From NCBI RefSeq assembly GCF_013032855.1, contig NZ_WQDA01000001.1, positions 441,501 to 505,500 on the forward strand: a stretch of DNA of 64,000 bases. The letters run 5' to 3'. Made by a program: the position numbers and the translations under genes. The stretch's first letter is position 1. Each line of letters begins with the position of its first letter. This document shows positions 1 through 64,000 of this stretch, piece after piece. A model generated the notes under the pieces. It saw only the letters and a list, made by a program, of their open reading frames with translations. It was not told the origin of the DNA and made no database searches. The DNA is from Ruegeria arenilitoris (GTDB lineage Bacteria > Pseudomonadota > Alphaproteobacteria > Rhodobacterales > Rhodobacteraceae).

Positions 1-573
1 TTCGTCGAGAAATGCTGTCATTTCTTCGACCTGATGCGCCTGATCCTGCAATCCGATCCTGTACGCGTCAGCGCCAGCGGCGGGCAGGCCGTGAACCATC
101 TGGACGAAACCTATGACGGCGAGACGCCCGACATCCTCGACCACGGCTATGTCATCGTCGATTTCGCCTCGGGCGCGCGGGCGATGCTGGAGCTGTGTAT
201 GTTCGCCGAAGGTGCGCAGTATCAGGAGGAAATCTCGGTCGTCGGCCCCAAGGCCAAGATCGAGGCGCTGGTCCCCGGGCCGGGCCGGTTCTGGCCCGAA
301 CATCTGGGCGCGCCGCCGGTGCCGCAGCTGATCGTCAGCCCGCGCGACCCCAAGGGCCCTGTCGCCCGCGACATTCCCGTCGACCCGCGCCTGCTGGCGG
401 CGGGCGACCACAACGGCTCGACCTTCTATCAGCACCAGGGCTTTCTGGCGCTGGTGCGCGGTGAGCGCGACGCCCCGGATGTCAGCCTGACCGACGGCAT
501 GTGGGCAGTACGCATGGGTCTGGCGGCGCAGCAATCGCTGGCCACGGGCGAAACCGTCCGGCTGGATCGCTGA
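1..573 (+). CDS. Gfo/Idh/MocA-family oxidoreductase, C-terminal fragment
   Basis: The frame is open from the first base, so the gene begins before the window; 190 codons are visible. The opening residues (EKCCHFFDLMRLI and onward) match the helix after the Rossmann fold in NAD(P)-dependent Gfo/Idh/MocA dehydrogenases, where the lysine and a conserved histidine take part in catalysis. The rest, with a beta-rich middle (DYASGARAML-like strand, EEISVVGPKAKIEA) and a closing helix, fits the C-terminal substrate-binding domain. These enzymes oxidise sugars, inositols or related polyols. The substrate cannot be told from the fragment. An ATG at 34 is internal to the domain and should not be taken as the start. 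The next gene, serC, looks unrelated. Confidence 0.75.
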   Translation, partial: FVEKCCHFFDLMRLILQSDPVRVSASGGQAVNHLDETYDGETPDILDHGYVIVDFASGARAMLELCMFAEGAQYQEEISVVGPKAKIEALVPGPGRFWPEHLGAPPVPQLIVSPRDPKGPVARDIPVDPRLLAAGDHNGSTFYQHQGFLALVRGERDAPDVSLTDGMWAVRMGLAAQQSLATGETVRLDR

Positions 574-659
574 GGTCTTTCTGCGGGTGCAAAATGCGCC
601 GATCGGAAACCTGTGTTCCGATTTGGCGTCACCGCCCGTGTCGTTTTTGATATTCAAAG

Positions 660-755
660 CGTCTTTTCCGCTTGCCCGCCCAACCGCGGCCCCCTAGGTC
701 TGGCCGCGGGACACCCCTCCCCAACGAGGGGCGTATATCTGGAAGGGTAACACCA
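660..755 (+). promoter_or_regulatory. Structured 5' leader of serC, serC RNA motif candidate
   Basis: Two hairpins sit just before serC. The first has a perfect 8-bp stem (684-691 with 702-709). The second has a 6-bp stem (714-719 with 726-731) and a 6-base loop. The ribosome-binding purines GGAAGGG follow at 741-747 and the serC ATG is at 756. Tandem hairpins in the leader of serC-serA operons are described in alphaproteobacteria as the serC RNA motif, a candidate cis-regulatory RNA. The position and layout agree; I could not align it to the published consensus. Confidence 0.55.
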
Positions 756-1910
756 ATGACCATCGAACGACCGGCAGCGCGGCCGGCCAATCCGCGTTTT
801 TCCTCGGGCCCCTGCGCCAAACCCCCTACATTCGAGCTGAACAAGCTGGCTGGTGCCGCGCTGGGCCGATCGCACCGCGCCGCCGTCGGCAAGGACAAGC
901 TGAAGGCCGCCATCGAAGGCACGCGCGAGCTGCTGGGCATTCCGGCCGACTATCGGATCGGGATCGTTCCGGCCTCGGATACCGGCGCGGTGGAAATGGC
1001 GCTGTGGTCGCTTCTGGGCGAACGCAAGGTCGAGATGCTGGCCTGGGAAAGCTTTGGCGCGGGTTGGGTTACCGACGTGGTCAAACAGCTGAAGATCGAC
1101 GCCGAGGTGAAAACCGCCGATTACGGACAGATCGTCGATCTGGCGTCCATCGATTTCAACAATGACGTGGTCTTTACCTGGAACGGGACCACCTCGGGCG
1201 TGCGGGTTCCGAATGGCGACTGGATCGCCGATGACCGCGCCGGCCTGACCATCTGCGACGCCACCAGCGCCGCTTTCGCGATGGACCTGCCCTGGGACAA
1301 GCTGGATGTCACCACCTTCAGCTGGCAGAAGGTTTTGGGTGGCGAGGCGGCGCATGGCATGCTGATCCTCAGCCCCCGCGCGGTCGAGCGACTGGAAAGC
1401 TATACCCCCGCGTGGCCGCTGCCGAAGATCTTCCGTCTGACCAAGGGCGGCAAGCTGATCGAGGGCATCTTCCAAGGTGCCACCATCAACACGCCGTCGA
1501 TGCTGGCGGTCGAGGATTACCTGTTCGCGCTGGACTGGGCGCGCTCGGTCGGCGGGCTGCAGGGCCTGATCGCCCGCGCCGATGCCAATGCGCAGGCGAT
1601 CTTTGACTTCTGCGACCAGAACGACTGGATCGACAACCTGGCCGAGGACCCGGCCACCCGGTCGAATACCAGCGTTTGCCTGAAGTTCACCGATCCGCGC
1701 ATTCGCGACGGCGCAAGCTTTGCCAAGGCGGTCGCCAAGCGGCTGGAGGCCGAGAACGTGGCACTGGACATCGGCGCGTATCGCGACGCGCCGGCCGGGC
1801 TGCGCATCTGGTGCGGCGGCACGGTCGAAACGTCCGACATCCAGGCGATGCTGCCCTGGCTGAAATGGGCGTTCGAGGCCGAGATCGCAGCCCAGGCCGA
1901 AGCCGCCTGA
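756..1910 (+). CDS. serC: Phosphoserine aminotransferase
   Basis: Converts 3-phosphohydroxypyruvate and glutamate to phosphoserine and 2-oxoglutarate in cytosolic serine synthesis, using PLP. The 384-residue protein has the fold-type I pattern: DATSA at 168-172 with the PLP-ring Asp, and the Schiff-base lysine as K192 in SWQKVLGGE. The sequence resembles the so-called Methanosarcina-type SerC found in many alphaproteobacteria rather than the E. coli type. The start at 756 is chosen because GGAAGGG lies 8 bases upstream and the structured leader ends there; in-frame codons back to 672 run through the leader hairpins. serA follows 68 bases later on the same strand, so the two steps are probably co-transcribed. 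Confidence 0.95.
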
Positions 1911-1978
1911 CTCCTTTCCCCGACAAGATCCGGGCCGCGTCCGGCCCGGAGTCATCATTCCATTCAAGGACCACGCAC

Positions 1979-3574
1979 ATGGCCCCCAAAGTACTCGTAT
2001 CCGACAAGCTCAGCGAAACCGCGGTTCAGATCTTCCGCGACCGCGGCATCGACGTGGATTTCATGCCCGACGTGGGCAAGGACAAGGAAAAGCTGGCCGA
2101 GATCATCGGCAACTATGACGGCTTGGCCATCCGCTCGGCCACCAAGGTCACCGAGAAGATTCTGGAAAAGGCCGACAAGCTGAAAGTGATCGGCCGCGCC
2201 GGTATCGGCACTGACAACATCGACAAGGACGCGGCCTCGAAAAAGGGCGTGATCGTGATGAACACGCCCTTCGGCAACATGATCACCACTGCCGAGCATG
2301 CCATCGCGATGATGTTCGCCGTGGCGCGTCAGATCCCCGAGGCCAATGCCAGCACCCATGCAGGCAAGTGGGAAAAGTCCAAGTTCATGGGGGTCGAACT
2401 GACCAACAAGACGCTGGGCGTGATCGGCGCCGGCAATATCGGCGGCATCGTCTGCGACCGGGCGCAGGGGTTGAAGATGAAGGTCGTCGCCTATGACCCC
2501 TATCTGGGCCAGGAGAAGGCCGACAAGATGGGCGTGGAAAAGGTCGAGCTGGACGAGCTGCTGGCGCGGGCCGATTTCATCACCCTGCACGTGCCGCTGA
2601 CCGACCAGACCCGCAACATCCTCAGCCGTGAGAATCTGGCCAAGACCAAGAAGGGCGTGCGCATCATCAACTGCGCCCGCGGCGGTCTGGTCGATGAAGA
2701 GGCGCTGGCCGAACTGATCCAATCCGGCCATGTCGCCGGCGCGGGGTTCGACGTGTTCAGCGAGGAACCGGCCAAGGAAAACCCGCTGTTCGGCCTGCCC
2801 AACGTGGTCTGCACCCCGCATCTGGGCGCGGCGACCACCGAAGCGCAGGAAAACGTGGCGCTGCAGGTGGCCGAGCAGATCTCGAACTATCTGCTGACCG
2901 GGGCGGTCGAGAATGCGCTGAACATGCCCAGCGTCACCGCCGAAGAGGCCAAGGTCATGGGACCGTGGATCAAGCTGGCCGGCCATCTGGGCAGCTTCAT
3001 CGGCCAGATGACCGACGAGCCGATCAAGGCGATCAACATCCTGTATGACGGCGTGGCGGCGCAGATGAACTTGGCCGCGCTGAACTGCGCGGTGGTGGCG
3101 GGGATCATGAAGCGCTCGAACCCCGAGGTGAACATGGTCTCGGCCCCGGTCGTGGCCAAAGAGCGCGGCGTCAAGATCTCGACCACCAACCAGGACAAGT
3201 CGGGCGCCTTCGAGGGCTATATCAAGGTGACCGTGGTGACCGACAAGCGCGAACGCTCGATCGGGGGTACCGTGTTCAGCGACGGCAAGCCGCGCTTCAT
3301 CCAGATCAAGGGCATCAACATCGATGCCGAGGTCGGTGCGCACATGCTGTACACCACCAACGAGGACGTGCCGGGCATCATCGGCACCCTGGGCAAAACC
3401 ATGGGCGAGCATGGCGTGAACATCGCCAACTTTACGTTGGGCCGCGCGGAAGCCGGCGGCGAGGCGATCGCGCTGCTGTATGTTGACGAGCCGGTTCCGG
3501 CCGAAGCCCGCGCCAAGCTGGCCGAAACCGGGTTGTTCACCCAGATCAAGCCGCTGGAGTTCGACGTGGTCTGA
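1979..3574 (+). CDS. serA: D-3-phosphoglycerate dehydrogenase
   Basis: Catalyses the first committed step of serine synthesis, oxidation of 3-phosphoglycerate with NAD+. The 531-residue protein is the long SerA form: an N-terminal substrate-binding half, a Rossmann domain with GVIGAGNIGG near residue 150, the family signature around IINCARGGLVDEEALAE, the catalytic histidine region CTPHLGAATTEAQENV, an intervening (ASB) domain and a C-terminal ACT domain (about 460-531, starting near VPGIIGTLG). The ACT domain usually confers serine feedback control. The ATG at 1979 gives the standard N-terminus MAPKVLVSDK; the frame is open upstream into serC only by chance. It is followed by a hairpin terminator at 3604. 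Confidence 0.96.
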   Translation: MAPKVLVSDKLSETAVQIFRDRGIDVDFMPDVGKDKEKLAEIIGNYDGLAIRSATKVTEKILEKADKLKVIGRAGIGTDNIDKDAASKKGVIVMNTPFGNMITTAEHAIAMMFAVARQIPEANASTHAGKWEKSKFMGVELTNKTLGVIGAGNIGGIVCDRAQGLKMKVVAYDPYLGQEKADKMGVEKVELDELLARADFITLHVPLTDQTRNILSRENLAKTKKGVRIINCARGGLVDEEALAELIQSGHVAGAGFDVFSEEPAKENPLFGLPNVVCTPHLGAATTEAQENVALQVAEQISNYLLTGAVENALNMPSVTAEEAKVMGPWIKLAGHLGSFIGQMTDEPIKAINILYDGVAAQMNLAALNCAVVAGIMKRSNPEVNMVSAPVVAKERGVKISTTNQDKSGAFEGYIKVTVVTDKRERSIGGTVFSDGKPRFIQIKGINIDAEVGAHMLYTTNEDVPGIIGTLGKTMGEHGVNIANFTLGRAEAGGEAIALLYVDEPVPAEARAKLAETGLFTQIKPLEFDVV

Positions 3575-3603
3575 TCCGGCTGGACCCGGATGAAAGCGAT
3601 TGA

Positions 3604-3636
3604 CGCCTGCACCCACCCGGTGCAGGCGTTGCTGTT
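3604..3636 (+). terminator. Intrinsic terminator after serA
   Basis: A perfect 10-bp stem (3604-3613 with 3619-3628) and a 5-base loop, followed by a T-rich stretch (TTGCTGTTG). It ends the serC-serA unit 30 bases after the serA stop. The T-tract is interrupted, so termination may be incomplete. Confidence 0.65.
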
Positions 3637-3675
3637 GCAAATGCCTGCAATTCCAACCCGGCCCGGAACGGAGAC

Positions 3676-4410
3676 ATGGACATGACTGCGCCCATCTACG
3701 CCATCGGTGATCTGCACGGCCAGACGGCCGAGTTCGACCGCGCCCTGTCTCTGATCGAACAGGATGGCGGGCGTGATGCGCGGATCGTGTTTCTGGGCGA
3801 CTACGTCGATCGCGGCCCCGACAGCAAGGGCCTGCTGGACCGGCTGATTGCCGGGCGCGACGCCGGGCGGAACTGGGTCACGCTGCTGGGCAACCATGAC
3901 CGGATGTTCGCGTGGTTCCTGCAGGATGAGCCGCGCCATGATCCGCATCTTCTGGTCGGCTACCACTGGCTGCACGAGCGGCTGGGCGGCACCGAAACCC
4001 TGCGCAGCTATGGCGTCGAGTTCGAAGACCGCACCCGGCTGCAGGATGTGCATCGCGCGGCCGTTGCGGCAGTGCCGGTCGCGCACAGGGCTTTTCTGCG
4101 CGACCTGGTGCGGATGCATCAGACCCCCGAGATTGCCTTTGTCCACGCCGGCATCCGGCCGGGCGTGCCGCTGGGCGCGCAGGCCGAGGACGATCTGGTC
4201 TGGATCCGTCAGAGTTTTCACGCCTGCGAAACCCCGCACCCCAAGCTGATCGTGCATGGCCACACGGTGGTGGACCGCCCCACCCATTACGGGAACCGCA
4301 TCAACCTGGACAGCGGCGCGGGCTATGGCCGCCAAACCGGGGTTGCCGTGTTCGAGGGGCGCGACTGCTGGCTGCTGACCGAAGCCGGACGCGTGCCGCT
4401 GCGCCCCTGA
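3676..4410 (+). CDS. Calcineurin-like metallophosphoesterase (serine/threonine phosphatase type)
   Basis: The 244-residue protein has the full metallophosphoesterase signature in order: GDLHGQ (D12, H14), GDYVDRGPDSKG (D42), GNHD (N73, H74, D75) and a late GHT histidine. This is the bacterial PPP-like group that includes the Ser/Thr phosphatases PrpA/PrpB and diadenosine tetraphosphatase ApaH. It binds two metal ions and hydrolyses a phosphoester. It could act on phosphoproteins or on dinucleotide polyphosphates; the sequence does not decide between these. It has its own start (ATG 3676 after GGAACGGAG) beyond the serA terminator. It ends directly against the convergent acyl-CoA ligase gene, with no bases between the two stop codons. 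Confidence 0.85.
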   Translation: MDMTAPIYAIGDLHGQTAEFDRALSLIEQDGGRDARIVFLGDYVDRGPDSKGLLDRLIAGRDAGRNWVTLLGNHDRMFAWFLQDEPRHDPHLLVGYHWLHERLGGTETLRSYGVEFEDRTRLQDVHRAAVAAVPVAHRAFLRDLVRMHQTPEIAFVHAGIRPGVPLGAQAEDDLVWIRQSFHACETPHPKLIVHGHTVVDRPTHYGNRINLDSGAGYGRQTGVAVFEGRDCWLLTEAGRVPLRP

Positions 4411-5928
4411 TCAGCCGCCCGCGAACATGTTCTTGTAGGCCTCGCGGAGGGCGTTTTTCTGCACCTTGCCCATCGTATTGCGCGGCAGTTCGTCCAGCAG
4501 GATCAGCCTGCGGGGATGTTTGAAACGGGCAAGGCTTTGGCTCACCGCCTCCATGATCGCATCCAGATCCGGCGCCGCGCCGGCCTCGGGCACCAGGATG
4601 CCCAGCACGGTCTCCCCGAAATCCGGGTGCGGTACGCCGATCACCGCGCTTTCCAGCACGCCGGGCTGGTCATCCAGAACCAGCTCGACTTCCTTGGGAT
4701 AGATGTTGTAGCCGCCCGAGATGATCAGGTCTTTGCCGCGCCCAACGATATGCACATAGCCGTCCGCGTCGATGCGGCCCAGATCACCGGTGATGAAGAA
4801 CCCGTCCTCGCGCAGTTCGGCGGCGGTTTTCTCGGGCATCTGCCAATAACCCTTGAACACGTTCGGGCCGCGCACCTCGATCATGCCGATCTCGCCCTGC
4901 GGCAGCGGATCGCCCGTTTCGGGGTCGGTGATCTTCAACTCTACCCCCGGCAGCGGAAAGCCCACGGTTCCGGCCCGACGCTCGCCGTCATAGGGGTTTG
5001 AGGTGTTCATATTGGTCTCGGTCATGCCATAGCGTTCCAGGATGCGGTGGCCGGTGCGTTGCTCGAACCGCGTGTGGGTTTCGGCCAGCAGCGGCGCCGA
5101 ACCGGATATGAACAGCCGCATGTGCCGGGTCAGATCCCCGGTAAACCGGTCGTCGTCCAAGAGACGAGTATAGAAGGTCGGCACACCCATCATCGAGGTG
5201 GCCTTGGGCATCAGGCGCAAGATGTCGTCCAGATCGAAGCCCGGTAGAAAGATCATCGATCCACCGGCCGACAGCATGACATTGGTGGCCACGAACAGGC
5301 CATGGGTGTGAAAGATCGGCAGCGCGTGCAGCAACACGTCATCCGCGGTGAAGCGCCACTCCCGTACCAGCGTTTCGGCGTTCGACAGCAGATTCGCCTG
5401 CGTCAGCATGGCGCCCTTTGACCGCCCGGTGGTGCCCGATGTGTAAAGGAAAGCTGCGAGGTCATCCTCGGTCCTGTGCGCGGGTTCGAAGGCTGGCAAC
5501 ATCCCAAGCGCGCGCCGCATCAGGCTGCCGGAACCGTCCGCGTTCAGGGTTTCGAGCATCGCATCCTGCGCTTGGGCAATCGGCTCGATATCGGCTTGTG
5601 ATTTGGCATCCGCGACAACCATCCGAGCACCGCTGTTTTCGATGAAATACCGCAGCTCGTCTGTCGTATAGGCGGTATTCAGCGGCAGAAAGATCAGCCC
5701 GGCCTGAACGCAGGCTGCATAAAGCGCCAGCGCCTCGGGCGATTTCGCGACCTGCACCGCAACGCGGTCATCGGGTTCCAGTCCGCAGGCCGTCAAAGCG
5801 TTGGCGATCCGGGCCGCCATGTCCAGGAAATCGGCATGTGAGAGAACGCGTCCGTCCGGCAGATGCAGGAACGGCGTTGTCTTGCCCGCGTGAATGCCGA
5901 AAAGTCGATCGTATAGCGGGTTGCTCAT
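4411..5928 (-). CDS. matB: Malonyl-CoA synthetase-like acyl-CoA ligase
   Basis: A 505-residue ANL-superfamily adenylating enzyme. It has the P-loop YTSGTTGRSKG at 162-172, the YGMTETN motif, the TGDLGRIDADGY core and the C-terminal catalytic-lysine segment ending PRNTMGKVQKN. Length and N-terminal sequence resemble malonate-CoA ligase MatB, which makes malonyl-CoA from malonate, ATP and CoA. Methylmalonate or another short dicarboxylate is possible. It lies downstream of hutC on the same strand with a 77-base gap, so it may or may not share the hut transcript. No malonate transporter or decarboxylase is beside it, so the MatB call rests on sequence alone. Confidence 0.75.
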   Translation of the reverse strand: MSNPLYDRLFGIHAGKTTPFLHLPDGRVLSHADFLDMAARIANALTACGLEPDDRVAVQVAKSPEALALYAACVQAGLIFLPLNTAYTTDELRYFIENSGARMVVADAKSQADIEPIAQAQDAMLETLNADGSGSLMRRALGMLPAFEPAHRTEDDLAAFLYTSGTTGRSKGAMLTQANLLSNAETLVREWRFTADDVLLHALPIFHTHGLFVATNVMLSAGGSMIFLPGFDLDDILRLMPKATSMMGVPTFYTRLLDDDRFTGDLTRHMRLFISGSAPLLAETHTRFEQRTGHRILERYGMTETNMNTSNPYDGERRAGTVGFPLPGVELKITDPETGDPLPQGEIGMIEVRGPNVFKGYWQMPEKTAAELREDGFFITGDLGRIDADGYVHIVGRGKDLIISGGYNIYPKEVELVLDDQPGVLESAVIGVPHPDFGETVLGILVPEAGAAPDLDAIMEAVSQSLARFKHPRRLILLDELPRNTMGKVQKNALREAYKNMFAGG

Positions 5929-6005
5929 CCCGTTCTCCGTGTTGCCGTTGTTCGGTCAAGGCGAAACTGTACCGGAATCGGGCCGCGGTAAAGGCCCGGA
6001 CAACC

Positions 6006-6710
6006 TCAGAACCGGGTGGTCATCCGGTAGCCTGCCGCGAAATACATCTTGGCGAAGGTAACCGGGCTGCCTTGCAACCAAGTGATACGTTCCGCGGTAA
6101 AAACCGGCTCGCCAACCGTCACGTCCAGAAACCCGGCCAGTTCGGCATCGGCGCGGCTTGCCAGAAAAGACAGCTCGACATTGGTGAAGGGGACCGTCTG
6201 GATCAGCCATTCATTGGGCCCCAGCGTCGAGAAATCAGCCTGTTCGACAGGCGGGACGCTGGCTGTAACGATCCAGCGATCTTCGAACTGAAACGGGGTG
6301 TTGTCCGAAAAATGCATGCAGCGCACATGCATCACCCGCCGATCCGAACCCAGCGCCAGCCGCGCGGCCAGCCAGTCGGGCGCCTGTTCGGCTTGGGCCG
6401 AGACAAGTGCATAGCGGTAGGTGCCGCCCAGAGCCTCGACCTCTTCCCGGACCAGCGGGATGGTGAACCGGGCCTGTCTCTGCGGCGCGCTCAGCACCCG
6501 GGTACCGGCCTTGCGGCGACGTTCCAGAAATCCTTCCTCGGCCAGTTCTCGCAGTGCCCGATTGACCGTTGTACGCGTGCAGGAAAACTCGACCGCAAGG
6601 TCCTGCTCGTTGGGCAGCAACATGTCCGGCAGCCACTGACCCGAGCGGATGCGGTCAAGCACAGTCTGCTTGATTTCCTTGTAGCCTGTCGTGTCAGCGG
6701 TCTGGGTCAT
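6006..6710 (-). CDS. hutC: Histidine utilisation repressor, GntR/HutC family
   Basis: A 234-residue regulator with an N-terminal GntR winged helix (about 8-75, including LPNEQDLAVEFSCTRTTVNRALRELAEEGFLERRRKAGT) and a C-terminal UTRA effector domain (about 95-230). HutC proteins repress hut operons and are released by urocanate. Here the gene follows hutF by 28 bases on the same strand and faces the divergent hutIHGU operon across 8101-8181, so the likely target is that shared promoter region. Its location downstream of hutF implies autoregulation. The UTRA domain and context make a hut role much more likely than another GntR function. Confidence 0.9.
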   Translation of the reverse strand: MTQTADTTGYKEIKQTVLDRIRSGQWLPDMLLPNEQDLAVEFSCTRTTVNRALRELAEEGFLERRRKAGTRVLSAPQRQARFTIPLVREEVEALGGTYRYALVSAQAEQAPDWLAARLALGSDRRVMHVRCMHFSDNTPFQFEDRWIVTASVPPVEQADFSTLGPNEWLIQTVPFTNVELSFLASRADAELAGFLDVTVGEPVFTAERITWLQGSPVTFAKMYFAAGYRMTTRF

Positions 6711-6738
6711 CTTGATCTCAACTCAGTTCTTTGTCGGG

Positions 6739-8100
6739 TCAGACGTCGGTCAAAAGGTCTGCAATCGCGGCTTTGTAGTCTCTGATTATCGTCTCGCGCG
6801 CAATATGCCTGCCATCCCGCACCATATGACGGCCCGCCGACCACAGATCCGTTACCAGACCATCGGGTGCGGCAAAGCACAAGCCGTCCAGAAGTTGATG
6901 ATCCGCCAGCGCGCAAAGCGTCGGGTGCGACCGGTCAACTGCCACCAGGTCGGCCAGTTTGCCGACCGCGATCTCTCCGGCGTTGCGGCCCAGAGCCTGC
7001 GCCCCGCCTTGTGCCGCGCCGGTGTACAACGCATGTCCCACGGAACCGTTGGCTGCCGCCAGAACCGCGCGGGATCGGTCGCGAAGGCGCTGGGAATATT
7101 CCAGACTGCGCAACTCCTCTGGCAGAGAAATCCGCACGTTGGAGTCTGATCCGACACCGAACCGTCCTCCAGCGTCAAGGTAGGGCACTCCGTTGAAGAT
7201 CCCGTCGCCCAGATTGGCTTCTGTGATTGGACACAGGCCGGCCACGGCCCCCGAACGCGCCAGAGCGCGTGTTTCGGCGTCGTTCATCTGGGTGGCATGG
7301 ATCAGACACCAGCGTGAGTCGACCTGGGCATTGTCCAGAAGCCAGGCGACCGGGCGTTGGCCCAAAGCGGATTGCACGTCCTCGACCTCTTTCACCTGTT
7401 CGGCGATATGGATGTGAACCGGACCCTCCGGAACCTGCGCCAGCAGCAGGGCCAAGTCTGTGGGAGAGGTGGCGCGCAACGAGTGCGGCGCGATGCCGAC
7501 CACCGTGTCCGCGGCAAGATCTGCGGCAGCCGATCGGCACTCGTGATACAAGTCCATGAACCGGTCCACGTCATTGCCGAACCGCAGCTGGCCGCCAGAC
7601 AGGGGCTCTTGCCGGACGCCGCCGTAGGAATAGAGAACCGGCAAATGGGTCAGACCGATTCCCGTCCGCAAAGCTGCTGAGAAGATCCGCTGGCTCAGCT
7701 CGGAAAGCTGGTCGTAGGGCGCGCCGCCGGGCTGGTGATGCACATAGTGGAATTCCCCGACTGCGGCATATCCGGCCTCCTGCATCTCAAGGAACACCAG
7801 CGCGGCGATGGCCTCCATCTGCTCGGGCGTCAACCTGTCCAGAAAGCGGTACATCAGATTTCGCCAGGACCAGAAGCTTTCCCGCCCGGCTGCGCGAAAC
7901 TCGGTCATACCTGCCATAGCGCGCTGAAACGCGTGGCTGTGCAGGTTCGACAAGGCTGGCAGCAGGACATCAACGCAGATGTCGGCCGACTGCGGACGCG
8001 CACCGGTCTCCAATCCGGTGATGACGCCATTCGCAGTTTCGACCCGCAGGTCTGAAACCCAGTCAGAGCCTAACAAGGCGGTTTTGGCGTGGATCTGCAT
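6739..8100 (-). CDS. hutF: Formimidoylglutamate deiminase
   Basis: Hydrolyses N-formimidoyl-L-glutamate to N-formyl-L-glutamate and ammonia, the fourth step of the five-step histidine pathway. The 453-residue protein belongs to the amidohydrolase superfamily: metal-binding HSH (H54, H56) in PALSNLHSHAFQR, EFHYVHH in the middle, HIAEQ for the next metal ligand, and GVGSDSNVRIS with the late Asp. The ATG at 8098-8100 (MQIHAK) is the standard start; the frame is open far upstream inside hutI only as a shadow. It is divergent from hutI with 81 bases between them. Confidence 0.93.
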   Translation of the reverse strand: MQIHAKTALLGSDWVSDLRVETANGVITGLETGARPQSADICVDVLLPALSNLHSHAFQRAMAGMTEFRAAGRESFWSWRNLMYRFLDRLTPEQMEAIAALVFLEMQEAGYAAVGEFHYVHHQPGGAPYDQLSELSQRIFSAALRTGIGLTHLPVLYSYGGVRQEPLSGGQLRFGNDVDRFMDLYHECRSAAADLAADTVVGIAPHSLRATSPTDLALLLAQVPEGPVHIHIAEQVKEVEDVQSALGQRPVAWLLDNAQVDSRWCLIHATQMNDAETRALARSGAVAGLCPITEANLGDGIFNGVPYLDAGGRFGVGSDSNVRISLPEELRSLEYSQRLRDRSRAVLAAANGSVGHALYTGAAQGGAQALGRNAGEIAVGKLADLVAVDRSHPTLCALADHQLLDGLCFAAPDGLVTDLWSAGRHMVRDGRHIARETIIRDYKAAIADLLTDV

Positions 8101-8181
8101 CGGCGTCTCTTTTTGTGTAGACTTTAATTTTTTACACGTATACGAAAAATTGAAACCCGAGGGGAGTCCAAAAGAATCGCG
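8101..8181. promoter_or_regulatory. Divergent hut promoter with candidate HutC operators
   Basis: This AT-rich 81-base gap separates hutF and hutI. It holds a perfect 8-bp palindrome CGTATACG at 8137-8144 and a related half-site GTGTAGAC at 8115-8122. The GTA[TG]AC cores (8117-8122 and 8138-8143) are 21 bases apart, about two helical turns. An inverted GTGTA/TACAC pair (8115-8119, 8133-8137) spans the same stretch. GntR/HutC proteins bind short palindromes of this kind, so these are candidate operators for both arms of the locus. The hutI ribosome-binding site GAGGGGAG lies at about 8159-8166. Confidence 0.5.
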
Positions 8182-9390
8182 ATGACCAGAAATTCGGTGA
8201 TTTGTTGTCGGCGGATCGCAACCATGGCGGATGGGGTTGCGTCCTATGGCTTGGTCGAAGACGCGGCGATTGCTGTTTCGTCGGGCCGGATCCAATGGAT
8301 CGGACCGCACCGAGATCTGCCGCCGGATCACACCGACTGGCCGATCGTCGATTTTGCGGATCGGTTGATCACTCCGGGCCTGATCGATCCGCACACGCAT
8401 GCGATTTTCGGGGGTAACCGGGCGGTTGAGTTCGAAATGCGGCTGAACGGGGCAACCTACGCGGAGATCGCGCGCGCCGGAGGGGGCATTCTGTCGACAG
8501 TCACCGCCACACGCGCCGCCAGTATGCAGGACCTGATCCAAGAGGCACTGCCTCGCATAGATGCGTTGTTGGCCGAGGGTGTGACCTGCATTGAAATCAA
8601 GTCCGGCTATGGACTGGATCAGGACACCGAGCTGCGCATGTTGCGCGCGGCCCGGGAAATTGCAAAGCAGCGCCCGCTGCGGGTTCGGACCAGCTTTCTG
8701 GGCGCTCATGCAGTGCCGCCCGAATTTACGGGGCGCGCAGACGCCTATATCGACACGGTCTGCATCCCGACCCTGCGTGCGGCCAATGCCGAGGGGCTGG
8801 TCGACGCGGTCGACGGGTTCTGCGAGGGCATCGCCTTTGACACCGTGCAGATCGCCCGGGTGTTCGACGCCGCGCGTGATTTGGGGCTGCCGGTCAAGCT
8901 GCATGCCGAGCAATTGTCGAACCTCGGCGGGACCCGGCTAGCGGCCTCCTACGGCGCCCTGTCAGCCGATCACGTCGAATATGTGGACGCCGCCGGAGTG
9001 GCGGCGATGGCCGAGGCCGGAACGACTGCCGTTCTGCTGCCCGGGGCATTCTACACGTTGCGGGAAACGCAGGCCCCGCCGATCGACCTGTTCCGCAAGG
9101 CCGGGGTGCCGATGGCCCTGGCCACCGATTGCAACCCGGGGTCCTCGCCGCTGACGTCGCTGATGCTGACGATGAACATGGGTTGCACCCTGTTTCGAAT
9201 GACCCCGGCCGAGGCACTAGCCGGGGTCACCCGCAATGCCGCCCGCGCGCTTGGGCTGAGTGATGCCGGCACGATAGCGCCGGGGCAGCGGGCGGATCTG
9301 GCCGTGTGGGACGTCTCTCACCCGGCCGAGCTGGCCTATCGGATCGGGTTCAACCCGCTGCACGCGCGCATTTTCGGAGGGGAGGCATGA
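8182..9390 (+). CDS. hutI: Imidazolonepropionase
   Basis: Hydrolyses 4-imidazolone-5-propanoate to N-formimidoyl-L-glutamate, third step of histidine breakdown. The 402-residue amidohydrolase shows metal-binding HTH (H71, H73) in [13 protein letters not shown], the [10 protein letters not shown] segment, [23 protein letters not shown] and the late [10 protein letters not shown] with the catalytic Asp. All are hallmarks of HutI. It is the first gene of the plus-strand hut operon, starting after a good Shine-Dalgarno in the shared promoter region, and its stop overlaps the hutH start (ATGA). Confidence 0.96.
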
Positions 9391-10925
9391 GCGCTTTGAC
9401 CTTGGTTCCGGGGCTGGTCTCGCTGGCCCAACTGGCGGAGATCTACTGGAACGAAACGCCGGTGGTTCTGGATCAGGGCTGTCGCCCGGCTTTCGAGGCC
9501 GCCGCCGCCCGCATCGCCGAGGCCGCCGCCGGTGACCAGCCCGTCTATGGCGTGAATACCGGTTTCGGCAAGCTGGCCAGCCTAAAGATCGCGGCCAAGG
9601 ACACCTCGGCGCTGCAGCGCAACCTGATCCTCAGCCATTGCTGCGGGGTCGGCCCGGCGGTGCCGCGGCGGTTGGCGCGCCTGATGATGGCGCTCAAGCT
9701 GTTGTCCTTCGGGCGCGGCGCATCTGGGGTGCGGTGGGTGCTGGTGGACCTGCTGCAGCAGATGCTGGCCCGTGGCGTGACACCGGTGATCCCGGCGCAG
9801 GGCTCGGTGGGGGCCTCGGGTGATCTGGCGCCGCTGGCCCACATGACGGCGGTGATCATCGGCGAAGGCGAAGCCGAGCTGAACGGTACGGTCATGCCAG
9901 GCGCACAAGCCTTGAAAAAGGCCGGATTAGAGCCTGTTCAGCTGGGGCCGAAAGAGGGGCTGGCCTTCATCAACGGCACCCAGTTTTCGACGGCCTACGC
10001 CTTGGCGGGCCTGTTCGAGGGCTGGCGCGCGGCGCAGAATGCGCTCGTCGTTTCGGCCGTATCGACCGATGCCATCATGGGCTCCACCGCGCCGCTGCAG
10101 CCCGAGATCCATGCTCTGCGCGGCCATCGCGGCCAGATCGAGGCCGCCAGCGCCATGCGCGCCGTGCTGCAGGGGTCGGAAATCCGCGAAAGCCATCGCG
10201 AGGGCGACAGCCGTGTGCAGGACCCGTATTGCATCCGCTGCCAGCCGCAGGTCACCGGTGCCGCGATGGACGTGATCCGGCAGGCTGCCGCCACCCTGCA
10301 GACCGAGGCCAACGCGGCCACCGACAACCCGCTGGTGCTGTCCGATCCCGACATGATCGTCTCGGGCGGCAATTTTCATGCCGAACCGGTGGGGTTTGCC
10401 GCCGACATGATCGCGCTGGCCCTGTCCGAGATCGGCGCCATCGCGCAACGCCGGATCGCACTGATGGTGGATCCGACGCTCAGCTTCGATCTGCCGCCAT
10501 TCCTGACACCCGATCCGGGCTTGAATTCCGGATTCATGATCGCCGAGGTCACGACCGCCGCGCTGATGAGCGAAAACAAGCATCTGGCCAATCCGTGCGT
10601 CACCGACAGCACGCCCACCTCGGCCAACCAGGAAGATCACGTCTCGATGGCCGCCCATGGGGCGCGGCGTCTGACGCGCATGGTGAAAAACCTGAACCAT
10701 ATTCTGGGGATCGAACTGCTCTGCGCCGCCCAGGGCGTCGAGTTCCGCGCCCCGCTGGTCACCAGCGCGCCCTTGCAGCGGGTGATTGCGCGGCTGCGCG
10801 CCGATATCCCGCCTTTGGCGGAGGACCGGTACCTAGCCCCGGAGCTGGAGCAGGCCAAGGATCTTGTGGCCAGCGGCGCGATCCTCGAGGCGCTGGGCGT
10901 ACCGCTGCCGGAGGTGACGGCATGA
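9387..10925 (+). CDS. hutH: Histidine ammonia-lyase
   Basis: Removes ammonia from L-histidine to give urocanate, the first step of the pathway. The 512-residue protein has the Ala-Ser-Gly triad (A143-S144-G145 in [12 protein letters not shown]) that cyclises to the MIO electrophile, plus YGVNTGFG near 54-61, the FINGTQ motif and QDPYCIRC. The ATG at 9387 overlaps the hutI stop and follows GGAGGGGAGG, so translation is probably coupled. The frame is open upstream into hutI but the family N-terminus begins here. hutG starts on its stop codon. Confidence 0.96.
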
Positions 10926-11737
10926 CCGTGGTCGAGGTGCAGCGGGGGCAGGGCCCGATCGTGCTGGGCCAACCGCATGGCGGAACCTTCGTGCCCGAGG
11001 AGATCCACGTGCGCCTGAACCAGACCGGTCGGGCGTTGGCCGACACGGATTGGCACATTAACAGGCTCTATAAGGGGCTTTTGGGCGATGCGACGGTGGT
11101 TCAGTCCCGCGTGCACCGCTATGTGATCGACGCCAATCGCGATCCGGCGGACGTGTCGCTCTATCCGGGGCAGAACACGACGACCCTGGTGCCTCTGACC
11201 GATTTCGACGGGCGCCCCATATGGCTGGAAGGTCAGAAGCCGTCGGAAGATGAAATCGAGGAGAGGCGCGAGAAGTTCCACGCCCCCTACCACGCCGCGT
11301 TGCAGGAAGAACTGGAGCGGGTGCGGGCCAGGCATGGCGTGGCGATCCTGTTCGACTGCCACTCGATCCGGTCGCGGATCCCCTTCCTGTTCGACGGAGA
11401 ACTGCCGGTGTTCAACACGGGCACCAATGACGGCACCACCTGTGCGCCCGAGGTCGCGCAGGCGGTGGATGCCGTGGCCCAGGCGTCGGGCTGTACCGCG
11501 GTGCTGAACGGCCGGTTCAAAGGCGGCTGGACCACCCGGTACTATGGCCGCCCGGACAAGGGCATACATGCGATCCAGATGGAGATCGCCCAACGCGCCT
11601 ATATGGACGAGACCCCGCCCTGGACCTGGCGCGCGGACCGGGCTGAACGCCTGCGCCCGCACCTGCAAGAGATGCTTGACCGCCTGCGTGTCCTGGCCCT
11701 GTCCGGCGCGCTGGCCGAAAAAGGAGCCCCGAAATGA
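10922..11737 (+). CDS. hutG: N-formylglutamate deformylase
   Basis: Hydrolyses N-formyl-L-glutamate to glutamate and formate, the last step of the route that passes through HutF. The 271-residue protein belongs to the N-formylglutamate amidohydrolase family, with [10 protein letters not shown] near the N-terminus, [27 protein letters not shown] (metal-binding DCH) and [14 protein letters not shown]. It is not the arginase-like HutG of enterics and Bacillus. Starts and stops overlap both neighbours by 4 bases (ATGA), so it is translationally coupled within hutIHGU. Confidence 0.93.
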
Positions 11738-13416
11738 GTGACCCGCGCAAGAACACCCGAGACGTCTTTCCGCCGACCGGGCCGGACCTGAATGCCAAAA
11801 GCTGGTTGACCGAGGCCCCGTTGCGGATGCTGATGAACAACCTGCACCCCGACGTGGCCGAAAACCCGCACGAATTGGTGGTCTATGGCGGCATCGGCCG
11901 TGCGGCGCGGACCTGGAAGGATTTCGACACTATTGTGGCCAGTTTGAAGGATCTCGAGTCCGACGAAACCCTGATCGTGCAGTCCGGCAAGCCGGTGGCG
12001 ATCATCCGCACGCACAAGGACGCGCCGCGGGTGCTGATCGCCAATTCCAACCTCGTGCCGCACTGGGCCACATGGGACCATTTCAACGAATTGGATCGGA
12101 AGGGCCTGATGATGTACGGCCAGATGACGGCCGGGTCGTGGATCTACATCGGCACGCAGGGCATCGTTCAGGGCACCTATGAAACCTTCGCCGAGGCCGG
12201 GCGCCAGCACTATGGTGGTGACCTGACCGGGCGATGGATCCTGACCGGTGGGCTGGGCGGCATGGGCGGAGCTCAGCCCCTGGCGGCAGTCTTCGCCGGG
12301 GCCTGCTGTCTGGCGGTGGAATGCAATCCTGACAGCATCGATTTTCGCCTGCGCACCAAATACCTGGATGAAAAGGCCGAAACGCTGGACGAGGCGCTCG
12401 CCATGATCGACCGCTGGACCAAGGCGGGCGAGGCGAAGTCCGTGGGTCTGCTGGGCAATGCGGCCGAGATCTTTCCCGAGATCTACCGCCGCATGGCCGC
12501 CGGTGGGATGCGCCCCGACATCGTAACCGACCAGACCAGCGCCCATGATCCGATCAACGGGTATCTGCCCTTGGGCTGGACCTTGGCGCAATGGCGCGAA
12601 AAGCGGGAAACAGACCCTAAAGCAGTGGAAAAGGCCGCACGCGCCTCGATGAAGCAGCATGTCGCGGCGATGGTCGATTTCTGGAACGTGGGCGTGCCGA
12701 CGCTGGACTATGGCAACAACATACGGCAGGTGGCGCAGGACGAGGGGCTTGAGAACGCCTTTGCCTTTCCCGGTTTCGTCCCGGCCTATATCCGCCCGCT
12801 GTTCTGCCGTGGCATCGGCCCGTTCCGCTGGTGCGCGCTGTCGGGCGACCCCGAAGATATCTACAAGACCGACGCCAAGATGAAGGAGTTGTTCCCCGAG
12901 AACGAGCATCTTCATCGCTGGCTGGACATGGCCCGTGACCGGATCGCGTTTCAGGGCCTGCCCGCGCGGATCTGCTGGATCGGGCTGAGCGACCGGCACC
13001 GCGCGGGTCTGGCCTTCAACGAGATGGTCGCGAACGGAGAACTGAGCGCTCCGGTCGTCATCGGACGGGATCATCTGGACAGCGGCTCGGTCGCCAGCCC
13101 CAACCGCGAGACCGAGGCGATGCTGGATGGGTCCGACGCCGTGTCGGACTGGCCGCTGCTGAACGCGTTGATCAACACCGCCAGCGGCGCTACCTGGGTG
13201 TCGTTGCATCACGGCGGCGGGGTCGGCATGGGCTTCAGCCAGCATGCGGGCGTGGTGATCTGCGCCGACGGCACCGAGGACGCCGCGCGGCGGCTGGAGC
13301 GGGTGTTGTGGAACGACCCGGCCTCGGGCGTGTGGCGTCATGCGGATGCGGGGTATGACATCGCCAAGGACTGCGCCCGCGAACACGGGCTGCGCCTGCC
13401 GGGCATTCTGGGCTAG
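11734..13416 (+). CDS. hutU: Urocanate hydratase
   Basis: Adds water to urocanate to form imidazolonepropionate, the second step of histidine catabolism, with NAD+ as an electrophilic cofactor. The 560-residue length is standard. Visible signatures are the glycine-rich NAD-binding [14 protein letters not shown], the Cys-containing [13 protein letters not shown] region, [19 protein letters not shown] and the C-terminal [17 protein letters not shown]. It is the last gene of the hutIHGU operon, overlapping hutG by 4 bases. No clear terminator follows; serB begins 72 bases later. Confidence 0.96.
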
Positions 13417-13488
13417 CGGCGCGGAATTGGCCTCTGGCGGAAATGCTGCACCTGCGATATGCGCAGGGCAGGCTGCCGGAGGATCAAG

Positions 13489-14367
13489 ATGTACGTTGCC
13501 ACCCTGTTGACCAACCCCAAGACGCCGTCGCTGGACGGGGCGCTGATCGACTCGCTGCGCAATGCCTGGGGCGGGGGCGACATCCAGTGGCTGAGCCCCG
13601 ACGAGGCGGCCGAATTTGCCTTGCCGGGGGTTCCGGCCAACCGCTGGGATGTCTGGGCCGACCTGCAGAAACTGTGCGTCGATCTGGTGGTGCAGCCGGC
13701 CGAGGGCCGCCGCAAGAAGATGCTGCTGGCCGATATGGACAGCACGATGATCCAGCAGGAATGCATCGACGAACTGGCCGACGAGGCCGGGGTAGGCGAG
13801 CGGGTCAAGGACATCACCGCCCGCGCCATGAATGGCGAGCTGGATTTCGAAGGCGCGCTGACCGAGCGGGTGGGCCTGCTGAAGGGGCTGGACGTGTCGG
13901 TGATCGACCGGGTGCTGAACCAGCGCATCACCCTGATGCCGGGCGGCCGCGAACTGGTGGCGACGATGCGGGCCAATGGTGGCTATGCCGCGCTGGTCTC
14001 GGGCGGGTTCACGGCGTTCACGGCCCGCGTGGCCGAGCTGCTGGGTTTTGACGAGAACCGCGCCAACACGCTACTGGCGGAGGACGGCAAGATGACCGGT
14101 GACGTGCAGCGCCCGATCCTGGGCCGTCAGGCCAAGGTCGAGGCGCTGGAGCAGATATCGGCCCGGCTGGGTATTTCCGAGGCCGAAGTGATCGCCGTGG
14201 GCGACGGGGCGAATGACCTGGGCATGCTGGAGCGCGCCGGAACAGGCGTGGCCCTGCACGCCAAGCCCTCGGTCGCCGCGCAATGCGACGTGCGCATCAA
14301 CCATGGCGACCTGACCGCGCTGCTGTACCTGCAGGGATATGCCCGATCGGACTTTGCGCGGGGCTGA
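13489..14367 (+). CDS. serB: Phosphoserine phosphatase
   Basis: Hydrolyses phosphoserine to serine, completing the pathway begun by serC-serA about 10 kb upstream. The 292-residue protein has an ACT-like N-terminal part and a HAD phosphatase domain: DMDSTM with nucleophile D82 and acid D84, an SGGFTAFT segment supplying the motif II serine, a lysine in RQAKVEAL, and GDGANDLGML with the late acidic residues. The ATG at 13489 follows GGAGGATC and gives the usual MYVATLLTNP start; an upstream in-frame ATG at 13459 lacks a good ribosome site. Separation of serB from serCA is ordinary in this group. Confidence 0.93.
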   Translation: MYVATLLTNPKTPSLDGALIDSLRNAWGGGDIQWLSPDEAAEFALPGVPANRWDVWADLQKLCVDLVVQPAEGRRKKMLLADMDSTMIQQECIDELADEAGVGERVKDITARAMNGELDFEGALTERVGLLKGLDVSVIDRVLNQRITLMPGGRELVATMRANGGYAALVSGGFTAFTARVAELLGFDENRANTLLAEDGKMTGDVQRPILGRQAKVEALEQISARLGISEAEVIAVGDGANDLGMLERAGTGVALHAKPSVAAQCDVRINHGDLTALLYLQGYARSDFARG

Positions 14368-14392
14368 TCCGACGGTTTCGGGTTCCCATTGT

Positions 14393-14408
14393 TTAACATT
14401 CGTGTTAA
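14393..14408. promoter_or_regulatory. Inverted repeat before the arsR-type gene, candidate operator
   Basis: A 6-4-6 inverted repeat, TTAACA - TTCG - TGTTAA, ends 9 bases before the ATG of the ArsR-type regulator at 14418. ArsR-family repressors usually bind inverted repeats that overlap their own promoter. No separate -35/-10 pair could be fixed with confidence. Confidence 0.4.
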
Positions 14409-14417
14409 TCAATAGCT

Positions 14418-14747
14418 ATGAACACGCTGCTCGATGCCTTTTCGGCCCTGTCCGACCCGACCCGATTCACGATCGTTGAACAACTGATGGATCACGGCGA
14501 ACTGCCTGCCGGAGACCTAGCCCAGGGCAAGGGCATGTCCGGCGCGGCCATTTCCCGGCACCTGAAGGTGCTGCGGCAGGCCGGGCTGGTGAACCAGCGC
14601 GTGAACGGCACCCAGCGCATCTATTCGATCCGCCCCGAGGGGCTGCGGGCGATTGCCGAATGGACCATCTCGAAACGACAGTTCTGGGAGGCCAGCCTGG
14701 ACCGCCTGGGCGACATTCTGCAGGAGGACTCCTCATGGCCGACCTGA
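14418..14747 (+). CDS. ArsR-family transcriptional regulator
   Basis: A 109-residue winged-helix protein. It opens with LLDAFSALSDPTRFTIVEQL, the typical ArsR helix, and has a recognition helix around GAAISRHLKVLRQAGLVNQ. No cysteine pair or metal-box is visible, so it is not a classical arsenic or metal sensor. It belongs to the group paired with SRPBCC/AHSA1 proteins. Its 3' end overlaps the downstream SRPBCC gene by 13 bases, which supports a functional pair. The inverted repeat at 14393-14408 may be its own operator. Confidence 0.85.
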   Translation: MNTLLDAFSALSDPTRFTIVEQLMDHGELPAGDLAQGKGMSGAAISRHLKVLRQAGLVNQRVNGTQRIYSIRPEGLRAIAEWTISKRQFWEASLDRLGDILQEDSSWPT

Positions 14748-15172
14748 AGTTGGTGCGCGACTTTCCGGTCAGCGCCGAAACCCTGTTCGCCTGGATCAGC
14801 GACGGAACCAGATTGTTGCAGTGGTGGGGGCCCGAAGGGGTCGAGGTGCCGGAGCACGATCTGGATTTCTCGCGCCTAGGTCCGTGGTATTCGGTCATGG
14901 TCAATCGCGAGGGGCAGCGTTTCAAGGTGTCCGGGCATGTGACCCATGTGGACCCACCGAACTCGGTCGGGTTCACCTGGGGCTGGCATGACGACCAGGA
15001 CCAGCGCGGCGCCGAGAGCCATGTGAAGCTGGCGGTCGAGCCGACCGACACCGGAGCGCGCCTGATCCTGGATCACCGCGATCTGGGCGATGACGACGTC
15101 TCGGCCAATCATGAAAGCGGCTGGACTTCGTCGCTGCGCAAGCTGGAAGCCCGGCTTGCCAACCCCGTCTGA
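14735..15172 (+). CDS. SRPBCC (AHSA1-like) domain protein
   Basis: A 145-residue single-domain protein of the START/SRPBCC superfamily: VRDFPVSAETLFAWISDG at the N-terminus, the LQWWGPEGVEVPEHDLD strand, GFTWGWHD and a closing amphipathic helix. These proteins form a hydrophobic cavity; the AHSA1 group is named after the Hsp90 activator Aha1, but most bacterial members have no assigned ligand. The start at ATG 14735 follows CAGGAGGA inside the end of the arsR-type gene, so expression is coupled. Pairing with an ArsR regulator and a YCII-like protein is common and suggests stress- or ligand-linked control, with the ligand unknown. Confidence 0.8.
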   Translation: MADLKLVRDFPVSAETLFAWISDGTRLLQWWGPEGVEVPEHDLDFSRLGPWYSVMVNREGQRFKVSGHVTHVDPPNSVGFTWGWHDDQDQRGAESHVKLAVEPTDTGARLILDHRDLGDDDVSANHESGWTSSLRKLEARLANPV

Positions 15173-15191
15173 CCAAAAGGGAGACCAGAAA

Positions 15192-15512
15192 ATGCCTCAG
15201 TACCTGTTTGTCTATCACGGCGGCACCACGCCGACCGACCCGGCCGAGATCGAAGCCACCATGGCCGCCTGGGGCGCGTGGTTCCAGAACATGGGGCCGG
15301 CGCTGGAAATCCCCGGCAACCCGGTGGGTCAGTCCCATACCGTCAGCGCCGATGGCGTGGCCGACAATGGCGGGCCGAACCCGGCCTCGGGCTTTACCGT
15401 CGTCAAGGCCGACAGCATCGAAGCCGCCACCGAGATGGCCAAGGGCTGCCCCATGGTGGTCAACGGCTCGGGCTCGGTCGAGGTGGCCGAGATCCACGAG
15501 ATCGAGATGTGA
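15192..15512 (+). CDS. YCII-like / DGPF-domain small protein
   Basis: A 106-residue protein starting MPQYLFVYHGG, with a middle AWGAWFQNMG helix and the pattern TVVKADSIEAATEMAKGCP. It resembles the YCII-related ferredoxin-like fold, in which one His-Asp pair may be catalytic. The start follows AAGGGAG, 19 bases after the SRPBCC gene, so it is probably the third member of the arsR operon. Function is unassigned; homologues are often next to extracytoplasmic sigma factors or ArsR-SRPBCC pairs. Confidence 0.7.
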   Translation: MPQYLFVYHGGTTPTDPAEIEATMAAWGAWFQNMGPALEIPGNPVGQSHTVSADGVADNGGPNPASGFTVVKADSIEAATEMAKGCPMVVNGSGSVEVAEIHEIEM

Positions 15513-15515
15513 CCC

Positions 15516-16514
15516 TCAGCCGGGGAAACCCGGTGCGGGGCGGATCACGCCGCATTCCAGCCCGCGGCGGCTGTATTGCGTGGCGTTCATGAATTTGCGC
15601 GTGGCCGGGTGATCGGCCTCGAGCACGCCGAGGCTGACGAGAATGGCGGCGATGGCACACTCGCTGGCGCGGGTGGCGCCATCGGTGATCTTCAGCGCCA
15701 CGCCCATCTTCTTTTCCGGGATGATCGCGACGAACACGGCCTCGGCCCCGGTCTTGATCGCGGCACGGCCGTTCATCGCCCGCATCATTTCGGTGCAGGC
15801 GCGGGTTTCGCCGGCCACCAGCTCGGGGTGGGCGACCATCGCCCGGGTCAATTGCAACGCTGCGTCGCTGGCCCGGTCCGACCGGTCGCCGGCCGAGGCA
15901 AACCACGCCATCGATCGCGCCAGCCCCACCAGTGAAGTAGCGAAATTGGGCGCCGAGCAGCCGTCAATCCCGTAGCACGGGCTGTCCTCGCCCGTTGTCT
16001 CTTCGAAGGCCGACAGGCAGGCCTGCTGCACGGGGTGGTCGATCTCGATATACTCGGGGCCTGCGCCCATGTGCTGGGCCAGGGTCAGGAACCCGCAATG
16101 CTTGCCCGAACAGTTGTTGTGGATCTGGCAGGGCGTGTCATCGGCCAGGATCAGGCCGTCGCGCGCGGCCATGTCGGCCGGCTCCTGCGGGCCGCAGCGC
16201 AGATCGGGCTCGGACAGGCCCAGGTGATCCAGCCAGGCGGTCACGCGCTCGGTATGGATCGCCGCGCCGTTGTGCGAGGCGCAGGCCAGCGCCAGATGCT
16301 CGGAGCCCAGCCCGTATTTGGCCGCCGCGCCCGAGGTGATCAGCGGCAGCGCTTGGATCATCTTGGCCGACGACCGCGGATAGATCACCGCGTTCGGATC
16401 GCCCCAGCTGCGCACGATCTGACCGCTGTCGTCGCAGATCACCGCATGGCCCAGATGAAGGCTCTCCAACAGCGGTCCGCGCCACAGTTCGGTCATCGGT
16501 ACTGGCTGCGTCAT
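15516..16514 (-). CDS. Asparaginase, L-asparaginase II family
   Basis: A 332-residue protein of the rhizobial-type asparaginase family, which hydrolyses L-asparagine to aspartate and ammonia and is unrelated to E. coli AnsA/AnsB. Typical segments are VYPRSSAKMIQALPL-like (here IYPRSSAKMIQALPL), CASHNG with its conserved Ser, HNNCSGKHCGFL with the SGKH motif, and GIDGCSAPNF. The start is the ATG at 16512-16514 (MTQPVPMTELW), preceded by GGAGGGAC on the minus strand. It converges with the YCII-like gene, with stops 3 bases apart. The context is nitrogen scavenging, but no transporter is adjacent. Confidence 0.85.
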   Translation of the reverse strand: MTQPVPMTELWRGPLLESLHLGHAVICDDSGQIVRSWGDPNAVIYPRSSAKMIQALPLITSGAAAKYGLGSEHLALACASHNGAAIHTERVTAWLDHLGLSEPDLRCGPQEPADMAARDGLILADDTPCQIHNNCSGKHCGFLTLAQHMGAGPEYIEIDHPVQQACLSAFEETTGEDSPCYGIDGCSAPNFATSLVGLARSMAWFASAGDRSDRASDAALQLTRAMVAHPELVAGETRACTEMMRAMNGRAAIKTGAEAVFVAIIPEKKMGVALKITDGATRASECAIAAILVSLGVLEADHPATRKFMNATQYSRRGLECGVIRPAPGFPG

Positions 16515-16693
16515 GTCGTCCCTCCGGAATGTGCGCAAAATTCTGCCAATCGCCCTTTCGCCTGTGGCGAAACCTGCGTTAGTGTGTGTATGTCGGCAAT
16601 CATCCGGATGCGCAACTGCAACAGACGGACCGTCAGGGTTCGCGGCCTTCCGGGATGGAGTTGAGGTGTGGGTCGAGCCAGGAGGCTGAACGA

Positions 16694-17227
16694 ATGAAAA
16701 CAATGCTCGCCCGCGTATGCGCGGGCCTTTGTGTGGCAGGGATGGCCACGACAGCGATCGCCCAGCAGGCGACCAGTACGAACCGTGTGTCCGCTCAGAC
16801 TGATTGGAGCGTGTTCGTCGAAGACGATCCGACCGAGTGCTGGAGCGTATCCGCCCCCAAGGAGACCGTGAATACCCGCGGTGGCCGTGTGGTATCGGTG
16901 CGTCGCAGCGACATTTTGCTGTTCGTGTTCTATCGCCCCAACGCCGAGGTCAAAGGTCAGGTGACATTCACCGGAGGCTACCCATTCGCCCCCGGGTCCA
17001 CGGTGAACCTGGAAATCGACGGGTCCGAGTTCGAACTGTTCACCGAGGGCGAGTGGGCGTGGCCCGCCAGCGCCGCGGATGATGCCAAGATCGTCACGGC
17101 GATGAAGCGCGGGACCGAGGCCGTGTTGACCGCACGGTCCGAACGCGGCACCCAGACCAAGGACACGTTCTCGTTGCTGGGCTTTACCGCAGCCATCGAA
17201 GACGCCGAGAAGCGCTGCACCAAATAA
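16694..17227 (+). CDS. Invasion-associated locus B (IalB)-family exported protein
   Basis: A 177-residue protein with a signal peptide (1-23, ending near TAIAQQ) and an IalB-like domain: WSVFVEDDPTECWSVSAP, a central FVFYRPNAEVKGQVTF strand, GSTVNLEIDGSEFELF, and a C-terminal cysteine (C174). In this fold the two cysteines (about C53 and C174) probably form a disulfide. Bartonella IalB aids erythrocyte invasion, but the family is widespread in free-living alphaproteobacteria and its role there is unknown. The start at 16694 follows AGGAGGCTGAACG. A strong terminator follows at 17253. Confidence 0.8.
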   Translation: MKTMLARVCAGLCVAGMATTAIAQQATSTNRVSAQTDWSVFVEDDPTECWSVSAPKETVNTRGGRVVSVRRSDILLFVFYRPNAEVKGQVTFTGGYPFAPGSTVNLEIDGSEFELFTEGEWAWPASAADDAKIVTAMKRGTEAVLTARSERGTQTKDTFSLLGFTAAIEDAEKRCTK

Positions 17228-17252
17228 CTGCCCAACCCGTCCAGATCTCATG

Positions 17253-17283
17253 CCCCGCCAAAATGGCGGGGTTTTGCGTTTTT
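17253..17283 (+). terminator. Intrinsic terminator after the IalB-family gene
   Basis: A perfect 7-bp GC stem (17253-17259 with 17265-17271), loop AAAAT, followed by TTTTGCGTTTTT. It is a clear rho-independent terminator 25 bases after the stop codon. Confidence 0.85.
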
Positions 17284-17388
17284 GCGCATCCGTTTACGCA
17301 ACGTCGGCACCAAAACTTGATCCGCATCAAGGCTGATGGATTCGATTTCTGAACCAATCGGTTCAGACAACAAAGAAGGAGTCCAGAC

Positions 17389-17556
17389 ATGTCGACCAAA
17401 CCCCTTATTGCGGTTCTGATTGTTGCAGCGGCAACTCTGAGCGCGTGCGAGAAATCCACCGAAACCTATCCGGTCACGGGCGAGCAATGCGGCCCGAATG
17501 ATCCGGTCAAGACACTGGATGCCGAGGACTGCTACATCCCGCCAGCCGGGGTGTGA
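17389..17556 (+). CDS. Small lipoprotein, 55 residues
   Basis: A short gene with ATG at 17389 and TGA at 17554-17556, preceded by AAGAAGGAG 7 bases upstream. The product has a basic start, a hydrophobic stretch (IAVLIVAAATL) and the lipobox LSAC with acylation site C20. The mature part is about 36 residues and carries two further cysteines (positions 34 and 48) in a proline-rich, acidic chain ending CYIPPAGV. It is probably anchored in the outer membrane, since the residue after the Cys is Glu rather than Asp. It is single-standing between two terminator-like regions. I do not recognise the family. Confidence 0.75.
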   Translation: MSTKPLIAVLIVAAATLSACEKSTETYPVTGEQCGPNDPVKTLDAEDCYIPPAGV

Positions 17557-17643
17557 TCGCTCGCTGCACCTAAAACGTGCCCAAGCCTGACCACTGTGCT
17601 AAGCTCTGTCTGAAACCATGGGTAGACAGGCGAGGAGACGGAC

Positions 17644-18021
17644 ATGCGTTGGGTTTGGGCAGCAATTCTTCTTCCGGTATCGGCATTTGCAGACCCGGCG
17701 CTGGAATGTACCGATGCCGGATCTCAGGTCGAGATCGGGACATGCGTCGGTCGGGCCGAGACCAATGTCGAGGCCGCTTTGGTCGCGGCGTTTGGGTTCG
17801 CAGTCGATGCGGCGAAGGAACTGGACGAAGTGACGGGTCGGGCTGTTGCCTTGCCAGCGCTTGAAACTTCTCAAGAGGCCTGGAAGACTTATCGCGATGC
17901 GCAGTGCGAAGCAGTTGGCGCGTCTTTTGGTGGTGGATCAGGAACGGGCATTGCGATCACCTCGTGCCGGGTCGAGTTGGGGCGGGCCCGTGTCACCGAA
18001 CTGTTGCGGCTCCTCGACTGA
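17644..18021 (+). CDS. LprI/DUF1311-like exported protein
   Basis: A 125-residue protein with a short signal peptide (cut near AFA-DP, residues 14-16) and the DUF1311 (lysozyme inhibitor LprI) pattern: an N-terminal Cys, C34, the [14 protein letters not shown] block (about 86-99) and a late Cys in [16 protein letters not shown]. Four cysteines probably form two disulfides in the periplasm. LprI of Mycobacterium inhibits lysozyme; most homologues are uncharacterised. It ends 89 bases before rlmN and is likely a separate unit. Confidence 0.75.
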
Positions 18022-18110
18022 CGTCCGGACAGGTTCTCACGAATCCTTTTGATCTTTGCCGGCGTTCCTATATAGAGGCGCATCCCAAGCCAGAACGCCC
18101 GAGAACCGCC

Positions 18111-19298
<1,188 letters not shown>

Positions 19299-19303
19299 TC
19301 CGA

Positions 19304-19323
19304 TGCCCGCGGGTTCGCGGGCA
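19304..19323 (+). terminator. Weak hairpin terminator after rlmN
   Basis: An 8-bp perfect stem (19304-19311 with 19316-19323) with the 4-base loop GGTT, 5 bases after the rlmN stop. Only AATGGTCTGTAATT follows, so the T-tract is poor and termination may need Rho. Confidence 0.4.
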
Positions 19324-19514
19324 AATGGTCTGTAATTCTACGGCTGAATTTGGTAGTCTTGAGGCATGAGAGGTGCGCGGTTGCGCGCACGTAAAATCTG
19401 CGCACAAGACGGTGAGTTGGACAGTCCGGTTCTGGTGCGTTTCGTCCAGTCCGCTCATATTTGTCGGGGAAATCTGCGGAATTCAGGCAAGCCTTGAACA
19501 GGGTGGGCCAATAC

Positions 19515-20135
19515 ATGAACGCACTGACGAAACTGTCCACGATCTGCATGACCGCCGTATTGGTGGCATCGAGCGCCGCCATTGCATGGGCGCAATCCAA
19601 CGAGACCGAGGCGCATCTGGCGATCGAGAATCCGGCGGACCTGAGCAAAGAGGACGCGCGGCAGCACTATCGCGCCCTCAGGAAACAGATGGATCGCGGC
19701 TATGCCACCGCGCATCTGGATCAACTGATGAATTATCAGAACTGGCCGTTGTTCAACGATGCGCCGTACCTGTCGGCCACGCATGGGCAGCGCTACGTCA
19801 ACAGCTATGCGAACCGGATGGCCCACAATTACGGCACCTTGCAACCGGGGGAAAAGCTGCCCGTGGGCTCGGTTCTGGCCAAGGACAGCATGACCGTCAC
19901 GGATGAGGGCCGGGTGCATCCCGGCGCCCTGTTCGTGATGGAGAAACTGCCCGAAGGCACCAGCCCCGACACCGCCGACTGGCGCTATGTCATGGTGATG
20001 CCCGACGGGTCTCTGTTCGGTGACACGATGGGGGATCGCGCGGGGGCGGTTGCCTATTGCCATGACTGCCACGAAGCTGTGGCTGACCGCGACTATACGT
20101 TCTTCGTGCCCGAGGATTACCGCGTCGGCAACTGA
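19515..20135 (+). CDS. Cytochrome P460-like exported haem protein
   Basis: A 206-residue protein with a signal peptide (MNALTKLSTICMTAVLVASSAAIAWA, about 1-26) and a C-terminal c-type haem site C182xxC185H186 (YCHDCHEA). The block DWRYVMVMPDGSLFGD followed closely by CxxCH matches the cytochrome P460 domain, which in nitrifiers oxidises hydroxylamine using a lysine cross-linked haem. In heterotrophs its role is unknown. The N-terminal third (LSKEDARQHYRALRKQMDRGY) is helical and not part of the P460 core. The start at 19515 gives the clean signal peptide; a longer in-frame start at 19461 is less likely. It overlaps the convergent U32 gene by 19 bases. Confidence 0.7.
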   Translation: MNALTKLSTICMTAVLVASSAAIAWAQSNETEAHLAIENPADLSKEDARQHYRALRKQMDRGYATAHLDQLMNYQNWPLFNDAPYLSATHGQRYVNSYANRMAHNYGTLQPGEKLPVGSVLAKDSMTVTDEGRVHPGALFVMEKLPEGTSPDTADWRYVMVMPDGSLFGDTMGDRAGAVAYCHDCHEAVADRDYTFFVPEDYRVGN

Positions 20136-21796
20136 TCGCGGGCCGCGTCGCCGGGCAGTTTCAGGGCGGCGGCCTCGCGCCGGCTGAGCTGCTCTCCCTG
20201 CTTGCGTTTTGACAGAACCTCGCGCGCCAGGGCGTATTTGTCATCCTGCCAGAAGATCAGGCAGCCGTTGCACCCCTTGCCGCAACAGCCCTCGGTGCCC
20301 ACGCGGTTGGTCTTGAACCGGCGCGCGCTGCCGTCCTGACCGATCTTCTCCACCAGCTCGTCCCGGCGGCGGGCATAGGCGGCTGGATTGTCGCGCCCCG
20401 AGGTTTCCAAGCCCTGCACCAGCTTGTCAAAACGGATGCGGCTCCAATGTTCGTCGGTCAGGGCGCGCTCCTTGCGCAGGACCGAATATACCGGGAAACG
20501 GGCGCGCAGGTCGTCGGGGTCTTCGTGATCGAACAGGGCAAACGGCAGGCGGATCACGGTTTTCGTGCTGCCATGCACCACGTCCAGCCTGGCGCCGTCA
20601 CTGGCGCGCTCGAATTCGTAGACGCGCAGCAGGACCGTCTCGCGCGAGATGGGCGAGACGAAATCCAGCACGTCGCCGGGTTCAAGCTTGTTCTTCACTT
20701 CGACCAGGAACGCATCCTCGGTCACGTCGGTCACCAGCCCAGCATATTCCCATTGGGCGATGGTCGCGGTGTGTTCGTAATCATGGGCGTAATTGGTCAG
20801 CCGCCCTTCGTGAAAGGCCAGCGTGTAGCCGCGGTTTCCCACGGTCTCCAACTCGCGCATGTAAGGCTTCGGGTCCCAGTTCTCGGGGTCGGCATAATAA
20901 TCGTCGATGGCCATGCGATAGGCGCGCGCGACGATGGCGGCATAGTATTCCGACTTGCCGCGCCCCTCGACCTTGAGGCTGTCGACGCCGATCTTCAGAT
21001 ATTCGTCCAGCTTGGGCATGATGCACAGATCGCGCGAGTTGAGGATGTACGAGCCGCGATCATCCTCTTCGATCGGCATCAGTTCACCCGGGCGGCAGCC
21101 CTCTTCCAGCAGAAATTCGAACAGGTCGGCGTTTTCTTTGGTGATCCGCAGGTCCTGAAGAGTGCCGTCCTTCAGCCGCAGCTTCAGCGCATAGTTCCAG
21201 CGGCAAGAATTGGCACAATTGCCCTGGTTGGCGCCGCGTTCCGCCATGAAATTCGACAGCAGACAGCGGCCCGAATAGGTCATGCACATGGCGCCGTGCA
21301 CGAAAGCCTCAAGTCGGATGTCGGGGCATTTCTCGCGGATTTCCACCAGTTCGGGGTACGAGACCTCGCGCGCCAGCACCACCAGTTCGGCCCCCTGGTC
21401 CTGCCAGAACTTCACCGACAGCCACGAACAGATATTGGCCTGGGTCGAGATGTGCAGCGGCAGTTCCGGCGCGCGGTCGCGCACGTACTGGAACACGCCG
21501 GGGTCAGCGATGATCAACCCGTCCGGCCGTACCTTGCGCACGGTGTCGATGTATTCGTCCAGCTTGGGGATGTCCTTGTTGTGCGAAAACAAGTTCAGCG
21601 TCAGATAGGCGCGGCGGCCATGCGCGTGGCAGAACTCGACCCCTTCAATCACCTCGTCCAGCGAAAACTCGGACTTGGTGCGCAGAGACATGTCGGGCGT
21701 GCCCAGATACACCGCATCCGCCCCGTACAGGATGGCCAGTTTCAGCTTGCGCAGATTGCCTGCAGGCATCAGCAATTCCGACTTGGTCCGTGTCAT
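20117..21796 (-). CDS. Peptidase U32-family protein (YegQ/TrhP-like)
   Basis: A 559-residue protein with the U32 signature EAFVHGAMCMTYSGRCLLS (about 162-180) and a nearby NCANSCRW, supplying cysteines for an iron-sulfur cluster. E. coli YegQ (TrhP) needs this core to make 5-hydroxyuridine at tRNA position 34, and RlhA does so for 23S rRNA; proteolysis is doubtful for the family. The protein is longer than YegQ (about 450) and carries an extra C-terminal tail with a Cys cluster CCGKGCNGC near residue 510, possibly a second metal site. The N-terminus SELLMPAGNLRKLKLAILYGADAVYLG is the usual TIM-barrel start. Confidence 0.8.
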   Translation of the reverse strand: MTRTKSELLMPAGNLRKLKLAILYGADAVYLGTPDMSLRTKSEFSLDEVIEGVEFCHAHGRRAYLTLNLFSHNKDIPKLDEYIDTVRKVRPDGLIIADPGVFQYVRDRAPELPLHISTQANICSWLSVKFWQDQGAELVVLAREVSYPELVEIREKCPDIRLEAFVHGAMCMTYSGRCLLSNFMAERGANQGNCANSCRWNYALKLRLKDGTLQDLRITKENADLFEFLLEEGCRPGELMPIEEDDRGSYILNSRDLCIMPKLDEYLKIGVDSLKVEGRGKSEYYAAIVARAYRMAIDDYYADPENWDPKPYMRELETVGNRGYTLAFHEGRLTNYAHDYEHTATIAQWEYAGLVTDVTEDAFLVEVKNKLEPGDVLDFVSPISRETVLLRVYEFERASDGARLDVVHGSTKTVIRLPFALFDHEDPDDLRARFPVYSVLRKERALTDEHWSRIRFDKLVQGLETSGRDNPAAYARRRDELVEKIGQDGSARRFKTNRVGTEGCCGKGCNGCLIFWQDDKYALAREVLSKRKQGEQLSRREAAALKLPGDAARDQLPTR

Positions 21797-21879
21797 CGCA
21801 TCACCCGGTTCCGACTCGATGGCGCCTTCTAAGGCAAAACCACCGAGTCCAGAAGGGCAACCCGCCTTGCAGACAGGTC

Positions 21880-22224
21880 CTAGCCGCGGCGGAACCGCGC
21901 TGTTCCGATCCGTTCGACCAGCTGGCTGCGGACCGGGTCGGGTTGGGCGTCGATGGCGCGCAGCACCTCGCGCAGTTCTGCCCGCAGGCCGTGCATCTGG
22001 TCGATCAGCGACAGCACCATCGACAGGGCGTCGGGCTCCATCTCGTACTGGTCATCCAACTCGCAAGCCAGTTGCAGGCGAGCCATGTCCAGCCGCTCGT
22101 AGACCAGCCCCTGGTCGGACTGGCGTGGGATCACGATCCGGGCGGACAGGAACCGGGACAACCGCTCTGATGTCAGGTTCTGGACGGCTTCGATCAGTTC
22201 GGCTTCGGTCAGAGAACGGGTCAT
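21880..22224 (-). CDS. cbpM: Chaperone modulator CbpM
   Basis: A 114-residue, mostly helical protein encoded immediately after the DnaJ-like CbpA with a 4-base overlap, the standard arrangement for CbpM. In E. coli, CbpM binds the J domain of CbpA and blocks its co-chaperone and DNA-binding activities. Sequence features agree: a short MerR-like helix pair at the N-terminus (LTEAELIEAVQNLTSERLSRFL), then IVIPRQSDQGLVYERLDMARLQLACEL. Assignment depends partly on context. Confidence 0.8.
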   Translation of the reverse strand: MTRSLTEAELIEAVQNLTSERLSRFLSARIVIPRQSDQGLVYERLDMARLQLACELDDQYEMEPDALSMVLSLIDQMHGLRAELREVLRAIDAQPDPVRSQLVERIGTARFRRG

Positions 22225-23150
22225 GCCGGCATTCCTTTCCGCGGGTCATAGCTGTGCGACTTGCGCCAGTTCTGCATGAACTGCTTCAGTTCGTCGTCGA
22301 TCTTGTCGGGCAGCACCACGCTCAGCTCGATCAGCTGGTCGCCGCGTTTGTCCGAGCCGCGTTTCCTGACGCCTTTGCCGCGCAGGCGCAGGGTCTTGCC
22401 GCTGCTTGTGCCCTCGGGCACGGTCACGTTCACGCGGCCGTCGATCGTGGGCGCGGGGACCTTGCCGCCCAGAACGGCCTCGTCGATGGTGATCGGCAGG
22501 GTGATGCGGATGTCGTCGCCCTCGCGCTTGAACACCGGGTGTTCGGCCACGCGGATCGTGACCAGCGCGTCGCCCGGCGGCCCCTCGCCATAGCCCGGCG
22601 CGCCCTTGCCACGCAGGCGGATGGTCTGGCCGTCGGTGATGCCGGCGGGGATCTTCACCTCGATCCGGTCGCCACTGGGCAGGGTCAGCTTTTGCGTGGC
22701 GCCAAACACGGCATCCAGGAAGCTGATCTGCAGGCTGTAGTTCACGTTGTGACCGGGCGCATGAAACTCGCGCGCACGCCCCCCGTTGAAGCCTCCATTG
22801 CCACGGTTGCCGAAGAACTGGGCAAAGATGTCGGACATGTCGTCGTCCTCGACCCCGCCGCCCGCGCGATAAGGGTTGCCCGCGGTTTCCGCATATTCGC
22901 GGTAGTATTGCTGCTGCGGGCGTTCCTGACCCGAGGCGTCGATCTCGCCCCGGTCGAATTTTGCCCGGGTTTCGGGGTCTTTCAAAAGGTCATAGGCTGC
23001 GGCGGCGGCCTTGAACTTGGCTTCGGCCTTGGCGTCCCCGGGCTTGAGGTCCGGGTGGCAGTCCTTGGCGATGCGCCGGTAGGCTTTCTTGATTTCGGCG
23101 GCACTGGCGTCTTTCGAGACGCCCAACACCGAATATGGATTGTCGCTCAT
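22221..23150 (-). CDS. cbpA: DnaJ-like co-chaperone CbpA
   Basis: A 309-residue class B J-protein. The J domain (1-70) has the HPD tripeptide (H32-P33-D34) that stimulates DnaK ATPase. A Gly/Phe-rich linker follows (around NRGNGGFNGGR), then two beta-sandwich substrate-binding domains (about 130-290) and a short dimerisation tail. There is no zinc finger, which separates it from DnaJ. It is the first gene of a two-gene operon with cbpM. The upstream gap to the divergent membrane protein is AT-rich (23151-23329) and should hold both promoters, but I could not assign a heat-shock site. Confidence 0.9.
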   Translation of the reverse strand: MSDNPYSVLGVSKDASAAEIKKAYRRIAKDCHPDLKPGDAKAEAKFKAAAAAYDLLKDPETRAKFDRGEIDASGQERPQQQYYREYAETAGNPYRAGGGVEDDDMSDIFAQFFGNRGNGGFNGGRAREFHAPGHNVNYSLQISFLDAVFGATQKLTLPSGDRIEVKIPAGITDGQTIRLRGKGAPGYGEGPPGDALVTIRVAEHPVFKREGDDIRITLPITIDEAVLGGKVPAPTIDGRVNVTVPEGTSSGKTLRLRGKGVRKRGSDKRGDQLIELSVVLPDKIDDELKQFMQNWRKSHSYDPRKGMPA

Positions 23151-23329
23151 ATATCTCTCGTTTCTGATGGGTTTCGCCAGTGGATGTTGTTGGCAGTTAA
23201 CCTTTCAGATTGTGCCGTGTCATGGAATTTCAACAGGACCGAATACCGAGGAGATTGAATTTTCTCGAAAAATTCCGGCATCCTGATAGTATCCGCATGT
23301 TTCGAACTGTTGCGGATGGAGTCAAACGC

Positions 23330-23713
23330 ATGTCACGCAGAATCAAGTCGGCCCTGGCCCTGTTGGCGGGCAATGCCATCGGTCTGTTGCTGGCCAGCCT
23401 GTTGCTGACCGGCTTTTCGATCAAGCCGGTGTCCTTCATCGTGGTGGTGATCGTGTTCACCCTGGTTCAGGTCGTGGCCGAGCCATTGATCCTGAAGATC
23501 GGGGAAAAGAACGTGCCGGCGCTGAAGGGCGGCATCGCGCTGGTGGTCACCTTCGTGGGCCTGCTGATCACCGATCTGGTCGCCGCGGGGCTGACCGTGG
23601 GCGGCATCTCGAACCTGCTTGCGGCGACGCTGCTGGTTTGGCTGGGCGCCCTGATCGCCGGGGTTCTGCTGCCGATCTATGTGTTCACTGAACTGCGCGA
23701 GCCCAAGAAATAA
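23330..23713 (+). CDS. Small four-TM membrane protein
   Basis: A 127-residue protein with a basic N-terminus (MSRRIK) and about four hydrophobic helices: near 7-27, 33-52, 66-88 and 93-117, ending in a charged tail ELREPKK. It resembles the small 4-TM phage-holin-like proteins of unknown role in bacterial chromosomes; nothing phage-like is nearby. The start at 23330 follows GGATGGAG at a longer-than-usual spacing; 23297 (MFRTVADGVKRM) is an alternative. It is divergent from cbpA. Function unknown. Confidence 0.65.
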   Translation: MSRRIKSALALLAGNAIGLLLASLLLTGFSIKPVSFIVVVIVFTLVQVVAEPLILKIGEKNVPALKGGIALVVTFVGLLITDLVAAGLTVGGISNLLAATLLVWLGALIAGVLLPIYVFTELREPKK

Positions 23714-23716
23714 GGC

Positions 23717-24823
23717 TCAGGCCAGCGCATTCAGGCTGTCGTTCAGAGCCTGCCACAGCTCGTCCACCGGTTCGCACCCGACCGACAGGCGCACGAAACC
23801 GGGATCGACCTGATCCCCCCAGCGCGCGCGCCGCTCGGCCGAGCTGTGCACGCCACCGAAGGAGGTGGCCGGGCGCAACAGCGGGCAGCCATTGATGTAC
23901 CGTTCGGCCTGGTCTTCCGAGGCCAGCGTGATCGTCAGCAGAAAGCCGAACCGTGCGGTCTGTTCTCGGGCCAGATCGTGCGATGGGTCCGTCGGCAGGC
24001 CGGGATAGCGGATCTGCGTGACCGCCGGATGATCGGCCAGCCGTTCGGCCAGAACCTGCGCCGAGCTGCACATGCGGTCGAACCGGACGTCCAGCGTCTC
24101 CAGCCCGCGATGCAGCAACCAGGCTTCGTGCGGGCCTGGGATCGCGCCCGAGACGCGGCGCCATTCCTCGACCCGTTCCATGATCTGGGCATCGCGGCTG
24201 GCCACATGGCCCATCAGCAGGTCGGAATGCCCGCCCATCGCCTTGGTGTCCGAGGCGACGACGATGTCGATGCCCAGGTCCAGCGGGCGCTGTCCCAGCG
24301 GGGTCAGCGTCGTGTTGTCGGCGATGGTGATGCCACCCGCGGCGCGCACATCGCGGGCCACCTGCGCCAGGTCGATCATGTCGAGCCCGGGGTTGGACGG
24401 GCTTTCGACGAAGACAACATCGAACCCGTCGAATCCGCCCTGCGCAAATGCGGTCGTGGGGCGCTCTTCGACCGACACGCCCAGCGGGGCGAGGAACCGG
24501 TCGGCCAGCAGGCGGGTGACATAATACCCGTCCGACGGGATCAGGATGCGCGACCCCGCCCGCACGGTGGCGAACAACGCGGCCGAAATCGCGCCCATGC
24601 CGGACGGAAAGATCAGGCAGGGTGCGTCTTCGAGATGTGCCAGCACATGCTCGACCTGCGTCCAGGTCGGGTTGTCCACGCGGCCATAGGTAGGGTGCCC
24701 GTCCGGCGCGCCGGGCAGGTGGAACATGCTGCTTTGGGTCAGCGGCAGCGCCACTGGTTCGCCTTTGCTCAGGGCATTGCCGCGCAGATGCAGCATCTCA
24801 CCGGTCTTGGGGGTGCGCTCCAT
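23717..24823 (-). CDS. Cystathionine beta-lyase/gamma-synthase family PLP enzyme
   Basis: A 368-residue Cys/Met-metabolism PLP enzyme with PSGMGAISAAL, the YGRVDNPTW segment near the N-terminus, ADNTTLTPLGQRPLDLG and the Schiff-base lysine K194 in SDTKAMGGHSDLLMG. The C-terminal SFGGVHSSAE and RLSVGCEP are also typical. Members interconvert cystathionine, homocysteine and cysteine, or act as methionine gamma-lyase. The exact reaction cannot be fixed by eye; cystathionine beta-lyase (methionine synthesis) is the most likely. It is immediately downstream of the LOG-family gene (3 bases apart), so they are probably co-transcribed. Confidence 0.8.
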   Translation of the reverse strand: MERTPKTGEMLHLRGNALSKGEPVALPLTQSSMFHLPGAPDGHPTYGRVDNPTWTQVEHVLAHLEDAPCLIFPSGMGAISAALFATVRAGSRILIPSDGYYVTRLLADRFLAPLGVSVEERPTTAFAQGGFDGFDVVFVESPSNPGLDMIDLAQVARDVRAAGGITIADNTTLTPLGQRPLDLGIDIVVASDTKAMGGHSDLLMGHVASRDAQIMERVEEWRRVSGAIPGPHEAWLLHRGLETLDVRFDRMCSSAQVLAERLADHPAVTQIRYPGLPTDPSHDLAREQTARFGFLLTITLASEDQAERYINGCPLLRPATSFGGVHSSAERRARWGDQVDPGFVRLSVGCEPVDELWQALNDSLNALA

Positions 24824-24826
24824 CGC

Positions 24827-25669
24827 TCAGCGCCCCGGAATGTCGTCGCGCGGCGGGGCGGGTTCCCAGCGCTCGATGATGTCGACCGCCTCCTGCGCGG
24901 TATCGACAAAGCGGAACAGGTCCAGATCCTCTTCGGAAATGGTCCCGGCATCGGCCAGCGCTTCCCAATTGATCACCCGCTCCCAGAACTCGCGCCCGAA
25001 CAGCAGGAACGGCACGCGCTCCATCCGGCCGGTCTGGATCAGGGTGAGGGACTCGAACAACTCATCCATCGTGCCGAACCCGCCGGGGAAGATAGTGATC
25101 GCACGGGCGCGCATCAGGAAATGCATCTTGCGTATGGCGAAATAGTGGAAATTAAAGCTCAGCTCAGGGGTGACATAGGCATTGGGCGCCTGCTCGTGCG
25201 GCAGCACAATGTTCAGCCCGATCGAGCAGCCACCGGCATCCTTGGCGCCGCGATTTCCGGCCTCCATCACGCCGGGGCCACCGCCGGTGACGATGACGTT
25301 CTCGCGGCACCCGCTTTGCTTGGATTTCTCGGTCATCAGCCGGGCGAATTCGCGCGCCTCGTCATAGTATTGCGACAGACCGGCCAGCGTGGCCGTCCGG
25401 GCGCTGTCCTTTTTGGCTGGTTCCGGGATTCGCGCGCCGCCGAACATCACGATGGTCGACGTGATCTGGCGTTCGGCCATGATCATTTCGGGCTTCAGCA
25501 GTTCCAGTTGCAGACGAACGGGCCGCAGTTCCTCGCGGCAGAGGAAATCGTCATCGGCAAAGGCCAGCCGGTACGAGGGCGAGCGTGTCTGCGGCGTGTC
25601 GGGGACTTCGCTTGCGGTCGAGCGGTCGGTATGCGCATCGCGGAAAGGGCTGAGGCGGTCTTCTCTCAT
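24827..25669 (-). CDS. LOG-family nucleotide phosphoribohydrolase-like protein
   Basis: A 280-residue protein with the LOG (lysine-decarboxylase-like, TIGR00730) motifs VIVTGGGPGVMEAGNRGA and PGGFGTMDE. In LOG enzymes the motif arginine and the PGGxGTxxE residues cleave nucleotide 5'-monophosphates to base and ribose 5-phosphate; plant and some bacterial members release cytokinins. The old label lysine decarboxylase is wrong for these motifs. An N-terminal extension of about 65 residues precedes the core, which is longer than the 190-residue type I LOGs and resembles the larger PpnN-like or long forms. It shares a transcript with the downstream cystathionine-lyase-like gene. Confidence 0.8.
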   Translation of the reverse strand: MREDRLSPFRDAHTDRSTASEVPDTPQTRSPSYRLAFADDDFLCREELRPVRLQLELLKPEMIMAERQITSTIVMFGGARIPEPAKKDSARTATLAGLSQYYDEAREFARLMTEKSKQSGCRENVIVTGGGPGVMEAGNRGAKDAGGCSIGLNIVLPHEQAPNAYVTPELSFNFHYFAIRKMHFLMRARAITIFPGGFGTMDELFESLTLIQTGRMERVPFLLFGREFWERVINWEALADAGTISEEDLDLFRFVDTAQEAVDIIERWEPAPPRDDIPGR

Positions 25670-25748
25670 TGCTGGGGGGTCCCTGCTTGCGTGTTTTTCA
25701 AACAGCTATAGGGTTCGCGGGCAGAGTGCCAGTCACGGAAAGACGAGA

Positions 25749-26666
25749 ATGGATTGGAAGACGGAAATTTCGGCCGCAGCCGAACGCATCAATGGCCACG
25801 CGCAGGTGACACCGGTCATGACAAGCGACGCGCTGGGACTGGCGCAGCCGGTCGAGATGAAGCTGGAGCATTTCCAGCACACCGGCAGTTTCAAGGCGCG
25901 CGGGGCGTTCAACACGTTGCTCAGCCTCGATGTGCCGGCGGCAGGGGTCGTGGCGGCATCGGGTGGGAACCACGGTGCGGCTGCGGCCTATGCCGCGCAG
26001 GCGCTGGGCCATCCGGCCAAGATCTTCGTGCCCGAAATGGCCGGACCGTCCAAAATTGCTCTGATCGAACGGATCGGCGCGGATCTGAGCGTGGTGCCGG
26101 GTGAATACGCAAACGCCCTGGCGATGGCGCGTGACCACGAAGATCGATCAGGTGCGATGCAGATCCATGCCTATGATGCGCCGGCCACCGTGGCCGGGCA
26201 GGGCACCTGTTTTGCCGAATGGGACAGCCAGGGCCTGCAGGCCGATACCGTATTGGTGGCAGTGGGCGGCGGCGGGCTGATTGCGGGGGCGCTGGCCTGG
26301 TTTCAGGGCGCGCGCAAGGTCGTTGCGGTCGAGCCGGAAACCTCATGTGCCTTGAACGCGGCGTTGCAGGCCGGAGCGCCCGTGGATGTGTCCGTTTCCG
26401 GCATAGCCGCCAACGCGCTGGGTGCGCGGCGGATCGGCGACATCTGTTTCGGGCTGGCGCAGGGGATGACGTCGGTGCTGGTCAGCGATGACGCGATCGC
26501 CGAGGCGCAGCAGCGCCTGTGGCAGGCGCACCGCATTCTGGTCGAGCCGGCGGGCGCGACGGCCCTGGCGGCTTTGACCTCGGGCGTCTACACGCCGGAA
26601 CCGGGCGAACGGGTCGCGGTTCTGGTCTGCGGGGGCAATATCGCACCTGACCCTCTGACCGTCTGA
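25749..26666 (+). CDS. Threonine/serine dehydratase-like PLP enzyme
   Basis: A 305-residue fold-type II PLP enzyme with the Schiff-base lysine K49 in GSFKARGAF, the phosphate-side SGGNHGAAAA and the glycine loop VGGGGLIAG. It lacks the C-terminal regulatory domains of biosynthetic IlvA, so it is more like a catabolic threonine/serine dehydratase, giving 2-oxobutyrate or pyruvate plus ammonia. Serine racemase or hydroxyaspartate dehydratase are other possibilities. ATG 25749 gives MDWKTEISAAAERI. The frame is open further upstream in antisense to the LOG gene, which is an artefact. Confidence 0.8.
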   Translation: MDWKTEISAAAERINGHAQVTPVMTSDALGLAQPVEMKLEHFQHTGSFKARGAFNTLLSLDVPAAGVVAASGGNHGAAAAYAAQALGHPAKIFVPEMAGPSKIALIERIGADLSVVPGEYANALAMARDHEDRSGAMQIHAYDAPATVAGQGTCFAEWDSQGLQADTVLVAVGGGGLIAGALAWFQGARKVVAVEPETSCALNAALQAGAPVDVSVSGIAANALGARRIGDICFGLAQGMTSVLVSDDAIAEAQQRLWQAHRILVEPAGATALAALTSGVYTPEPGERVAVLVCGGNIAPDPLTV

Positions 26667-26711
26667 ATTTGCGCCTTGAGGGCCGGGCCTTGGGATTATA
26701 GATAAAATTCC

Positions 26712-27311
26712 ATGACCGCCACGATTGCAGATTCCATCTATGACCGGCTCAGCCAGCGCATCATCACGGGCGAGCTGCCTGCGGGTGAGAAACTGCGGCA
26801 GGACCACATCGCGCGGGCGTTCGACACCAGCCATGTCCCGGTGCGCGAGGCGCTGTTGCGGCTTCAGGCGCATGGTCTGGCCCACAGCGAACCACGGCGC
26901 GGCATGCGCGTCACCGCGCTCGACCCGGCTGAGGTGCGCGAGGTGATCGAGATGCGCGTGGCCCTGGAATCGCTGGCTCTGCAACATGCGATCCAGAATT
27001 TGACACCGGCGGATCTCAAGGCGGCCGACAAGGCCCGCATCGCCTGCGACGAGGCGCAGGACATGCCCACATGGGAAACCCGGAACCGCGCCTTTCATCG
27101 GGCGATCCTGACATCCTGCGCGCGGCCGCGCCTGCTGCATACGATCGACGATCTGCATATCGCCAGCGCCCGCCATCTGTTCGCCCATTGGCGTCACCGC
27201 TGGGTCCAGCGGAAAGACACCGATCACGCCGCCATCGTGCAGGCGATGAAGCGCCGCGATACCGCCACGGCCACAGCGATTCTGGTGCGCCATATCCGCC
27301 GCGCCAGCTGA
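26712..27311 (+). CDS. GntR-family regulator, FadR/FCD subfamily
   Basis: A 199-residue regulator with a GntR winged helix (about 4-70: GELPAGEKLRQDHIARAFDTSHVPVREALLRLQAHGL) and a C-terminal all-helical FCD ligand domain, including the metal-binding pattern around DAxxEFH-like ETRNRAFHRAIL and the late HxxxxxAI(H). Such proteins usually control the uptake or catabolism of an organic acid. It follows the dehydratase-like gene by 45 bases, so that gene may be its target, but dapD downstream has its own leader. Effector unknown. Confidence 0.85.
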   Translation: MTATIADSIYDRLSQRIITGELPAGEKLRQDHIARAFDTSHVPVREALLRLQAHGLAHSEPRRGMRVTALDPAEVREVIEMRVALESLALQHAIQNLTPADLKAADKARIACDEAQDMPTWETRNRAFHRAILTSCARPRLLHTIDDLHIASARHLFAHWRHRWVQRKDTDHAAIVQAMKRRDTATATAILVRHIRRAS

Positions 27312-27430
27312 GACCGACGGGTTTTCGCGCCGGGTGGCCGCAAACGGCTCCGCCAACGTCGCATTGCGCATTGGCCCCGGCTTTCATATAGGCAACACCA
27401 ACCAAACGAGAGTCAGCACGGAGTAACCCC

Positions 27431-28258
27431 ATGTCCAACGCCCAACTGGAAACCGCCATCGAGGCCGCATGGGAGGCCCGCGACACGATCACGCCCGCCA
27501 CCACCGGTGAACAGCGCGAAGCGATCGAGGACACGCTGAACGCGCTGGACAGCGGCACGCTGCGGGTCGCCGAGAAGCAGGCCGATGGCAGCTGGCATGT
27601 GAACCAGTGGGCCAAGAAGGCGGTTCTGCTGGGCTTTCGCATCAAGGACATGGAAATTCAGTCCGGCGGCCCGCAGGGCGGCGGCTGGTGGGACAAGGTC
27701 GACAGCAAATTCGCCGGCTGGGGTGAAAACCAGTGGCGCGCGGCCGGTTTCCGCGCGGTGCCCAACTGCGTGGTTCGCAAGTCGGCCTATATCGCGCCGG
27801 GCGTGGTGCTGATGCCGTCTTTCGTGAACCTCGGCGCCTATGTGGACGAAGGCACGATGGTCGATACCTGGGCCACCGTCGGGTCCTGCGCGCAGATCGG
27901 CAAGAACGTCCACCTGTCCGGCGGCGTCGGCATCGGCGGCGTGCTGGAACCCATGCAGGCCGGCCCGACCATCATCGAGGACAACTGCTTCATCGGCGCC
28001 CGCTCCGAGGTGGTCGAGGGCTGCATCATCCGCGAGGGCTCGGTTCTGGGCATGGGCGTCTATATCGGCCAGTCCACCAAGATCGTCGACCGCGAGTCGG
28101 GCGAGGTGTTCTATGGCGAGGTGCCGCCCTATTCGGTGGTGGTGTCCGGTTCGATGCCGTCAAAGAACGGGATCAACCTGTACTGTGCGGTGATCGTGAA
28201 GCGGGTGGATGAAAAGACCCGCTCGAAGACCGGGATCAACGAGCTGCTGCGCGATTGA
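27431..28258 (+). CDS. dapD: 2,3,4,5-tetrahydropyridine-2,6-dicarboxylate N-succinyltransferase
   Basis: Transfers succinyl from succinyl-CoA to tetrahydrodipicolinate in the succinylase branch of lysine and meso-diaminopimelate synthesis, feeding peptidoglycan. The 275-residue length is typical. The left-handed beta-helix is visible as hexapeptide repeats (about 105-220, for example [24 protein letters not shown] and [15 protein letters not shown]). DapE, two steps later, lies 2.2 kb downstream in the same direction but separated by other genes. A clean terminator follows at 28283. Confidence 0.95.
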
Positions 28259-28282
28259 TCGCAGGCATTGTTCAAAGTTCCA

Positions 28283-28313
28283 AAGGTCGCGGCTCTGGTC
28301 CGCGGCCTTTTTT
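28283..28313 (+). terminator. Intrinsic terminator after dapD
   Basis: A 10-bp stem with one G-T pair (28283-28292 with 28300-28309) and a 7-base loop, running into TTTTTT (28308-28313). It is 24 bases after the dapD stop and lies just before the convergent GFA gene. Confidence 0.85.
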
Positions 28314-28330
28314 GTTCGGCAGGGTCGGAC

Positions 28331-28762
28331 CTATCCCGTCTTGTAGTCGGCAAGATCCTCGGGCGCGTGCAGAAGGGTGCCTTCGTATTTCGGCAAGTCA
28401 TCGCGCAGTTCCAGCCAAGGCAGCTTGCTTTGATAATTGACGTGAAAGGCTGGCGCAAAGTCCGAAGGGTCTTCCAACGAGGCCGCGTACAGGTGCATCC
28501 CGCCTTCATAGTGGTCGGCCTCGAACCCCATCGGAGAGCCACAGGTTGCGCAGAAATGCCGCTGGACGCCTTTCGAACTGGCAAAACTACGCGGTGTTGC
28601 GGCGGTCCATCGGAAATTGCGCAAGGGAACGCCCAACCACGCGACCACGGGCGCGGCGCAGTTGCGGCGGCAATCGTCACAATGGCAGTAGCAGCTCCAG
28701 GTCTCGGCGCCCTCAAACTCCCAGCGGGTTTCACCGCACAGGCAGCGGCCGCGTTTGGTCAT
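28331..28762 (-). CDS. GFA-family (glutathione-dependent formaldehyde-activating-like) protein
   Basis: A 143-residue zinc protein with the GFA pattern: CLCGETRWEFEG near the N-terminus (C8, C10), CYCHCDDCRR (C25, C27, C30), and HFCATCGSPMGF (C70, C73). These cysteines hold one structural and one catalytic-type zinc. The name comes from Gfa of Paracoccus, proposed to condense formaldehyde with glutathione; most homologues are of unknown role. The start at ATG 28760-28762 follows GGAGGACATC on the minus strand; the longer open frame upstream has no comparable site. Confidence 0.8.
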   Translation of the reverse strand: MTKRGRCLCGETRWEFEGAETWSCYCHCDDCRRNCAAPVVAWLGVPLRNFRWTAATPRSFASSKGVQRHFCATCGSPMGFEADHYEGGMHLYAASLEDPSDFAPAFHVNYQSKLPWLELRDDLPKYEGTLLHAPEDLADYKTG

Positions 28763-28898
28763 GATGTCCTCCGTCGTTTTTCGCGACCAGTCTGACTGGA
28801 CGGTGGGCCTGAGCGCGTCAAAAAACGACACGGCATCCGGGAACCGCGTCCAGCTGCCATGCTTGACCATCGACCGGCCCCCGGCTAAGGCCCACGGC

Positions 28899-29246
28899 AT
28901 GGAAAAGCAAAAGAAACCCTCGCGCCAGCAGGTCTATACTCTGTTGGTCCAGATTGGCCGCAAGGATGGCGACGGCCTGCCCGAAGGCGCCACCGGCGCG
29001 GCGCTCATGTGCTATGCCAGCGGCGTGGACGAGGCCGAGGCCGTGCGCGAAACCGTGGCCATTCTCAAGCAGGCCGACACGGCTCCGCTGGACGTGACCG
29101 GCTATGGCACCCTGGCCGAGCGCGAGGCGCAGGGGCATGAGATCGACCCGGACGAACGCGCGCTGATGCAGAGGGCGCTTGAGGAAAACGCGGTTATTGT
29201 TGCGCAGATGACGCCCTTCTTTGGCGAAAAGCCCGAAGGCGCCTAG
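28899..29246 (+). CDS. Conserved hypothetical protein, 115 residues
   Basis: A soluble, acidic, helical protein starting [35 protein letters not shown]. It has no signal peptide, membrane segment or metal motif. The pattern (a basic head, a glycine-rich turn, then [34 protein letters not shown]) suggests a small alpha/beta fold. The start at 28899 is chosen because the upstream open frame runs through the GFA promoter region. It ends head-on against the receptor-like gene with a 4-base overlap of stop codons. I do not recognise the family. Confidence 0.6.
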
Positions 29247-30301
29247 CGGCGCGTGCCGAACCACTTGCGATAGATCTGGTCATAGGTGCCATCTTCGCGG
29301 AGGCCCAGAAGCGCCTGGTTCACATCCTCGACCAGAGGTGACCCGGTCGGGAAGACGATACCGTAGTTTTCGCGCAGGAAGACGCCGCCGGTCATTGCCG
29401 CAATCTTGCGGCCTTCATGTGCGGCGAAATACGACAGGATCGGTGCGTCGAACACGACGGCATCTAGGTCCCCATCCTTGAACGCGGTCAACATGCTGTC
29501 CAGGTCTTCGTACCCGTTGAATTCGACCTCGCGCCGGTTCAGGAAACTGGCGGCGGTCGAACCCGAGATTGTCCCGACCTGTTTGCCGTACAGATCATTG
29601 ACCGAGTTGATGTTGCTGGTGATCGCATCCACCGTCATGACCGAGGTGATCCTTGCGGTGAAAACCGACACGATGAACAGCGAGGATACGACCAGGATCA
29701 CACCCAGAATTCGCCCGAATGGGGTCCGGGGCATCCGCTCTTCAAATCCGCCATTGACCACCAGGTTCAACGCCCACCAGAAGGATGGGAACCAGGCCTC
29801 GTTCAGGTCGCGGTCGAAATAGGGTTGGGATCGGCGTTCGAACCCCCACATCAGCATGCCGCCACCCAGCAGGATGGCAAAGGCCAGCCCGATGGCGATG
29901 AACAGCTCGCGTGACAGCAGCGCCTGCATCAAGGACGGGCTGCGCGCCGCGTCTGATGGTACCATGATCTGAAGGCCCGCTTCGAAAATCGGTTGGCTAA
30001 AATCCATCCGGGCTTCTCGGCCTGCGGTGATCGAAATATTCGCGATCGCCATGTCGGCTTCGCGGTTCTCGACCGCCGACAGCATGTCCCCGAACGCGTC
30101 GACTCGAACGACCGTGTATTCCCAGCCCAGTTCTTCAGCCAGCGCGGCCAGCAGGTCCATTGAGAAGCCGGTGCCCTCGCCCTCATCCACATACGAGAAC
30201 GGAGGACGCTCCACCGTCGTGACCGTCAGAGTTTCGGCTTGGCTGTGTTGTGCAAAGACCGCGAAGGTCAGGCAGATCAATGCGAAAAGGGCGCGCGTCA
30301 T
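29243..30301 (-). CDS. Prokaryotic ionotropic glutamate receptor-like channel
   Basis: A 352-residue protein with a signal peptide (1-22), a periplasmic amino-acid-binding lobe S1 (about 23-117), TM1 (131-152), a re-entrant pore loop (about 168-187), TM2 (197-217) and lobe S2 (222-352). This is the S1-M1-P-M2-S2 order of bacterial GluR0. R95 in [14 protein letters not shown] matches the glutamate-carboxylate-binding arginine of animal receptors, and D285 in S2 matches their late acidic ligand residue. [11 protein letters not shown] at the end of TM2 matches the SYTANLAAFLTV gate motif. There is no TVGYGD filter. It probably forms a tetrameric ligand-gated cation channel. The alternative, an ABC binding protein, is excluded by the two membrane segments inside the domain. 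Confidence 0.8.
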
Positions 30302-30502
30302 GGCTGGTTCACCTGTTTCGCGGCGCTCTAGCGCAATTTGCCATGGCGCGGCAAGGTCGTCGCGAGGTCATCGACCGGGATTTCTTTTTTGCCGTTTTTT
30401 CGGGCTGGGCGACCGGAAAACCACCGATCGGGGTTGGCATTGCGGCCAATTCGTTGAATCTGTGCGTGAACCCACATCCTGCCGACCCTGCGAGGCCCCT
30501 GA

Positions 30503-31642
30503 ATGACCGACTCTGTCCAGTTGACCGCAGACCTGATCCGTTGCCCCTCGGTCACACCCGAGGAAGGCGGGGCGCTGATTCTGCTGGAAGATATCCTGGC
30601 GCGGGCCGGTTTCACCTGCACGCGGGTGGATCGCGGCGGCGTCTGCAACCTGTTCGCCCGGTGGGGCGACAAGGGGCATGCGCGCAGTTTCGGGTTCAAC
30701 GGCCATACCGACGTGGTGCCGGTGGGCGATGAGGCCGCATGGACCCGCCCGCCGTTCGGCGCGGAAATCCATGATGGCATTCTGTACGGTCGGGGCGCGA
30801 CCGACATGAAATCGGGGGTGGCGGCCTTTGTCGCGGCGGCGGTGGATTTCGTGCGCGACACCTCGCCCGACGGGGCGATCATCCTGACTATCACGGGGGA
30901 CGAAGAAGGCGATGCGGTGGACGGCACCACCGCGCTGCTGGACTACATGCAGGCGCAAGACGAGCGGATGTCGGTCTGTCTGGTGGGCGAGCCGACCTGC
31001 CCCAACGAGATGGGCGAGATGATGAAGATCGGCCGCCGCGGGTCGATGACCGCGTGGTTCGAGGTGACGGGCGTGCAGGGTCATTCGGCCTATCCGCATC
31101 GCGCCAGGAACCCGCTGCCGGCCTTGGCGCGGCTGATGGATCGGCTGGCCAGTCACGAACTGGATCGGGGGACGGACCATTTCGACGCTTCGACCCTGGC
31201 GGTGGTCACGATGGACACCGGCAACGCGGCCACCAACGTCATTCCCGCCCAGTGCCGTGGCGCGGTGAACATCCGGTTCAACGACCTGCATACAGGCGCC
31301 AGCCTCAGTGACTGGCTGAAGGCGCAGGCAGCCGACGTGGCGGCCGAGTTCGGCGTGCAGATCGACACGCGGATCAAGGTCTCGGGCGAAAGCTTTCTGA
31401 CCCCTCCGGGGCCGCTGTCGGAACTGGTGGCCCGCGCGGTCGAGGCCGAGACCGGCCGCCGGCCCGAGCTGTCCACCACCGGGGGCACCTCGGACGCGCG
31501 GTTCATCAAGGATCATTGCCCCGTGGTCGAGTTCGGCCTGGTCGGACGCACCATGCACCAGGTGGACGAATCCGTCCCGGTCGAGCAGATCCGCCAGCTC
31601 AAGGCGATCTATGCCCGGATCCTGGCCGATTATTTCGCCTGA
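30503..31642 (+). CDS. dapE: Succinyl-diaminopimelate desuccinylase
   Basis: Releases succinate from N-succinyl-LL-diaminopimelate to give LL-DAP, for lysine and peptidoglycan. The 379-residue M20-family metallopeptidase shows the zinc ligands H68 and D70 (GHTDVVP), D101 ([10 protein letters not shown]), catalytic E135 with E136 ([11 protein letters not shown]) and the dimerisation domain ([22 protein letters not shown]). The C-terminal [14 protein letters not shown] supplies the last His ligand. It pairs with dapD upstream. The divergent receptor-like gene starts 201 bases away, leaving room for promoters. Confidence 0.93.
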
Positions 31643-31707
31643 GCGATTGATGCGTCCGGCCACTTTTTGGTCATGACGCGGTCGTATCGGCGTGCTAGGC
31701 GGAAATC

Positions 31708-33972
31708 ATGAAACGCATACCGACCAAGCAGGAGATCCTCGACTGGATCTCGGCGAACCCCACGCTCACCTCGAAACGCGACATTGCCAAGGCCTTTGGC
31801 ATCAAGGGCGCGGACCGGATCGACCTGAAACGGATCCTCAAAGAGCTTGAGGCCGAGGGCCATCTGGAAAAGCGCAAGCGCAGCTATCGCGACCCGGACC
31901 GCCTGCCGCCGGTCAGCGTGCTGCAGGTCAAGGCGCCGAACGCCGACGGCGACCTGTTCGCGCGGCCGCTGGAATGGCATGGCGAAGGGGTCGAGCCGAT
32001 CGTGCTGATCATTTCCCGCGCCAGCGACCCGGCGCTGGGCGAGGGTGACCGGATCTTGGCCCGGCTGACCCAGGTGCATGAAGAAGACCACAATTACGAG
32101 GCCCGCCTGATCCGCCGCATCGGCGCCAATCCGCGCCGGGTCGTGGGCATTTTCCGCAAGGGCGCCGAGGGCGGTCGAATCGTGCCCATCGACAAGGCCG
32201 GATCGACCGAATGGCTGGTTGCCGAAGGCGCGGCGCTGGGCGCCAAGGATGGCGAATTGGTCGAGGCCGAGCAGGCGGGGCCGAAAAACCGCATGGGGCA
32301 GCCGCGCGCGCGCATTGTGGAACGGCTGGGCGATCCGTCCGCGCCCAAGGCGGTGTCGCTGATCGCGATTCACCAGCACGGCATCCCGGATGATTTTCCC
32401 GATGACGTGATCGCCGAGGCCGACCGGGCCAAGCCCGTCGGGCTGAAAGGACGCGAGGATCTGCGGGACATCCCTCTGCTGACGATCGACCCTTCGGACG
32501 CGCGCGACCATGACGACGCTTGCTATGCCCATGCCGATGATGATCCGAAAAACCCGGGCGGTCACGTGATTTGGGTCGCCATTGCCGATGTGGCGGCCTA
32601 TGTGCGCCCCGGCAGTGCGCTGGACCGCGAGGCGCGCAGAAGGGGCAACTCGACCTATTTCCCCGACCGCGTCGTGCCGATGCTGCCCGACCGTCTGTCG
32701 GGCGATCTGTGTTCGCTGCACGAAGGCGTGCCGCGCGCCTGTATCGCGGTGCGGATGCGGATCGATGCAAACGGCAACAAGATCGACCACCGCTTTGTGC
32801 GCGGGCTGATGCGCTCGGCCGCGTCTCTGCATTATGCCGAGGTGCAGGCGGCCATCGACGGCACCCCCAATGACCGGACCGGCCCGCTGCTGGAGAGCGT
32901 TCTGAAGCCGCTCTATGCCGCCTATGGCGCGCTTAAGACGGCGCGCAACGAACGCCAGCCGCTGGACCTGGACCTGCCGGAACGCAAGATCGTGCTGAAC
33001 GACAAGGGCGAGGTCGAAAGCGTGGCCTTCCGCGAGCGGCTGGACGCGCACCGGCTGATCGAGGAATTCATGATCCTGGCCAATGTGGCCGCGGCCGAGA
33101 CGCTGATCGCCAAGCGCAGCCCTCTGTTGTTCCGGGTGCACGAGGAACCCGCGCCCGAAAAGCTGGAAAGCCTGCGTGAGACGGCACAGGCCGCCGGGCT
33201 GAATCTGGCCAAAGGGCAGGTGCTGCAGACCCGTCACCTGAACGCGCTGTTGAATGCCGCCGCCGGCACCGAGGATGCTGAGCTGATCAATCTCAGCACC
33301 TTGCGGTCGATGGCGCAGGCCTATTACAGCCCCGAGAACTTTGGCCATTTCGGGCTGGCGCTGCGCAACTATGCGCATTTCACCTCGCCCATCCGCCGCT
33401 ACGCCGACCTGATCGTGCACCGGGCGCTGATCTCGGCCCATGGCTGGGGCAAGGACGGTCTGACCGCCGACGAGATCGAGCGGCTGGAGGAGATCGCCAC
33501 CCACATCTCGGACACCGAGCGCCGCTCGATGATGGCCGAGCGCGACACGACCGACCGCTATCTGGCGGCCTATCTGAGCGAGCGCGTCGGCAACGAGTTC
33601 ACCGGCCGCATCAGCGGCATCGCCCGGTTCGGGGCCTTCGTCAAACTGGACGAAACCGGGGCCGACGGGCTGGTGCCGGTGCGGTCGCTGGGGCGCGAGT
33701 TCTTCCACTTCGACGCCGAGGCCGGCACCCTGATGGGGGCCGATACCGGCCTGACCATCGCCATTGGCCAGCGTGTCACAGTGCGCCTGACCGAGGCCAC
33801 ACCGGTGACCGGCGGGCTGGAGTTGGAGCTGCTGTCGATCGAAGATCAGGCCATGCCGCGCGGCGGCGGACGTGGGCGGCCCGGCCGTCCGACACGGCGC
33901 AAGGCGGTCAGCACCAAGCGCAAGAAGGACAAGATCAAACGCAAGGTCGAGCGCAAACGCCGTCAGCGGTGA
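31708..33972 (+). CDS. rnr: Ribonuclease R
   Basis: A processive 3'-5' exoribonuclease that degrades structured RNA and helps in rRNA and tmRNA quality control. The 754-residue protein has an N-terminal winged helix (1-60), cold-shock OB domains, the RNB catalytic centre with the metal-binding acids D261, D264(?), D269 and D270 in IDPSDARDHDDA, a C-terminal S1 domain (about 635-715: GRISGIARFGAFVKLDETGADGLV) and a very basic tail rich in Arg and Lys, as usual for RNase R. It overlaps the convergent DUF1801-like gene by 10 bases. Which of the paired Asp residues bind metal is from the family, not visible here. Confidence 0.95.
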   Translation: MKRIPTKQEILDWISANPTLTSKRDIAKAFGIKGADRIDLKRILKELEAEGHLEKRKRSYRDPDRLPPVSVLQVKAPNADGDLFARPLEWHGEGVEPIVLIISRASDPALGEGDRILARLTQVHEEDHNYEARLIRRIGANPRRVVGIFRKGAEGGRIVPIDKAGSTEWLVAEGAALGAKDGELVEAEQAGPKNRMGQPRARIVERLGDPSAPKAVSLIAIHQHGIPDDFPDDVIAEADRAKPVGLKGREDLRDIPLLTIDPSDARDHDDACYAHADDDPKNPGGHVIWVAIADVAAYVRPGSALDREARRRGNSTYFPDRVVPMLPDRLSGDLCSLHEGVPRACIAVRMRIDANGNKIDHRFVRGLMRSAASLHYAEVQAAIDGTPNDRTGPLLESVLKPLYAAYGALKTARNERQPLDLDLPERKIVLNDKGEVESVAFRERLDAHRLIEEFMILANVAAAETLIAKRSPLLFRVHEEPAPEKLESLRETAQAAGLNLAKGQVLQTRHLNALLNAAAGTEDAELINLSTLRSMAQAYYSPENFGHFGLALRNYAHFTSPIRRYADLIVHRALISAHGWGKDGLTADEIERLEEIATHISDTERRSMMAERDTTDRYLAAYLSERVGNEFTGRISGIARFGAFVKLDETGADGLVPVRSLGREFFHFDAEAGTLMGADTGLTIAIGQRVTVRLTEATPVTGGLELELLSIEDQAMPRGGGRGRPGRPTRRKAVSTKRKKDKIKRKVERKRRQR

Positions 33973-34349
33973 TAGGTCAACGCCCGGGCGATCAGCCATC
34001 CATGCCTGACGGGGTCGATCTGTTCGATCCCGTCGAACAGGATGGCGCGATTGCCGTCAATCCTGTCAGCGTCGGGAAAGGCCGAGGTAAACTCACCGAT
34101 AAGCCGGGTCTGGCAGTGGACAAACAGGGCAAACCGGGCGGAGGTGTGTCCACCCAGCCTGATGGTTGTCCCCTTGGGACTCAGATAGGCCGGTTGGCCC
34201 CATCGCAGAGCCTCGGTCACCAAAACCGCCGGTTGAAGTTCCTGCGCGGTGGCGAAGACCAGATCGCGCAGAGCCAGAGCGCCGCTTTTGGTGTCCGTGG
34301 CGAATGCCTCGTAGGCAGACGCCACCTTGGGGTCATCGAAAGGCCTCAT
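33963..34349 (-). CDS. DUF1801-family small protein
   Basis: A 128-residue soluble protein with the DUF1801 pattern: an N-terminal helix pair (LALRDLVFATAQEL), TEALRWGQPAYLSPKGTTIRLGG, and a later strand FALFVHCQTRLIGEF. The fold is a small alpha/beta of unknown function. The start codon overlaps the stop of the upstream GST-like gene (ATGA), so the two are translationally coupled. Confidence 0.75.
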   Translation of the reverse strand: MRPFDDPKVASAYEAFATDTKSGALALRDLVFATAQELQPAVLVTEALRWGQPAYLSPKGTTIRLGGHTSARFALFVHCQTRLIGEFTSAFPDADRIDGNRAILFDGIEQIDPVRHGWLIARALTYHR

Positions 34350-35044
34350 GGCAGGGGGATCGCCTGTTCCATCCGGTCAACATAACTGTTCAGCAGCGTA
34401 TCCTGTTTGATGCGCCGGGTCAGCCGGGTATCGGCCGGAGTGGCCCGCATCGCAGCCAGCATCGGGCCGACGCTGAGGTCGGCCGAAGTGGGGTGATCGC
34501 CCAAAAGATACGGGGCCTGCCACAGATAGGCTGAGATCGCCTCGAGGTCGCGTTCGACCCGTGCCATCCGTTCGGCCTCGGAGAAGCGCCCGATCCCTTG
34601 GGACCGAAGGCCTTTCAAGACCGATTTCCGGACCGAGTTCGAGATCGGGCGTCGGACGATTCGGGGAATCTCATAGAAGAAGGTGTCGCGCAGAACTGGC
34701 CAAACCTCGTCGTTGGCCCAGCGGTCAATGACGATCTGGAAGTACAGATGTTCCTCGGCCATACGGATCAACGCGCGGGACTGGCCCTTTTGCACATCGC
34801 TCAGGCCACGGTCGAATTCGGCGCCCTGCGCTTCCAACCAGTCGCGAATCTGGTCGCTGTCCGGCACGAGACGTTCGGGTGTGCGCAAAACCGGCAACTT
34901 GCTGTGCGGCATCTGTCGCGGATCGACCATGTCCGAACGGCGCCAGTGCAGCCCGGCCAGCTGCAGCATATAGGCGGTTTTGACGCAAAAGGGGCTGGCG
35001 CTGAAAAGTCCGAAAGCGGAAGGGTAGGTAAGAAGGGTCAACAA
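34346..35044 (-). CDS. Glutathione S-transferase-like protein
   Basis: A 232-residue protein with a thioredoxin-like N-terminal half (LTLLTYPSAFGLFSASPFCVKTAYMLQLAG; SKLPVLRTPERLVPDSDQIRDWLE, with the cis-Pro at LPVL) and an all-helical C-terminal half (ADLSVGPMLAAM is the usual C-domain motif). It is closest to the Metaxin/Fax-like GST branch. Glutathione transfer is possible but not shown. Start is TTG at 35042-35044, 6 bases after GGAG; a second TTG follows directly. It is divergent from the WYL regulator across a strong palindrome at 35085-35107, which probably controls both. Confidence 0.8.
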   Translation of the reverse strand: MLTLLTYPSAFGLFSASPFCVKTAYMLQLAGLHWRRSDMVDPRQMPHSKLPVLRTPERLVPDSDQIRDWLEAQGAEFDRGLSDVQKGQSRALIRMAEEHLYFQIVIDRWANDEVWPVLRDTFFYEIPRIVRRPISNSVRKSVLKGLRSQGIGRFSEAERMARVERDLEAISAYLWQAPYLLGDHPTSADLSVGPMLAAMRATPADTRLTRRIKQDTLLNSYVDRMEQAIPLP

Positions 35045-35084
35045 AATAGGCTCCGAAATTGGGGTGCCGCCGGTCTATCGCGGG

Positions 35085-35107
35085 CTAATGACAGTTTCTG
35101 TCATTAG
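35085..35107. promoter_or_regulatory. Perfect 10-3-10 palindrome between GST-like and WYL-regulator genes
   Basis: The left arm CTAATGACAG (35085-35094) and the right arm CTGTCATTAG (35098-35107) are exact inverted repeats around TTT. It lies 41 bases before the GST-like start (minus strand) and 20 bases before the regulator ATG (35127). TGACA-type palindromes are common targets of YafY/WYL regulators, so it is probably the operator of the adjacent regulator and controls the divergent GST-DUF1801 pair. Confidence 0.7.
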
Positions 35108-35126
35108 GTTTAGATTGAATGACATC

Positions 35127-35840
35127 ATGTCCCGCACCGCCCGACTGTTCCAATTGATGCAGGCCTTGCGGTCTGGCCCGTCGCCCAAGACCTCGGCGCA
35201 GTTGGCGCAGGATCTGGGGGTTTCGGCACGCACCGTGCATCGCGACATCGACGCTCTGCGTGGTCTCGGTGCAGTCATTGATGGCGAGGCCGGGTTCGGG
35301 TTCACCCTGATCGAAGACGCGACACTGCCGCCGCTGGGATTCACCGATGACGAGTTGGAGGCGCTGGTTCTTGGCCTACGCGAGGTGCAACTGATCGGAG
35401 ACCCGGCTCTGTCGGACGCCGCCGGTGCGGCGCTGCGCAAACTGCAGGGCCGGCTGCCCCACCGCCAATCCCACCGCCTGAGCCACGCAGTGCTGACCGC
35501 CACCCGGTTCGACCGTCCTGCCGCACCCAGCATCGAAGTTGCCGACCTGCGGCAGGCGACGTGGGACGAGCGTGTGGTCGAGTTCGACTATACCGATGCG
35601 AAAGGTGACGACACCCAGCGCCGCGTGAGCCCACTGAGCATCGTGTACATGGATCATGCCAGCGTACTGCTCAGCTGGTGCCATCTGAGGCGGGATTTTC
35701 GCGTGTTTCGGTTGGACCGGATGCGCGCGATGTCCGTCACCCAGGACAGTTTCCGCCCCAACCGCGTGCCTTTACTGCGAGAGGCGCTGGCCAAGATCCG
35801 GGCCGAGCGCGAAGCAAAAGATCAAGAGAGCCAGTCCTGA
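35127..35840 (+). CDS. HTH-WYL domain transcriptional regulator (YafY type)
   Basis: A 237-residue regulator. The N-terminal HTH (1-60: LFQLMQALRSGPSPKTSAQLAQDLGVSARTVHRDIDALRGLG) is followed by a WYL domain (about 135-220), a ligand-binding SH3-like fold in which the WYL residues are here in a variant form (SPLSIVYMDHASVLLSWCHLRRDFRVFRLDRM). WYL proteins sense nucleotides, nucleic-acid damage or small ligands. It is divergent from the GST-DUF1801 operon, with a perfect palindrome between them, so local repression with autoregulation is likely. The start at 35127 avoids translating through the palindrome. Confidence 0.88.
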   Translation: MSRTARLFQLMQALRSGPSPKTSAQLAQDLGVSARTVHRDIDALRGLGAVIDGEAGFGFTLIEDATLPPLGFTDDELEALVLGLREVQLIGDPALSDAAGAALRKLQGRLPHRQSHRLSHAVLTATRFDRPAAPSIEVADLRQATWDERVVEFDYTDAKGDDTQRRVSPLSIVYMDHASVLLSWCHLRRDFRVFRLDRMRAMSVTQDSFRPNRVPLLREALAKIRAEREAKDQESQS

Positions 35841-35905
35841 GCGCTTTGTGATTTGCGCAATCTGGGGTACCCTGTCTGCGAGCAGTAATCAGGAAAACCT
35901 GAATC

Positions 35906-37219
35906 ATGAAATATGTGTGTGGCTTTGTGGCCGCCGCATTTTGGGCATCCATCTTGCAGGCGGAGACTTCGAATACAACCAAACGACCACAGATCAGACC
36001 GGCGCTGGATTCGATCCAGTTGGCGTCGGCCGATCTGACGGTTTCGATCCGGCCGGTGCCAAGGCCGACCACCGGCATGCACCGGGTGGTCGTCGAAGGC
36101 AACACCAGCTTCGAGACTTGGTTGAACGCCTTCCGGCACCGGGCAGTTGCGGCAGGTATCCGGCCGCAGGTCCTGGACCGGTCATTGTCAGGCCTGACCT
36201 ACGACAACGACGCCATCAAGCGCGATCGCAGTCAGGCCGAGTTCTCGAAACCGATCTGGGAGTATCTGGATTCGGCCGTGTCAGACCTGCGCATCGCGAA
36301 TGGGCGCAAGGCGCTGGTGCGGTACAAGGATACGCTGGACCGGATCGAAGCCCGGTACGGGGTCGAAAAAGAGGTGGTGGTCGCGGTCTGGGGGCTGGAA
36401 ACATCCTACGGCACGTATCGGGGCAGCAGCCAGACAATCCGGTCGCTTGCAACGCTTGCCCATGACGGGCGGCGCGCGCAGTTTTTTGAAACACAGTTGC
36501 TCGCGGCATTGCAAATCGTGCAGGCCGGCGACATCACCTCGGACCGAATGACGGGCAGTTGGGCGGGTGCCATGGGGCACACGCAATTCATGCCGACCTC
36601 ATACCTCGAGCACGCGGTTGACTTCGACGGCGACGGACGCCGCGACATCTGGTCGGACGATCCTACGGATGCGCTTGCGTCTGCTGCCGCCTACCTTGCC
36701 AAGTTCGGGTGGACCAAAGGTCAGCCATGGGCGGTCGAGGTGCGTTTGCCCAAAGGGTTCGACTATGCCAGCGCCAGTCGGGACGTTAGTTTGCTGCCTT
36801 CGGAATGGGCCGCACGCGGCGTCCGCGCCGCGAACGGCGGTGGCATCGCAGATTTCGGGCCCGCCTCGATCCTGCTGCCGGCCGGCAGCGGTGGCGTGGC
36901 CCTGATGATCTTTGACAATTTCAGCGTGATCGAGCGTTACAACGGCGCCGATGCCTATGTGATCGGCATCGGTCACCTGTCGGACCGGCTGGCTGGGCGG
37001 GGTCCGTTCCGCGCAAGCTGGCCGCGCGGCGACCGGGTGCTGAGTTTTAGCGAACGCAAGGAGTTGCAGTTGCGCCTGACCCTGGCCGGGTTCGACACGC
37101 AGGCCATCGACGGGCGGATCGGGCCGAACACCATCAATGCGTTGCGGGCCTATCAGATGGCGCGTGGTCTTTTGCCGGATGGGTACGCAACCGTGCACTT
37201 GCTGGAACGGATGCGGTGA
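35906..37219 (+). CDS. Lytic murein transglycosylase, MltB family, with peptidoglycan-binding domain
   Basis: A 437-residue exported enzyme with a signal peptide (1-19), an MltB-like catalytic domain (about 65-345) with catalytic glutamate E165 in AVWGLETSYG, MGHTQFMPTSYLEHAVDFDGDG, and a C-terminal PG_binding_1 domain (about 365-437: LQLRLTLAGFDTQAIDGRIGPNTINALRAYQ). It cleaves the glycan strand leaving 1,6-anhydro-MurNAc. There is no lipobox, so it is a soluble periplasmic form. It is single-gene, and its terminator at 37227 also faces the convergent aminotransferase. Confidence 0.9.
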   Translation: MKYVCGFVAAAFWASILQAETSNTTKRPQIRPALDSIQLASADLTVSIRPVPRPTTGMHRVVVEGNTSFETWLNAFRHRAVAAGIRPQVLDRSLSGLTYDNDAIKRDRSQAEFSKPIWEYLDSAVSDLRIANGRKALVRYKDTLDRIEARYGVEKEVVVAVWGLETSYGTYRGSSQTIRSLATLAHDGRRAQFFETQLLAALQIVQAGDITSDRMTGSWAGAMGHTQFMPTSYLEHAVDFDGDGRRDIWSDDPTDALASAAAYLAKFGWTKGQPWAVEVRLPKGFDYASASRDVSLLPSEWAARGVRAANGGGIADFGPASILLPAGSGGVALMIFDNFSVIERYNGADAYVIGIGHLSDRLAGRGPFRASWPRGDRVLSFSERKELQLRLTLAGFDTQAIDGRIGPNTINALRAYQMARGLLPDGYATVHLLERMR

Positions 37220-37226
37220 ACGAAAT

Positions 37227-37255
37227 AGGGCGGCCCTACCGGACCGCCCTTTTTT
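37227..37255 (+). terminator. Intrinsic terminator after the lytic transglycosylase gene
   Basis: A 7-bp GC-rich stem (37227-37233 with 37244-37250) with a 10-base loop, then TTTTTT (37250-37255), 8 bases after the stop codon. It lies just past the end of the convergent aminotransferase gene (37271), so it may work in both directions, though the plus-strand T-tract is the better one. Confidence 0.8.
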
Positions 37256-37270
37256 GATATTTCCCTGAAC

Positions 37271-38668
37271 TCACGAGGCCGCTTTCATCAGGCCCTGGGC
37301 GATGATCTCAGCCTGCGCCTCGTCCAGCGACTTGTAAATGCGCACGAACATCTCGTCGATATCTGCCGGGGTCAGGATCAGCGGCGGCGAGATGATCATC
37401 CGGTCGCCCACATGGCGCATGATAAGGTTGTTGGCAAAGCAGCGATCGCGGCAGATGTACCCGACCGTGCCCGGATCGGAGGCGAACTTGGCCCGGCTGG
37501 CCTTGTCCGGCGTCAGCGCGATCGAGGCCATCATGCCCACGATCTTGGCTTCGCCGACCAGCGGGTGCTCGACCAGCGCCTCCCATTTCTGTTTCAAATA
37601 GGGGGCGGCGACATCGCGCACATGCTCGACGATCTTCTCTTCTTCCAGAATGCGCAGGTTTTCCAGCGCAACGGCTGCCGCAACGGGGTGGCCCGAATAG
37701 GTATAGCCGTGGTTGAACTCGGTCCCGCCGATCACTTCGGCAATCTCGTTATTGACGATCGAGCCACCGATGGGCGCATAGCCCGAGCTGAGCCCCTTGG
37801 CGATGGTCATGATGTGCGGGCGGATGTTCATGGTCTGCGAGCCGAACCAGTTTCCGGTGCGGCCAAAACCGCAGATCACCTCGTCGGCGATCAGCAGGAT
37901 CTCGTACTTGTCGCAGATGCGCTGGATTTCCGGCCAGTAGGTGTCGGGCGCGACGATCACGCCGCCCGCACCCTGGACCGGCTCGGCGATGAAGGCGGCA
38001 ACGCGGTCTTCGCCCAGTTCCAGGATCGCCTCTTCCAGCTCGCGCGCACGGGCCAGGCCGAACTCTTCGGGCGTCATGTCGCCCCCCTCGGCCCACCAGT
38101 TGGGCTGGTTGATATGGTGGATGTTCGGGATCGGGATGCCGCCCTGCGCGTGCATGCCGGCCATGCCGCCCAGCGAGGCCGACCCCACACTCGACCCGTG
38201 ATAGGCGTTGTGGCGGCTGATGATGATGTTCTTGTTCGGATGGCCCTTTTCCGCCCAATAGGTGCGGACCAGACGGATGTTGGTGTCATTGGCCTCGGAC
38301 CCGCCGGCGGCGAAGAAGACATGGTTCAGGTCACCGGGGGCCAGCTCGGCCAGTTTGGCCGCCAGCGCGATCGCCGGGACATGGGTCGTTTTGAAAAAGG
38401 TGTTGTAATAGGGCAGCTCGCGCATCTGGCGCGCCGCCACTTCGGCCAGTTCGTCGCGGCCATAGCCGACGTTCACGCACCACAGACCGGCCATGGCGTC
38501 CAGGATCTCTTCGCCTTCGCTGTCGGTCAGATAAACGCCCTTGGCACGAGTGATGACGCGCGCGCCTTCCTTGCCCAGTGCGCCGTTGGCCGAAAACGGG
38601 TGAAGGTGATGCGCCGCATCCAGGGCCTGCAATTCGGCGGTCGGCATGTGGTTGGTGATGGTCGACAT
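37271..38668 (-). CDS. spuC: Class III aminotransferase, putrescine-pyruvate type
   Basis: A 465-residue fold-type I PLP enzyme. It has GGSEANDTNIRLVR, the cofactor stack YHGSSVGSASLGGM, the PLP-ring Asp in LLIADEVICGFGRTG, and the Schiff-base lysine in TIAKGLSSGYAPIGG. It belongs to the omega-aminotransferase group that includes SpuC (putrescine to 4-aminobutanal with pyruvate) and taurine-pyruvate aminotransferase. The neighbouring GntR regulator and potFGHI polyamine transporter favour putrescine or another diamine. The upstream region holds a TGATCA-centred repeat like those before the regulator and potF, so it is probably in one regulon with them. Confidence 0.82.
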   Translation of the reverse strand: MSTITNHMPTAELQALDAAHHLHPFSANGALGKEGARVITRAKGVYLTDSEGEEILDAMAGLWCVNVGYGRDELAEVAARQMRELPYYNTFFKTTHVPAIALAAKLAELAPGDLNHVFFAAGGSEANDTNIRLVRTYWAEKGHPNKNIIISRHNAYHGSSVGSASLGGMAGMHAQGGIPIPNIHHINQPNWWAEGGDMTPEEFGLARARELEEAILELGEDRVAAFIAEPVQGAGGVIVAPDTYWPEIQRICDKYEILLIADEVICGFGRTGNWFGSQTMNIRPHIMTIAKGLSSGYAPIGGSIVNNEIAEVIGGTEFNHGYTYSGHPVAAAVALENLRILEEEKIVEHVRDVAAPYLKQKWEALVEHPLVGEAKIVGMMASIALTPDKASRAKFASDPGTVGYICRDRCFANNLIMRHVGDRMIISPPLILTPADIDEMFVRIYKSLDEAQAEIIAQGLMKAAS

Positions 38669-38703
38669 CGGTCTCTACTCCTGCAACAGCGGTTGCCGTC
38701 ACA

Positions 38704-38715
38704 ATATGATCAAAT
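38704..38715. promoter_or_regulatory. TGATCA-centred motif upstream of the aminotransferase
   Basis: ATATGATCAAAT lies 36 bases before the aminotransferase start and matches the TTGATCAA palindrome found twice in 39414-39527 in 7 of 8 core bases. It is a candidate site for the GntR regulator encoded next door. Confidence 0.45.
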
Positions 38716-38743
38716 TTTTTTCTGTCAATCGAATCGCGCTGAC

Positions 38744-39436
38744 CTATTCGGTCGCCAGCGCCTCGGCCATCAGTTCCATGCCCTGTTCGATATCCTGGGT
38801 CGTTGCTTTTGCGACTTTTTCAGCGTCGCTGGCGCGCAAGGCATCGATGATGTCCTTGTGCCGGTCTGGAAGGCTCTGGGTGCCGAAGCGCCCGCAGACG
38901 ACGCGCAAGGACGGCCCGAATCGCAGCCACAGGCGCTCGGCCAAATCCTTTAGAATCGGCGCGCCGGCATGGTCATAGAGTTTTTCGTGGAATGCATGGT
39001 TCAGGCGAAGATAGCCGCCAACGTCCCCGTCGGCGATCGTGCGATCCAGCTGTTCGTCGATCTTTTCAAGCTGGTCGATATCCGCCGTGGTCATGTTGAC
39101 TGCTGCGCGCCGGGAAAGCTCTGATTCTACGGCATTTCTGGCGAAAATCATCTGTTCGACATCTGTTGCGGTCAGAAGGGGAACGCTGACCCGCCGGTTT
39201 CCCTGAAAGATCAGCGCACCGTCCGAGATCAGGCGCCGGATAGCCTCGCGCACCGGGGTCATGCCCACGCCCAGCGAATCGGTCAAGCCTTGGATCGTGA
39301 CCGGTTGCCCCGGCACCAGATCGCCGAACATGATCTGCGACTTCAGTGTCTGGTACACCTGTTCATGTGCTGGTCGTTTTTCGGTCTGGGTCACTGCAGC
39401 AGATGCCTTATTTTTGATCAAATCCAATTGGTTCAC
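38744..39436 (-). CDS. GntR-family regulator, FadR/FCD subfamily, of the polyamine locus
   Basis: A 230-residue regulator with a GntR winged helix (about 22-88: VYQTLKSQIMFGDLVPGQPVTIQGLTDSLGVGMTPVREAIRRLISDGAL) and an FCD domain (about 100-225) with the ExxxHxxxxx metal-binding helices. It lies between the aminotransferase (same strand, downstream) and potF (divergent), which makes polyamine-linked control likely. The annotated start is GTG at 39434-39436; another GTG at 39394 would place a TTGATCAA site in the leader instead of in codons 6-8. No effector is shown by sequence. Confidence 0.88.
   Translation of the reverse strand: MNQLDLIKNKASAAVTQTEKRPAHEQVYQTLKSQIMFGDLVPGQPVTIQGLTDSLGVGMTPVREAIRRLISDGALIFQGNRRVSVPLLTATDVEQMIFARNAVESELSRRAAVNMTTADIDQLEKIDEQLDRTIADGDVGGYLRLNHAFHEKLYDHAGAPILKDLAERLWLRFGPSLRVVCGRFGTQSLPDRHKDIIDALRASDAEKVAKATTQDIEQGMELMAEALATE
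39414..39427. promoter_or_regulatory. TTGATCAAATCCAA repeat, copy 1
   Basis: A 14-base sequence containing the perfect 8-base palindrome TTGATCAA (39414-39421). It is repeated identically exactly 100 bases downstream (39514). This copy falls in the first codons of the regulator gene if the GTG at 39436 is the start. Candidate operator for the local GntR regulator. Confidence 0.5.
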
Positions 39437-39513
39437 CCCGATCCCAATGCTCCCGGCTTGTCAGGTTTCTTGCCCCGTGAAACCATACGACGTATCGAGG
39501 GAAAACGCAAAAC

Positions 39514-39527
39514 TTGATCAAATCCAA
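39514..39527. promoter_or_regulatory. TTGATCAAATCCAA repeat, copy 2, upstream of potF
   Basis: Identical to the sequence at 39414-39427 and located 41 bases before the potF ATG. FadR-type GntR regulators bind short palindromes of this kind. It probably controls the potFGHI operon, overlapping or following its promoter. Confidence 0.55.
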
Positions 39528-39567
39528 AAAAACGGGAAAATGCCCGTACACTTGCAGGGAGAAGAAA

Positions 39568-40653
39568 ATGAAAATCAAAACGCTGACGATGACGGCAATT
39601 GTCGCATTGGGGACGTCGGCCGCTGTTGCGGAAGAGGTGCGCGTATACAACTGGTCGGACTACATCGACGAGGAGTTGCTGAGCAAATTCCAGGAAGAGA
39701 CGGGTCTGACCCTGATCTACGACGTGTTCGACAGCAACGAGGTTCTGGAAACCAAGATGCTGGCCGGGGGATCCGGTTACGATGTGGTGGTGCCGTCGGG
39801 CACCTTCCTTCAGCGCCAGATCCAGGCTGGAGCCTTCCAGAAACTGGACATGTCCAAGCTGCCCAATGCGGTTAACCTCTGGGACGTGATCCAGGAACGT
39901 ACGGCCGGATATGACCCGGACAATGCCTATTCGATCAACTACATGTGGGGCACCACGGGGCTGGGCGTGAATGTCGACAAGGTCAAGGAAGTGCTGGGCG
40001 AGGATGCGCCCTTGAACAGCATGGACCTGGTGCTGAAGCCCGAGAACATGGAAAAGCTGGCCTCATGCGGCGTCCATTTCCTGGATGCGCCGTCCGAGAT
40101 CATTCCAATGGTCCTCCAGTACATTGGCGAAGATCCGGACAGCCATGACACCGATGTGATCGCCAAGACCGAAGAAGTGCTGATGGGCGTGCGTCCCTAC
40201 ATCCAGAAGTTCCATAGCTCGGAATACATCAATGCGCTGGCCAATGGCGACATCTGCGTGGCCGTGGGCTGGTCGGGCGACATTCTGCAGGCCCGCGATC
40301 GGGCGGATGAGGCCGACAACGGTGTGACCATCGAATACCATCCGTTTGCCGAAGGCTCGCTGATGTGGTTCGACCAGATGGCCATTCCGGTGGATGCACC
40401 CAACCCGGACGGCGCGCATAAATTCCTGAACTTCATCCTGGATGCCAACAACATGGCGGCGGCGTCGAACTACGTCTACTACGCCAACGGCAACAAGGCG
40501 TCGCAGGAGTTTCTGGAAGAAGACGTGATCGGCGATCCGGCGATCTACCCGGATGATGCCACGATGCAGAACCTCTACATCACCACGCCTTACCCGGCCA
40601 AAACGCAGCGGGTCGTGACCCGCCTGTGGACCAAGATCAAATCGGGCACCTGA
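39568..40653 (+). CDS. potF: Polyamine ABC transporter, periplasmic binding protein
   Basis: A 361-residue exported solute-binding protein with a signal peptide (1-22, ending near AAVA-EE). The mature start VRVYNWSDYIDEELLSKFQEETGL is the PotF/PotD hallmark, followed by DVFDSNEVLETKMLAGGSGYDVVVPSG. It binds putrescine or spermidine in the periplasm and delivers it to PotHI. The start at 39568 follows CAGGGAGAAGAAA. A strong 14-bp hairpin separates it from potG, which would keep this binding protein in excess over the membrane parts. Confidence 0.9.
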   Translation: MKIKTLTMTAIVALGTSAAVAEEVRVYNWSDYIDEELLSKFQEETGLTLIYDVFDSNEVLETKMLAGGSGYDVVVPSGTFLQRQIQAGAFQKLDMSKLPNAVNLWDVIQERTAGYDPDNAYSINYMWGTTGLGVNVDKVKEVLGEDAPLNSMDLVLKPENMEKLASCGVHFLDAPSEIIPMVLQYIGEDPDSHDTDVIAKTEEVLMGVRPYIQKFHSSEYINALANGDICVAVGWSGDILQARDRADEADNGVTIEYHPFAEGSLMWFDQMAIPVDAPNPDGAHKFLNFILDANNMAAASNYVYYANGNKASQEFLEEDVIGDPAIYPDDATMQNLYITTPYPAKTQRVVTRLWTKIKSGT

Positions 40654-40664
40654 TCCGAAATGAT

Positions 40665-40695
40665 TGCGCAAGGCAGAATGGTTCTGCCTTGCGCA
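40665..40695 (+). promoter_or_regulatory. Intercistronic hairpin between potF and potG
   Basis: A perfect 14-bp inverted repeat (40665-40678 with 40682-40695) with a 3-base loop TGG, starting 11 bases after the potF stop and ending 32 bases before potG. No T-tract follows, so it is more likely an mRNA-stabilising or attenuating structure than a full terminator. Such hairpins downstream of binding-protein genes raise their level over that of the membrane components. Confidence 0.7.
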
Positions 40696-40727
40696 CAACC
40701 TGTACAGGCTGACTTACGGGGGCCGAT

Positions 40728-41855
40728 TTGAACTCTACCGTCTTTGCGCCGTGGGAAGATCCGCAGGCGAAACCCTTGATCCAGTTCAAAAATGTGACCA
40801 AGCGATTCGGGGACTTTACTGCCATCGACAATCTGTCGCTGGACATCTTCGAGCGGGAATTCTTTGCTTTGCTGGGGCCGTCGGGTTGCGGCAAGACGAC
40901 GATGATGCGGATGCTGGCGGGGTTCGAGAAACCCACCGAAGGCCACATCATGCTGAGTGGTCAGGACATCGACCCGGTTCCGCCGAACAAGCGGGCGGTC
41001 AACATGATGTTCCAGTCCTATGCGCTGTTTCCCCATCTGAACGTCTGGGACAACATCGCCTTTGGCCTGCGCCGGGACAACATGCCCAAGCATGATCTGG
41101 AAGACCGGGTCGAGGAGATGCTGCGCCTGACCCGTCTTGAGAAATTTGCCCGCCGCAAACCGCACCAGATTTCCGGTGGTCAGCGTCAGCGCGTGGCGCT
41201 GGCCCGGTCGCTGGCCAAGGCGCCCAAATTGCTGCTGCTGGACGAACCGCTGGGCGCGCTGGACAAGAAGCTGCGCCAGGACACCCAGTTCGAGCTGATG
41301 GACATTCAGGAAAAGACCGGCACCACCTTCGTGATCGTGACCCACGACCAAGAAGAGGCGATGACGGTGGCCAGCCGCGTTGCCGTGATGGATCAGGGCA
41401 AGCTGATGCAGGTCGCCACGCCCGACCGCATTTATGAAAACCCCAATTCCGTCTATGTCGCCGATTTCATCGGCGACGTGAACATCATCGAAGGCCGTGC
41501 AACCGCAGCCGTTGAGGGCACGTACAGTATCGAATGGGCCGAGGGCCAGCCGCCTCTGACCGCCACGTCCGCGGCAAGCTTCGGAAACGGGCAGGCCTGT
41601 CACCTGGCCATCCGGCCGGAAAAGGTAACGATCTCGGCCGAGCGTCCCGCCGATGCCGTCAACGCCGTGCAGGGCAAGGTGCATGACATTGCCTATCTGG
41701 GCAACCTGTCGACCTACCATGTCGAATTGCCAAACGGGACGATCATCAAGGCGCAAACGGCCAATACCCGCCGCATCTCGCGCCGGTCCTTCACATGGGA
41801 AGACCCTGTCTGGCTGTCCTGGACAGCCACGGCGGCGGTTCTGCTGGCAGACTGA
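40728..41855 (+). CDS. potG: Polyamine ABC transporter, ATP-binding protein
   Basis: A 375-residue ABC ATPase with Walker A GPSGCGKTT (50-58), the signature ISGGQRQ (148-154), Walker B LLLLDEP (168-174) with E173, and the H-loop histidine in VTHDQEEAM. A C-terminal TOBE domain follows (about 300-370). It powers PotHI. The start is an unusual TTG at 40728 placed 7 bases after CGGGGG; no in-frame ATG or GTG occurs before the nucleotide-binding domain. Its stop overlaps the potH start (TGATG). Confidence 0.92.
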   Translation: MNSTVFAPWEDPQAKPLIQFKNVTKRFGDFTAIDNLSLDIFEREFFALLGPSGCGKTTMMRMLAGFEKPTEGHIMLSGQDIDPVPPNKRAVNMMFQSYALFPHLNVWDNIAFGLRRDNMPKHDLEDRVEEMLRLTRLEKFARRKPHQISGGQRQRVALARSLAKAPKLLLLDEPLGALDKKLRQDTQFELMDIQEKTGTTFVIVTHDQEEAMTVASRVAVMDQGKLMQVATPDRIYENPNSVYVADFIGDVNIIEGRATAAVEGTYSIEWAEGQPPLTATSAASFGNGQACHLAIRPEKVTISAERPADAVNAVQGKVHDIAYLGNLSTYHVELPNGTIIKAQTANTRRISRRSFTWEDPVWLSWTATAAVLLAD

Positions 41856-42745
41856 TGCGCCGCGCGGTCCTGATCGCCATCCCCTATGTCTGGCTGCTGG
41901 CCCTGTTTCTGGTGCCGTTCTTCATCGTGTTGAAGATCTCGCTGTCGGACATCGCGCTTGCGATCCCGCCCTACACCCCGACCCTTGATTTGTCGCAGGG
42001 CTGGGCCGGGATCAAGGAGTTCTTCAGCCAGCTGGATTTCGAGAATTTCGTCTGGCTGACCGAGGACGACCTGTACTGGAAAGCCTACCTGTCCAGCGTC
42101 AAGATCGCGCTGATCGCGACCGCGCTGACCCTGGTGGTGGGCTATCCGATCGCCTATGGCATGGCCCGCGCGCCCGAGGAATGGCGCCCGACGCTGATGA
42201 TGCTGGTGATCCTGCCGTTCTGGACCTCGTTCCTGATCCGCGTCTATGCGTGGATGGGGATCCTGTCGAACGAAGGCTACCTGAACCAGTTCCTGCTGTG
42301 GACGGGCATCATCTCGACCCCGCTGACCATCCTGAACACGCAGACGGCTGTCTATATCGGCATCGTCTACACCTATCTGCCCTTCATGATCCTGCCGATC
42401 TACGCCGCGCTCGATCGGTTGGACGGCTCGCTGATCGAGGCGGCTGAGGATCTGGGCTGTTCGCGCACGCAGGCCTTCTGGCTGGTGACCATCCCACTGT
42501 CGCGCCCAGGCATCATCGCGGGATGCTTCCTGGTGATGATTCCGGTGATCGGTGAATTCGTGATCCCCTCGCTGCTGGGCGGGTCGGGCACGCTGATGAT
42601 CGGCAAGGTCTTGTGGGAGGAGTTCTTCTCGAACCGCGACTGGCCGGTGGCCAGCGCCGTGGCGGTGATCCTGCTGCTGATCCTGGTGATCCCGATCGTG
42701 CTGTTCCAGCGCAACCAGCAGAAACAGGCGGAGGCAGAGCAATGA
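41855..42745 (+). CDS. potH: Polyamine ABC transporter, permease
   Basis: A 296-residue inner-membrane permease with six or so TM helices (starting at about 6-28: VLIAIPYVWLLALFLVPFFIVL) and the EAA loop near EAAEDLGCSRTQAFWLVTIPLSRPGI, which docks onto PotG. The long periplasmic loop after TM1 (ALAIPPYTPTLDLSQGWAG) is typical of PotH. The start at 41855 overlaps the potG stop by 1 base. Confidence 0.9.
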   Translation: MRRAVLIAIPYVWLLALFLVPFFIVLKISLSDIALAIPPYTPTLDLSQGWAGIKEFFSQLDFENFVWLTEDDLYWKAYLSSVKIALIATALTLVVGYPIAYGMARAPEEWRPTLMMLVILPFWTSFLIRVYAWMGILSNEGYLNQFLLWTGIISTPLTILNTQTAVYIGIVYTYLPFMILPIYAALDRLDGSLIEAAEDLGCSRTQAFWLVTIPLSRPGIIAGCFLVMIPVIGEFVIPSLLGGSGTLMIGKVLWEEFFSNRDWPVASAVAVILLLILVIPIVLFQRNQQKQAEAEQ

Positions 42746-43560
42746 ACAGGCTGAGCTGGTTCAACACGGTCTCGCTGACGCTGGGCTTTGCGTTTTTGTA
42801 CATCCCGATGGTGATCCTGATCATCTTCAGCTTCAACGAAAGCAAGCTGGTCACGGTCTGGGCCGGGTTCTCGACCAAATGGTATGGCGAACTGATGCAG
42901 AACCAGGCGTTTCTGGATGCGGCCTGGGTCACCGTTCGCGTTGCCGTGTTCTCGTCGACGCTGGCGACCATTCTGGGCACCATGGCCGCCTATGTCATGG
43001 TGCGGGGCGGGCGGTTCTTTGGCCGCACGCTGTTTTCCGGGATGATCTACGCGCCGCTGGTGATGCCCGAGGTGATCACCGGCCTGTCGCTGCTGCTGCT
43101 GTTCATCGGGATCGGGCTGGACCGAGGCATCCTGACCATCGTGCTGGCGCATACGACCTTTTCGATGTGCTACGTCTCGGTCGTGGTGTCCTCGCGGTTG
43201 GTGACGTTCGATCAGTCGCTGGAAGAGGCGGCGCTGGATCTGGGCTGCTCGCCGGCACAGGCCTTCAGGTTGGTGACGCTCCCCATCATCGCGCCGGCGG
43301 TGATCTCGGGGTGGCTGCTGGCCTTCACCCTGTCGCTGGATGATCTGGTGATCGCGTCCTTCACGTCCGGCCCCTCGGCCACGACCCTGCCGATCAAGAT
43401 CTTCTCGGCTGTGCGTCTGGGGGTCAGCCCGGAAATCAACGCGCTGTCGACCATCATGATCGCCGTGGTCACCGTCGGTGTGATCACCGCGTCGCTGGTG
43501 TCGAAACGTGCGATGGTCCGGCAGCGGCAAGAGGAACAAGCCGCCGCGCGCACCGAATGA
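42742..43560 (+). CDS. potI: Polyamine ABC transporter, permease
   Basis: A 272-residue permease partner of PotH with six TM helices (first about 9-29) and the EAA loop EEAALDLGCSPAQAFRLVTLPIIAPAVI. MMxFSFNESK-like IFSFNESKLVTVWAGFSTKWYG near residues 25-45 is characteristic of PotC/PotI proteins. ATG 42742 overlaps the potH stop by 4 bases. Its stop in turn overlaps the start of the FAD oxidoreductase by 4 bases, so transporter and enzyme are one operon. Confidence 0.9.
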   Translation: MNRLSWFNTVSLTLGFAFLYIPMVILIIFSFNESKLVTVWAGFSTKWYGELMQNQAFLDAAWVTVRVAVFSSTLATILGTMAAYVMVRGGRFFGRTLFSGMIYAPLVMPEVITGLSLLLLFIGIGLDRGILTIVLAHTTFSMCYVSVVVSSRLVTFDQSLEEAALDLGCSPAQAFRLVTLPIIAPAVISGWLLAFTLSLDDLVIASFTSGPSATTLPIKIFSAVRLGVSPEINALSTIMIAVVTVGVITASLVSKRAMVRQRQEEQAAARTE

Positions 43561-44858
43561 GGCGGATCTTTCCGGCTTATACCTATGGCCCCGGCCCCCG
43601 TGAGGGGTGTTGGTGGGATGAAACCACTACGGCGCCTGACTGGCCCGTTCATTCGGGTGATTTGTCGACCGACGTTGCGATTGTCGGCGGCGGGTTCACC
43701 GGATTGTCTGCGGCCCTGCACCTCGCCGAACGCGGTGTTTCTGTCGCCGTGTTCGAAGCCGAAACTCCGGGCTGGGGTGCTTCTGGGCGCAATGGTGGGT
43801 TTTGCTGCCAAGGAGGGTCCAAGCTTGGTTCGGCGACACTTGCGCGGCGCTATGGGATTTCGGCGGCACAGGATTACGCGCAGGCCGAAACCGACGCGGT
43901 CGCCTTGGTTGCGGATCTTTTGCAGCGGTTTCGGATCGACGCAGACGTTCACTCCGAAGGGGAGACGCAGTTGGCGCACAGCCCGCGCGCGATGGAGCGG
44001 CTGCGGCGTCGCGCGGAAAGCGGTGGGGTTCTGCATGAGCCGTCGGATTTGGAACGCCTCGGTATGGGGGGCCGTTTCTTTGGCGGATATACCGATCCAG
44101 TCGGCTTTGGGCTGAACCCGCAGAAATACCTGTTCGGGTTGGCCCGGGCCGCGCAGGCGCAAGGTGCCGCAGTATTCTCGAAAAGCCCGGTTCAGGACAT
44201 CAGAAAAGCCGGGTCCGAGTACAAGATGACCACCCCCGCGGGCCTTATCCAGGCCAAGACGGTGTTGATCTGCACCAACGGTTATTCCAGCGACGATCTG
44301 CCCGACTGGTTGGCCGCCCGTTACATGCCCGCCCAGTCTACGGTCATGGTGACACGTCCGCTGACCGAAGCTGAATTGCAGGAACAGGGTTGGACTTCGC
44401 GCCAGATGGCGTACGACACGCGCAACCTGCTGCACTATTTCCGTCTGATGCCGGACAACCGGTTCCTTTTCGGAATGCGAGGAGGCCTAATGTCCTCGCC
44501 GCGCGCTGAGGCTGCGATCCGTCGCAAAGTACGCCGTGACTTTGATCGCATGTTCCCGGGTTGGGCCGAGGTTGAGGCAACTAATATGTGGTCAGGTATG
44601 GTTTGCCTGACCCGTGACCTGCTGCCCTTTGTCGGGGAGGTTCCGGGCCATCCGGGCTTGTTTGCCGGTCTGGCCTATCACGGGAACGGCGTGGCGATGG
44701 GCAGCTATTGCGGGCGGGCATTGGCCCGCTTGGTTTTGGGTGAGCCCGCGAATATTCCGGACGTCATCGCTAAACCGCCGTCAAAGTTCCCATTCGGGCG
44801 CTGGCGGCGACTGCTGATGCCACCGGCTTATGCGGCCATGGCTCTTGCCGATTTGTGA
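43557..44858 (+). CDS. FAD-dependent oxidoreductase, DAO family (PuuB-like)
   Basis: A 433-residue flavoprotein with an N-terminal dinucleotide-binding fold (VAIVGGGFTGLSAALHLAERG, GGG at 44-46, then the acidic end VAVFEAE), GWGASGRNGGF near 80 and a C-terminal FAD loop with GLAYHGNGVAMGSYCG. This matches the gamma-glutamylputrescine oxidase (PuuB) / sarcosine oxidase branch. In the Puu route PuuB oxidises glutamylated putrescine, but PuuA, PuuC and PuuD genes are not here. It could instead act on another amine taken up by the same operon. Base use looks like its neighbours. Confidence 0.82.
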   Translation: MRRIFPAYTYGPGPREGCWWDETTTAPDWPVHSGDLSTDVAIVGGGFTGLSAALHLAERGVSVAVFEAETPGWGASGRNGGFCCQGGSKLGSATLARRYGISAAQDYAQAETDAVALVADLLQRFRIDADVHSEGETQLAHSPRAMERLRRRAESGGVLHEPSDLERLGMGGRFFGGYTDPVGFGLNPQKYLFGLARAAQAQGAAVFSKSPVQDIRKAGSEYKMTTPAGLIQAKTVLICTNGYSSDDLPDWLAARYMPAQSTVMVTRPLTEAELQEQGWTSRQMAYDTRNLLHYFRLMPDNRFLFGMRGGLMSSPRAEAAIRRKVRRDFDRMFPGWAEVEATNMWSGMVCLTRDLLPFVGEVPGHPGLFAGLAYHGNGVAMGSYCGRALARLVLGEPANIPDVIAKPPSKFPFGRWRRLLMPPAYAAMALADL

Positions 44859-44870
44859 TACGGCCCACGG

Positions 44871-45737
44871 TCAGAGGGCCGCAACCTCAAGGTCAAACCC
44901 GGCCCTATAGGCTGGCGCACCATTCTCGGCCCGCCACAGGCAGTAGGCAGCCATACGCCAATTGTACCAGGGCTTCAGCTCGAGGTATCGGCGCACCGTC
45001 GGCGGGCTGTCATAGGCCGACAGAAACGTAGCCTCTTCCTCGGGGGTCAGCGCCTTGCCGCGATAGAGATGCTGCATGGCGGGTGACAGGAACAGGGCAA
45101 GATCCTCGCATGGGTCACCCATCGCCGGGCATTGCCAGTCGATCAGTGTCAGCCCCGCAGAGGAGACGAGGATGTTGCCGGCCACCGGGTCGCCATGGAT
45201 CAGGCATACTCGGGGGGTCGGCGGCACCCGGACCCTGGGTTTGCGTTCGGCCAGAACGGCGCTGAGTCCCGAGCGGCAACCGTTCAAAATACGGGTGCCG
45301 TGATGATCGAGATCAACGCTTCCATTGCATCCCTTAGGGACCTCTAGCACGATTTCTCGGGCGTGCAGATTATGCAGCAGTTTCGCCACCTGCGCGGTCC
45401 CTTCTCGCCACGGAGTGCCAGCCGCATGGTCATAGAAAACCCAGCGATCCGGGCCAAAGCTGCCCGAGGCGCGAAGCCGCGGAACAAACCCCGTCGCAGC
45501 AAGTGCGTGCAGACAGGCTGCTTCGAGTTGGGCGTCGTTGCGAAACAGCGGGTTTTGAAGGGAAGACCGATAGAACTTCAAAACCCGGTCCGGCTCGGCG
45601 TCCAATACCTTCCACACCTGGTTCGTGCGTCCGCCATACAGCGTTTCGAACTGGGCGTCTTTTGCGATCAACCCGCTTTCGACAAGTTGGTCTGCAAGGC
45701 CGGGCGGAGGAGCGGTTGGAACGGACAGTTGAGACAC
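44871..45737 (-). CDS. Choline kinase/aminoglycoside phosphotransferase-like protein
   Basis: A kinase-like protein of about 288 residues with the APH catalytic loop VCLIHGDPVAGNILV (Brenner motif HGDxxxxN) and the metal-binding D in LTLIDWQCPAMGDPCEDLA. It phosphorylates a small alcohol such as choline, ethanolamine, thiamine or a sugar; the substrate is unknown. The start is uncertain: GTG at 45737 is chosen; a TTG at 45812 would overlap flgD by 23 bases. It lies at the edge of the flagellar block, downstream of flgD, and converges on the FAD oxidoreductase gene with 12 bases between stops. A link to flagella is not implied by sequence. Confidence 0.72.
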   Translation of the reverse strand: MSQLSVPTAPPPGLADQLVESGLIAKDAQFETLYGGRTNQVWKVLDAEPDRVLKFYRSSLQNPLFRNDAQLEAACLHALAATGFVPRLRASGSFGPDRWVFYDHAAGTPWREGTAQVAKLLHNLHAREIVLEVPKGCNGSVDLDHHGTRILNGCRSGLSAVLAERKPRVRVPPTPRVCLIHGDPVAGNILVSSAGLTLIDWQCPAMGDPCEDLALFLSPAMQHLYRGKALTPEEEATFLSAYDSPPTVRRYLELKPWYNWRMAAYCLWRAENGAPAYRAGFDLEVAAL

Positions 45738-45789
45738 CGGAGCGTTGCGAATCTGGACGGCCAATCCTTGGCCCGCAGCGCCCCCGAGT

Positions 45790-46455
45790 TCAAGCGCCGG
45801 TACGAACGGCAACGACGTCGGTTGCCGGAATCACGACGCCGCTGTCCAAGGTCAACATGACGACACCGGCCCCGACTTGGGCTTCGACGACGCGGCTGTA
45901 GGTGGCCGCAGGCCGCGCCGAGAGCAGTTCATCCCCCAAAAAGCTTTCCAGCGTTGCGGAATAGGTGCCGTTGGGCAGCGGATTGCCCGATGCATCCACT
46001 CCAGCCCAAAGAAACTCGGTCTCGGAGACCGGAACAGAGACCCGGTCGATTTCGGTTCCGTCAGAATCCTTGATGACCAGCACAGACGCATCCGCGCCCA
46101 GGTCGGGCTGAGTGAATATGGTCTGCGGCTGGCCATCAAACCGGAAGGAGGCTGCCCCCTGAACATCGACCCCAATCCAGTTGGACAGCTCATCCAGATT
46201 GACGCTGCTCAGGGTGGCGGTGAGGTTTGCCAGAAGGTCGTTGGTCTGCACCTGCTGCTCGACCATCGAAAACTGGGCGAGTTGCGACGCATATTCCGAC
46301 GAATCCAGTGGCTCCAGAGGATCCTGGTTGCGCGCCTGCGCCGTCAACATCATCAGAAACGTCTCAAAGTCCGAGGTCAGCCCTGTCGCTGTCGAAGTTC
46401 TCGTTGGCTGCGCTGTTGAGGGTGTATGTGTCGCGGATGCCGCTGTGGTGATCAT
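45790..46455 (-). CDS. flgD: Flagellar hook-capping protein FlgD
   Basis: A 221-residue protein that caps the growing hook. The N-terminal core DFETFLMMLTAQARNQDPLEPLDSSEYASQLAQFSMVEQQVQTN is the FlgD signature, needed for export and hook assembly. The C-terminal half is the beta-rich TUDOR-like/FNIII region with GVDASGNPLPNGTYSATLE. It follows fliK by 3 bases on the same strand, so they form a fliK-flgD operon. Confidence 0.92.
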   Translation of the reverse strand: MITTAASATHTPSTAQPTRTSTATGLTSDFETFLMMLTAQARNQDPLEPLDSSEYASQLAQFSMVEQQVQTNDLLANLTATLSSVNLDELSNWIGVDVQGAASFRFDGQPQTIFTQPDLGADASVLVIKDSDGTEIDRVSVPVSETEFLWAGVDASGNPLPNGTYSATLESFLGDELLSARPAATYSRVVEAQVGAGVVMLTLDSGVVIPATDVVAVRTGA

Positions 46456-46458
46456 GGG

Positions 46459-47700
46459 TCAAAGCCTCAGGTCCAACGCCCGGTCCACCTGAGTTGGGCG
46501 GGCCAGAGCGGGTGTTTCGGTTGCAGGGTCAAGCTCCCCTGTGGTGATGAATGTGCTTCGTTCAGTTGGCTCAGCGTCCTGTTCTGGGTTCGCCGAGGTG
46601 CCCAGATCAAAGGAAAGATCGCCCAGCCCCATCTCTTTGAATTCGGCTGACAGGATCGAGATATGCCGGCGCATGAGGTCCATGGTTTCAGGCCGGTCGG
46701 CGACGATCATCATGTGCAACCCGTCTTCGCGCCCGGTCACCTTGATCGAAACTTTGCCCAGCTCTTCCGGAGTCAGTGCGATTTCCACGCTTCCGCTTCC
46801 CGGCTTTGCGACGATGCTGGCCGCCATTTGCCCGGCGACCGCCCGAGCAATTTCCGCCCGGCCCGAGAGCGGGACGCCGTTGGTCGGGCCTGCATCCCTT
46901 TGCGCTGGGGTCGTACCCAAGTCCTGCGTTGGCATCCGGTCGTGCAGACTGTCCTCTGGCATCGGGTCCTTCAGTGCTGCGCGTTCCGATGTACCGACGA
47001 TCTGCGCCCGGATGATGGATTCCGTTCCCTGGCCAGCAGGTTTGGCCGGCCGTTGATCCACGCCCCACGATCCGGTGGCCTGCTCGTCGCGCCTGGCTTC
47101 TTTACCGGTTGCAGTGCGCAATTCGTCCTTTCGGTTCTGCAGCCCTCCACTCACTCCAGGTTCGGTGGCGTTCAACTGCTCTTTTGCGGCTGACGCAGGT
47201 TGGGGCGCTGTGCTCGCGGCACGCTCGGGCGCTTCGGCTCCCTTGCCCGTGTCGCCCGCGAGCGATCGGCGATCGGGATCAGAGTTTACTGCGCGCATGG
47301 CCGCGGCGGCAGTTGACTGGCGTCCCTCCGCCGGAGGGCTGGCCTCGAGAGTGGCGTGCGCCGTCGCCTCGCGCTTTGGAAGTTCACCGGGCGTTGCCAT
47401 GGGCAGAGGCGTGTCTTTCTGTCGAGCGTCCTGTTGTGATCCCTGCAATTCCAGCGGTTCAGCCAAATCGGGTTCGACCTGCGGGACGTCAGGGTCGGTG
47501 TTTTCATCGCCATCCACGATTTTCGGACCCGCGCGGCTGTCCGGATGAGGTTTCGCCTCGGCCTCTAGGTTCAGCATCTCATCTTCGGCCATGAGCTCCG
47601 CGAAATCAGAGTCGCCTTTTGTTGGGGGCTCGGACTTTGCGGCCCAATCCGGCTTTCCGCCGGAAATCACATTGGTCATCATGGTCAGGGCGTTGGGCAT
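46459..47700 (-). CDS. fliK: Flagellar hook-length control protein FliK
   Basis: A 413-residue protein with a long low-complexity, polar N-terminal two-thirds and a compact C-terminal Flg_hook domain (about 280-365), including VEIALTPEELGKVSIKVTGREDGLHMMIVADRPETMDLMRRH, the well conserved part. FliK is exported and measures the hook, then switches export specificity through FlhB. The disordered ruler region is Ala/Glu/Pro-rich and poorly conserved as expected. It is divergent from the flgJ-like gene. Confidence 0.9.
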   Translation of the reverse strand: MPNALTMMTNVISGGKPDWAAKSEPPTKGDSDFAELMAEDEMLNLEAEAKPHPDSRAGPKIVDGDENTDPDVPQVEPDLAEPLELQGSQQDARQKDTPLPMATPGELPKREATAHATLEASPPAEGRQSTAAAAMRAVNSDPDRRSLAGDTGKGAEAPERAASTAPQPASAAKEQLNATEPGVSGGLQNRKDELRTATGKEARRDEQATGSWGVDQRPAKPAGQGTESIIRAQIVGTSERAALKDPMPEDSLHDRMPTQDLGTTPAQRDAGPTNGVPLSGRAEIARAVAGQMAASIVAKPGSGSVEIALTPEELGKVSIKVTGREDGLHMMIVADRPETMDLMRRHISILSAEFKEMGLGDLSFDLGTSANPEQDAEPTERSTFITTGELDPATETPALARPTQVDRALDLRL

Positions 47701-47746
47701 TTTGCTCCGGCTCCGGTTGTTTGGCCCAAACCTGCCCTCAAGGTAG

Positions 47747-47761
47747 TTACGTATATTTTAA
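47747..47761. promoter_or_regulatory. CtrA-like box in the fliK / flgJ-like divergent region
   Basis: TTAC - 7 bases - TTAA (47747-47750 and 47758-47761) is one base away from the CtrA consensus TTAA-N7-TTAA. It lies midway in the 111-base gap between fliK and the flgJ-like gene. CtrA controls flagellar genes in many alphaproteobacteria, so this is a plausible binding site for both directions. Confidence 0.45.
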
Positions 47762-47811
47762 CCGCTCTTCGCTTTGATCGACAAAGATCGAAACAATTTT
47801 CGGAGAGGGCG

Positions 47812-48087
47812 ATGGAAATCCCAAACTTCGCGCCGGTACCGCGCAGCAATATGACCGAACAAAGACTCAAGGCCGCAGCGGTCGAGCTTGAGGCAACTTT
47901 TCTAGCCGAAATGCTGAAGGCCGCAGGCCTGGATAAGACGCGGCAGGCTTTCGGAGGTGGCGCGGGCGAAGACCAGTTCGCGTCTTTCCTGTTGCAGGAG
48001 CAGGCCAGGCAATTGGCCCGATCCGGCGGGATCGGACTGTCGGAAACCCTTTTCAATGCAATGATGGAGAAGACCCATGCCGACTGA
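47812..48087 (+). CDS. flgJ: Flagellar rod-binding protein (FlgJ N-terminal-domain type)
   Basis: A 91-residue protein equal to the rod-binding domain of FlgJ: LKAAAVELEATFLAEMLKAAGLDKT and the FLLQEQARQLARSGGIGLSETLF motif. It lacks the muramidase domain found in enteric FlgJ; alphaproteobacteria commonly have this short form and use a separate transglycosylase. It helps the rod assemble through peptidoglycan. It starts a plus-strand flagellar run and overlaps flgN by 11 bases. Confidence 0.85.
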   Translation: MEIPNFAPVPRSNMTEQRLKAAAVELEATFLAEMLKAAGLDKTRQAFGGGAGEDQFASFLLQEQARQLARSGGIGLSETLFNAMMEKTHAD

Positions 48088-48436
48088 GCACAAGCAGGGA
48101 CTGATTAAGGCTCTCGAGGAGGTTCTCGATCTCGAGCGCAGGGCTTTGGTCGAAGGGGACCTGGATCGGCTGGGCCAGATGATGCCGCAGAAGGAAAAAC
48201 TGATCGGCGCACTCAACGAGATGCAGGTGCACGACAGTGACGACTTGATCCGGCTGCACCAGAAGGTCGAGCGCAATCAAGGCCTGCTGAACAGCGCGGC
48301 CGAAGGGATTCGGGCGGTCATGAACCGGATGTCTGAACTCAGAAAAATCCGGCAGGAATTCACGACCTATGACGCGGCCGGGCAACGCAATGGCTTCGCC
48401 GTCCGTCAGGATCCCAAGCTGGAAAAACGTGCCTAG
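48077..48436 (+). CDS. flgN: FlgN-like flagellar export chaperone
   Basis: A 119-residue highly helical protein, with coiled-coil heptads over most of its length (LIKALEEVLDLERRALVEGDLDRLGQMMPQKEKLIGAL), as in FlgN, the export chaperone for the hook-filament junction proteins FlgK and FlgL. The overlap with the flgJ-like gene supports a flagellar role. Sequence conservation is low for this family, so the call depends on shape and context. Confidence 0.75.
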   Translation: MPTEHKQGLIKALEEVLDLERRALVEGDLDRLGQMMPQKEKLIGALNEMQVHDSDDLIRLHQKVERNQGLLNSAAEGIRAVMNRMSELRKIRQEFTTYDAAGQRNGFAVRQDPKLEKRA

Positions 48437-48478
48437 CGGTGGGTTTGATTCAAATCCGTCTTTTTCCGTCGGACCGCC

Positions 48479-48493
48479 TTAGCACTCCGTTAG
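48479..48493. promoter_or_regulatory. TTAG-N7-TTAG direct repeat upstream of fliC
   Basis: Two TTAG half-sites separated by exactly 7 bases, the spacing of CtrA boxes, about 150 bases before fliC. The fourth base departs from the consensus in both halves, so this is only a weak candidate. Confidence 0.25.
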
Positions 48494-48537
48494 GAGATCA
48501 GGCCCAAAAGTGGTCCCGCACCTCGAAAGAAGGTGGC

Positions 48538-48560
48538 GCGAGCACCGATCGGTAGCTCGC
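48538..48560 (+). promoter_or_regulatory. Hairpin in the flagellin 5' leader, candidate FlbT target
   Basis: A 9-bp stem with one bulged A (48538-48546 with 48551-48560) closed by the loop GATC, lying 84 bases before the fliC ATG. The gap between flgN and fliC (48437-48643) is the only place for the fliC promoter and leader. In Caulobacter, FlbT binds the flagellin mRNA leader and shortens its life; flbT is encoded just downstream. The match is by position and structure only. Confidence 0.4.
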
Positions 48561-48643
48561 ACAGGTCAGAACGACAACACGTCCGCCAATGATGGTCGGG
48601 CGTCACTGGGCGAAGAAGGCCCGAATGGAAAAGGATGAAAAAC

Positions 48644-49891
48644 ATGTCCAGCATTCTGACAAACAACGGCGCGATGGTTGCGCTGCAGACTCTGAAATCG
48701 GTCAACAAGAACCTTGCAGCAACCCAGAACGCGATTTCGACGGGTAAGGATGTCGCTACGGCCAAGGACAACTCGGCCGTATGGGCGATTTCCAAGGTGA
48801 TGGAATCCGATGTCAACGGTTTCAATGCGATCAAGGATAGCCTGGCACTGGGTGAATCGACTGTCGCCGTGGCCCGGAACGCTTCGGAAACCGTGACCGA
48901 CCTGCTGACCCAGATGAAGAACAAGATCGTCGCCGCGCAGGAGGACAACGTCGACCGCGGCAAGATCAATGATGACGTAGCCGCCCTGCGGGACCAGATC
49001 GCATCGGTTGTCGGTGCCGCACAGTTCAACGGCCTCAATCTTGTGGACGGGTCAGCGGGCACCGCATCGATCCTGTCGTCGCTGGATCGCGACAGCGCTG
49101 GCAACGTGACCGCGTCGTCGATTTCGGTGGCCAGCCAGGACCTGTCGACCGGTGGATATGCCAGCAAGGGCGTTCTGGCCGGCTCGGACAACGCGACCAC
49201 TGACAATGACGCCGCCGGGTTCACAATGGACAAGTCCGGCGGGTCCGGTGACATCGTGATCGATAGTTCGACCGACAACTTCGCTGTCGGTGACAAAGTG
49301 TCGATCACCATCGGGGACAAAGTTGCATCATACACCGTACAGGCCAGCGATCTGGATCCTTCGGGAACCTATGACTCTGCCTACACAGATGCCATCGTGG
49401 CAGTGGGGCTGAAGAACCAGATCGACGCGCTTGGGATCACCGGTGTAGCGATCGACTATGACTCCAGCGCGCCGGGCACTCTGTCCTTCGTGACCGGGAC
49501 CGCAACCGCTGGTGCTGACGCAGATCGCGACGTAACCGTTTCGGCCCAGTTCACCAATGCCGGTTCTGGCGGTCTTGGTGCGCTGTCGTCGATTGACGTT
49601 TCGACCAGTGCCGGCGCTGCCGCAGCACTGGGCACGATCGAAACCTTGATCGACACGGCGATTGACGCGTCGGCCGCGTTCGGTTCGGCGCAAGGGCGGA
49701 TCGAGACCCAGAAGGAGTTCATCTCGAACCTGACTGACTCTTTCAAATCCGGCATCGGCTCGCTGGTGGACGCCGATATGGAAGAGACCTCGGCCCGTCT
49801 GCAGGCCCTGCAGGTCCAGCAGCAATTGGCGACACAATCGCTGTCGATTGCCAACCAGGCCCCGCAGTCGATCCTGTCGCTGTTCCGCTAG
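48644..49891 (+). CDS. fliC: Flagellin
   Basis: A 415-residue filament subunit. Conserved D0/D1 ends are clear: the N-terminus MSSILTNNGAMVALQTLKSVNKNLAATQNAISTGKDVATAKDNSAVWAIS and the C-terminus ETSARLQALQVQQQLATQSLSIANQAPQSILSLFR. The central part (about 145-330) is the variable, surface-exposed region, rich in Asp, Ser, Thr and Gly. ATG 48644 is chosen because flagellins of this group start MSSILTN; an upstream ATG at 48635 adds MKN. The product is exported through the FlgN/FliS-type pathway. A hairpin pair follows before flaF. Confidence 0.95.
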   Translation: MSSILTNNGAMVALQTLKSVNKNLAATQNAISTGKDVATAKDNSAVWAISKVMESDVNGFNAIKDSLALGESTVAVARNASETVTDLLTQMKNKIVAAQEDNVDRGKINDDVAALRDQIASVVGAAQFNGLNLVDGSAGTASILSSLDRDSAGNVTASSISVASQDLSTGGYASKGVLAGSDNATTDNDAAGFTMDKSGGSGDIVIDSSTDNFAVGDKVSITIGDKVASYTVQASDLDPSGTYDSAYTDAIVAVGLKNQIDALGITGVAIDYDSSAPGTLSFVTGTATAGADADRDVTVSAQFTNAGSGGLGALSSIDVSTSAGAAAALGTIETLIDTAIDASAAFGSAQGRIETQKEFISNLTDSFKSGIGSLVDADMEETSARLQALQVQQQLATQSLSIANQAPQSILSLFR

Positions 49892-49900
49892 GGCGGAAAC

Positions 49901-49929
49901 TTGGTCGGGGCGTGACCAACGCGCCCCGG
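49901..49929 (+). promoter_or_regulatory. Two mutually exclusive hairpins between fliC and flaF
   Basis: TTGGTC (49901-49906) can pair with GACCAA (49914-49919), or CGGGGCG (49906-49912) can pair with CGCCCCG (49922-49928). The two share bases and cannot form together. No T-tract follows. They may act as an attenuator or processing point separating abundant flagellin mRNA from flaF-flbT. Confidence 0.4.
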
Positions 49930-49969
49930 CTGTGACTGCAAATACGACGGCCTTTTGAAAGGATTTCAA

Positions 49970-50344
49970 GTGACCCCGCAAACGTTTGCCCAACGGGCAT
50001 ATGCTCAGTCCGCCGCTCCGATGCGAACCCCGCGTGATACCGAATATGAGGCGATTTCAAAGATCACGCATCGGCTCAAGGCAGCGGCCGCGCGCAAAGC
50101 CTGGGATTTCGCGGGCTTTGTTCAAGCCCTGCATGAAAACCGCCGCTTGTGGTCCGTTCTGGCCAACGGCGTCGTGGATTCGGACAATGCACTGCCGAAT
50201 GAGCTGCGCGCGCGGATCTTCTATCTGGCCGAGTTCACCGAGCAGCACACGGGCCAGGTTCTGGCCAGCAAGGCCGGGGTCGAACCGCTGCTTGAAATCA
50301 ATCTGGCAGTTTTGCGCGGTCTGCGTCAGCGGGGGACCGCGTGA
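49970..50344 (+). CDS. flaF: Flagellar biosynthesis regulator FlaF
   Basis: A 124-residue protein with the FlaF core RTPRDTEYEAISKITHRLKAAAARKAWDFAGFVQALHENRRLWSVLANGVVDSDNALPNELRARIFYLAEFTEQHT. In Caulobacter FlaF acts with FlbT to link flagellin translation to filament assembly, and it is also a secretion chaperone for flagellin. The start GTG at 49970 follows AAAGGA; a TTG 15 bases earlier is less likely. It overlaps flbT by 1 base. Confidence 0.9.
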   Translation: MTPQTFAQRAYAQSAAPMRTPRDTEYEAISKITHRLKAAAARKAWDFAGFVQALHENRRLWSVLANGVVDSDNALPNELRARIFYLAEFTEQHTGQVLASKAGVEPLLEINLAVLRGLRQRGTA

Positions 50345-50745
50345 TGGGCGGGCTGGTTCTGAAGCTGGCTCCGAAAGAGCGGGTTTTGATCAATGGCGTA
50401 GTGATCGAGAACGGCGATCGGCGGACCCGCTTTTCAATCATGACGCCCGAGGCAAATGTCCTTCGGTTGCGCGACGCAATACATCCCGACGAAGTGACGA
50501 CCCCGGTCCGGCGCGTGTGCTACGCGGCCCAGCTGGTCCTGTCCGGAGATCTGGAAGCCGGAGACGAAAAACAACAGCTGCTGCGGCGGATCGAGGAACT
50601 GAGCCAGGTCTTCACGGATGCCGACAGTCGCCGGGTCCTTGCGCAGGCGACCGAAGCCCTGGTGACTGAGCAGTACTACAAATGCCTGAAGGCGCTTCGA
50701 TCTTTGCTGCCGCGCGAAGAGCGTCTGATGGCCTATCGGCAATGA
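50344..50745 (+). CDS. flbT: Flagellin mRNA regulator FlbT
   Basis: A 133-residue protein starting MGGLVLKLAPKERVLINGVVIENGDRRTRFSIMTPEANVLRLRDAI, the FlbT signature. FlbT binds the flagellin mRNA 5' leader and limits translation when hook assembly is incomplete. Its target in this genome is probably the leader with the hairpin at 48538. The ATG at 50344 lies in TGATG with the flaF stop; an overlapping GTG at 50341 is also possible. Its stop overlaps the next gene. Confidence 0.92.
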   Translation: MGGLVLKLAPKERVLINGVVIENGDRRTRFSIMTPEANVLRLRDAIHPDEVTTPVRRVCYAAQLVLSGDLEAGDEKQQLLRRIEELSQVFTDADSRRVLAQATEALVTEQYYKCLKALRSLLPREERLMAYRQ

Positions 50746-51539
50746 CATTCCTGCCGGTCGTTCCAACTGGGGGTGTCGTAGGGTGGCGTTTTTTGCAGCG
50801 CACCTATGACGCCCAGTTGCAGGCCTTTTCCACCTCGGCGGTCAATGACCGGGACACGCAGTATTTTGTGGAAAACATCCGAAACGTCCGATCGGCAGAA
50901 GATCTGGTCTCTGACCGGCGACTGCTGCAGGTCGCGTTGGGCGCGTTCGGATTGGAAGGTGACCTGGACAATCGGTACTTCATTCAAAAGGTCTTGTCAG
51001 ACGGTACGAGTTCGGATGACGCCCTTGCGAACCGGCTGGCTGACAGCAGATACAGGGAGTTTTCCGAAGCATTCGGCTTGGGTCCGGGCGAAGTTCGGAA
51101 AACCGCACTGATCACTGACATGGGCAAGATCGCTCAGAAGAGTGTCGTCGCCCGGTTCGAAAGCTCGGTCGGAGAAGCCAACGACTCGATGCGGATCGCA
51201 CTTTTTGCCCAGCACGCTTTGAAAGACCTTGCAGGGCAGTCCGGAAGCGAGACCAAGAAGTGGTACGATCTGATGAGCCTGCCGCCGTTGCGCAGCATGA
51301 TGGAAACAGCGCTGGGCCTGCCGTCAAGCTTTGGGCAGCTGGATATCGACAAGCAGCTGGACGTATTTCGGGACAAGCTGAGCAGAGTGACTGGTTCGCC
51401 GAACCTTTCGCAGTTCGTCGATGCCGATGCAATTGCCGAGCTGACGGAGACTTATCTCGCCCGAACTCAGATCGCACAGATGCAAAGTTCGATTTCTCCC
51501 GCGCAAACTGCGTTGATTTTGCTGGGCGCCGCAAGTTGA
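50742..51539 (+). CDS. DUF1217-family flagellar-locus protein
   Basis: A 265-residue mostly helical protein. It starts MTFLPVVPTGGVVGWRFLQRTYDAQLQAFSTSAVNDRDTQYFVENI, which matches the DUF1217 family found in flagellar loci of alphaproteobacteria. Two similar helical halves are visible (RLLQVALGAFGLEGD and MMETALGLPSSFGQLDIDKQLDVFRDKL). No export signal or TM helix. It overlaps flbT by 4 bases and is the last plus-strand gene of the flagellar run. Its role in flagella is inferred from location. Confidence 0.75.
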   Translation: MTFLPVVPTGGVVGWRFLQRTYDAQLQAFSTSAVNDRDTQYFVENIRNVRSAEDLVSDRRLLQVALGAFGLEGDLDNRYFIQKVLSDGTSSDDALANRLADSRYREFSEAFGLGPGEVRKTALITDMGKIAQKSVVARFESSVGEANDSMRIALFAQHALKDLAGQSGSETKKWYDLMSLPPLRSMMETALGLPSSFGQLDIDKQLDVFRDKLSRVTGSPNLSQFVDADAIAELTETYLARTQIAQMQSSISPAQTALILLGAAS

Positions 51540-51647
51540 ACCGTTCGGGCTAAGGTCAGTACCTCGCGCCAGGATCAGAAAGCGCACCAGTGCCGTGCGC
51601 AGCTATGAATGGCTATTTGGGATCGGGGGGGCAAGGGTGCCGGATGC

Positions 51648-53219
51648 TCAGGCATCCAGAACCGTGTCAGCGGATGTCTGCAAGGCAAAAGACATCACCG
51701 GATGCGAAACGTTGTGCAAGTCGACCGGCCCCAATGGAACGGCCCGGGAACAGGCCGGCTCGATATCTTCGGAAACGACGATCCGATGGCCATTGAGCTT
51801 GCCGAACTCGCCCAACCGCGCCGCGACATTGGCTGCATGTCCGATCACCGTGAAATCAAGCCGCTCGCGCGAACCGACATTTCCGTACGTGACACGCCCG
51901 AACGATACGCCGATCGAGCAATCGCATTGCCGGTTCTTGTCGGAGCGACGCAGCTCGGCCAATTTCTCGACGATTTCAACGGCACTGCGCTGAGCGTCTG
52001 ACCGTGCCTTGCCGGGGTCCTCACCTGCCGGGAAAACCGCAAGAACGGCGTCGCCGATGAATTTTAGAACCTCACCGTCGTTGTCGTGGACGATGCCGGA
52101 CACCGTTTCGAAGAATTCGTTCAACAGGTTGATGTATTCCGTGCGGCCCAGATCCTCTTCCAGGCTGGTCGAGTTGCGCAGGTCACAGAACATGATGGCC
52201 GCGTCGATGTCATCGCCGTCGCCGCGACGAATGTCGCCGCCCAAAACGCGGGCCCCGGTTCGTTTGCCCACATAGGTCTCGAGAAGGGCCTGAGAATTCT
52301 CGCGCTGCATGAACACCTCATAGTAGCGGGCGATGACGGCCGAGCACTCAAAGACAAGCCCCAGGTTTTCCGTGGTAAAGCCGTTGGGGTGGTCGCAGGT
52401 CAACGTCAGGACATTGATACGCCCGTCGGAAAACGGCAGAGGCATTGCCACGTAATCGGTGCCCCCCTTGGCGCGCAGGTCCTCCATGATGGGGAAACTG
52501 TTGTGGGGGTTGTCTACGTTCAGCCGTTGCCGAACGCCGCCCAACCCGTTCGAGACATGCCGCAAGGGGCTGTTGATGAACGCGGGGTGGTCGTGAATCT
52601 CGTAAGTTGGAATATTGGTCGAAATCTCCTCGGCACCCTTTTCCCAGATGTAGTGCTTGCCTGCGATCAGGGGATGCAGCGACCAGACAAGGATGCTGAG
52701 ACGTTGAATGGCGATGCCGTGTTCCAGCATTTTTTCGGCCAGGGTCTTGGTGAAATCTTCCGGTGTTGAGATCGACCCCGCGCCACGCATCAACCAATCG
52801 ATCAACGGGCCGCTGATGTTGCCGTCTCGCGGTTGGCGCAATTGATTGTCGCCCAGATCGATATGAGTGTAGGCCGCCGGCATGAAGCCGATGTGACCTT
52901 GGATGGCTTTGCTTTCAGGCAGAGAATCCTCGTAGGCCCAAACCGAGTTTGCCAACCGTTCGTCGCCAATCAGGACATCGTGATAGGTTGCCGTGCCCTT
53001 GAACGGGCAGAAGGTCTGCAACTCGGTTTCCCCGCTCAGATCAACGCGCACGTCTTCGCGCGGAACATAAATCGCAGGCGGCAGCCGGGTTTCATACATG
53101 ACCTTGGCATTCGTGCTTTCAGCCAGAAGGATGTCATCGCGGTAGATGGCAACCCTGCCGTCAAGCGTTTCGATCGAAATTCCGTAGCCGTTCGTATTCC
53201 GTGTGGCGTGGACATTCAT
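51648..53219 (-). CDS. Class III adenylate cyclase with N-terminal DUF427 domain
   Basis: A 523-residue cytoplasmic protein in three parts. Residues 10-105 form a DUF427 domain (TFCPFKGTATYHDV at 69-82, WAYEDS at 94-99). Residues 150-310 form a sensor-like region common in rhizobial cyclases (LSILVWSLHPLIAGKHY, then a GAF-like segment). Residues 335-520 form a class III cyclase with metal-binding D346 (MFCDLRNST) and D390 (KFIGDAV), the purine-specifying K387 and the NVAARL helix with the transition-state Asn464 and Arg468. It should make cAMP from ATP. The DUF427-cyclase join is unusual. It lies 103 bases after the winged-helix membrane gene on the same strand. Confidence 0.85.
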   Translation of the reverse strand: MNVHATRNTNGYGISIETLDGRVAIYRDDILLAESTNAKVMYETRLPPAIYVPREDVRVDLSGETELQTFCPFKGTATYHDVLIGDERLANSVWAYEDSLPESKAIQGHIGFMPAAYTHIDLGDNQLRQPRDGNISGPLIDWLMRGAGSISTPEDFTKTLAEKMLEHGIAIQRLSILVWSLHPLIAGKHYIWEKGAEEISTNIPTYEIHDHPAFINSPLRHVSNGLGGVRQRLNVDNPHNSFPIMEDLRAKGGTDYVAMPLPFSDGRINVLTLTCDHPNGFTTENLGLVFECSAVIARYYEVFMQRENSQALLETYVGKRTGARVLGGDIRRGDGDDIDAAIMFCDLRNSTSLEEDLGRTEYINLLNEFFETVSGIVHDNDGEVLKFIGDAVLAVFPAGEDPGKARSDAQRSAVEIVEKLAELRRSDKNRQCDCSIGVSFGRVTYGNVGSRERLDFTVIGHAANVAARLGEFGKLNGHRIVVSEDIEPACSRAVPLGPVDLHNVSHPVMSFALQTSADTVLDA

Positions 53220-53322
53220 CGGCCGCCTCCCTTGCCCGGGTCCTTAGAGGATGGGCTTTTGCAGCCCGATTTCCAAGGGGCGCAACACAGAATTTACCGA
53301 TCGCGATCCACGGCCGAGGTGG

Positions 53323-54024
53323 TCAGACCATCTGGATCACGTCTTTTTCGATCGCCAGCATATAGCCCTTTTTGGCGATGTTTTTGACCAACAGCTCGCT
53401 GACCATCTGATTGCCCAGCGCGTCCCGCAGCCGTTTGATGCGCGTGGCCCCGGCAGCTTCGTCACAGTCAGATATGTCTCGGCCAGAGATCATGGCTTCG
53501 ATCTGAACCCCCGACAGCACTTCGTCGTCAAGGCGGGACTCGGCCAGGACGGCCAGCGTTTCCATCGCTGCGGGCGTCAGCTTGAAATCCATGTTGTTCA
53601 GGTAGACGGTGTTCTCTTCGCGACTGATCAGCAGCGACGTGACCTGGATTCCCGTGCGTTCGATCTGGGCCATTCGACGGTTCAACGTCACCAGCATCAC
53701 CAGAAAGACCAAGGCGGCCAACAGCATGGCCGTGGCAAAGATCAGCAGCACGAAGATCACCATCCGGTAGCTGGCCAGCGTGTCGGCAAATGCGGTTCCG
53801 GATTGCGCGAGGATCTCCAGCAATCGGATTTCAGCCTGGGTGGTCAGATCGCTTTCGACGAACAGCCGCTCGACCCGGGCGTTGAACGCATTGGCATCGG
53901 GCAGGGTCCAGAACAAGAAGGCGGCGGCCGTGATCAGGATCACGACGATTGCGGCGATGCCTGCTCCGACCAGCCGGGTGCCAGACCGCCGCGCCTCAGA
54001 AACGGAGATAGAATTTTCCGGCAT
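53323..54024 (-). CDS. Two-TM membrane protein with C-terminal OmpR-like winged helix
   Basis: A 233-residue protein with TM1 (18-40), a periplasmic segment of about 47 residues (41-87), TM2 (88-113) and a cytoplasmic C-terminal domain. Residues 137-225 read as an OmpR/ToxR-type winged helix: a beta pair with LTPAAMETLAVLAES, a recognition helix with GATRIKRLRDALG and the wing VKNIAKKGYML. ToxR-like regulators have the DNA-binding domain at the N-terminus; here it is at the C-terminus after both TMs. The ATG at 54024 follows AAAGGAAGG; the in-frame TTG at 54057 is less likely. It overlaps the upstream secreted-protein gene by 29 bases. A cyclase lies downstream. Confidence 0.75.
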   Translation of the reverse strand: MPENSISVSEARRSGTRLVGAGIAAIVVILITAAAFLFWTLPDANAFNARVERLFVESDLTTQAEIRLLEILAQSGTAFADTLASYRMVIFVLLIFATAMLLAALVFLVMLVTLNRRMAQIERTGIQVTSLLISREENTVYLNNMDFKLTPAAMETLAVLAESRLDDEVLSGVQIEAMISGRDISDCDEAAGATRIKRLRDALGNQMVSELLVKNIAKKGYMLAIEKDVIQMV

Positions 54025-54283
54025 TGGCCTTCCTTTGATCCAACCCTTCCGGTCCAAAAACGCTGATCACGTTGAGCAACGTCCACCCCGAGGATTTCAG
54101 CCTTTTGGCCACCTCTTGCTTGGCTTGCCCCTTTTTGCAGGCGGACACCTGCATCACGCCATAGTGAAGGCGCAGCGGGTTGTCCTGTTTGGCCTTGTAA
54201 TCGGCATAGCATTCGGCCGCCGAAACGGTGGTGCTCAGCGATATCAACGTCGCAACGACCAGGAAAGAGAGGATCTGTTTCAT
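53996..54283 (-). CDS. Small exported protein, 95 residues
   Basis: Begins MKQILSFLVVATLISLSTTVSAAECYADYKAKQ: a signal peptide with a cut near VSA-AE (20-23). The mature protein is about 72 residues with two cysteines (about C25 and C49), enough for one disulfide, and basic stretches (KKGQAKQEVAKRLKSSGW). The start at 54283 follows AGGATGCAGCC. Its end overlaps the winged-helix membrane gene by 29 bases, so it is probably its co-translated partner in the periplasm. I do not recognise the family. Confidence 0.7.
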   Translation of the reverse strand: MKQILSFLVVATLISLSTTVSAAECYADYKAKQDNPLRLHYGVMQVSACKKGQAKQEVAKRLKSSGWTLLNVISVFGPEGLDQRKANAGKFYLRF

Positions 54284-54459
54284 AGGCTGCATCCTGCGCA
54301 TGGCTTGGCACGATATTCAATATCTCAAAGGGTTTGCGGCGATGATATCGGATAACACCGGGCCGTTATTGCTTGTCTGTCGGCGGGTGGCCGAAAGCTG
54401 TTGCATCAGTTTCGCGGTCAGCCAGTGGCGCCGCGTCCAGCTTTGAAAGGACACTTGTC

Positions 54460-54924
54460 ATGCACCGGAAGTTCATCGCCCTCGTCGTCGCCACCGCAGT
54501 CGCCATCACCGGCGTTTCCGCATCCCAGGCCAAGGCGGCCGACGCCCATGATATTCTGGGCGGGCTGGCGGCCATTGCCATCATTGGCGCGGCCGTCAAT
54601 CACTATAACAAGGAAAAGCGCAAAGAGCGTGTCACCCGGCAGAACAACTATGTCCACCAGCCGCAAAACGTTCGGCCGGATCATATCCGCCCGCTGCCCC
54701 GGCGCGTCGCCCGCTACGACCTGCCGCAACGTTGCCTGAAGACCTACAACGGCTATTCGAAGAAACGTCCTTTGCTGGGGCCGAATTGCCTCGAGAAACA
54801 CTACAAACATGCCAATAGCCTGCCACAACAGTGCAAAGTGGGGTTCTGGGACGGCAAGAAGGTGAAGCGGGCCTACGAACCCGCCTGCCTGCGCCGGAAA
54901 GGATACCGCGTGGTTTACCAGTAA
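54460..54924 (+). CDS. Exported basic cysteine-containing protein
   Basis: A 154-residue protein with a signal peptide (1-26, ending SQAKAA) followed by a hydrophobic stretch (DILGGLAAIAIIGAAVNHY) that could be a second membrane segment. The mature tail is rich in Lys, Arg, His and Tyr, with four cysteines (CLKTY, NCLEKHY, QCKVGFW and CLRRKGYRVVYQ). It looks like a small secreted or surface protein of the alphaproteobacterial YXWGXW/RcnB-like kind, but no exact family is assigned. It starts after GAAAGGACACTTGTC, divergent from the secreted-protein gene at 54283. A strong terminator follows. Confidence 0.7.
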   Translation: MHRKFIALVVATAVAITGVSASQAKAADAHDILGGLAAIAIIGAAVNHYNKEKRKERVTRQNNYVHQPQNVRPDHIRPLPRRVARYDLPQRCLKTYNGYSKKRPLLGPNCLEKHYKHANSLPQQCKVGFWDGKKVKRAYEPACLRRKGYRVVYQ

Positions 54925-54965
54925 TCGGTTTCGAGCAGGAGCAGCGCCGCAGAAGCGCTGTACGG

Positions 54966-54999
54966 GAAGGGGGCGGCCTGGGTCGCCTCCTTCTTTTTT
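54966..54999 (+). terminator. Intrinsic terminator after the exported basic protein gene
   Basis: A 10-bp stem with one G-T pair (54966-54975 with 54984-54993), an 8-base loop, then TTTTTT (54994-54999). Clear rho-independent terminator 41 bases after the stop, before rnhB. Confidence 0.85.
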
Positions 55000-55035
55000 G
55001 TTGCGGTTCGGACCAAAAAGCGGTTTGCCGAGGGG

Positions 55036-55653
55036 ATGACGACTCCGACGTTTGAATTGGAACAGGCGCTGATTGCGCAGGGCTATCCCCGAATAGCAGG
55101 TGTAGACGAGGTGGGTCGCGGCCCGTTGGCCGGTCCGGTCGTGGCGGCCGCGGTCATTCTGAATCCGCAAGACATCCCCGACGGTTTGAATGACTCCAAG
55201 AAGCTGACGGCGCGAAGGCGGCGCACCCTTGACGAAGATCTGCGCGCCCGGGCCGAGTTTGCCATTGCCGAGGCGTCGGTTGAGGAAATTGATGACCTCA
55301 ATATCTTGTATGCCTCTCATCTGGCGATGGAGCGCGCCGTCGCCGCCCTGCATCCTGCGCCGGACTACCTGTTGATCGACGGCAATCTGATCCCCAAAGG
55401 GCTGACCTTGCCGGCGCAGGCCGTGGTCAAAGGGGACGCGAAGTCAGTCTCGATTGCGGCGGCGTCGATCCTTGCAAAGAATTGGCGCGATCAACTGATG
55501 GTGGATTTGGCGCAACAGCATCCGGGCTACGGCTGGGAAACCAATGCGGGCTATCCGTCCAAACAACACCGCGAGGCGCTGCAAAATCTTGGGGTAACCC
55601 CACACCATAGACGTTCGTTCAAGCCCGTCCACAATATCTTGTATCAAGAGTAA
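55036..55653 (+). CDS. rnhB: Ribonuclease HII
   Basis: Cuts RNA of RNA-DNA hybrids and begins removal of ribonucleotides misincorporated in DNA. The 205-residue protein has the DEVGRG motif with metal-binding D24 and E25, a third acid D115 in YLLIDGN, and SIAAASILAKNWRD with the conserved Asp. It precedes ccrM by 106 bases in the same direction, an arrangement common in this order. The ATG at 55036 follows GAGGGG. Confidence 0.93.
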   Translation: MTTPTFELEQALIAQGYPRIAGVDEVGRGPLAGPVVAAAVILNPQDIPDGLNDSKKLTARRRRTLDEDLRARAEFAIAEASVEEIDDLNILYASHLAMERAVAALHPAPDYLLIDGNLIPKGLTLPAQAVVKGDAKSVSIAAASILAKNWRDQLMVDLAQQHPGYGWETNAGYPSKQHREALQNLGVTPHHRRSFKPVHNILYQE

Positions 55654-55666
55654 ATCGTAACCCTCT

Positions 55667-55705
55667 GATTCAAAAAAGAATTTGACGCCGAATCCGGTTT
55701 GACTC
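55667..55705. promoter_or_regulatory. Three GANTC sites upstream of ccrM
   Basis: GATTC (55667-55671), GAATC (55690-55694) and GACTC (55701-55705) lie within 39 bases, all in the 106-base rnhB-ccrM gap. GANTC is the target of CcrM itself. In Caulobacter two GANTC sites in the ccrM promoter make its expression depend on replication and methylation state; a triplet here suggests similar self-control. Confidence 0.7.
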
Positions 55706-55750
55706 ATCCTAGTCTCAACCAAATGAGCGCAAAAGCGCCGTGGAACTTGA

Positions 55751-56863
<1,113 letters not shown>

Positions 56864-56914
56864 TCACACCAATACCGCCGGTGCCTGTGGCCTGACACAT
56901 GGTACCAAGCCTTG

Positions 56915-56946
56915 CCCCGCCGAGCCCGGCGGGGTCTTTTGTTTTT
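56915..56946 (+). terminator. Intrinsic terminator after ccrM
   Basis: A perfect 8-bp GC stem (56915-56922 with 56927-56934), a 4-base loop AGCC, followed by TCTTTTGTTTTT. It is 51 bases after the ccrM stop and separates it from the cyclase gene. Confidence 0.85.
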
Positions 56947-57008
56947 GGCCCCGTGATGTTTGGATGGTGCGACCCCATATCCCGCTACATAGCGAGGGAG
57001 CATCAGGA

Positions 57009-58394
57009 ATGTCTGATACCACGGCCAGCCAATCCCGGTTTCAGCGGTTTTTCGTGACCACGCCGGACAAATTCAATTTGGACAACAAATACACCGAAGC
57101 CGCGCTGGAACGGCACAAGCGCGAGGGGCTGGAACTGGCCGTCCGCGCCCGCTGGATCGCCATGGCGTTGACCGGTGTCCTGCTGGTGTTTCTGAATCCG
57201 AACTGGGATGTGATGTGGTATCATTTCATCCTGCTGCTGCTCTGCGGCAACGGCTGGCTGATCCGGCGCGCTGGCCGTGTGGGCCAATCCCGGATCGAGC
57301 TTCTGCTGATTTTCGCCGATCTGCTGATCATGACGCTGGGCATGGTCGTTCCCAACCCGTTCAGCGACGATGTGCGCCCGCTGGCGATGCAGTACCGGTT
57401 CGACAATTTCCAGTATTTCTTCATCATCCTGGCCGCAGGTACGCTGGCCTATTCCTGGCGCACGGTGATCGCCATGGGCAGCTGGACGGCCCTGATGTGG
57501 ACGGCGGGCTGGGTCGTCGCCTGGTGGGTGGCCACGCCCATCCCCGGGCTCAGCGAAAAGGTTGCGGCCGCCTTGCGGGGCTATCCGGCCGTGGCTGAAT
57601 TGTTGGACCCCAACAGCTTCATGGTTCCGATGCGCGTGCAAGAGGTGATCGTGTTCATGATGGTCGCGGTTACGCTGGGCGTGTCGATGCGGCGGCTCAA
57701 TCGCCTGTTGATCTCAAATGCCGGACTGGAGCGGGAACGCGCCAACCTGTCGCGATACTTCTCGCCCAACGTGGTCGAGGAGCTGAGCCAGAACGACGAA
57801 CCGCTCAAGCAGGTGCGCAAGGAAAACATCGCGGTTCTGTTCATCGACATCGTGGGCTTCACGAAATTCGCTGCCGGCCGCGACCCGTATGAGGTGATCG
57901 AGGTGCTGCGGGGCTTCCATGCGCGAATGGAGGCCGAGGTGTTCCATCACCACGGAACCTTGGACAAGTATCTGGGCGACGGGCTGATGGCCACGTTCGG
58001 CACGCCGGTTCCAACCCCGCTGGACGCGGTCAACGCCCTGTCCTGCGCGCGGTCAATGGCTGACATCATCGACCGTTGGAATCTGGAACGCCGACGGGCA
58101 GGCGAGCAGGAGATTCAGGTTGGCATCGGTGTTCACTACGGTCCGGTCGTTCTGGGCGACATCGGGGCCAACCGGCTGGAATTCGCGGTGATCGGAGACG
58201 CGGTCAATCTGGCTGCCAAGCTTGAAGCAATGACGCGAAAGATGGGTGCGCGGATTGTCATCAGCGACGCGCTGCGCGAAAAGGTCCTAAGCGAAGCGTC
58301 GACGGCTGCCGATCTGATGAACGGGTTCCAGCGCCACGATGCACAGGCGGTTGGCGGCGTCGAGCGGCCGGTCGATATCTGGGCGCTGCGTTGA
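57009..58394 (+). CDS. Membrane-bound class III adenylate cyclase
   Basis: A 461-residue protein with six predicted TM helices (about 48-63, 69-87, 97-115, 135-150, 152-175, 208-226), a short coiled linker (NAGLERERANLSRYFSPNVVEEL, the usual signalling helix plus YFSP motif) and a cyclase domain (about 270-455). It carries metal Asp D280 (FIDIVGFT) and D324 (KYLGDG), purine-specifying K320 and the NLAAKL transition-state Asn. It should be a homodimeric cAMP-forming enzyme anchored in the inner membrane. ATG 57009 is supported by the upstream AGGGAGCATCAGGA; the long frame before it overlaps ccrM. Confidence 0.9.
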   Translation: MSDTTASQSRFQRFFVTTPDKFNLDNKYTEAALERHKREGLELAVRARWIAMALTGVLLVFLNPNWDVMWYHFILLLLCGNGWLIRRAGRVGQSRIELLLIFADLLIMTLGMVVPNPFSDDVRPLAMQYRFDNFQYFFIILAAGTLAYSWRTVIAMGSWTALMWTAGWVVAWWVATPIPGLSEKVAAALRGYPAVAELLDPNSFMVPMRVQEVIVFMMVAVTLGVSMRRLNRLLISNAGLERERANLSRYFSPNVVEELSQNDEPLKQVRKENIAVLFIDIVGFTKFAAGRDPYEVIEVLRGFHARMEAEVFHHHGTLDKYLGDGLMATFGTPVPTPLDAVNALSCARSMADIIDRWNLERRRAGEQEIQVGIGVHYGPVVLGDIGANRLEFAVIGDAVNLAAKLEAMTRKMGARIVISDALREKVLSEASTAADLMNGFQRHDAQAVGGVERPVDIWALR

Positions 58395-58400
58395 CCGCTC

Positions 58401-59537
58401 TCAGGACCGTGGCATCGGAAGCATTGCCTTGTTGTACGGCTTCCAGTCCGTGATCTCGGGGTAGTACTGTCGCCGCCAAGCCCGCACCCGCGGGTTCATC
58501 ACACGCCGCCACAGCGGCGGGACCATCGCCGCGATCGTCATCACCGGATAGCCATAGGGCAGCTGCGGGGCCGCCTCGGGTGGGTGGTTCTGCAGCAGCG
58601 GAAACCGCCGGTTGGGCTTGTAATGATGGTCCGAGTGGCGTTGCAGATTGATCAGCAGCCAGTTCGAGGCCTTGTGCGCGGCGTTCCACGAATGGCGCGG
58701 CCGGACGTGCTCGTATTTGCCGTCGCCCAGGTATTTGCGCGTCAGGCCGTAATGTTCGACATAGTTGACCAGCTCCAGCTGCCAGATCGCGGTGCCCGCC
58801 TGAACCAGGAACAACCCCAGCCCCGCCCATCCGCCGAGCAGTAGCGCCAAGGCCAGCATCAATCCTTGCAGCGCCCAATACCGCCAGAACGGGTTCGCCC
58901 GATCCTTCCAGTTCAGCCCTTTGCGCGCCAGCTTGGCCTTCTCGGCCTGGAACGCGGACACCAGGCACTGGCGCAGGACGCGCGGATAGAAGCGGTGGAA
59001 CCCCTCGTTGTAGCGTGCGGTCACGGGGTCGCGCGGCGTGCCCACATAGCGGTGATGCACCAGCAGGTGTTCGGAGCGGAAATGCGAATACAGAACCATC
59101 GCCAGCAGGATGTCGCCCAGCCACCGCTCCAACCGGCCCTTCTGGTGCATCAGTTCGTGGCTGTAGTTGATGCCGATCGTGCCCGAGATCACGCCCATCC
59201 CGAAGAACAGCCCGATCTTTTCCAGTGATGACAGATGTTCGGCGCGGGTGGCGTACCAGATCAGGCCATAGAGCGTGTAAAATTGGACCGGAACCCAGGC
59301 CTTGGTCAGCAGGACGTACCAGCGCAGCGCGTCCTCGGGCGTTTCGGGGTCGGCGTTTTCAAGGTTCAGCCCGGTCAGGCCGTCCAGCGCCGCAAACAAC
59401 CACCAGGTGGACAGCGGCACCAGCAGCACCCACCAGCCACCGGCGAAAGCAGTGAACCACAGGATCGGGATCAATATGAACGAAACCCAGAAAGGAAGGG
59501 CTGATTGCCAGCGCGACAGGGTATCAGTCGAGATCAT
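58401..59537 (-). CDS. alkB: Alkane 1-monooxygenase
   Basis: A 378-residue integral membrane diiron enzyme that hydroxylates the terminal carbon of medium-chain alkanes. Four histidine boxes are present: HELMHQ (127-132, with Gln in place of the usual Lys), EHLLVHH (156-162), NYVEHYGL (258-265) and LQRHSDHH (298-305). Several TM helices surround them (about 15-50, 105-125, 223-250). Electrons need rubredoxin and rubredoxin reductase, not seen in this window. ATG at 59535-59537 is chosen; longer frames overlap the region before mutY. It converges on the cyclase with 6 bases between stops. Confidence 0.9.
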   Translation of the reverse strand: MISTDTLSRWQSALPFWVSFILIPILWFTAFAGGWWVLLVPLSTWWLFAALDGLTGLNLENADPETPEDALRWYVLLTKAWVPVQFYTLYGLIWYATRAEHLSSLEKIGLFFGMGVISGTIGINYSHELMHQKGRLERWLGDILLAMVLYSHFRSEHLLVHHRYVGTPRDPVTARYNEGFHRFYPRVLRQCLVSAFQAEKAKLARKGLNWKDRANPFWRYWALQGLMLALALLLGGWAGLGLFLVQAGTAIWQLELVNYVEHYGLTRKYLGDGKYEHVRPRHSWNAAHKASNWLLINLQRHSDHHYKPNRRFPLLQNHPPEAAPQLPYGYPVMTIAAMVPPLWRRVMNPRVRAWRRQYYPEITDWKPYNKAMLPMPRS

Positions 59538-59560
59538 GGTCAGGCTCCGAAACTCTGCCG

Positions 59561-60652
59561 TCAGGATAATCCTGCCCGATCCATTTTCCCAGATGCAGAA
59601 CTGCCGCGCCACAGATCATGCGCCTTGCGCATCACGGTCGGAAGAGCGCCGGGGCGAAAGGCATGTATGGGCGTCACGACCAAGCCCACGGGGTCCACCT
59701 CTGCGGGAACGGCGGCGGTCCAGACGCGCAGGGTCAGGTGGAAATGGGTAAAGGTATGGCGCACCTCGGCGGGCAGCATGGTCCAATCGGCTGGAAAGGG
59801 CGGCGCTTCGGCCGCGTCCTCGGCCCAGTCCGAGCCCGGAAAGCCCAGCATCCCGCCCAACAACCCGGTTTCTGGGCGGCGTTCCAACAGGATTGCGCCA
59901 TCGGCGCGCTGCGCGATGTAGACGTGGCCAAGCCGGGTGGGCTTCGGTGCCTTGGGCGTCTTGCGCGGCAACTCTGCCTGTGTTCCGGCAGCGCGGGCCT
60001 CGCACGGGTCTCGCAGGGGGCAGATGCCACAGGCCGGAGACTTCGGCGTACAGATCGTGGCCCCCAGATCCATCACCGCCTGAGCATAGTCGCCGGGGCG
60101 GTCGTCCGGGGTCAGCGCGGCGGCCTTCGCCTTCAGCAGAGGTTTCGATTTCGGCAACGGGTCGTGGATGTCGTGCAGCCGGGCCATGACTCGCTCGACA
60201 TTTCCGTCCAGCACGGTTTCCGGCCGGTCAAAGGCGATGGCCGCGATGGCGGCGGCGGTGTAGGGGCCGATGCCGGGCAGCTTCAGTAGCGCATCATGGC
60301 TGTCAGGAAAGCGCCCGTCGTGCTGGTCCACCACCGCGCGGGCGCATTTCAGCAGGTTGCGGGCGCGGGCGTAATAGCCCAGCCCGGCCCATTCCGCCAT
60401 CACCTGGTCATCGGGTGCGGCGGCCAGCGCCCGGACATCCGGCCAACGCGAGGTGAACCGCAGGAAATAATCCCGCACGGCGGCCACCGTGGTCTGCTGC
60501 AACATCACCTCGGATAGCCACACGCGATAGGGGTCGGGTTGCACGCCCGCGGCCCTGTCGGCGGGGCTGACCCGCCACGGCAGGTCGCGGGCGTGGCGGT
60601 CGTACCAGGCAAGCAGGCTGCGGCTCAGGTCGAAAGTGGCGGTGTCACGCAA
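59561..60652 (-). CDS. mutY: A/G-specific adenine glycosylase
   Basis: Removes adenine paired with 8-oxoguanine. The 363-residue protein has catalytic E48 (LSEVMLQQTT), helix-hairpin-helix LPGIGPYTAAAIAAIAFD with catalytic D149 (VLDGNVERV), an iron-sulfur loop C201-x6-C208-x2-C211-x5-C217 and a C-terminal NUDIX-like 8-oxoG recognition domain (about 235-355). The only upstream start in frame is TTG at 60650-60652. It lies divergent from the DUF721 gene and upstream of alkB on the minus strand. Confidence 0.94.
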   Translation of the reverse strand: MRDTATFDLSRSLLAWYDRHARDLPWRVSPADRAAGVQPDPYRVWLSEVMLQQTTVAAVRDYFLRFTSRWPDVRALAAAPDDQVMAEWAGLGYYARARNLLKCARAVVDQHDGRFPDSHDALLKLPGIGPYTAAAIAAIAFDRPETVLDGNVERVMARLHDIHDPLPKSKPLLKAKAAALTPDDRPGDYAQAVMDLGATICTPKSPACGICPLRDPCEARAAGTQAELPRKTPKAPKPTRLGHVYIAQRADGAILLERRPETGLLGGMLGFPGSDWAEDAAEAPPFPADWTMLPAEVRHTFTHFHLTLRVWTAAVPAEVDPVGLVVTPIHAFRPGALPTVMRKAHDLWRGSSASGKMDRAGLS

Positions 60653-60733
60653 GTTTTATCCATTTCTCTGTCGGGTTTCGCTGGCGCCCGGATGCACGCC
60701 CATTACAATAGCGGCGCAGGAGTTGGAAACCAG

Positions 60734-61240
60734 ATGCAACCAAGACGGTCCACCACCCGCGGGTTCAAACGCACCGCGTCCTTGCTGAGCGATCGGATCC
60801 GCAAAGCCGGTGAAAGTCGCGGCTTTGCCGTGTCGCGCCTGTTGACCCATTGGGCCGATATCGTGGGCCCCGACATCGCCGCCATCGCCCGACCGGTCAA
60901 GGTGGGCTATGGAAAGGGTGGGTTCGGCGCCACGCTGACCGTGCTGACCACCGGACCTCAGGCCCCGATGCTCGAGATGAAGAAGGACCGTCTGCGCGAC
61001 AAGGTGAATGCCGTCTATGGCTACAGTGCCATCAGCCGCATCCGCATCACCCAGACCGCTCCCACAGGATTTGCCGAGGGGCAGGCCAGTTTCGAGCATC
61101 GGCCGAAACAGGCGAAACCCACCATCGCACCGGAAGTCGTTGCCGAGGCAGACAAAGTGACGCGCGAGGTTCACGACCAAGACTTGCGTGCTGCCCTTGA
61201 ACGACTGGGTCGGAACGTTCTATCCAAACAAAAACGCTGA
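60734..61240 (+). CDS. DciA-like DUF721 protein
   Basis: A 168-residue protein with a KH-like DUF721 N-terminal domain: RTASLLSDRIRKAGESRGFAVSRLLTHWADIVGPDIAAIARPVKVGY. DciA proteins interact with the replicative helicase DnaB and replace DnaC/DnaI-type loaders in most bacteria. The C-terminal half is polar and probably disordered. It starts at ATG 60734 and is 13 bases from the DsbA-like gene, so they are in one operon; mutY is divergent across 60653-60733. Confidence 0.8.
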   Translation: MQPRRSTTRGFKRTASLLSDRIRKAGESRGFAVSRLLTHWADIVGPDIAAIARPVKVGYGKGGFGATLTVLTTGPQAPMLEMKKDRLRDKVNAVYGYSAISRIRITQTAPTGFAEGQASFEHRPKQAKPTIAPEVVAEADKVTREVHDQDLRAALERLGRNVLSKQKR

Positions 61241-61253
61241 GAAAGGGCTGAGT

Positions 61254-61919
61254 ATGAGCCGTATTGCAACCGTAATCTGCGCGGCCGTGGCGCTGGCCGC
61301 AGGCGGCTATTGGCTGACCCAATCGCCAAGCACCGTGCCTGTGCCACAACTGGTAGGCAGCGCCGACGCGCAAAACGCCGATCTGGACACCTCGACCATC
61401 GTCGAGATGGTGCAGGGGGCCGAGGATGCGCCGGTCGAAATCATCGAATACGCGTCCTATACCTGCCCGCACTGCGCGAATTTCCATCAGGGGCCGTACA
61501 AGCAGCTCAAGAAGGAATACATCGACACAGGCAAGGTCAAATTCATCTACCGCGAGGTCTATTTCGACCGCTACGGCATCTGGGCGTCGATGGTGGCGCG
61601 CTGTGGTGGCCCCGAAAAGTTCTTTGGCATCACCGACCTGATCTATGAGGGCCAGTCCGAATGGACCCGCGCCGGCGGCCCGGCTGAGATCGTGGAAGAA
61701 CTGCGCAAGATCGGCCGTCTGGCCGGGCTGAGCAACGATCAGCTGGAAGCCTGCCTGCAGGACGGCACCAAGGCGCAGACCCTCGTCGCCTGGTACCAGA
61801 AAAACGCCGAGAAAGACGGTATCCAGGCCACCCCGTCCTTTGTCGTCAACGGCAAGAAGGTCGACAACCAGTCCTATGACGAGTTCAAGGCGCTGATCGA
61901 AAAGGAACTGGGCAACTGA
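61254..61919 (+). CDS. dsbA: DsbA-family thiol:disulfide oxidoreductase
   Basis: A 221-residue periplasmic protein with a signal anchor or signal peptide (5-20), a thioredoxin fold with an inserted helical region, active site C71-P-H-C74 in YTCPHCANFH, and the cis-Pro in ATPSFVVNG. It introduces disulfides in exported proteins or acts in a related redox role. Additional cysteines (C118 in VARCGGPE and C174 in LEACLQDG) lie in the helical insert and could form a second pair. The start at 61254 follows GAGAAAGGGCTGAGT; its stop overlaps the CoA-transferase start (TGATG). Confidence 0.9.
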   Translation: MSRIATVICAAVALAAGGYWLTQSPSTVPVPQLVGSADAQNADLDTSTIVEMVQGAEDAPVEIIEYASYTCPHCANFHQGPYKQLKKEYIDTGKVKFIYREVYFDRYGIWASMVARCGGPEKFFGITDLIYEGQSEWTRAGGPAEIVEELRKIGRLAGLSNDQLEACLQDGTKAQTLVAWYQKNAEKDGIQATPSFVVNGKKVDNQSYDEFKALIEKELGN

Positions 61920-63031
61920 TGACCGGGCCTCTGGCCGGTCTCAAGGTTGTCGAACTGGCGCGCATTCTGGCTGGCCCCTGGGCCGGCCAGACCTTTGCCG
62001 ATCTGGGCGCCGAGGTCATCAAGGTGGAATCCCCGGCCGGCGACGACACCCGCGCCTGGGGTCCGCCCTTCGTGACCCGCGATCAGGATGTCTCGGCGGC
62101 CTATTACCATTCGACCAATCGCGGCAAGGCGTCTGTGATCGCCGATTTCTCGACCCCCGAAGGGCAGCAGAAGGTGCGCGCGCTGGTCGCTGACGCCGAT
62201 GTGGTGATCGAGAATTTCAAGGTCGGCGGGCTGAAGAAATACGGGCTGGACTTTGACAACCTCAGCCAGTTGAACCCGCGCCTCGTCTATTGCTCCATCA
62301 CCGGGTTCGGGCAGACCGGGCCATATGCGCATCGGGCCGGGTATGATTTCATCATCCAGGGCATGTCCGGGCTGATGTCCGTGACCGGAGAGCCCGACGG
62401 CCAGCCGCAGAAGGCAGGCGTGGCGATCACCGACGTGTTCACCGGCATCTATGCGGTGGCCGGGGTTCTGGCGGCGCTGCACCAGCGCCAGCGCACCGGG
62501 CGCGGGCAGCATGTGGACATGGCCCTTCTGGATGTGGCCGTGGCGGTCACGGCAAACCAGGCGCTGAACTATCTGACGACCGGTCAGGTGCCGCAGCGCA
62601 TGGGCAACGCGCATGTGAACCTGGCGCCCTATCAGGTGTTCGACTGTGCCGACGGTCACATCATCATCGCCACCGGCAATGACCGGCAGTATCAGCGCCT
62701 GTGCCGGGTGTTGAACCTGCCCGACATGGCCGAGGCGCCCGAATACCTGCACAACAAGGACCGGCTGGCCAATCGCCGCACCCTGATTGCACGGCTGAAC
62801 GGGGCCACGGCGACCTGGGCCAAAGCCGACCTGCTGGCCGCCTGCGAGGCGCAAGGCATCCCCGCCGGGCCGATCAATACACTGGACGAGGTCATGGCCG
62901 ATCCGCAGGTGATCGCGCGCGGCATGCAGATCGACCTGGACGGGGTGCAGGGGATTCGCGCGCCATTCGTCTTTTCGGATGCCGATCTGAACCTTTCGCG
63001 CCCTGCCCCGAAACTGGGCGAAGACGACTAG
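61919..63031 (+). CDS. CaiB/BaiF family III CoA-transferase
   Basis: A 370-residue enzyme with [28 protein letters not shown] at the N-terminus, the NRGK motif at 67-70 and the catalytic Asp D143 in [20 protein letters not shown]. It moves CoA between carboxylic acids through an enzyme-bound aspartyl-CoA. Substrate is unknown (candidates include formyl-CoA:oxalate, 2-methylcitrate or acyl-carnitine types). Length is normal for the smaller family III enzymes. It shares the dsbA transcript by overlap and ends 4 bases into the convergent lpxK. Confidence 0.88.
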
Positions 63032-64000
63032 GGCGGCGGCGCGGCCGTCAGCAGCCGCTGACGCACGTCGTCGGCCTGATCCACCTGCAGGCGCACCGGC
63101 AGGGTGATGACCTTGCTGCGAAAAGCAGGCGGCAGGCGCACGGCGTCTTTTTCGGTGGTGACCATCTGCGCACCCAGCAACCGCGCCTCGTTTTCCAGCC
63201 GGGTCATCAGGGCCGGCGTCAGCGGCTGGTGATCGTCCAGCGCCTCGGCCCGCAGCAGGCGCGCGCCCTGCTGGCGCAATGTCTGAAAGAATTTCTCGGG
63301 GTGGCCAATACCGGCAAAGGCCAGAACCGGAGTCTCGCTCCAGTCCATCCCGGTTTGCAGTGCCGTGACCTGACCGGTGGCGTGCGGAACGCCCAGCTTG
63401 TTGCCCCATAGCTGCGCGAACTGTTCCTGCGCGGCCAAGTCGCCCAGCGACAGTACTAGATCGGCCCGTTGCAGCCCCACGTCGACCGGCTCGCGCAGCG
63501 GTCCGGCCGGCAGGCACAAGCCGTTGCCAAAGCCACGGACCGCGTCCACCACGACGACCGAGAATGTCTTGGCCACCGAAGGGTTCTGGAATCCGTCGTC
63601 CAGCACGATCGCGGTGGCGCCGGTCTCGGCGGCGGCGCGGGCGCCGGCGGCACGGTCCTTGGCGACCCAGACCTCGGCGAAGGCCGCCAGCAACAATGGC
63701 TCGTCACCAACCTGCGCCGCCGTGTGTCGGACCGGGTCGACCCGAACCGGCCCCTCAAGCGATCCGCCATGGCCGCGGGTGACCACATGCGGCGTGTGAT
63801 ACGCGTCGCGCAGCTGTTCAAGAACCCAGATCGCCGTCGGCGTTTTTCCGGTGCCGCCAGCATTCAGGTTGCCGACGCAGATCACGGGTACACCCGGATC
63901 AACCCCGGGCCCCGACGCCACCCGCCGGGCCGTAGCCCGCGCATAGACGCGGCCCAGCGGCGCCAGCAGTCTTGCGCGCAGGCCGGGGTGATCCGGCGCG
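63028..64000 (-). CDS. lpxK: Tetraacyldisaccharide 4'-kinase, 3' part in window
   Basis: Phosphorylates the 4' position of the lipid A disaccharide at the inner membrane. The gene runs off the right edge, so its start is not visible. About 324 codons are seen, beginning within a [24 protein letters not shown] segment typical of the LpxK N-terminus. Walker A is [14 protein letters not shown]; further motifs are VTRGHGG and VLDDGFQNP with the catalytic Asp. The M in an internal ATG (63921) is not the start. Lipid A synthesis implies an outer membrane with LPS. Confidence 0.92.

Follow-up and report, generated by a model that had tools for sequence, protein, structure and literature searches.

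The window analysed here, a stretch of 64 000 nucleotides from Ruegeria arenilitoris, contains on its reverse strand (29243..30301) the whole gene of a prokaryotic ionotropic glutamate receptor homologue. The open frame was found at the coordinates given in the original prediction; it starts with ATG and encodes 352 residues followed by a stop codon. In the 3.8 Mb source genome the receptor was the sole full-length match, and one further place matched residues 41–132 only.

A conserved ORF on the forward strand (28755..29246; 163 residues as listed, the true start probably lying later) is arranged tail to tail with the receptor gene, and in the window the two stops overlap by 4 bp. This ORF gave no Pfam match at an E value of 1 and no NCBIfam match at 0.01. 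On the other side a dapE-like M20 peptidase gene (30503..31642, forward strand, assigned by Pfam) is divergent from the receptor gene. The gene dapD (tetrahydrodipicolinate N-succinyltransferase; 27431..28258, forward strand, assigned by Pfam) is separated from the conserved ORF by a GFA-type gene of the glutathione-dependent formaldehyde-activating family (28331–28900, reverse strand). Flanks of at most 4 kb were inspected at 80 loci, chosen as the best among 211 confirmed relatives; the dapE-like gene was present at 77 of these, the conserved ORF at 76, dapD at 59 and the GFA-type gene at two, the counts being lower bounds at loci which end early. The order of dapE, the conserved ORF and dapD is fixed in the flanks. 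Among five neighbours tested by Pfam there was no permease or signalling enzyme, one of them being a GntR-type regulator, and the neighbourhood offers no clear hint of function.

The product has the domain order S1–M1–P–M2–S2. A putative signal peptide, read by eye (residues 1–22, 30236..30301), ends in SQA before ET and is modelled as a helix over residues 2–20. It directly precedes the S1 half of the ligand-binding domain (residues 23–118, 29948..30235, delimited by Pfam PF10613), which carries S90, T92 and R95 (R95 codon 30017..30019). The M1 transmembrane helix (residues 131–155, 29837..29911) was taken from AF2 models, as was the re-entrant pore helix (residues 166–182, 29756..29806; model helices 166–183 and 170–182). 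The filter NGGFEER (residues 183–189, 29735..29755) was delimited by conservation and alignments and places N183 at the position equivalent to the Q/R/N site. M2 (residues 194–228, 29618..29722; models and Pfam PF00060) corresponds to M3 of eukaryotic receptors and contains the 11-letter gate motif. The S2 half of the ligand-binding domain (residues 229–352, 29246..29617, from PDB matches) contributes S248, T249 and D285, and the chain ends just after it; both an amino-terminal domain and M4 are absent. The stretches quoted in the original prediction were present: 14 letters containing R95, 12 letters containing N183 and a further 21 letters.

The top-scoring Pfam model was SBP_bac_3 (108.6 bits, cut-off 26.4), the match of which spans residues 28–349 with the channel inserted within it. 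Lig_chan (PF00060; 49.6 bits, cut-off 30.8) matched residues 141–242 and Lig_chan-Glu_bd (PF10613; 46.8 bits, cut-off 30) matched residues 24–115, so that both models proposed for checking the original prediction scored above their cut-offs, whereas the potassium-channel model Ion_trans_2 reached 19.5 bits, under its cut-off of 22.5. The SBP_bac_3 score, together with 15 NCBIfam matches that were mostly to ABC binding proteins and all under cut-off, could suggest an ordinary ABC-type solute-binding protein without a pore loop. In ABC amino-acid binding proteins, however, SBP_bac_3 is uninterrupted and there is no pore, whereas in the receptor that domain is divided by about 100 residues that form two transmembrane helices and a pore loop; the Lig_chan score passes its cut-off, and ionotropic glutamate receptor chains are matched over the full length. 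In two AF2 models, both of monomers, a pore helix ending at N183 lies between M1 and M2. A pore-less binding protein is refuted as to the pore insert by the models and Lig_chan, and we consider its probability negligible. The S1–TM1–P–TM2–S2 order, the helices flanking a re-entrant loop in the predicted models and the identification as a glutamate-receptor homologue are all borne out. The mean pLDDT at the filter was 67 (residues 181–190) and 73 (residues 180–189) in the two models, and in two of the five full-length models the average is no higher than 66–67.

The best solved match by sequence was the ligand-binding core of a Nostoc punctiforme receptor (PDB entry 2pyy; E = 1.4e-46), with 41% identity and an rmsd of 1.3 over 212 residues; in that entry the ligand-binding domain alone was solved and the title names L-glutamate. 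GluA2, GLR3.4 and GluN1 were among the 60 PDB matches listed. The ligand-binding domain of the receptor superposes equally well on ABC binding proteins and on receptor ligand-binding domains. R95 is the predicted α-carboxylate-binding arginine, on the basis of conservation and of the role described by Ger et al. (2010; PMC2950845). D285 was aligned with an Asp of GluN1 and GluN2B and a Glu of GluA2, and S248/T249 lie one column away from the GluA2 and GluN2B serines. R95, S248, T249 and D285 are invariant in 48 of 48 orthologues, and R95 also in all 28 rows of an alignment picked by hand for diversity. In a set of 51 bacterial rows, likewise hand-chosen for diversity, the ligand-arginine position is R in 50 and the acidic position of S2 is D in 47. 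The gate motif had been said to match that of eukaryotic receptors; the T-A pair is kept, but the remainder differs (FTARITSV versus YTANLAAF) and many orthologues carry V in place of the T.

TVGYGD is absent from the receptor sequence, as the original prediction had noted, and NGGFEE stands in its place in the alignments. When residues 128–220 were compared with the PDB using phmmer, NGGFEE aligned ungapped to TVGYGD of K+ channels, with N183 opposite the first T; without gaps N183 also stands opposite the Q/R/N-site Asn of GluN1. In a 54-row alignment the N183 column holds Asn in GluN1 and GluN2B, Gln in GluA2 and the first Thr of TVGYGD, and the E188 column holds Glu in GluN1 and Asp in GluA2. 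The ungapped GluN1 alignment shares N, G (+2), E (+5), PR and RILG with the receptor and scored 83, whereas 500 shuffles had a mean of 25 (sd 5) and none scored as high, so that the match lies above chance. The placing of N183 at the Q/R/N-equivalent site is supported. According to PMC3483616, the K+ filter and the Q/R/N site overlap.

In pairwise scoring of the pore the highest values were obtained with bacterial receptors: 128 for L098 (TMGGFE), 112 for L101 (TNASFT), and 98 and 97 for L091 and L087, both of which have a K+-type filter. Then came Lmo2059 (86), GluN1 (83), the cyanobacterial L116 (80), KvAP (78), GluA2 (76) and the bacterial L083 (70), followed by GLR3.4 (55) and GluN2B (41); the K+ channel stretches scored were shorter (46 and 50 residues). 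Shuffles averaged 23–25 with an sd of about 5, and the GluN2B score alone was reached by any (three of 500). Some bacterial receptors (L116 and L083) thus score under GluN1. The pore gives its top scores with other bacterial receptors, and K+ channels and GluN1 score about equally.

These comparisons bear on whether the receptor has remained a K+ channel of the GluR0 kind, with the G185 F186 pair belonging to a modified, K+-preferring filter. A PDB search with the pore only put K+ channels first (Lmo2059, E = 2.7e-4; 1orq, which we take to be KvAP, E = 4.5e-4), with GluN1 (E = 0.026) behind chance-like designed armadillo repeats (E = 0.0066). The fold of the transmembrane domain is nearest to the pores of KCNQ, Kv and KcsA, animal receptors being more distant than K+ channels. 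Since both fold and pore search draw the transmembrane domain towards K+ channels, some chance of a K+ preference has to be allowed, and K+-type filters do occur in 16 of the 51 hand-chosen bacterial rows. Against this reading, four of the five TVGYG positions are changed (N-G-G-F-E) in 61 of the 64 places that hold close orthologues and Ion_trans_2 lies under its cut-off; we regard it as unlikely. GluR0 of Synechocystis, a Group 1 receptor with TVGYGD, differs from the receptor in this filter. According to PMC13099474, GluR0 has K+ channel/transport activity and, when expressed in E. coli, has both ends placed outside the cell.

The close orthologues were defined by an E value of 2.4e-91 or better, a line drawn after the table had been inspected, which gave 64 places; these lie in 63 genomes, or about a fifth of the 295 sampled from the same family. 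At E = 1e-20 or better 80 of the 295 genomes matched, at 83 places. N183 is kept in 63 of the 64 close orthologous places and NGGFEER in 61, the three others reading SGGFG (L166), NGGFEV (L167) and NGSFEE (L189). The filter reads exactly NGGFEER at all 80 of the loci used for the flanks, and residues 171–189 are almost wholly invariant in a 48-row orthologue alignment. Against six orthologues dN/dS was 0.08–0.15 over the gene and 0.03–0.13 over residues 130–230, the ratios being rough for the three comparisons with dS above 1. The receptor gene is under purifying selection. Such constraint is relevant to a further alternative, namely that the protein is anchored in the membrane and senses or binds amino acids but conducts nothing, its pore being vestigial. 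The equal superposition of the ligand-binding domain on ABC binding proteins would suit this reading; the filter and pore helix are nevertheless more constrained than the gene overall, and there is neither a permease nor a signalling enzyme among the five tested neighbours. We give this alternative a slight chance.

The closest named relatives of the receptor belong to Ruegeria; the R. intermedia protein (L001) is 91% identical, and the R. pomeroyi relative (L049) is 70% identical and adjoins the same genes. The accession YP_168531.1 is presumably a protein of this species, Ruegeria (Silicibacter) pomeroyi. Two NGGFEER receptor genes were observed in one genome (G454:C3:4795-5829, L151, and G454:C61:140197-141207, L177). 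In an even sample of 398 genomes across the phylum, PF00060 was above cut-off in 22. On Salmonella plasmids a protein annotated as carrying a substrate-binding domain matches over the full length with about 24% identity.

A tree was calculated from the transmembrane plus S2 regions, with the pore columns removed, for the 51 bacterial rows and three animal receptors (GluN1, GluN2B and GluA2). Left out were L001–L080 except L049, L084, L094, L103, L105–L107, L109–L112, L115, L118, L119, L121, L124, L127–L155 except L132, L149 and L154, and L173–L204. The receptor belongs to a window clade of 11 rows (ten NGGFE, one SGGFG; support 100/99), which two TNASFT rows adjoin (98/91). At least three changes between K+ and non-K+ filters are required on the tree. 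The residue in the N183 column over the 51 bacterial rows is T in 19, N in 12, S in ten, K in three, Q in two and M, R and D in one each, with two gaps. Several other filters were seen among the relatives. The proteobacterial L102, L104, L123 (Photobacterium) and L124 (Vibrio) have T(R/K)GPFNY for TVGYGD, with Arg or Lys at the Q/R/N column, and L092 (TQAGAA) and L126 (TQASTG), with Gln at that column, are nested within a clade of K+-type receptors. L113–L115, L117–L122 and L125 are plasmid-borne alphaproteobacterial receptors with a filter of roughly xxG(K/R) and then an RKNLFGW-like stretch; L113, L114, L117, L120, L122 and L125 form one supported clade (100/100), and L115 (TNGK) has a second Asn near the Q/R/N site.

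The Asn at the filter apex could have been inherited, the NGGFE receptors then being the bacterial sister group of NMDA receptors or of all animal receptors. The ungapped alignment with GluN1 speaks for this, as does the argument that Group 2 receptors are closer to eukaryotic receptors than those of Group 1 (PMC2950845). The AU test, for which the groupings were defined after the tree had been inspected, rejected a clade of the 11 window-clade rows with the three animal receptors (p = 0.0023); with the four nearest bacterial rows added the clade was neither rejected nor favoured (p = 0.147). The animal rows lie on long branches and are unresolved among the groups, the residue at the site varies in bacteria as listed above, and by eye an Asn also occurs in the unrelated filter of L115. 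We judge inheritance to be improbable. Because the animal receptors with the window clade alone are rejected, the Asn common to NGGFE and NMDA receptors is most simply explained as an independent gain, which it probably is, on a thin sampling of animal receptors. The `animal-like' pore of the original prediction, with its special link to animal receptors, is accordingly not upheld: bacterial receptors score highest, the AU test speaks against it and the fold is nearer to K+ channels. NMDA receptors resemble the receptor in the Asn at Q/R/N, G at +2 and E at +5 of GluN1, but have an amino-terminal domain and M4 and differ in the gate residues. In PMC3483616 plant receptors did not come out nearer to animal receptors than to those of bacteria.

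Receptors of this kind have been described before. Ger et al. (2010; PMC2950845) collected 22 prokaryotic receptors, twelve with a K+ filter (Group 1) and ten with unrecognised pores (Group 2); Group 2, for which the annotation `putative glutamate-sensitive ion channels' was proposed, includes YP_168531.1 (`glutamine ABC transporter, periplasmic'). Group 2 and the receptor are alike in domain order, in the conserved ligand Arg and Asp and in a pore without the K+ signature. Judged by its sequence, the receptor is a further Group 2-type protein, and such proteins without a K+ filter were thus published in 2010. Their P regions were not recognised as similar to those of any channel of known selectivity, and the main text of PMC2950845 gives no residue-level filter class, whereas the NGGFE class is defined here by residues. 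The present analysis adds NGGFEE as a strictly conserved filter class replacing TVGYGD, with an NMDA-type Asn at the predicted apex. A search of the open-licence literature found no paper containing NGGFEE or VVNGGF, no title or abstract start on an NGGFE filter class among the matches listed, and no functional result for a receptor with an NGGFE filter.

The receptor is best explained, and with good probability, as a periplasmic amino-acid-gated cation channel of Group 2 which is not strictly K+-selective. The signal peptide would export the protein, which would be embedded in the inner membrane and have both S1 and S2 on the periplasmic side. The stretch between M1 and P contains three Arg and three acidic residues and that between the filter and M2 three Arg and two acidic residues; with acidic residues beside Arg in both loops, the positive-inside rule lends this topology slight support. 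Four subunits would make the pore. An α-amino acid held by R95, D285 and probably S248/T249 is expected to close the two-lobed clamshell, and closure would pull on M2 and open the gate. In an inverted pore of K+-channel type with NGGFEE for TVGYGD, a ring of four Asn would lie at the apex with E187 and E188 below it, and the Asn ring and acidic residues should give a cation channel without strict selection for K+. PMC12226733 reports for a placozoan receptor that Ca2+ permeation rose about tenfold when the Ser at the Q/R/N-equivalent site was changed to Gln and about threefold when it was changed to Asn, and that an Asp four places on was needed for polyamine block. The same source notes an Asp at the +4-equivalent position in the K+-type GluR0 as well, so acidic residues there are no mark of a non-K+ filter.

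The NGGFE clade provides a small, conserved and presumably homomeric receptor with an NMDA-type residue in an otherwise K+-channel-like pore. In such a minimal receptor neither M4 nor amino-terminal domains nor mixed subunits would complicate a measurement of what a filter change does, and the clade bears on how the K+ filter of glutamate receptors gave way to the filters of brains, which are non-selective and let calcium pass. As a tentative possibility, the NGGFE receptors may be minimal, naturally homomeric channels whose K+-channel filter evolved, separately from that of animals, into a calcium-permeable, polyamine-sensitive filter with an acidic lining and Asn at its apex; alphaproteobacteria would then use amino-acid-gated entry of Na+/Ca2+ as a fast environmental signal, and the bacterial filters (T, N, Q, S, K, R) would form a natural mutational series for the loss of K+ selectivity. 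If Ca2+ or Na+ is conducted, the receptor would also give marine bacteria a new and rapid means of sensing.
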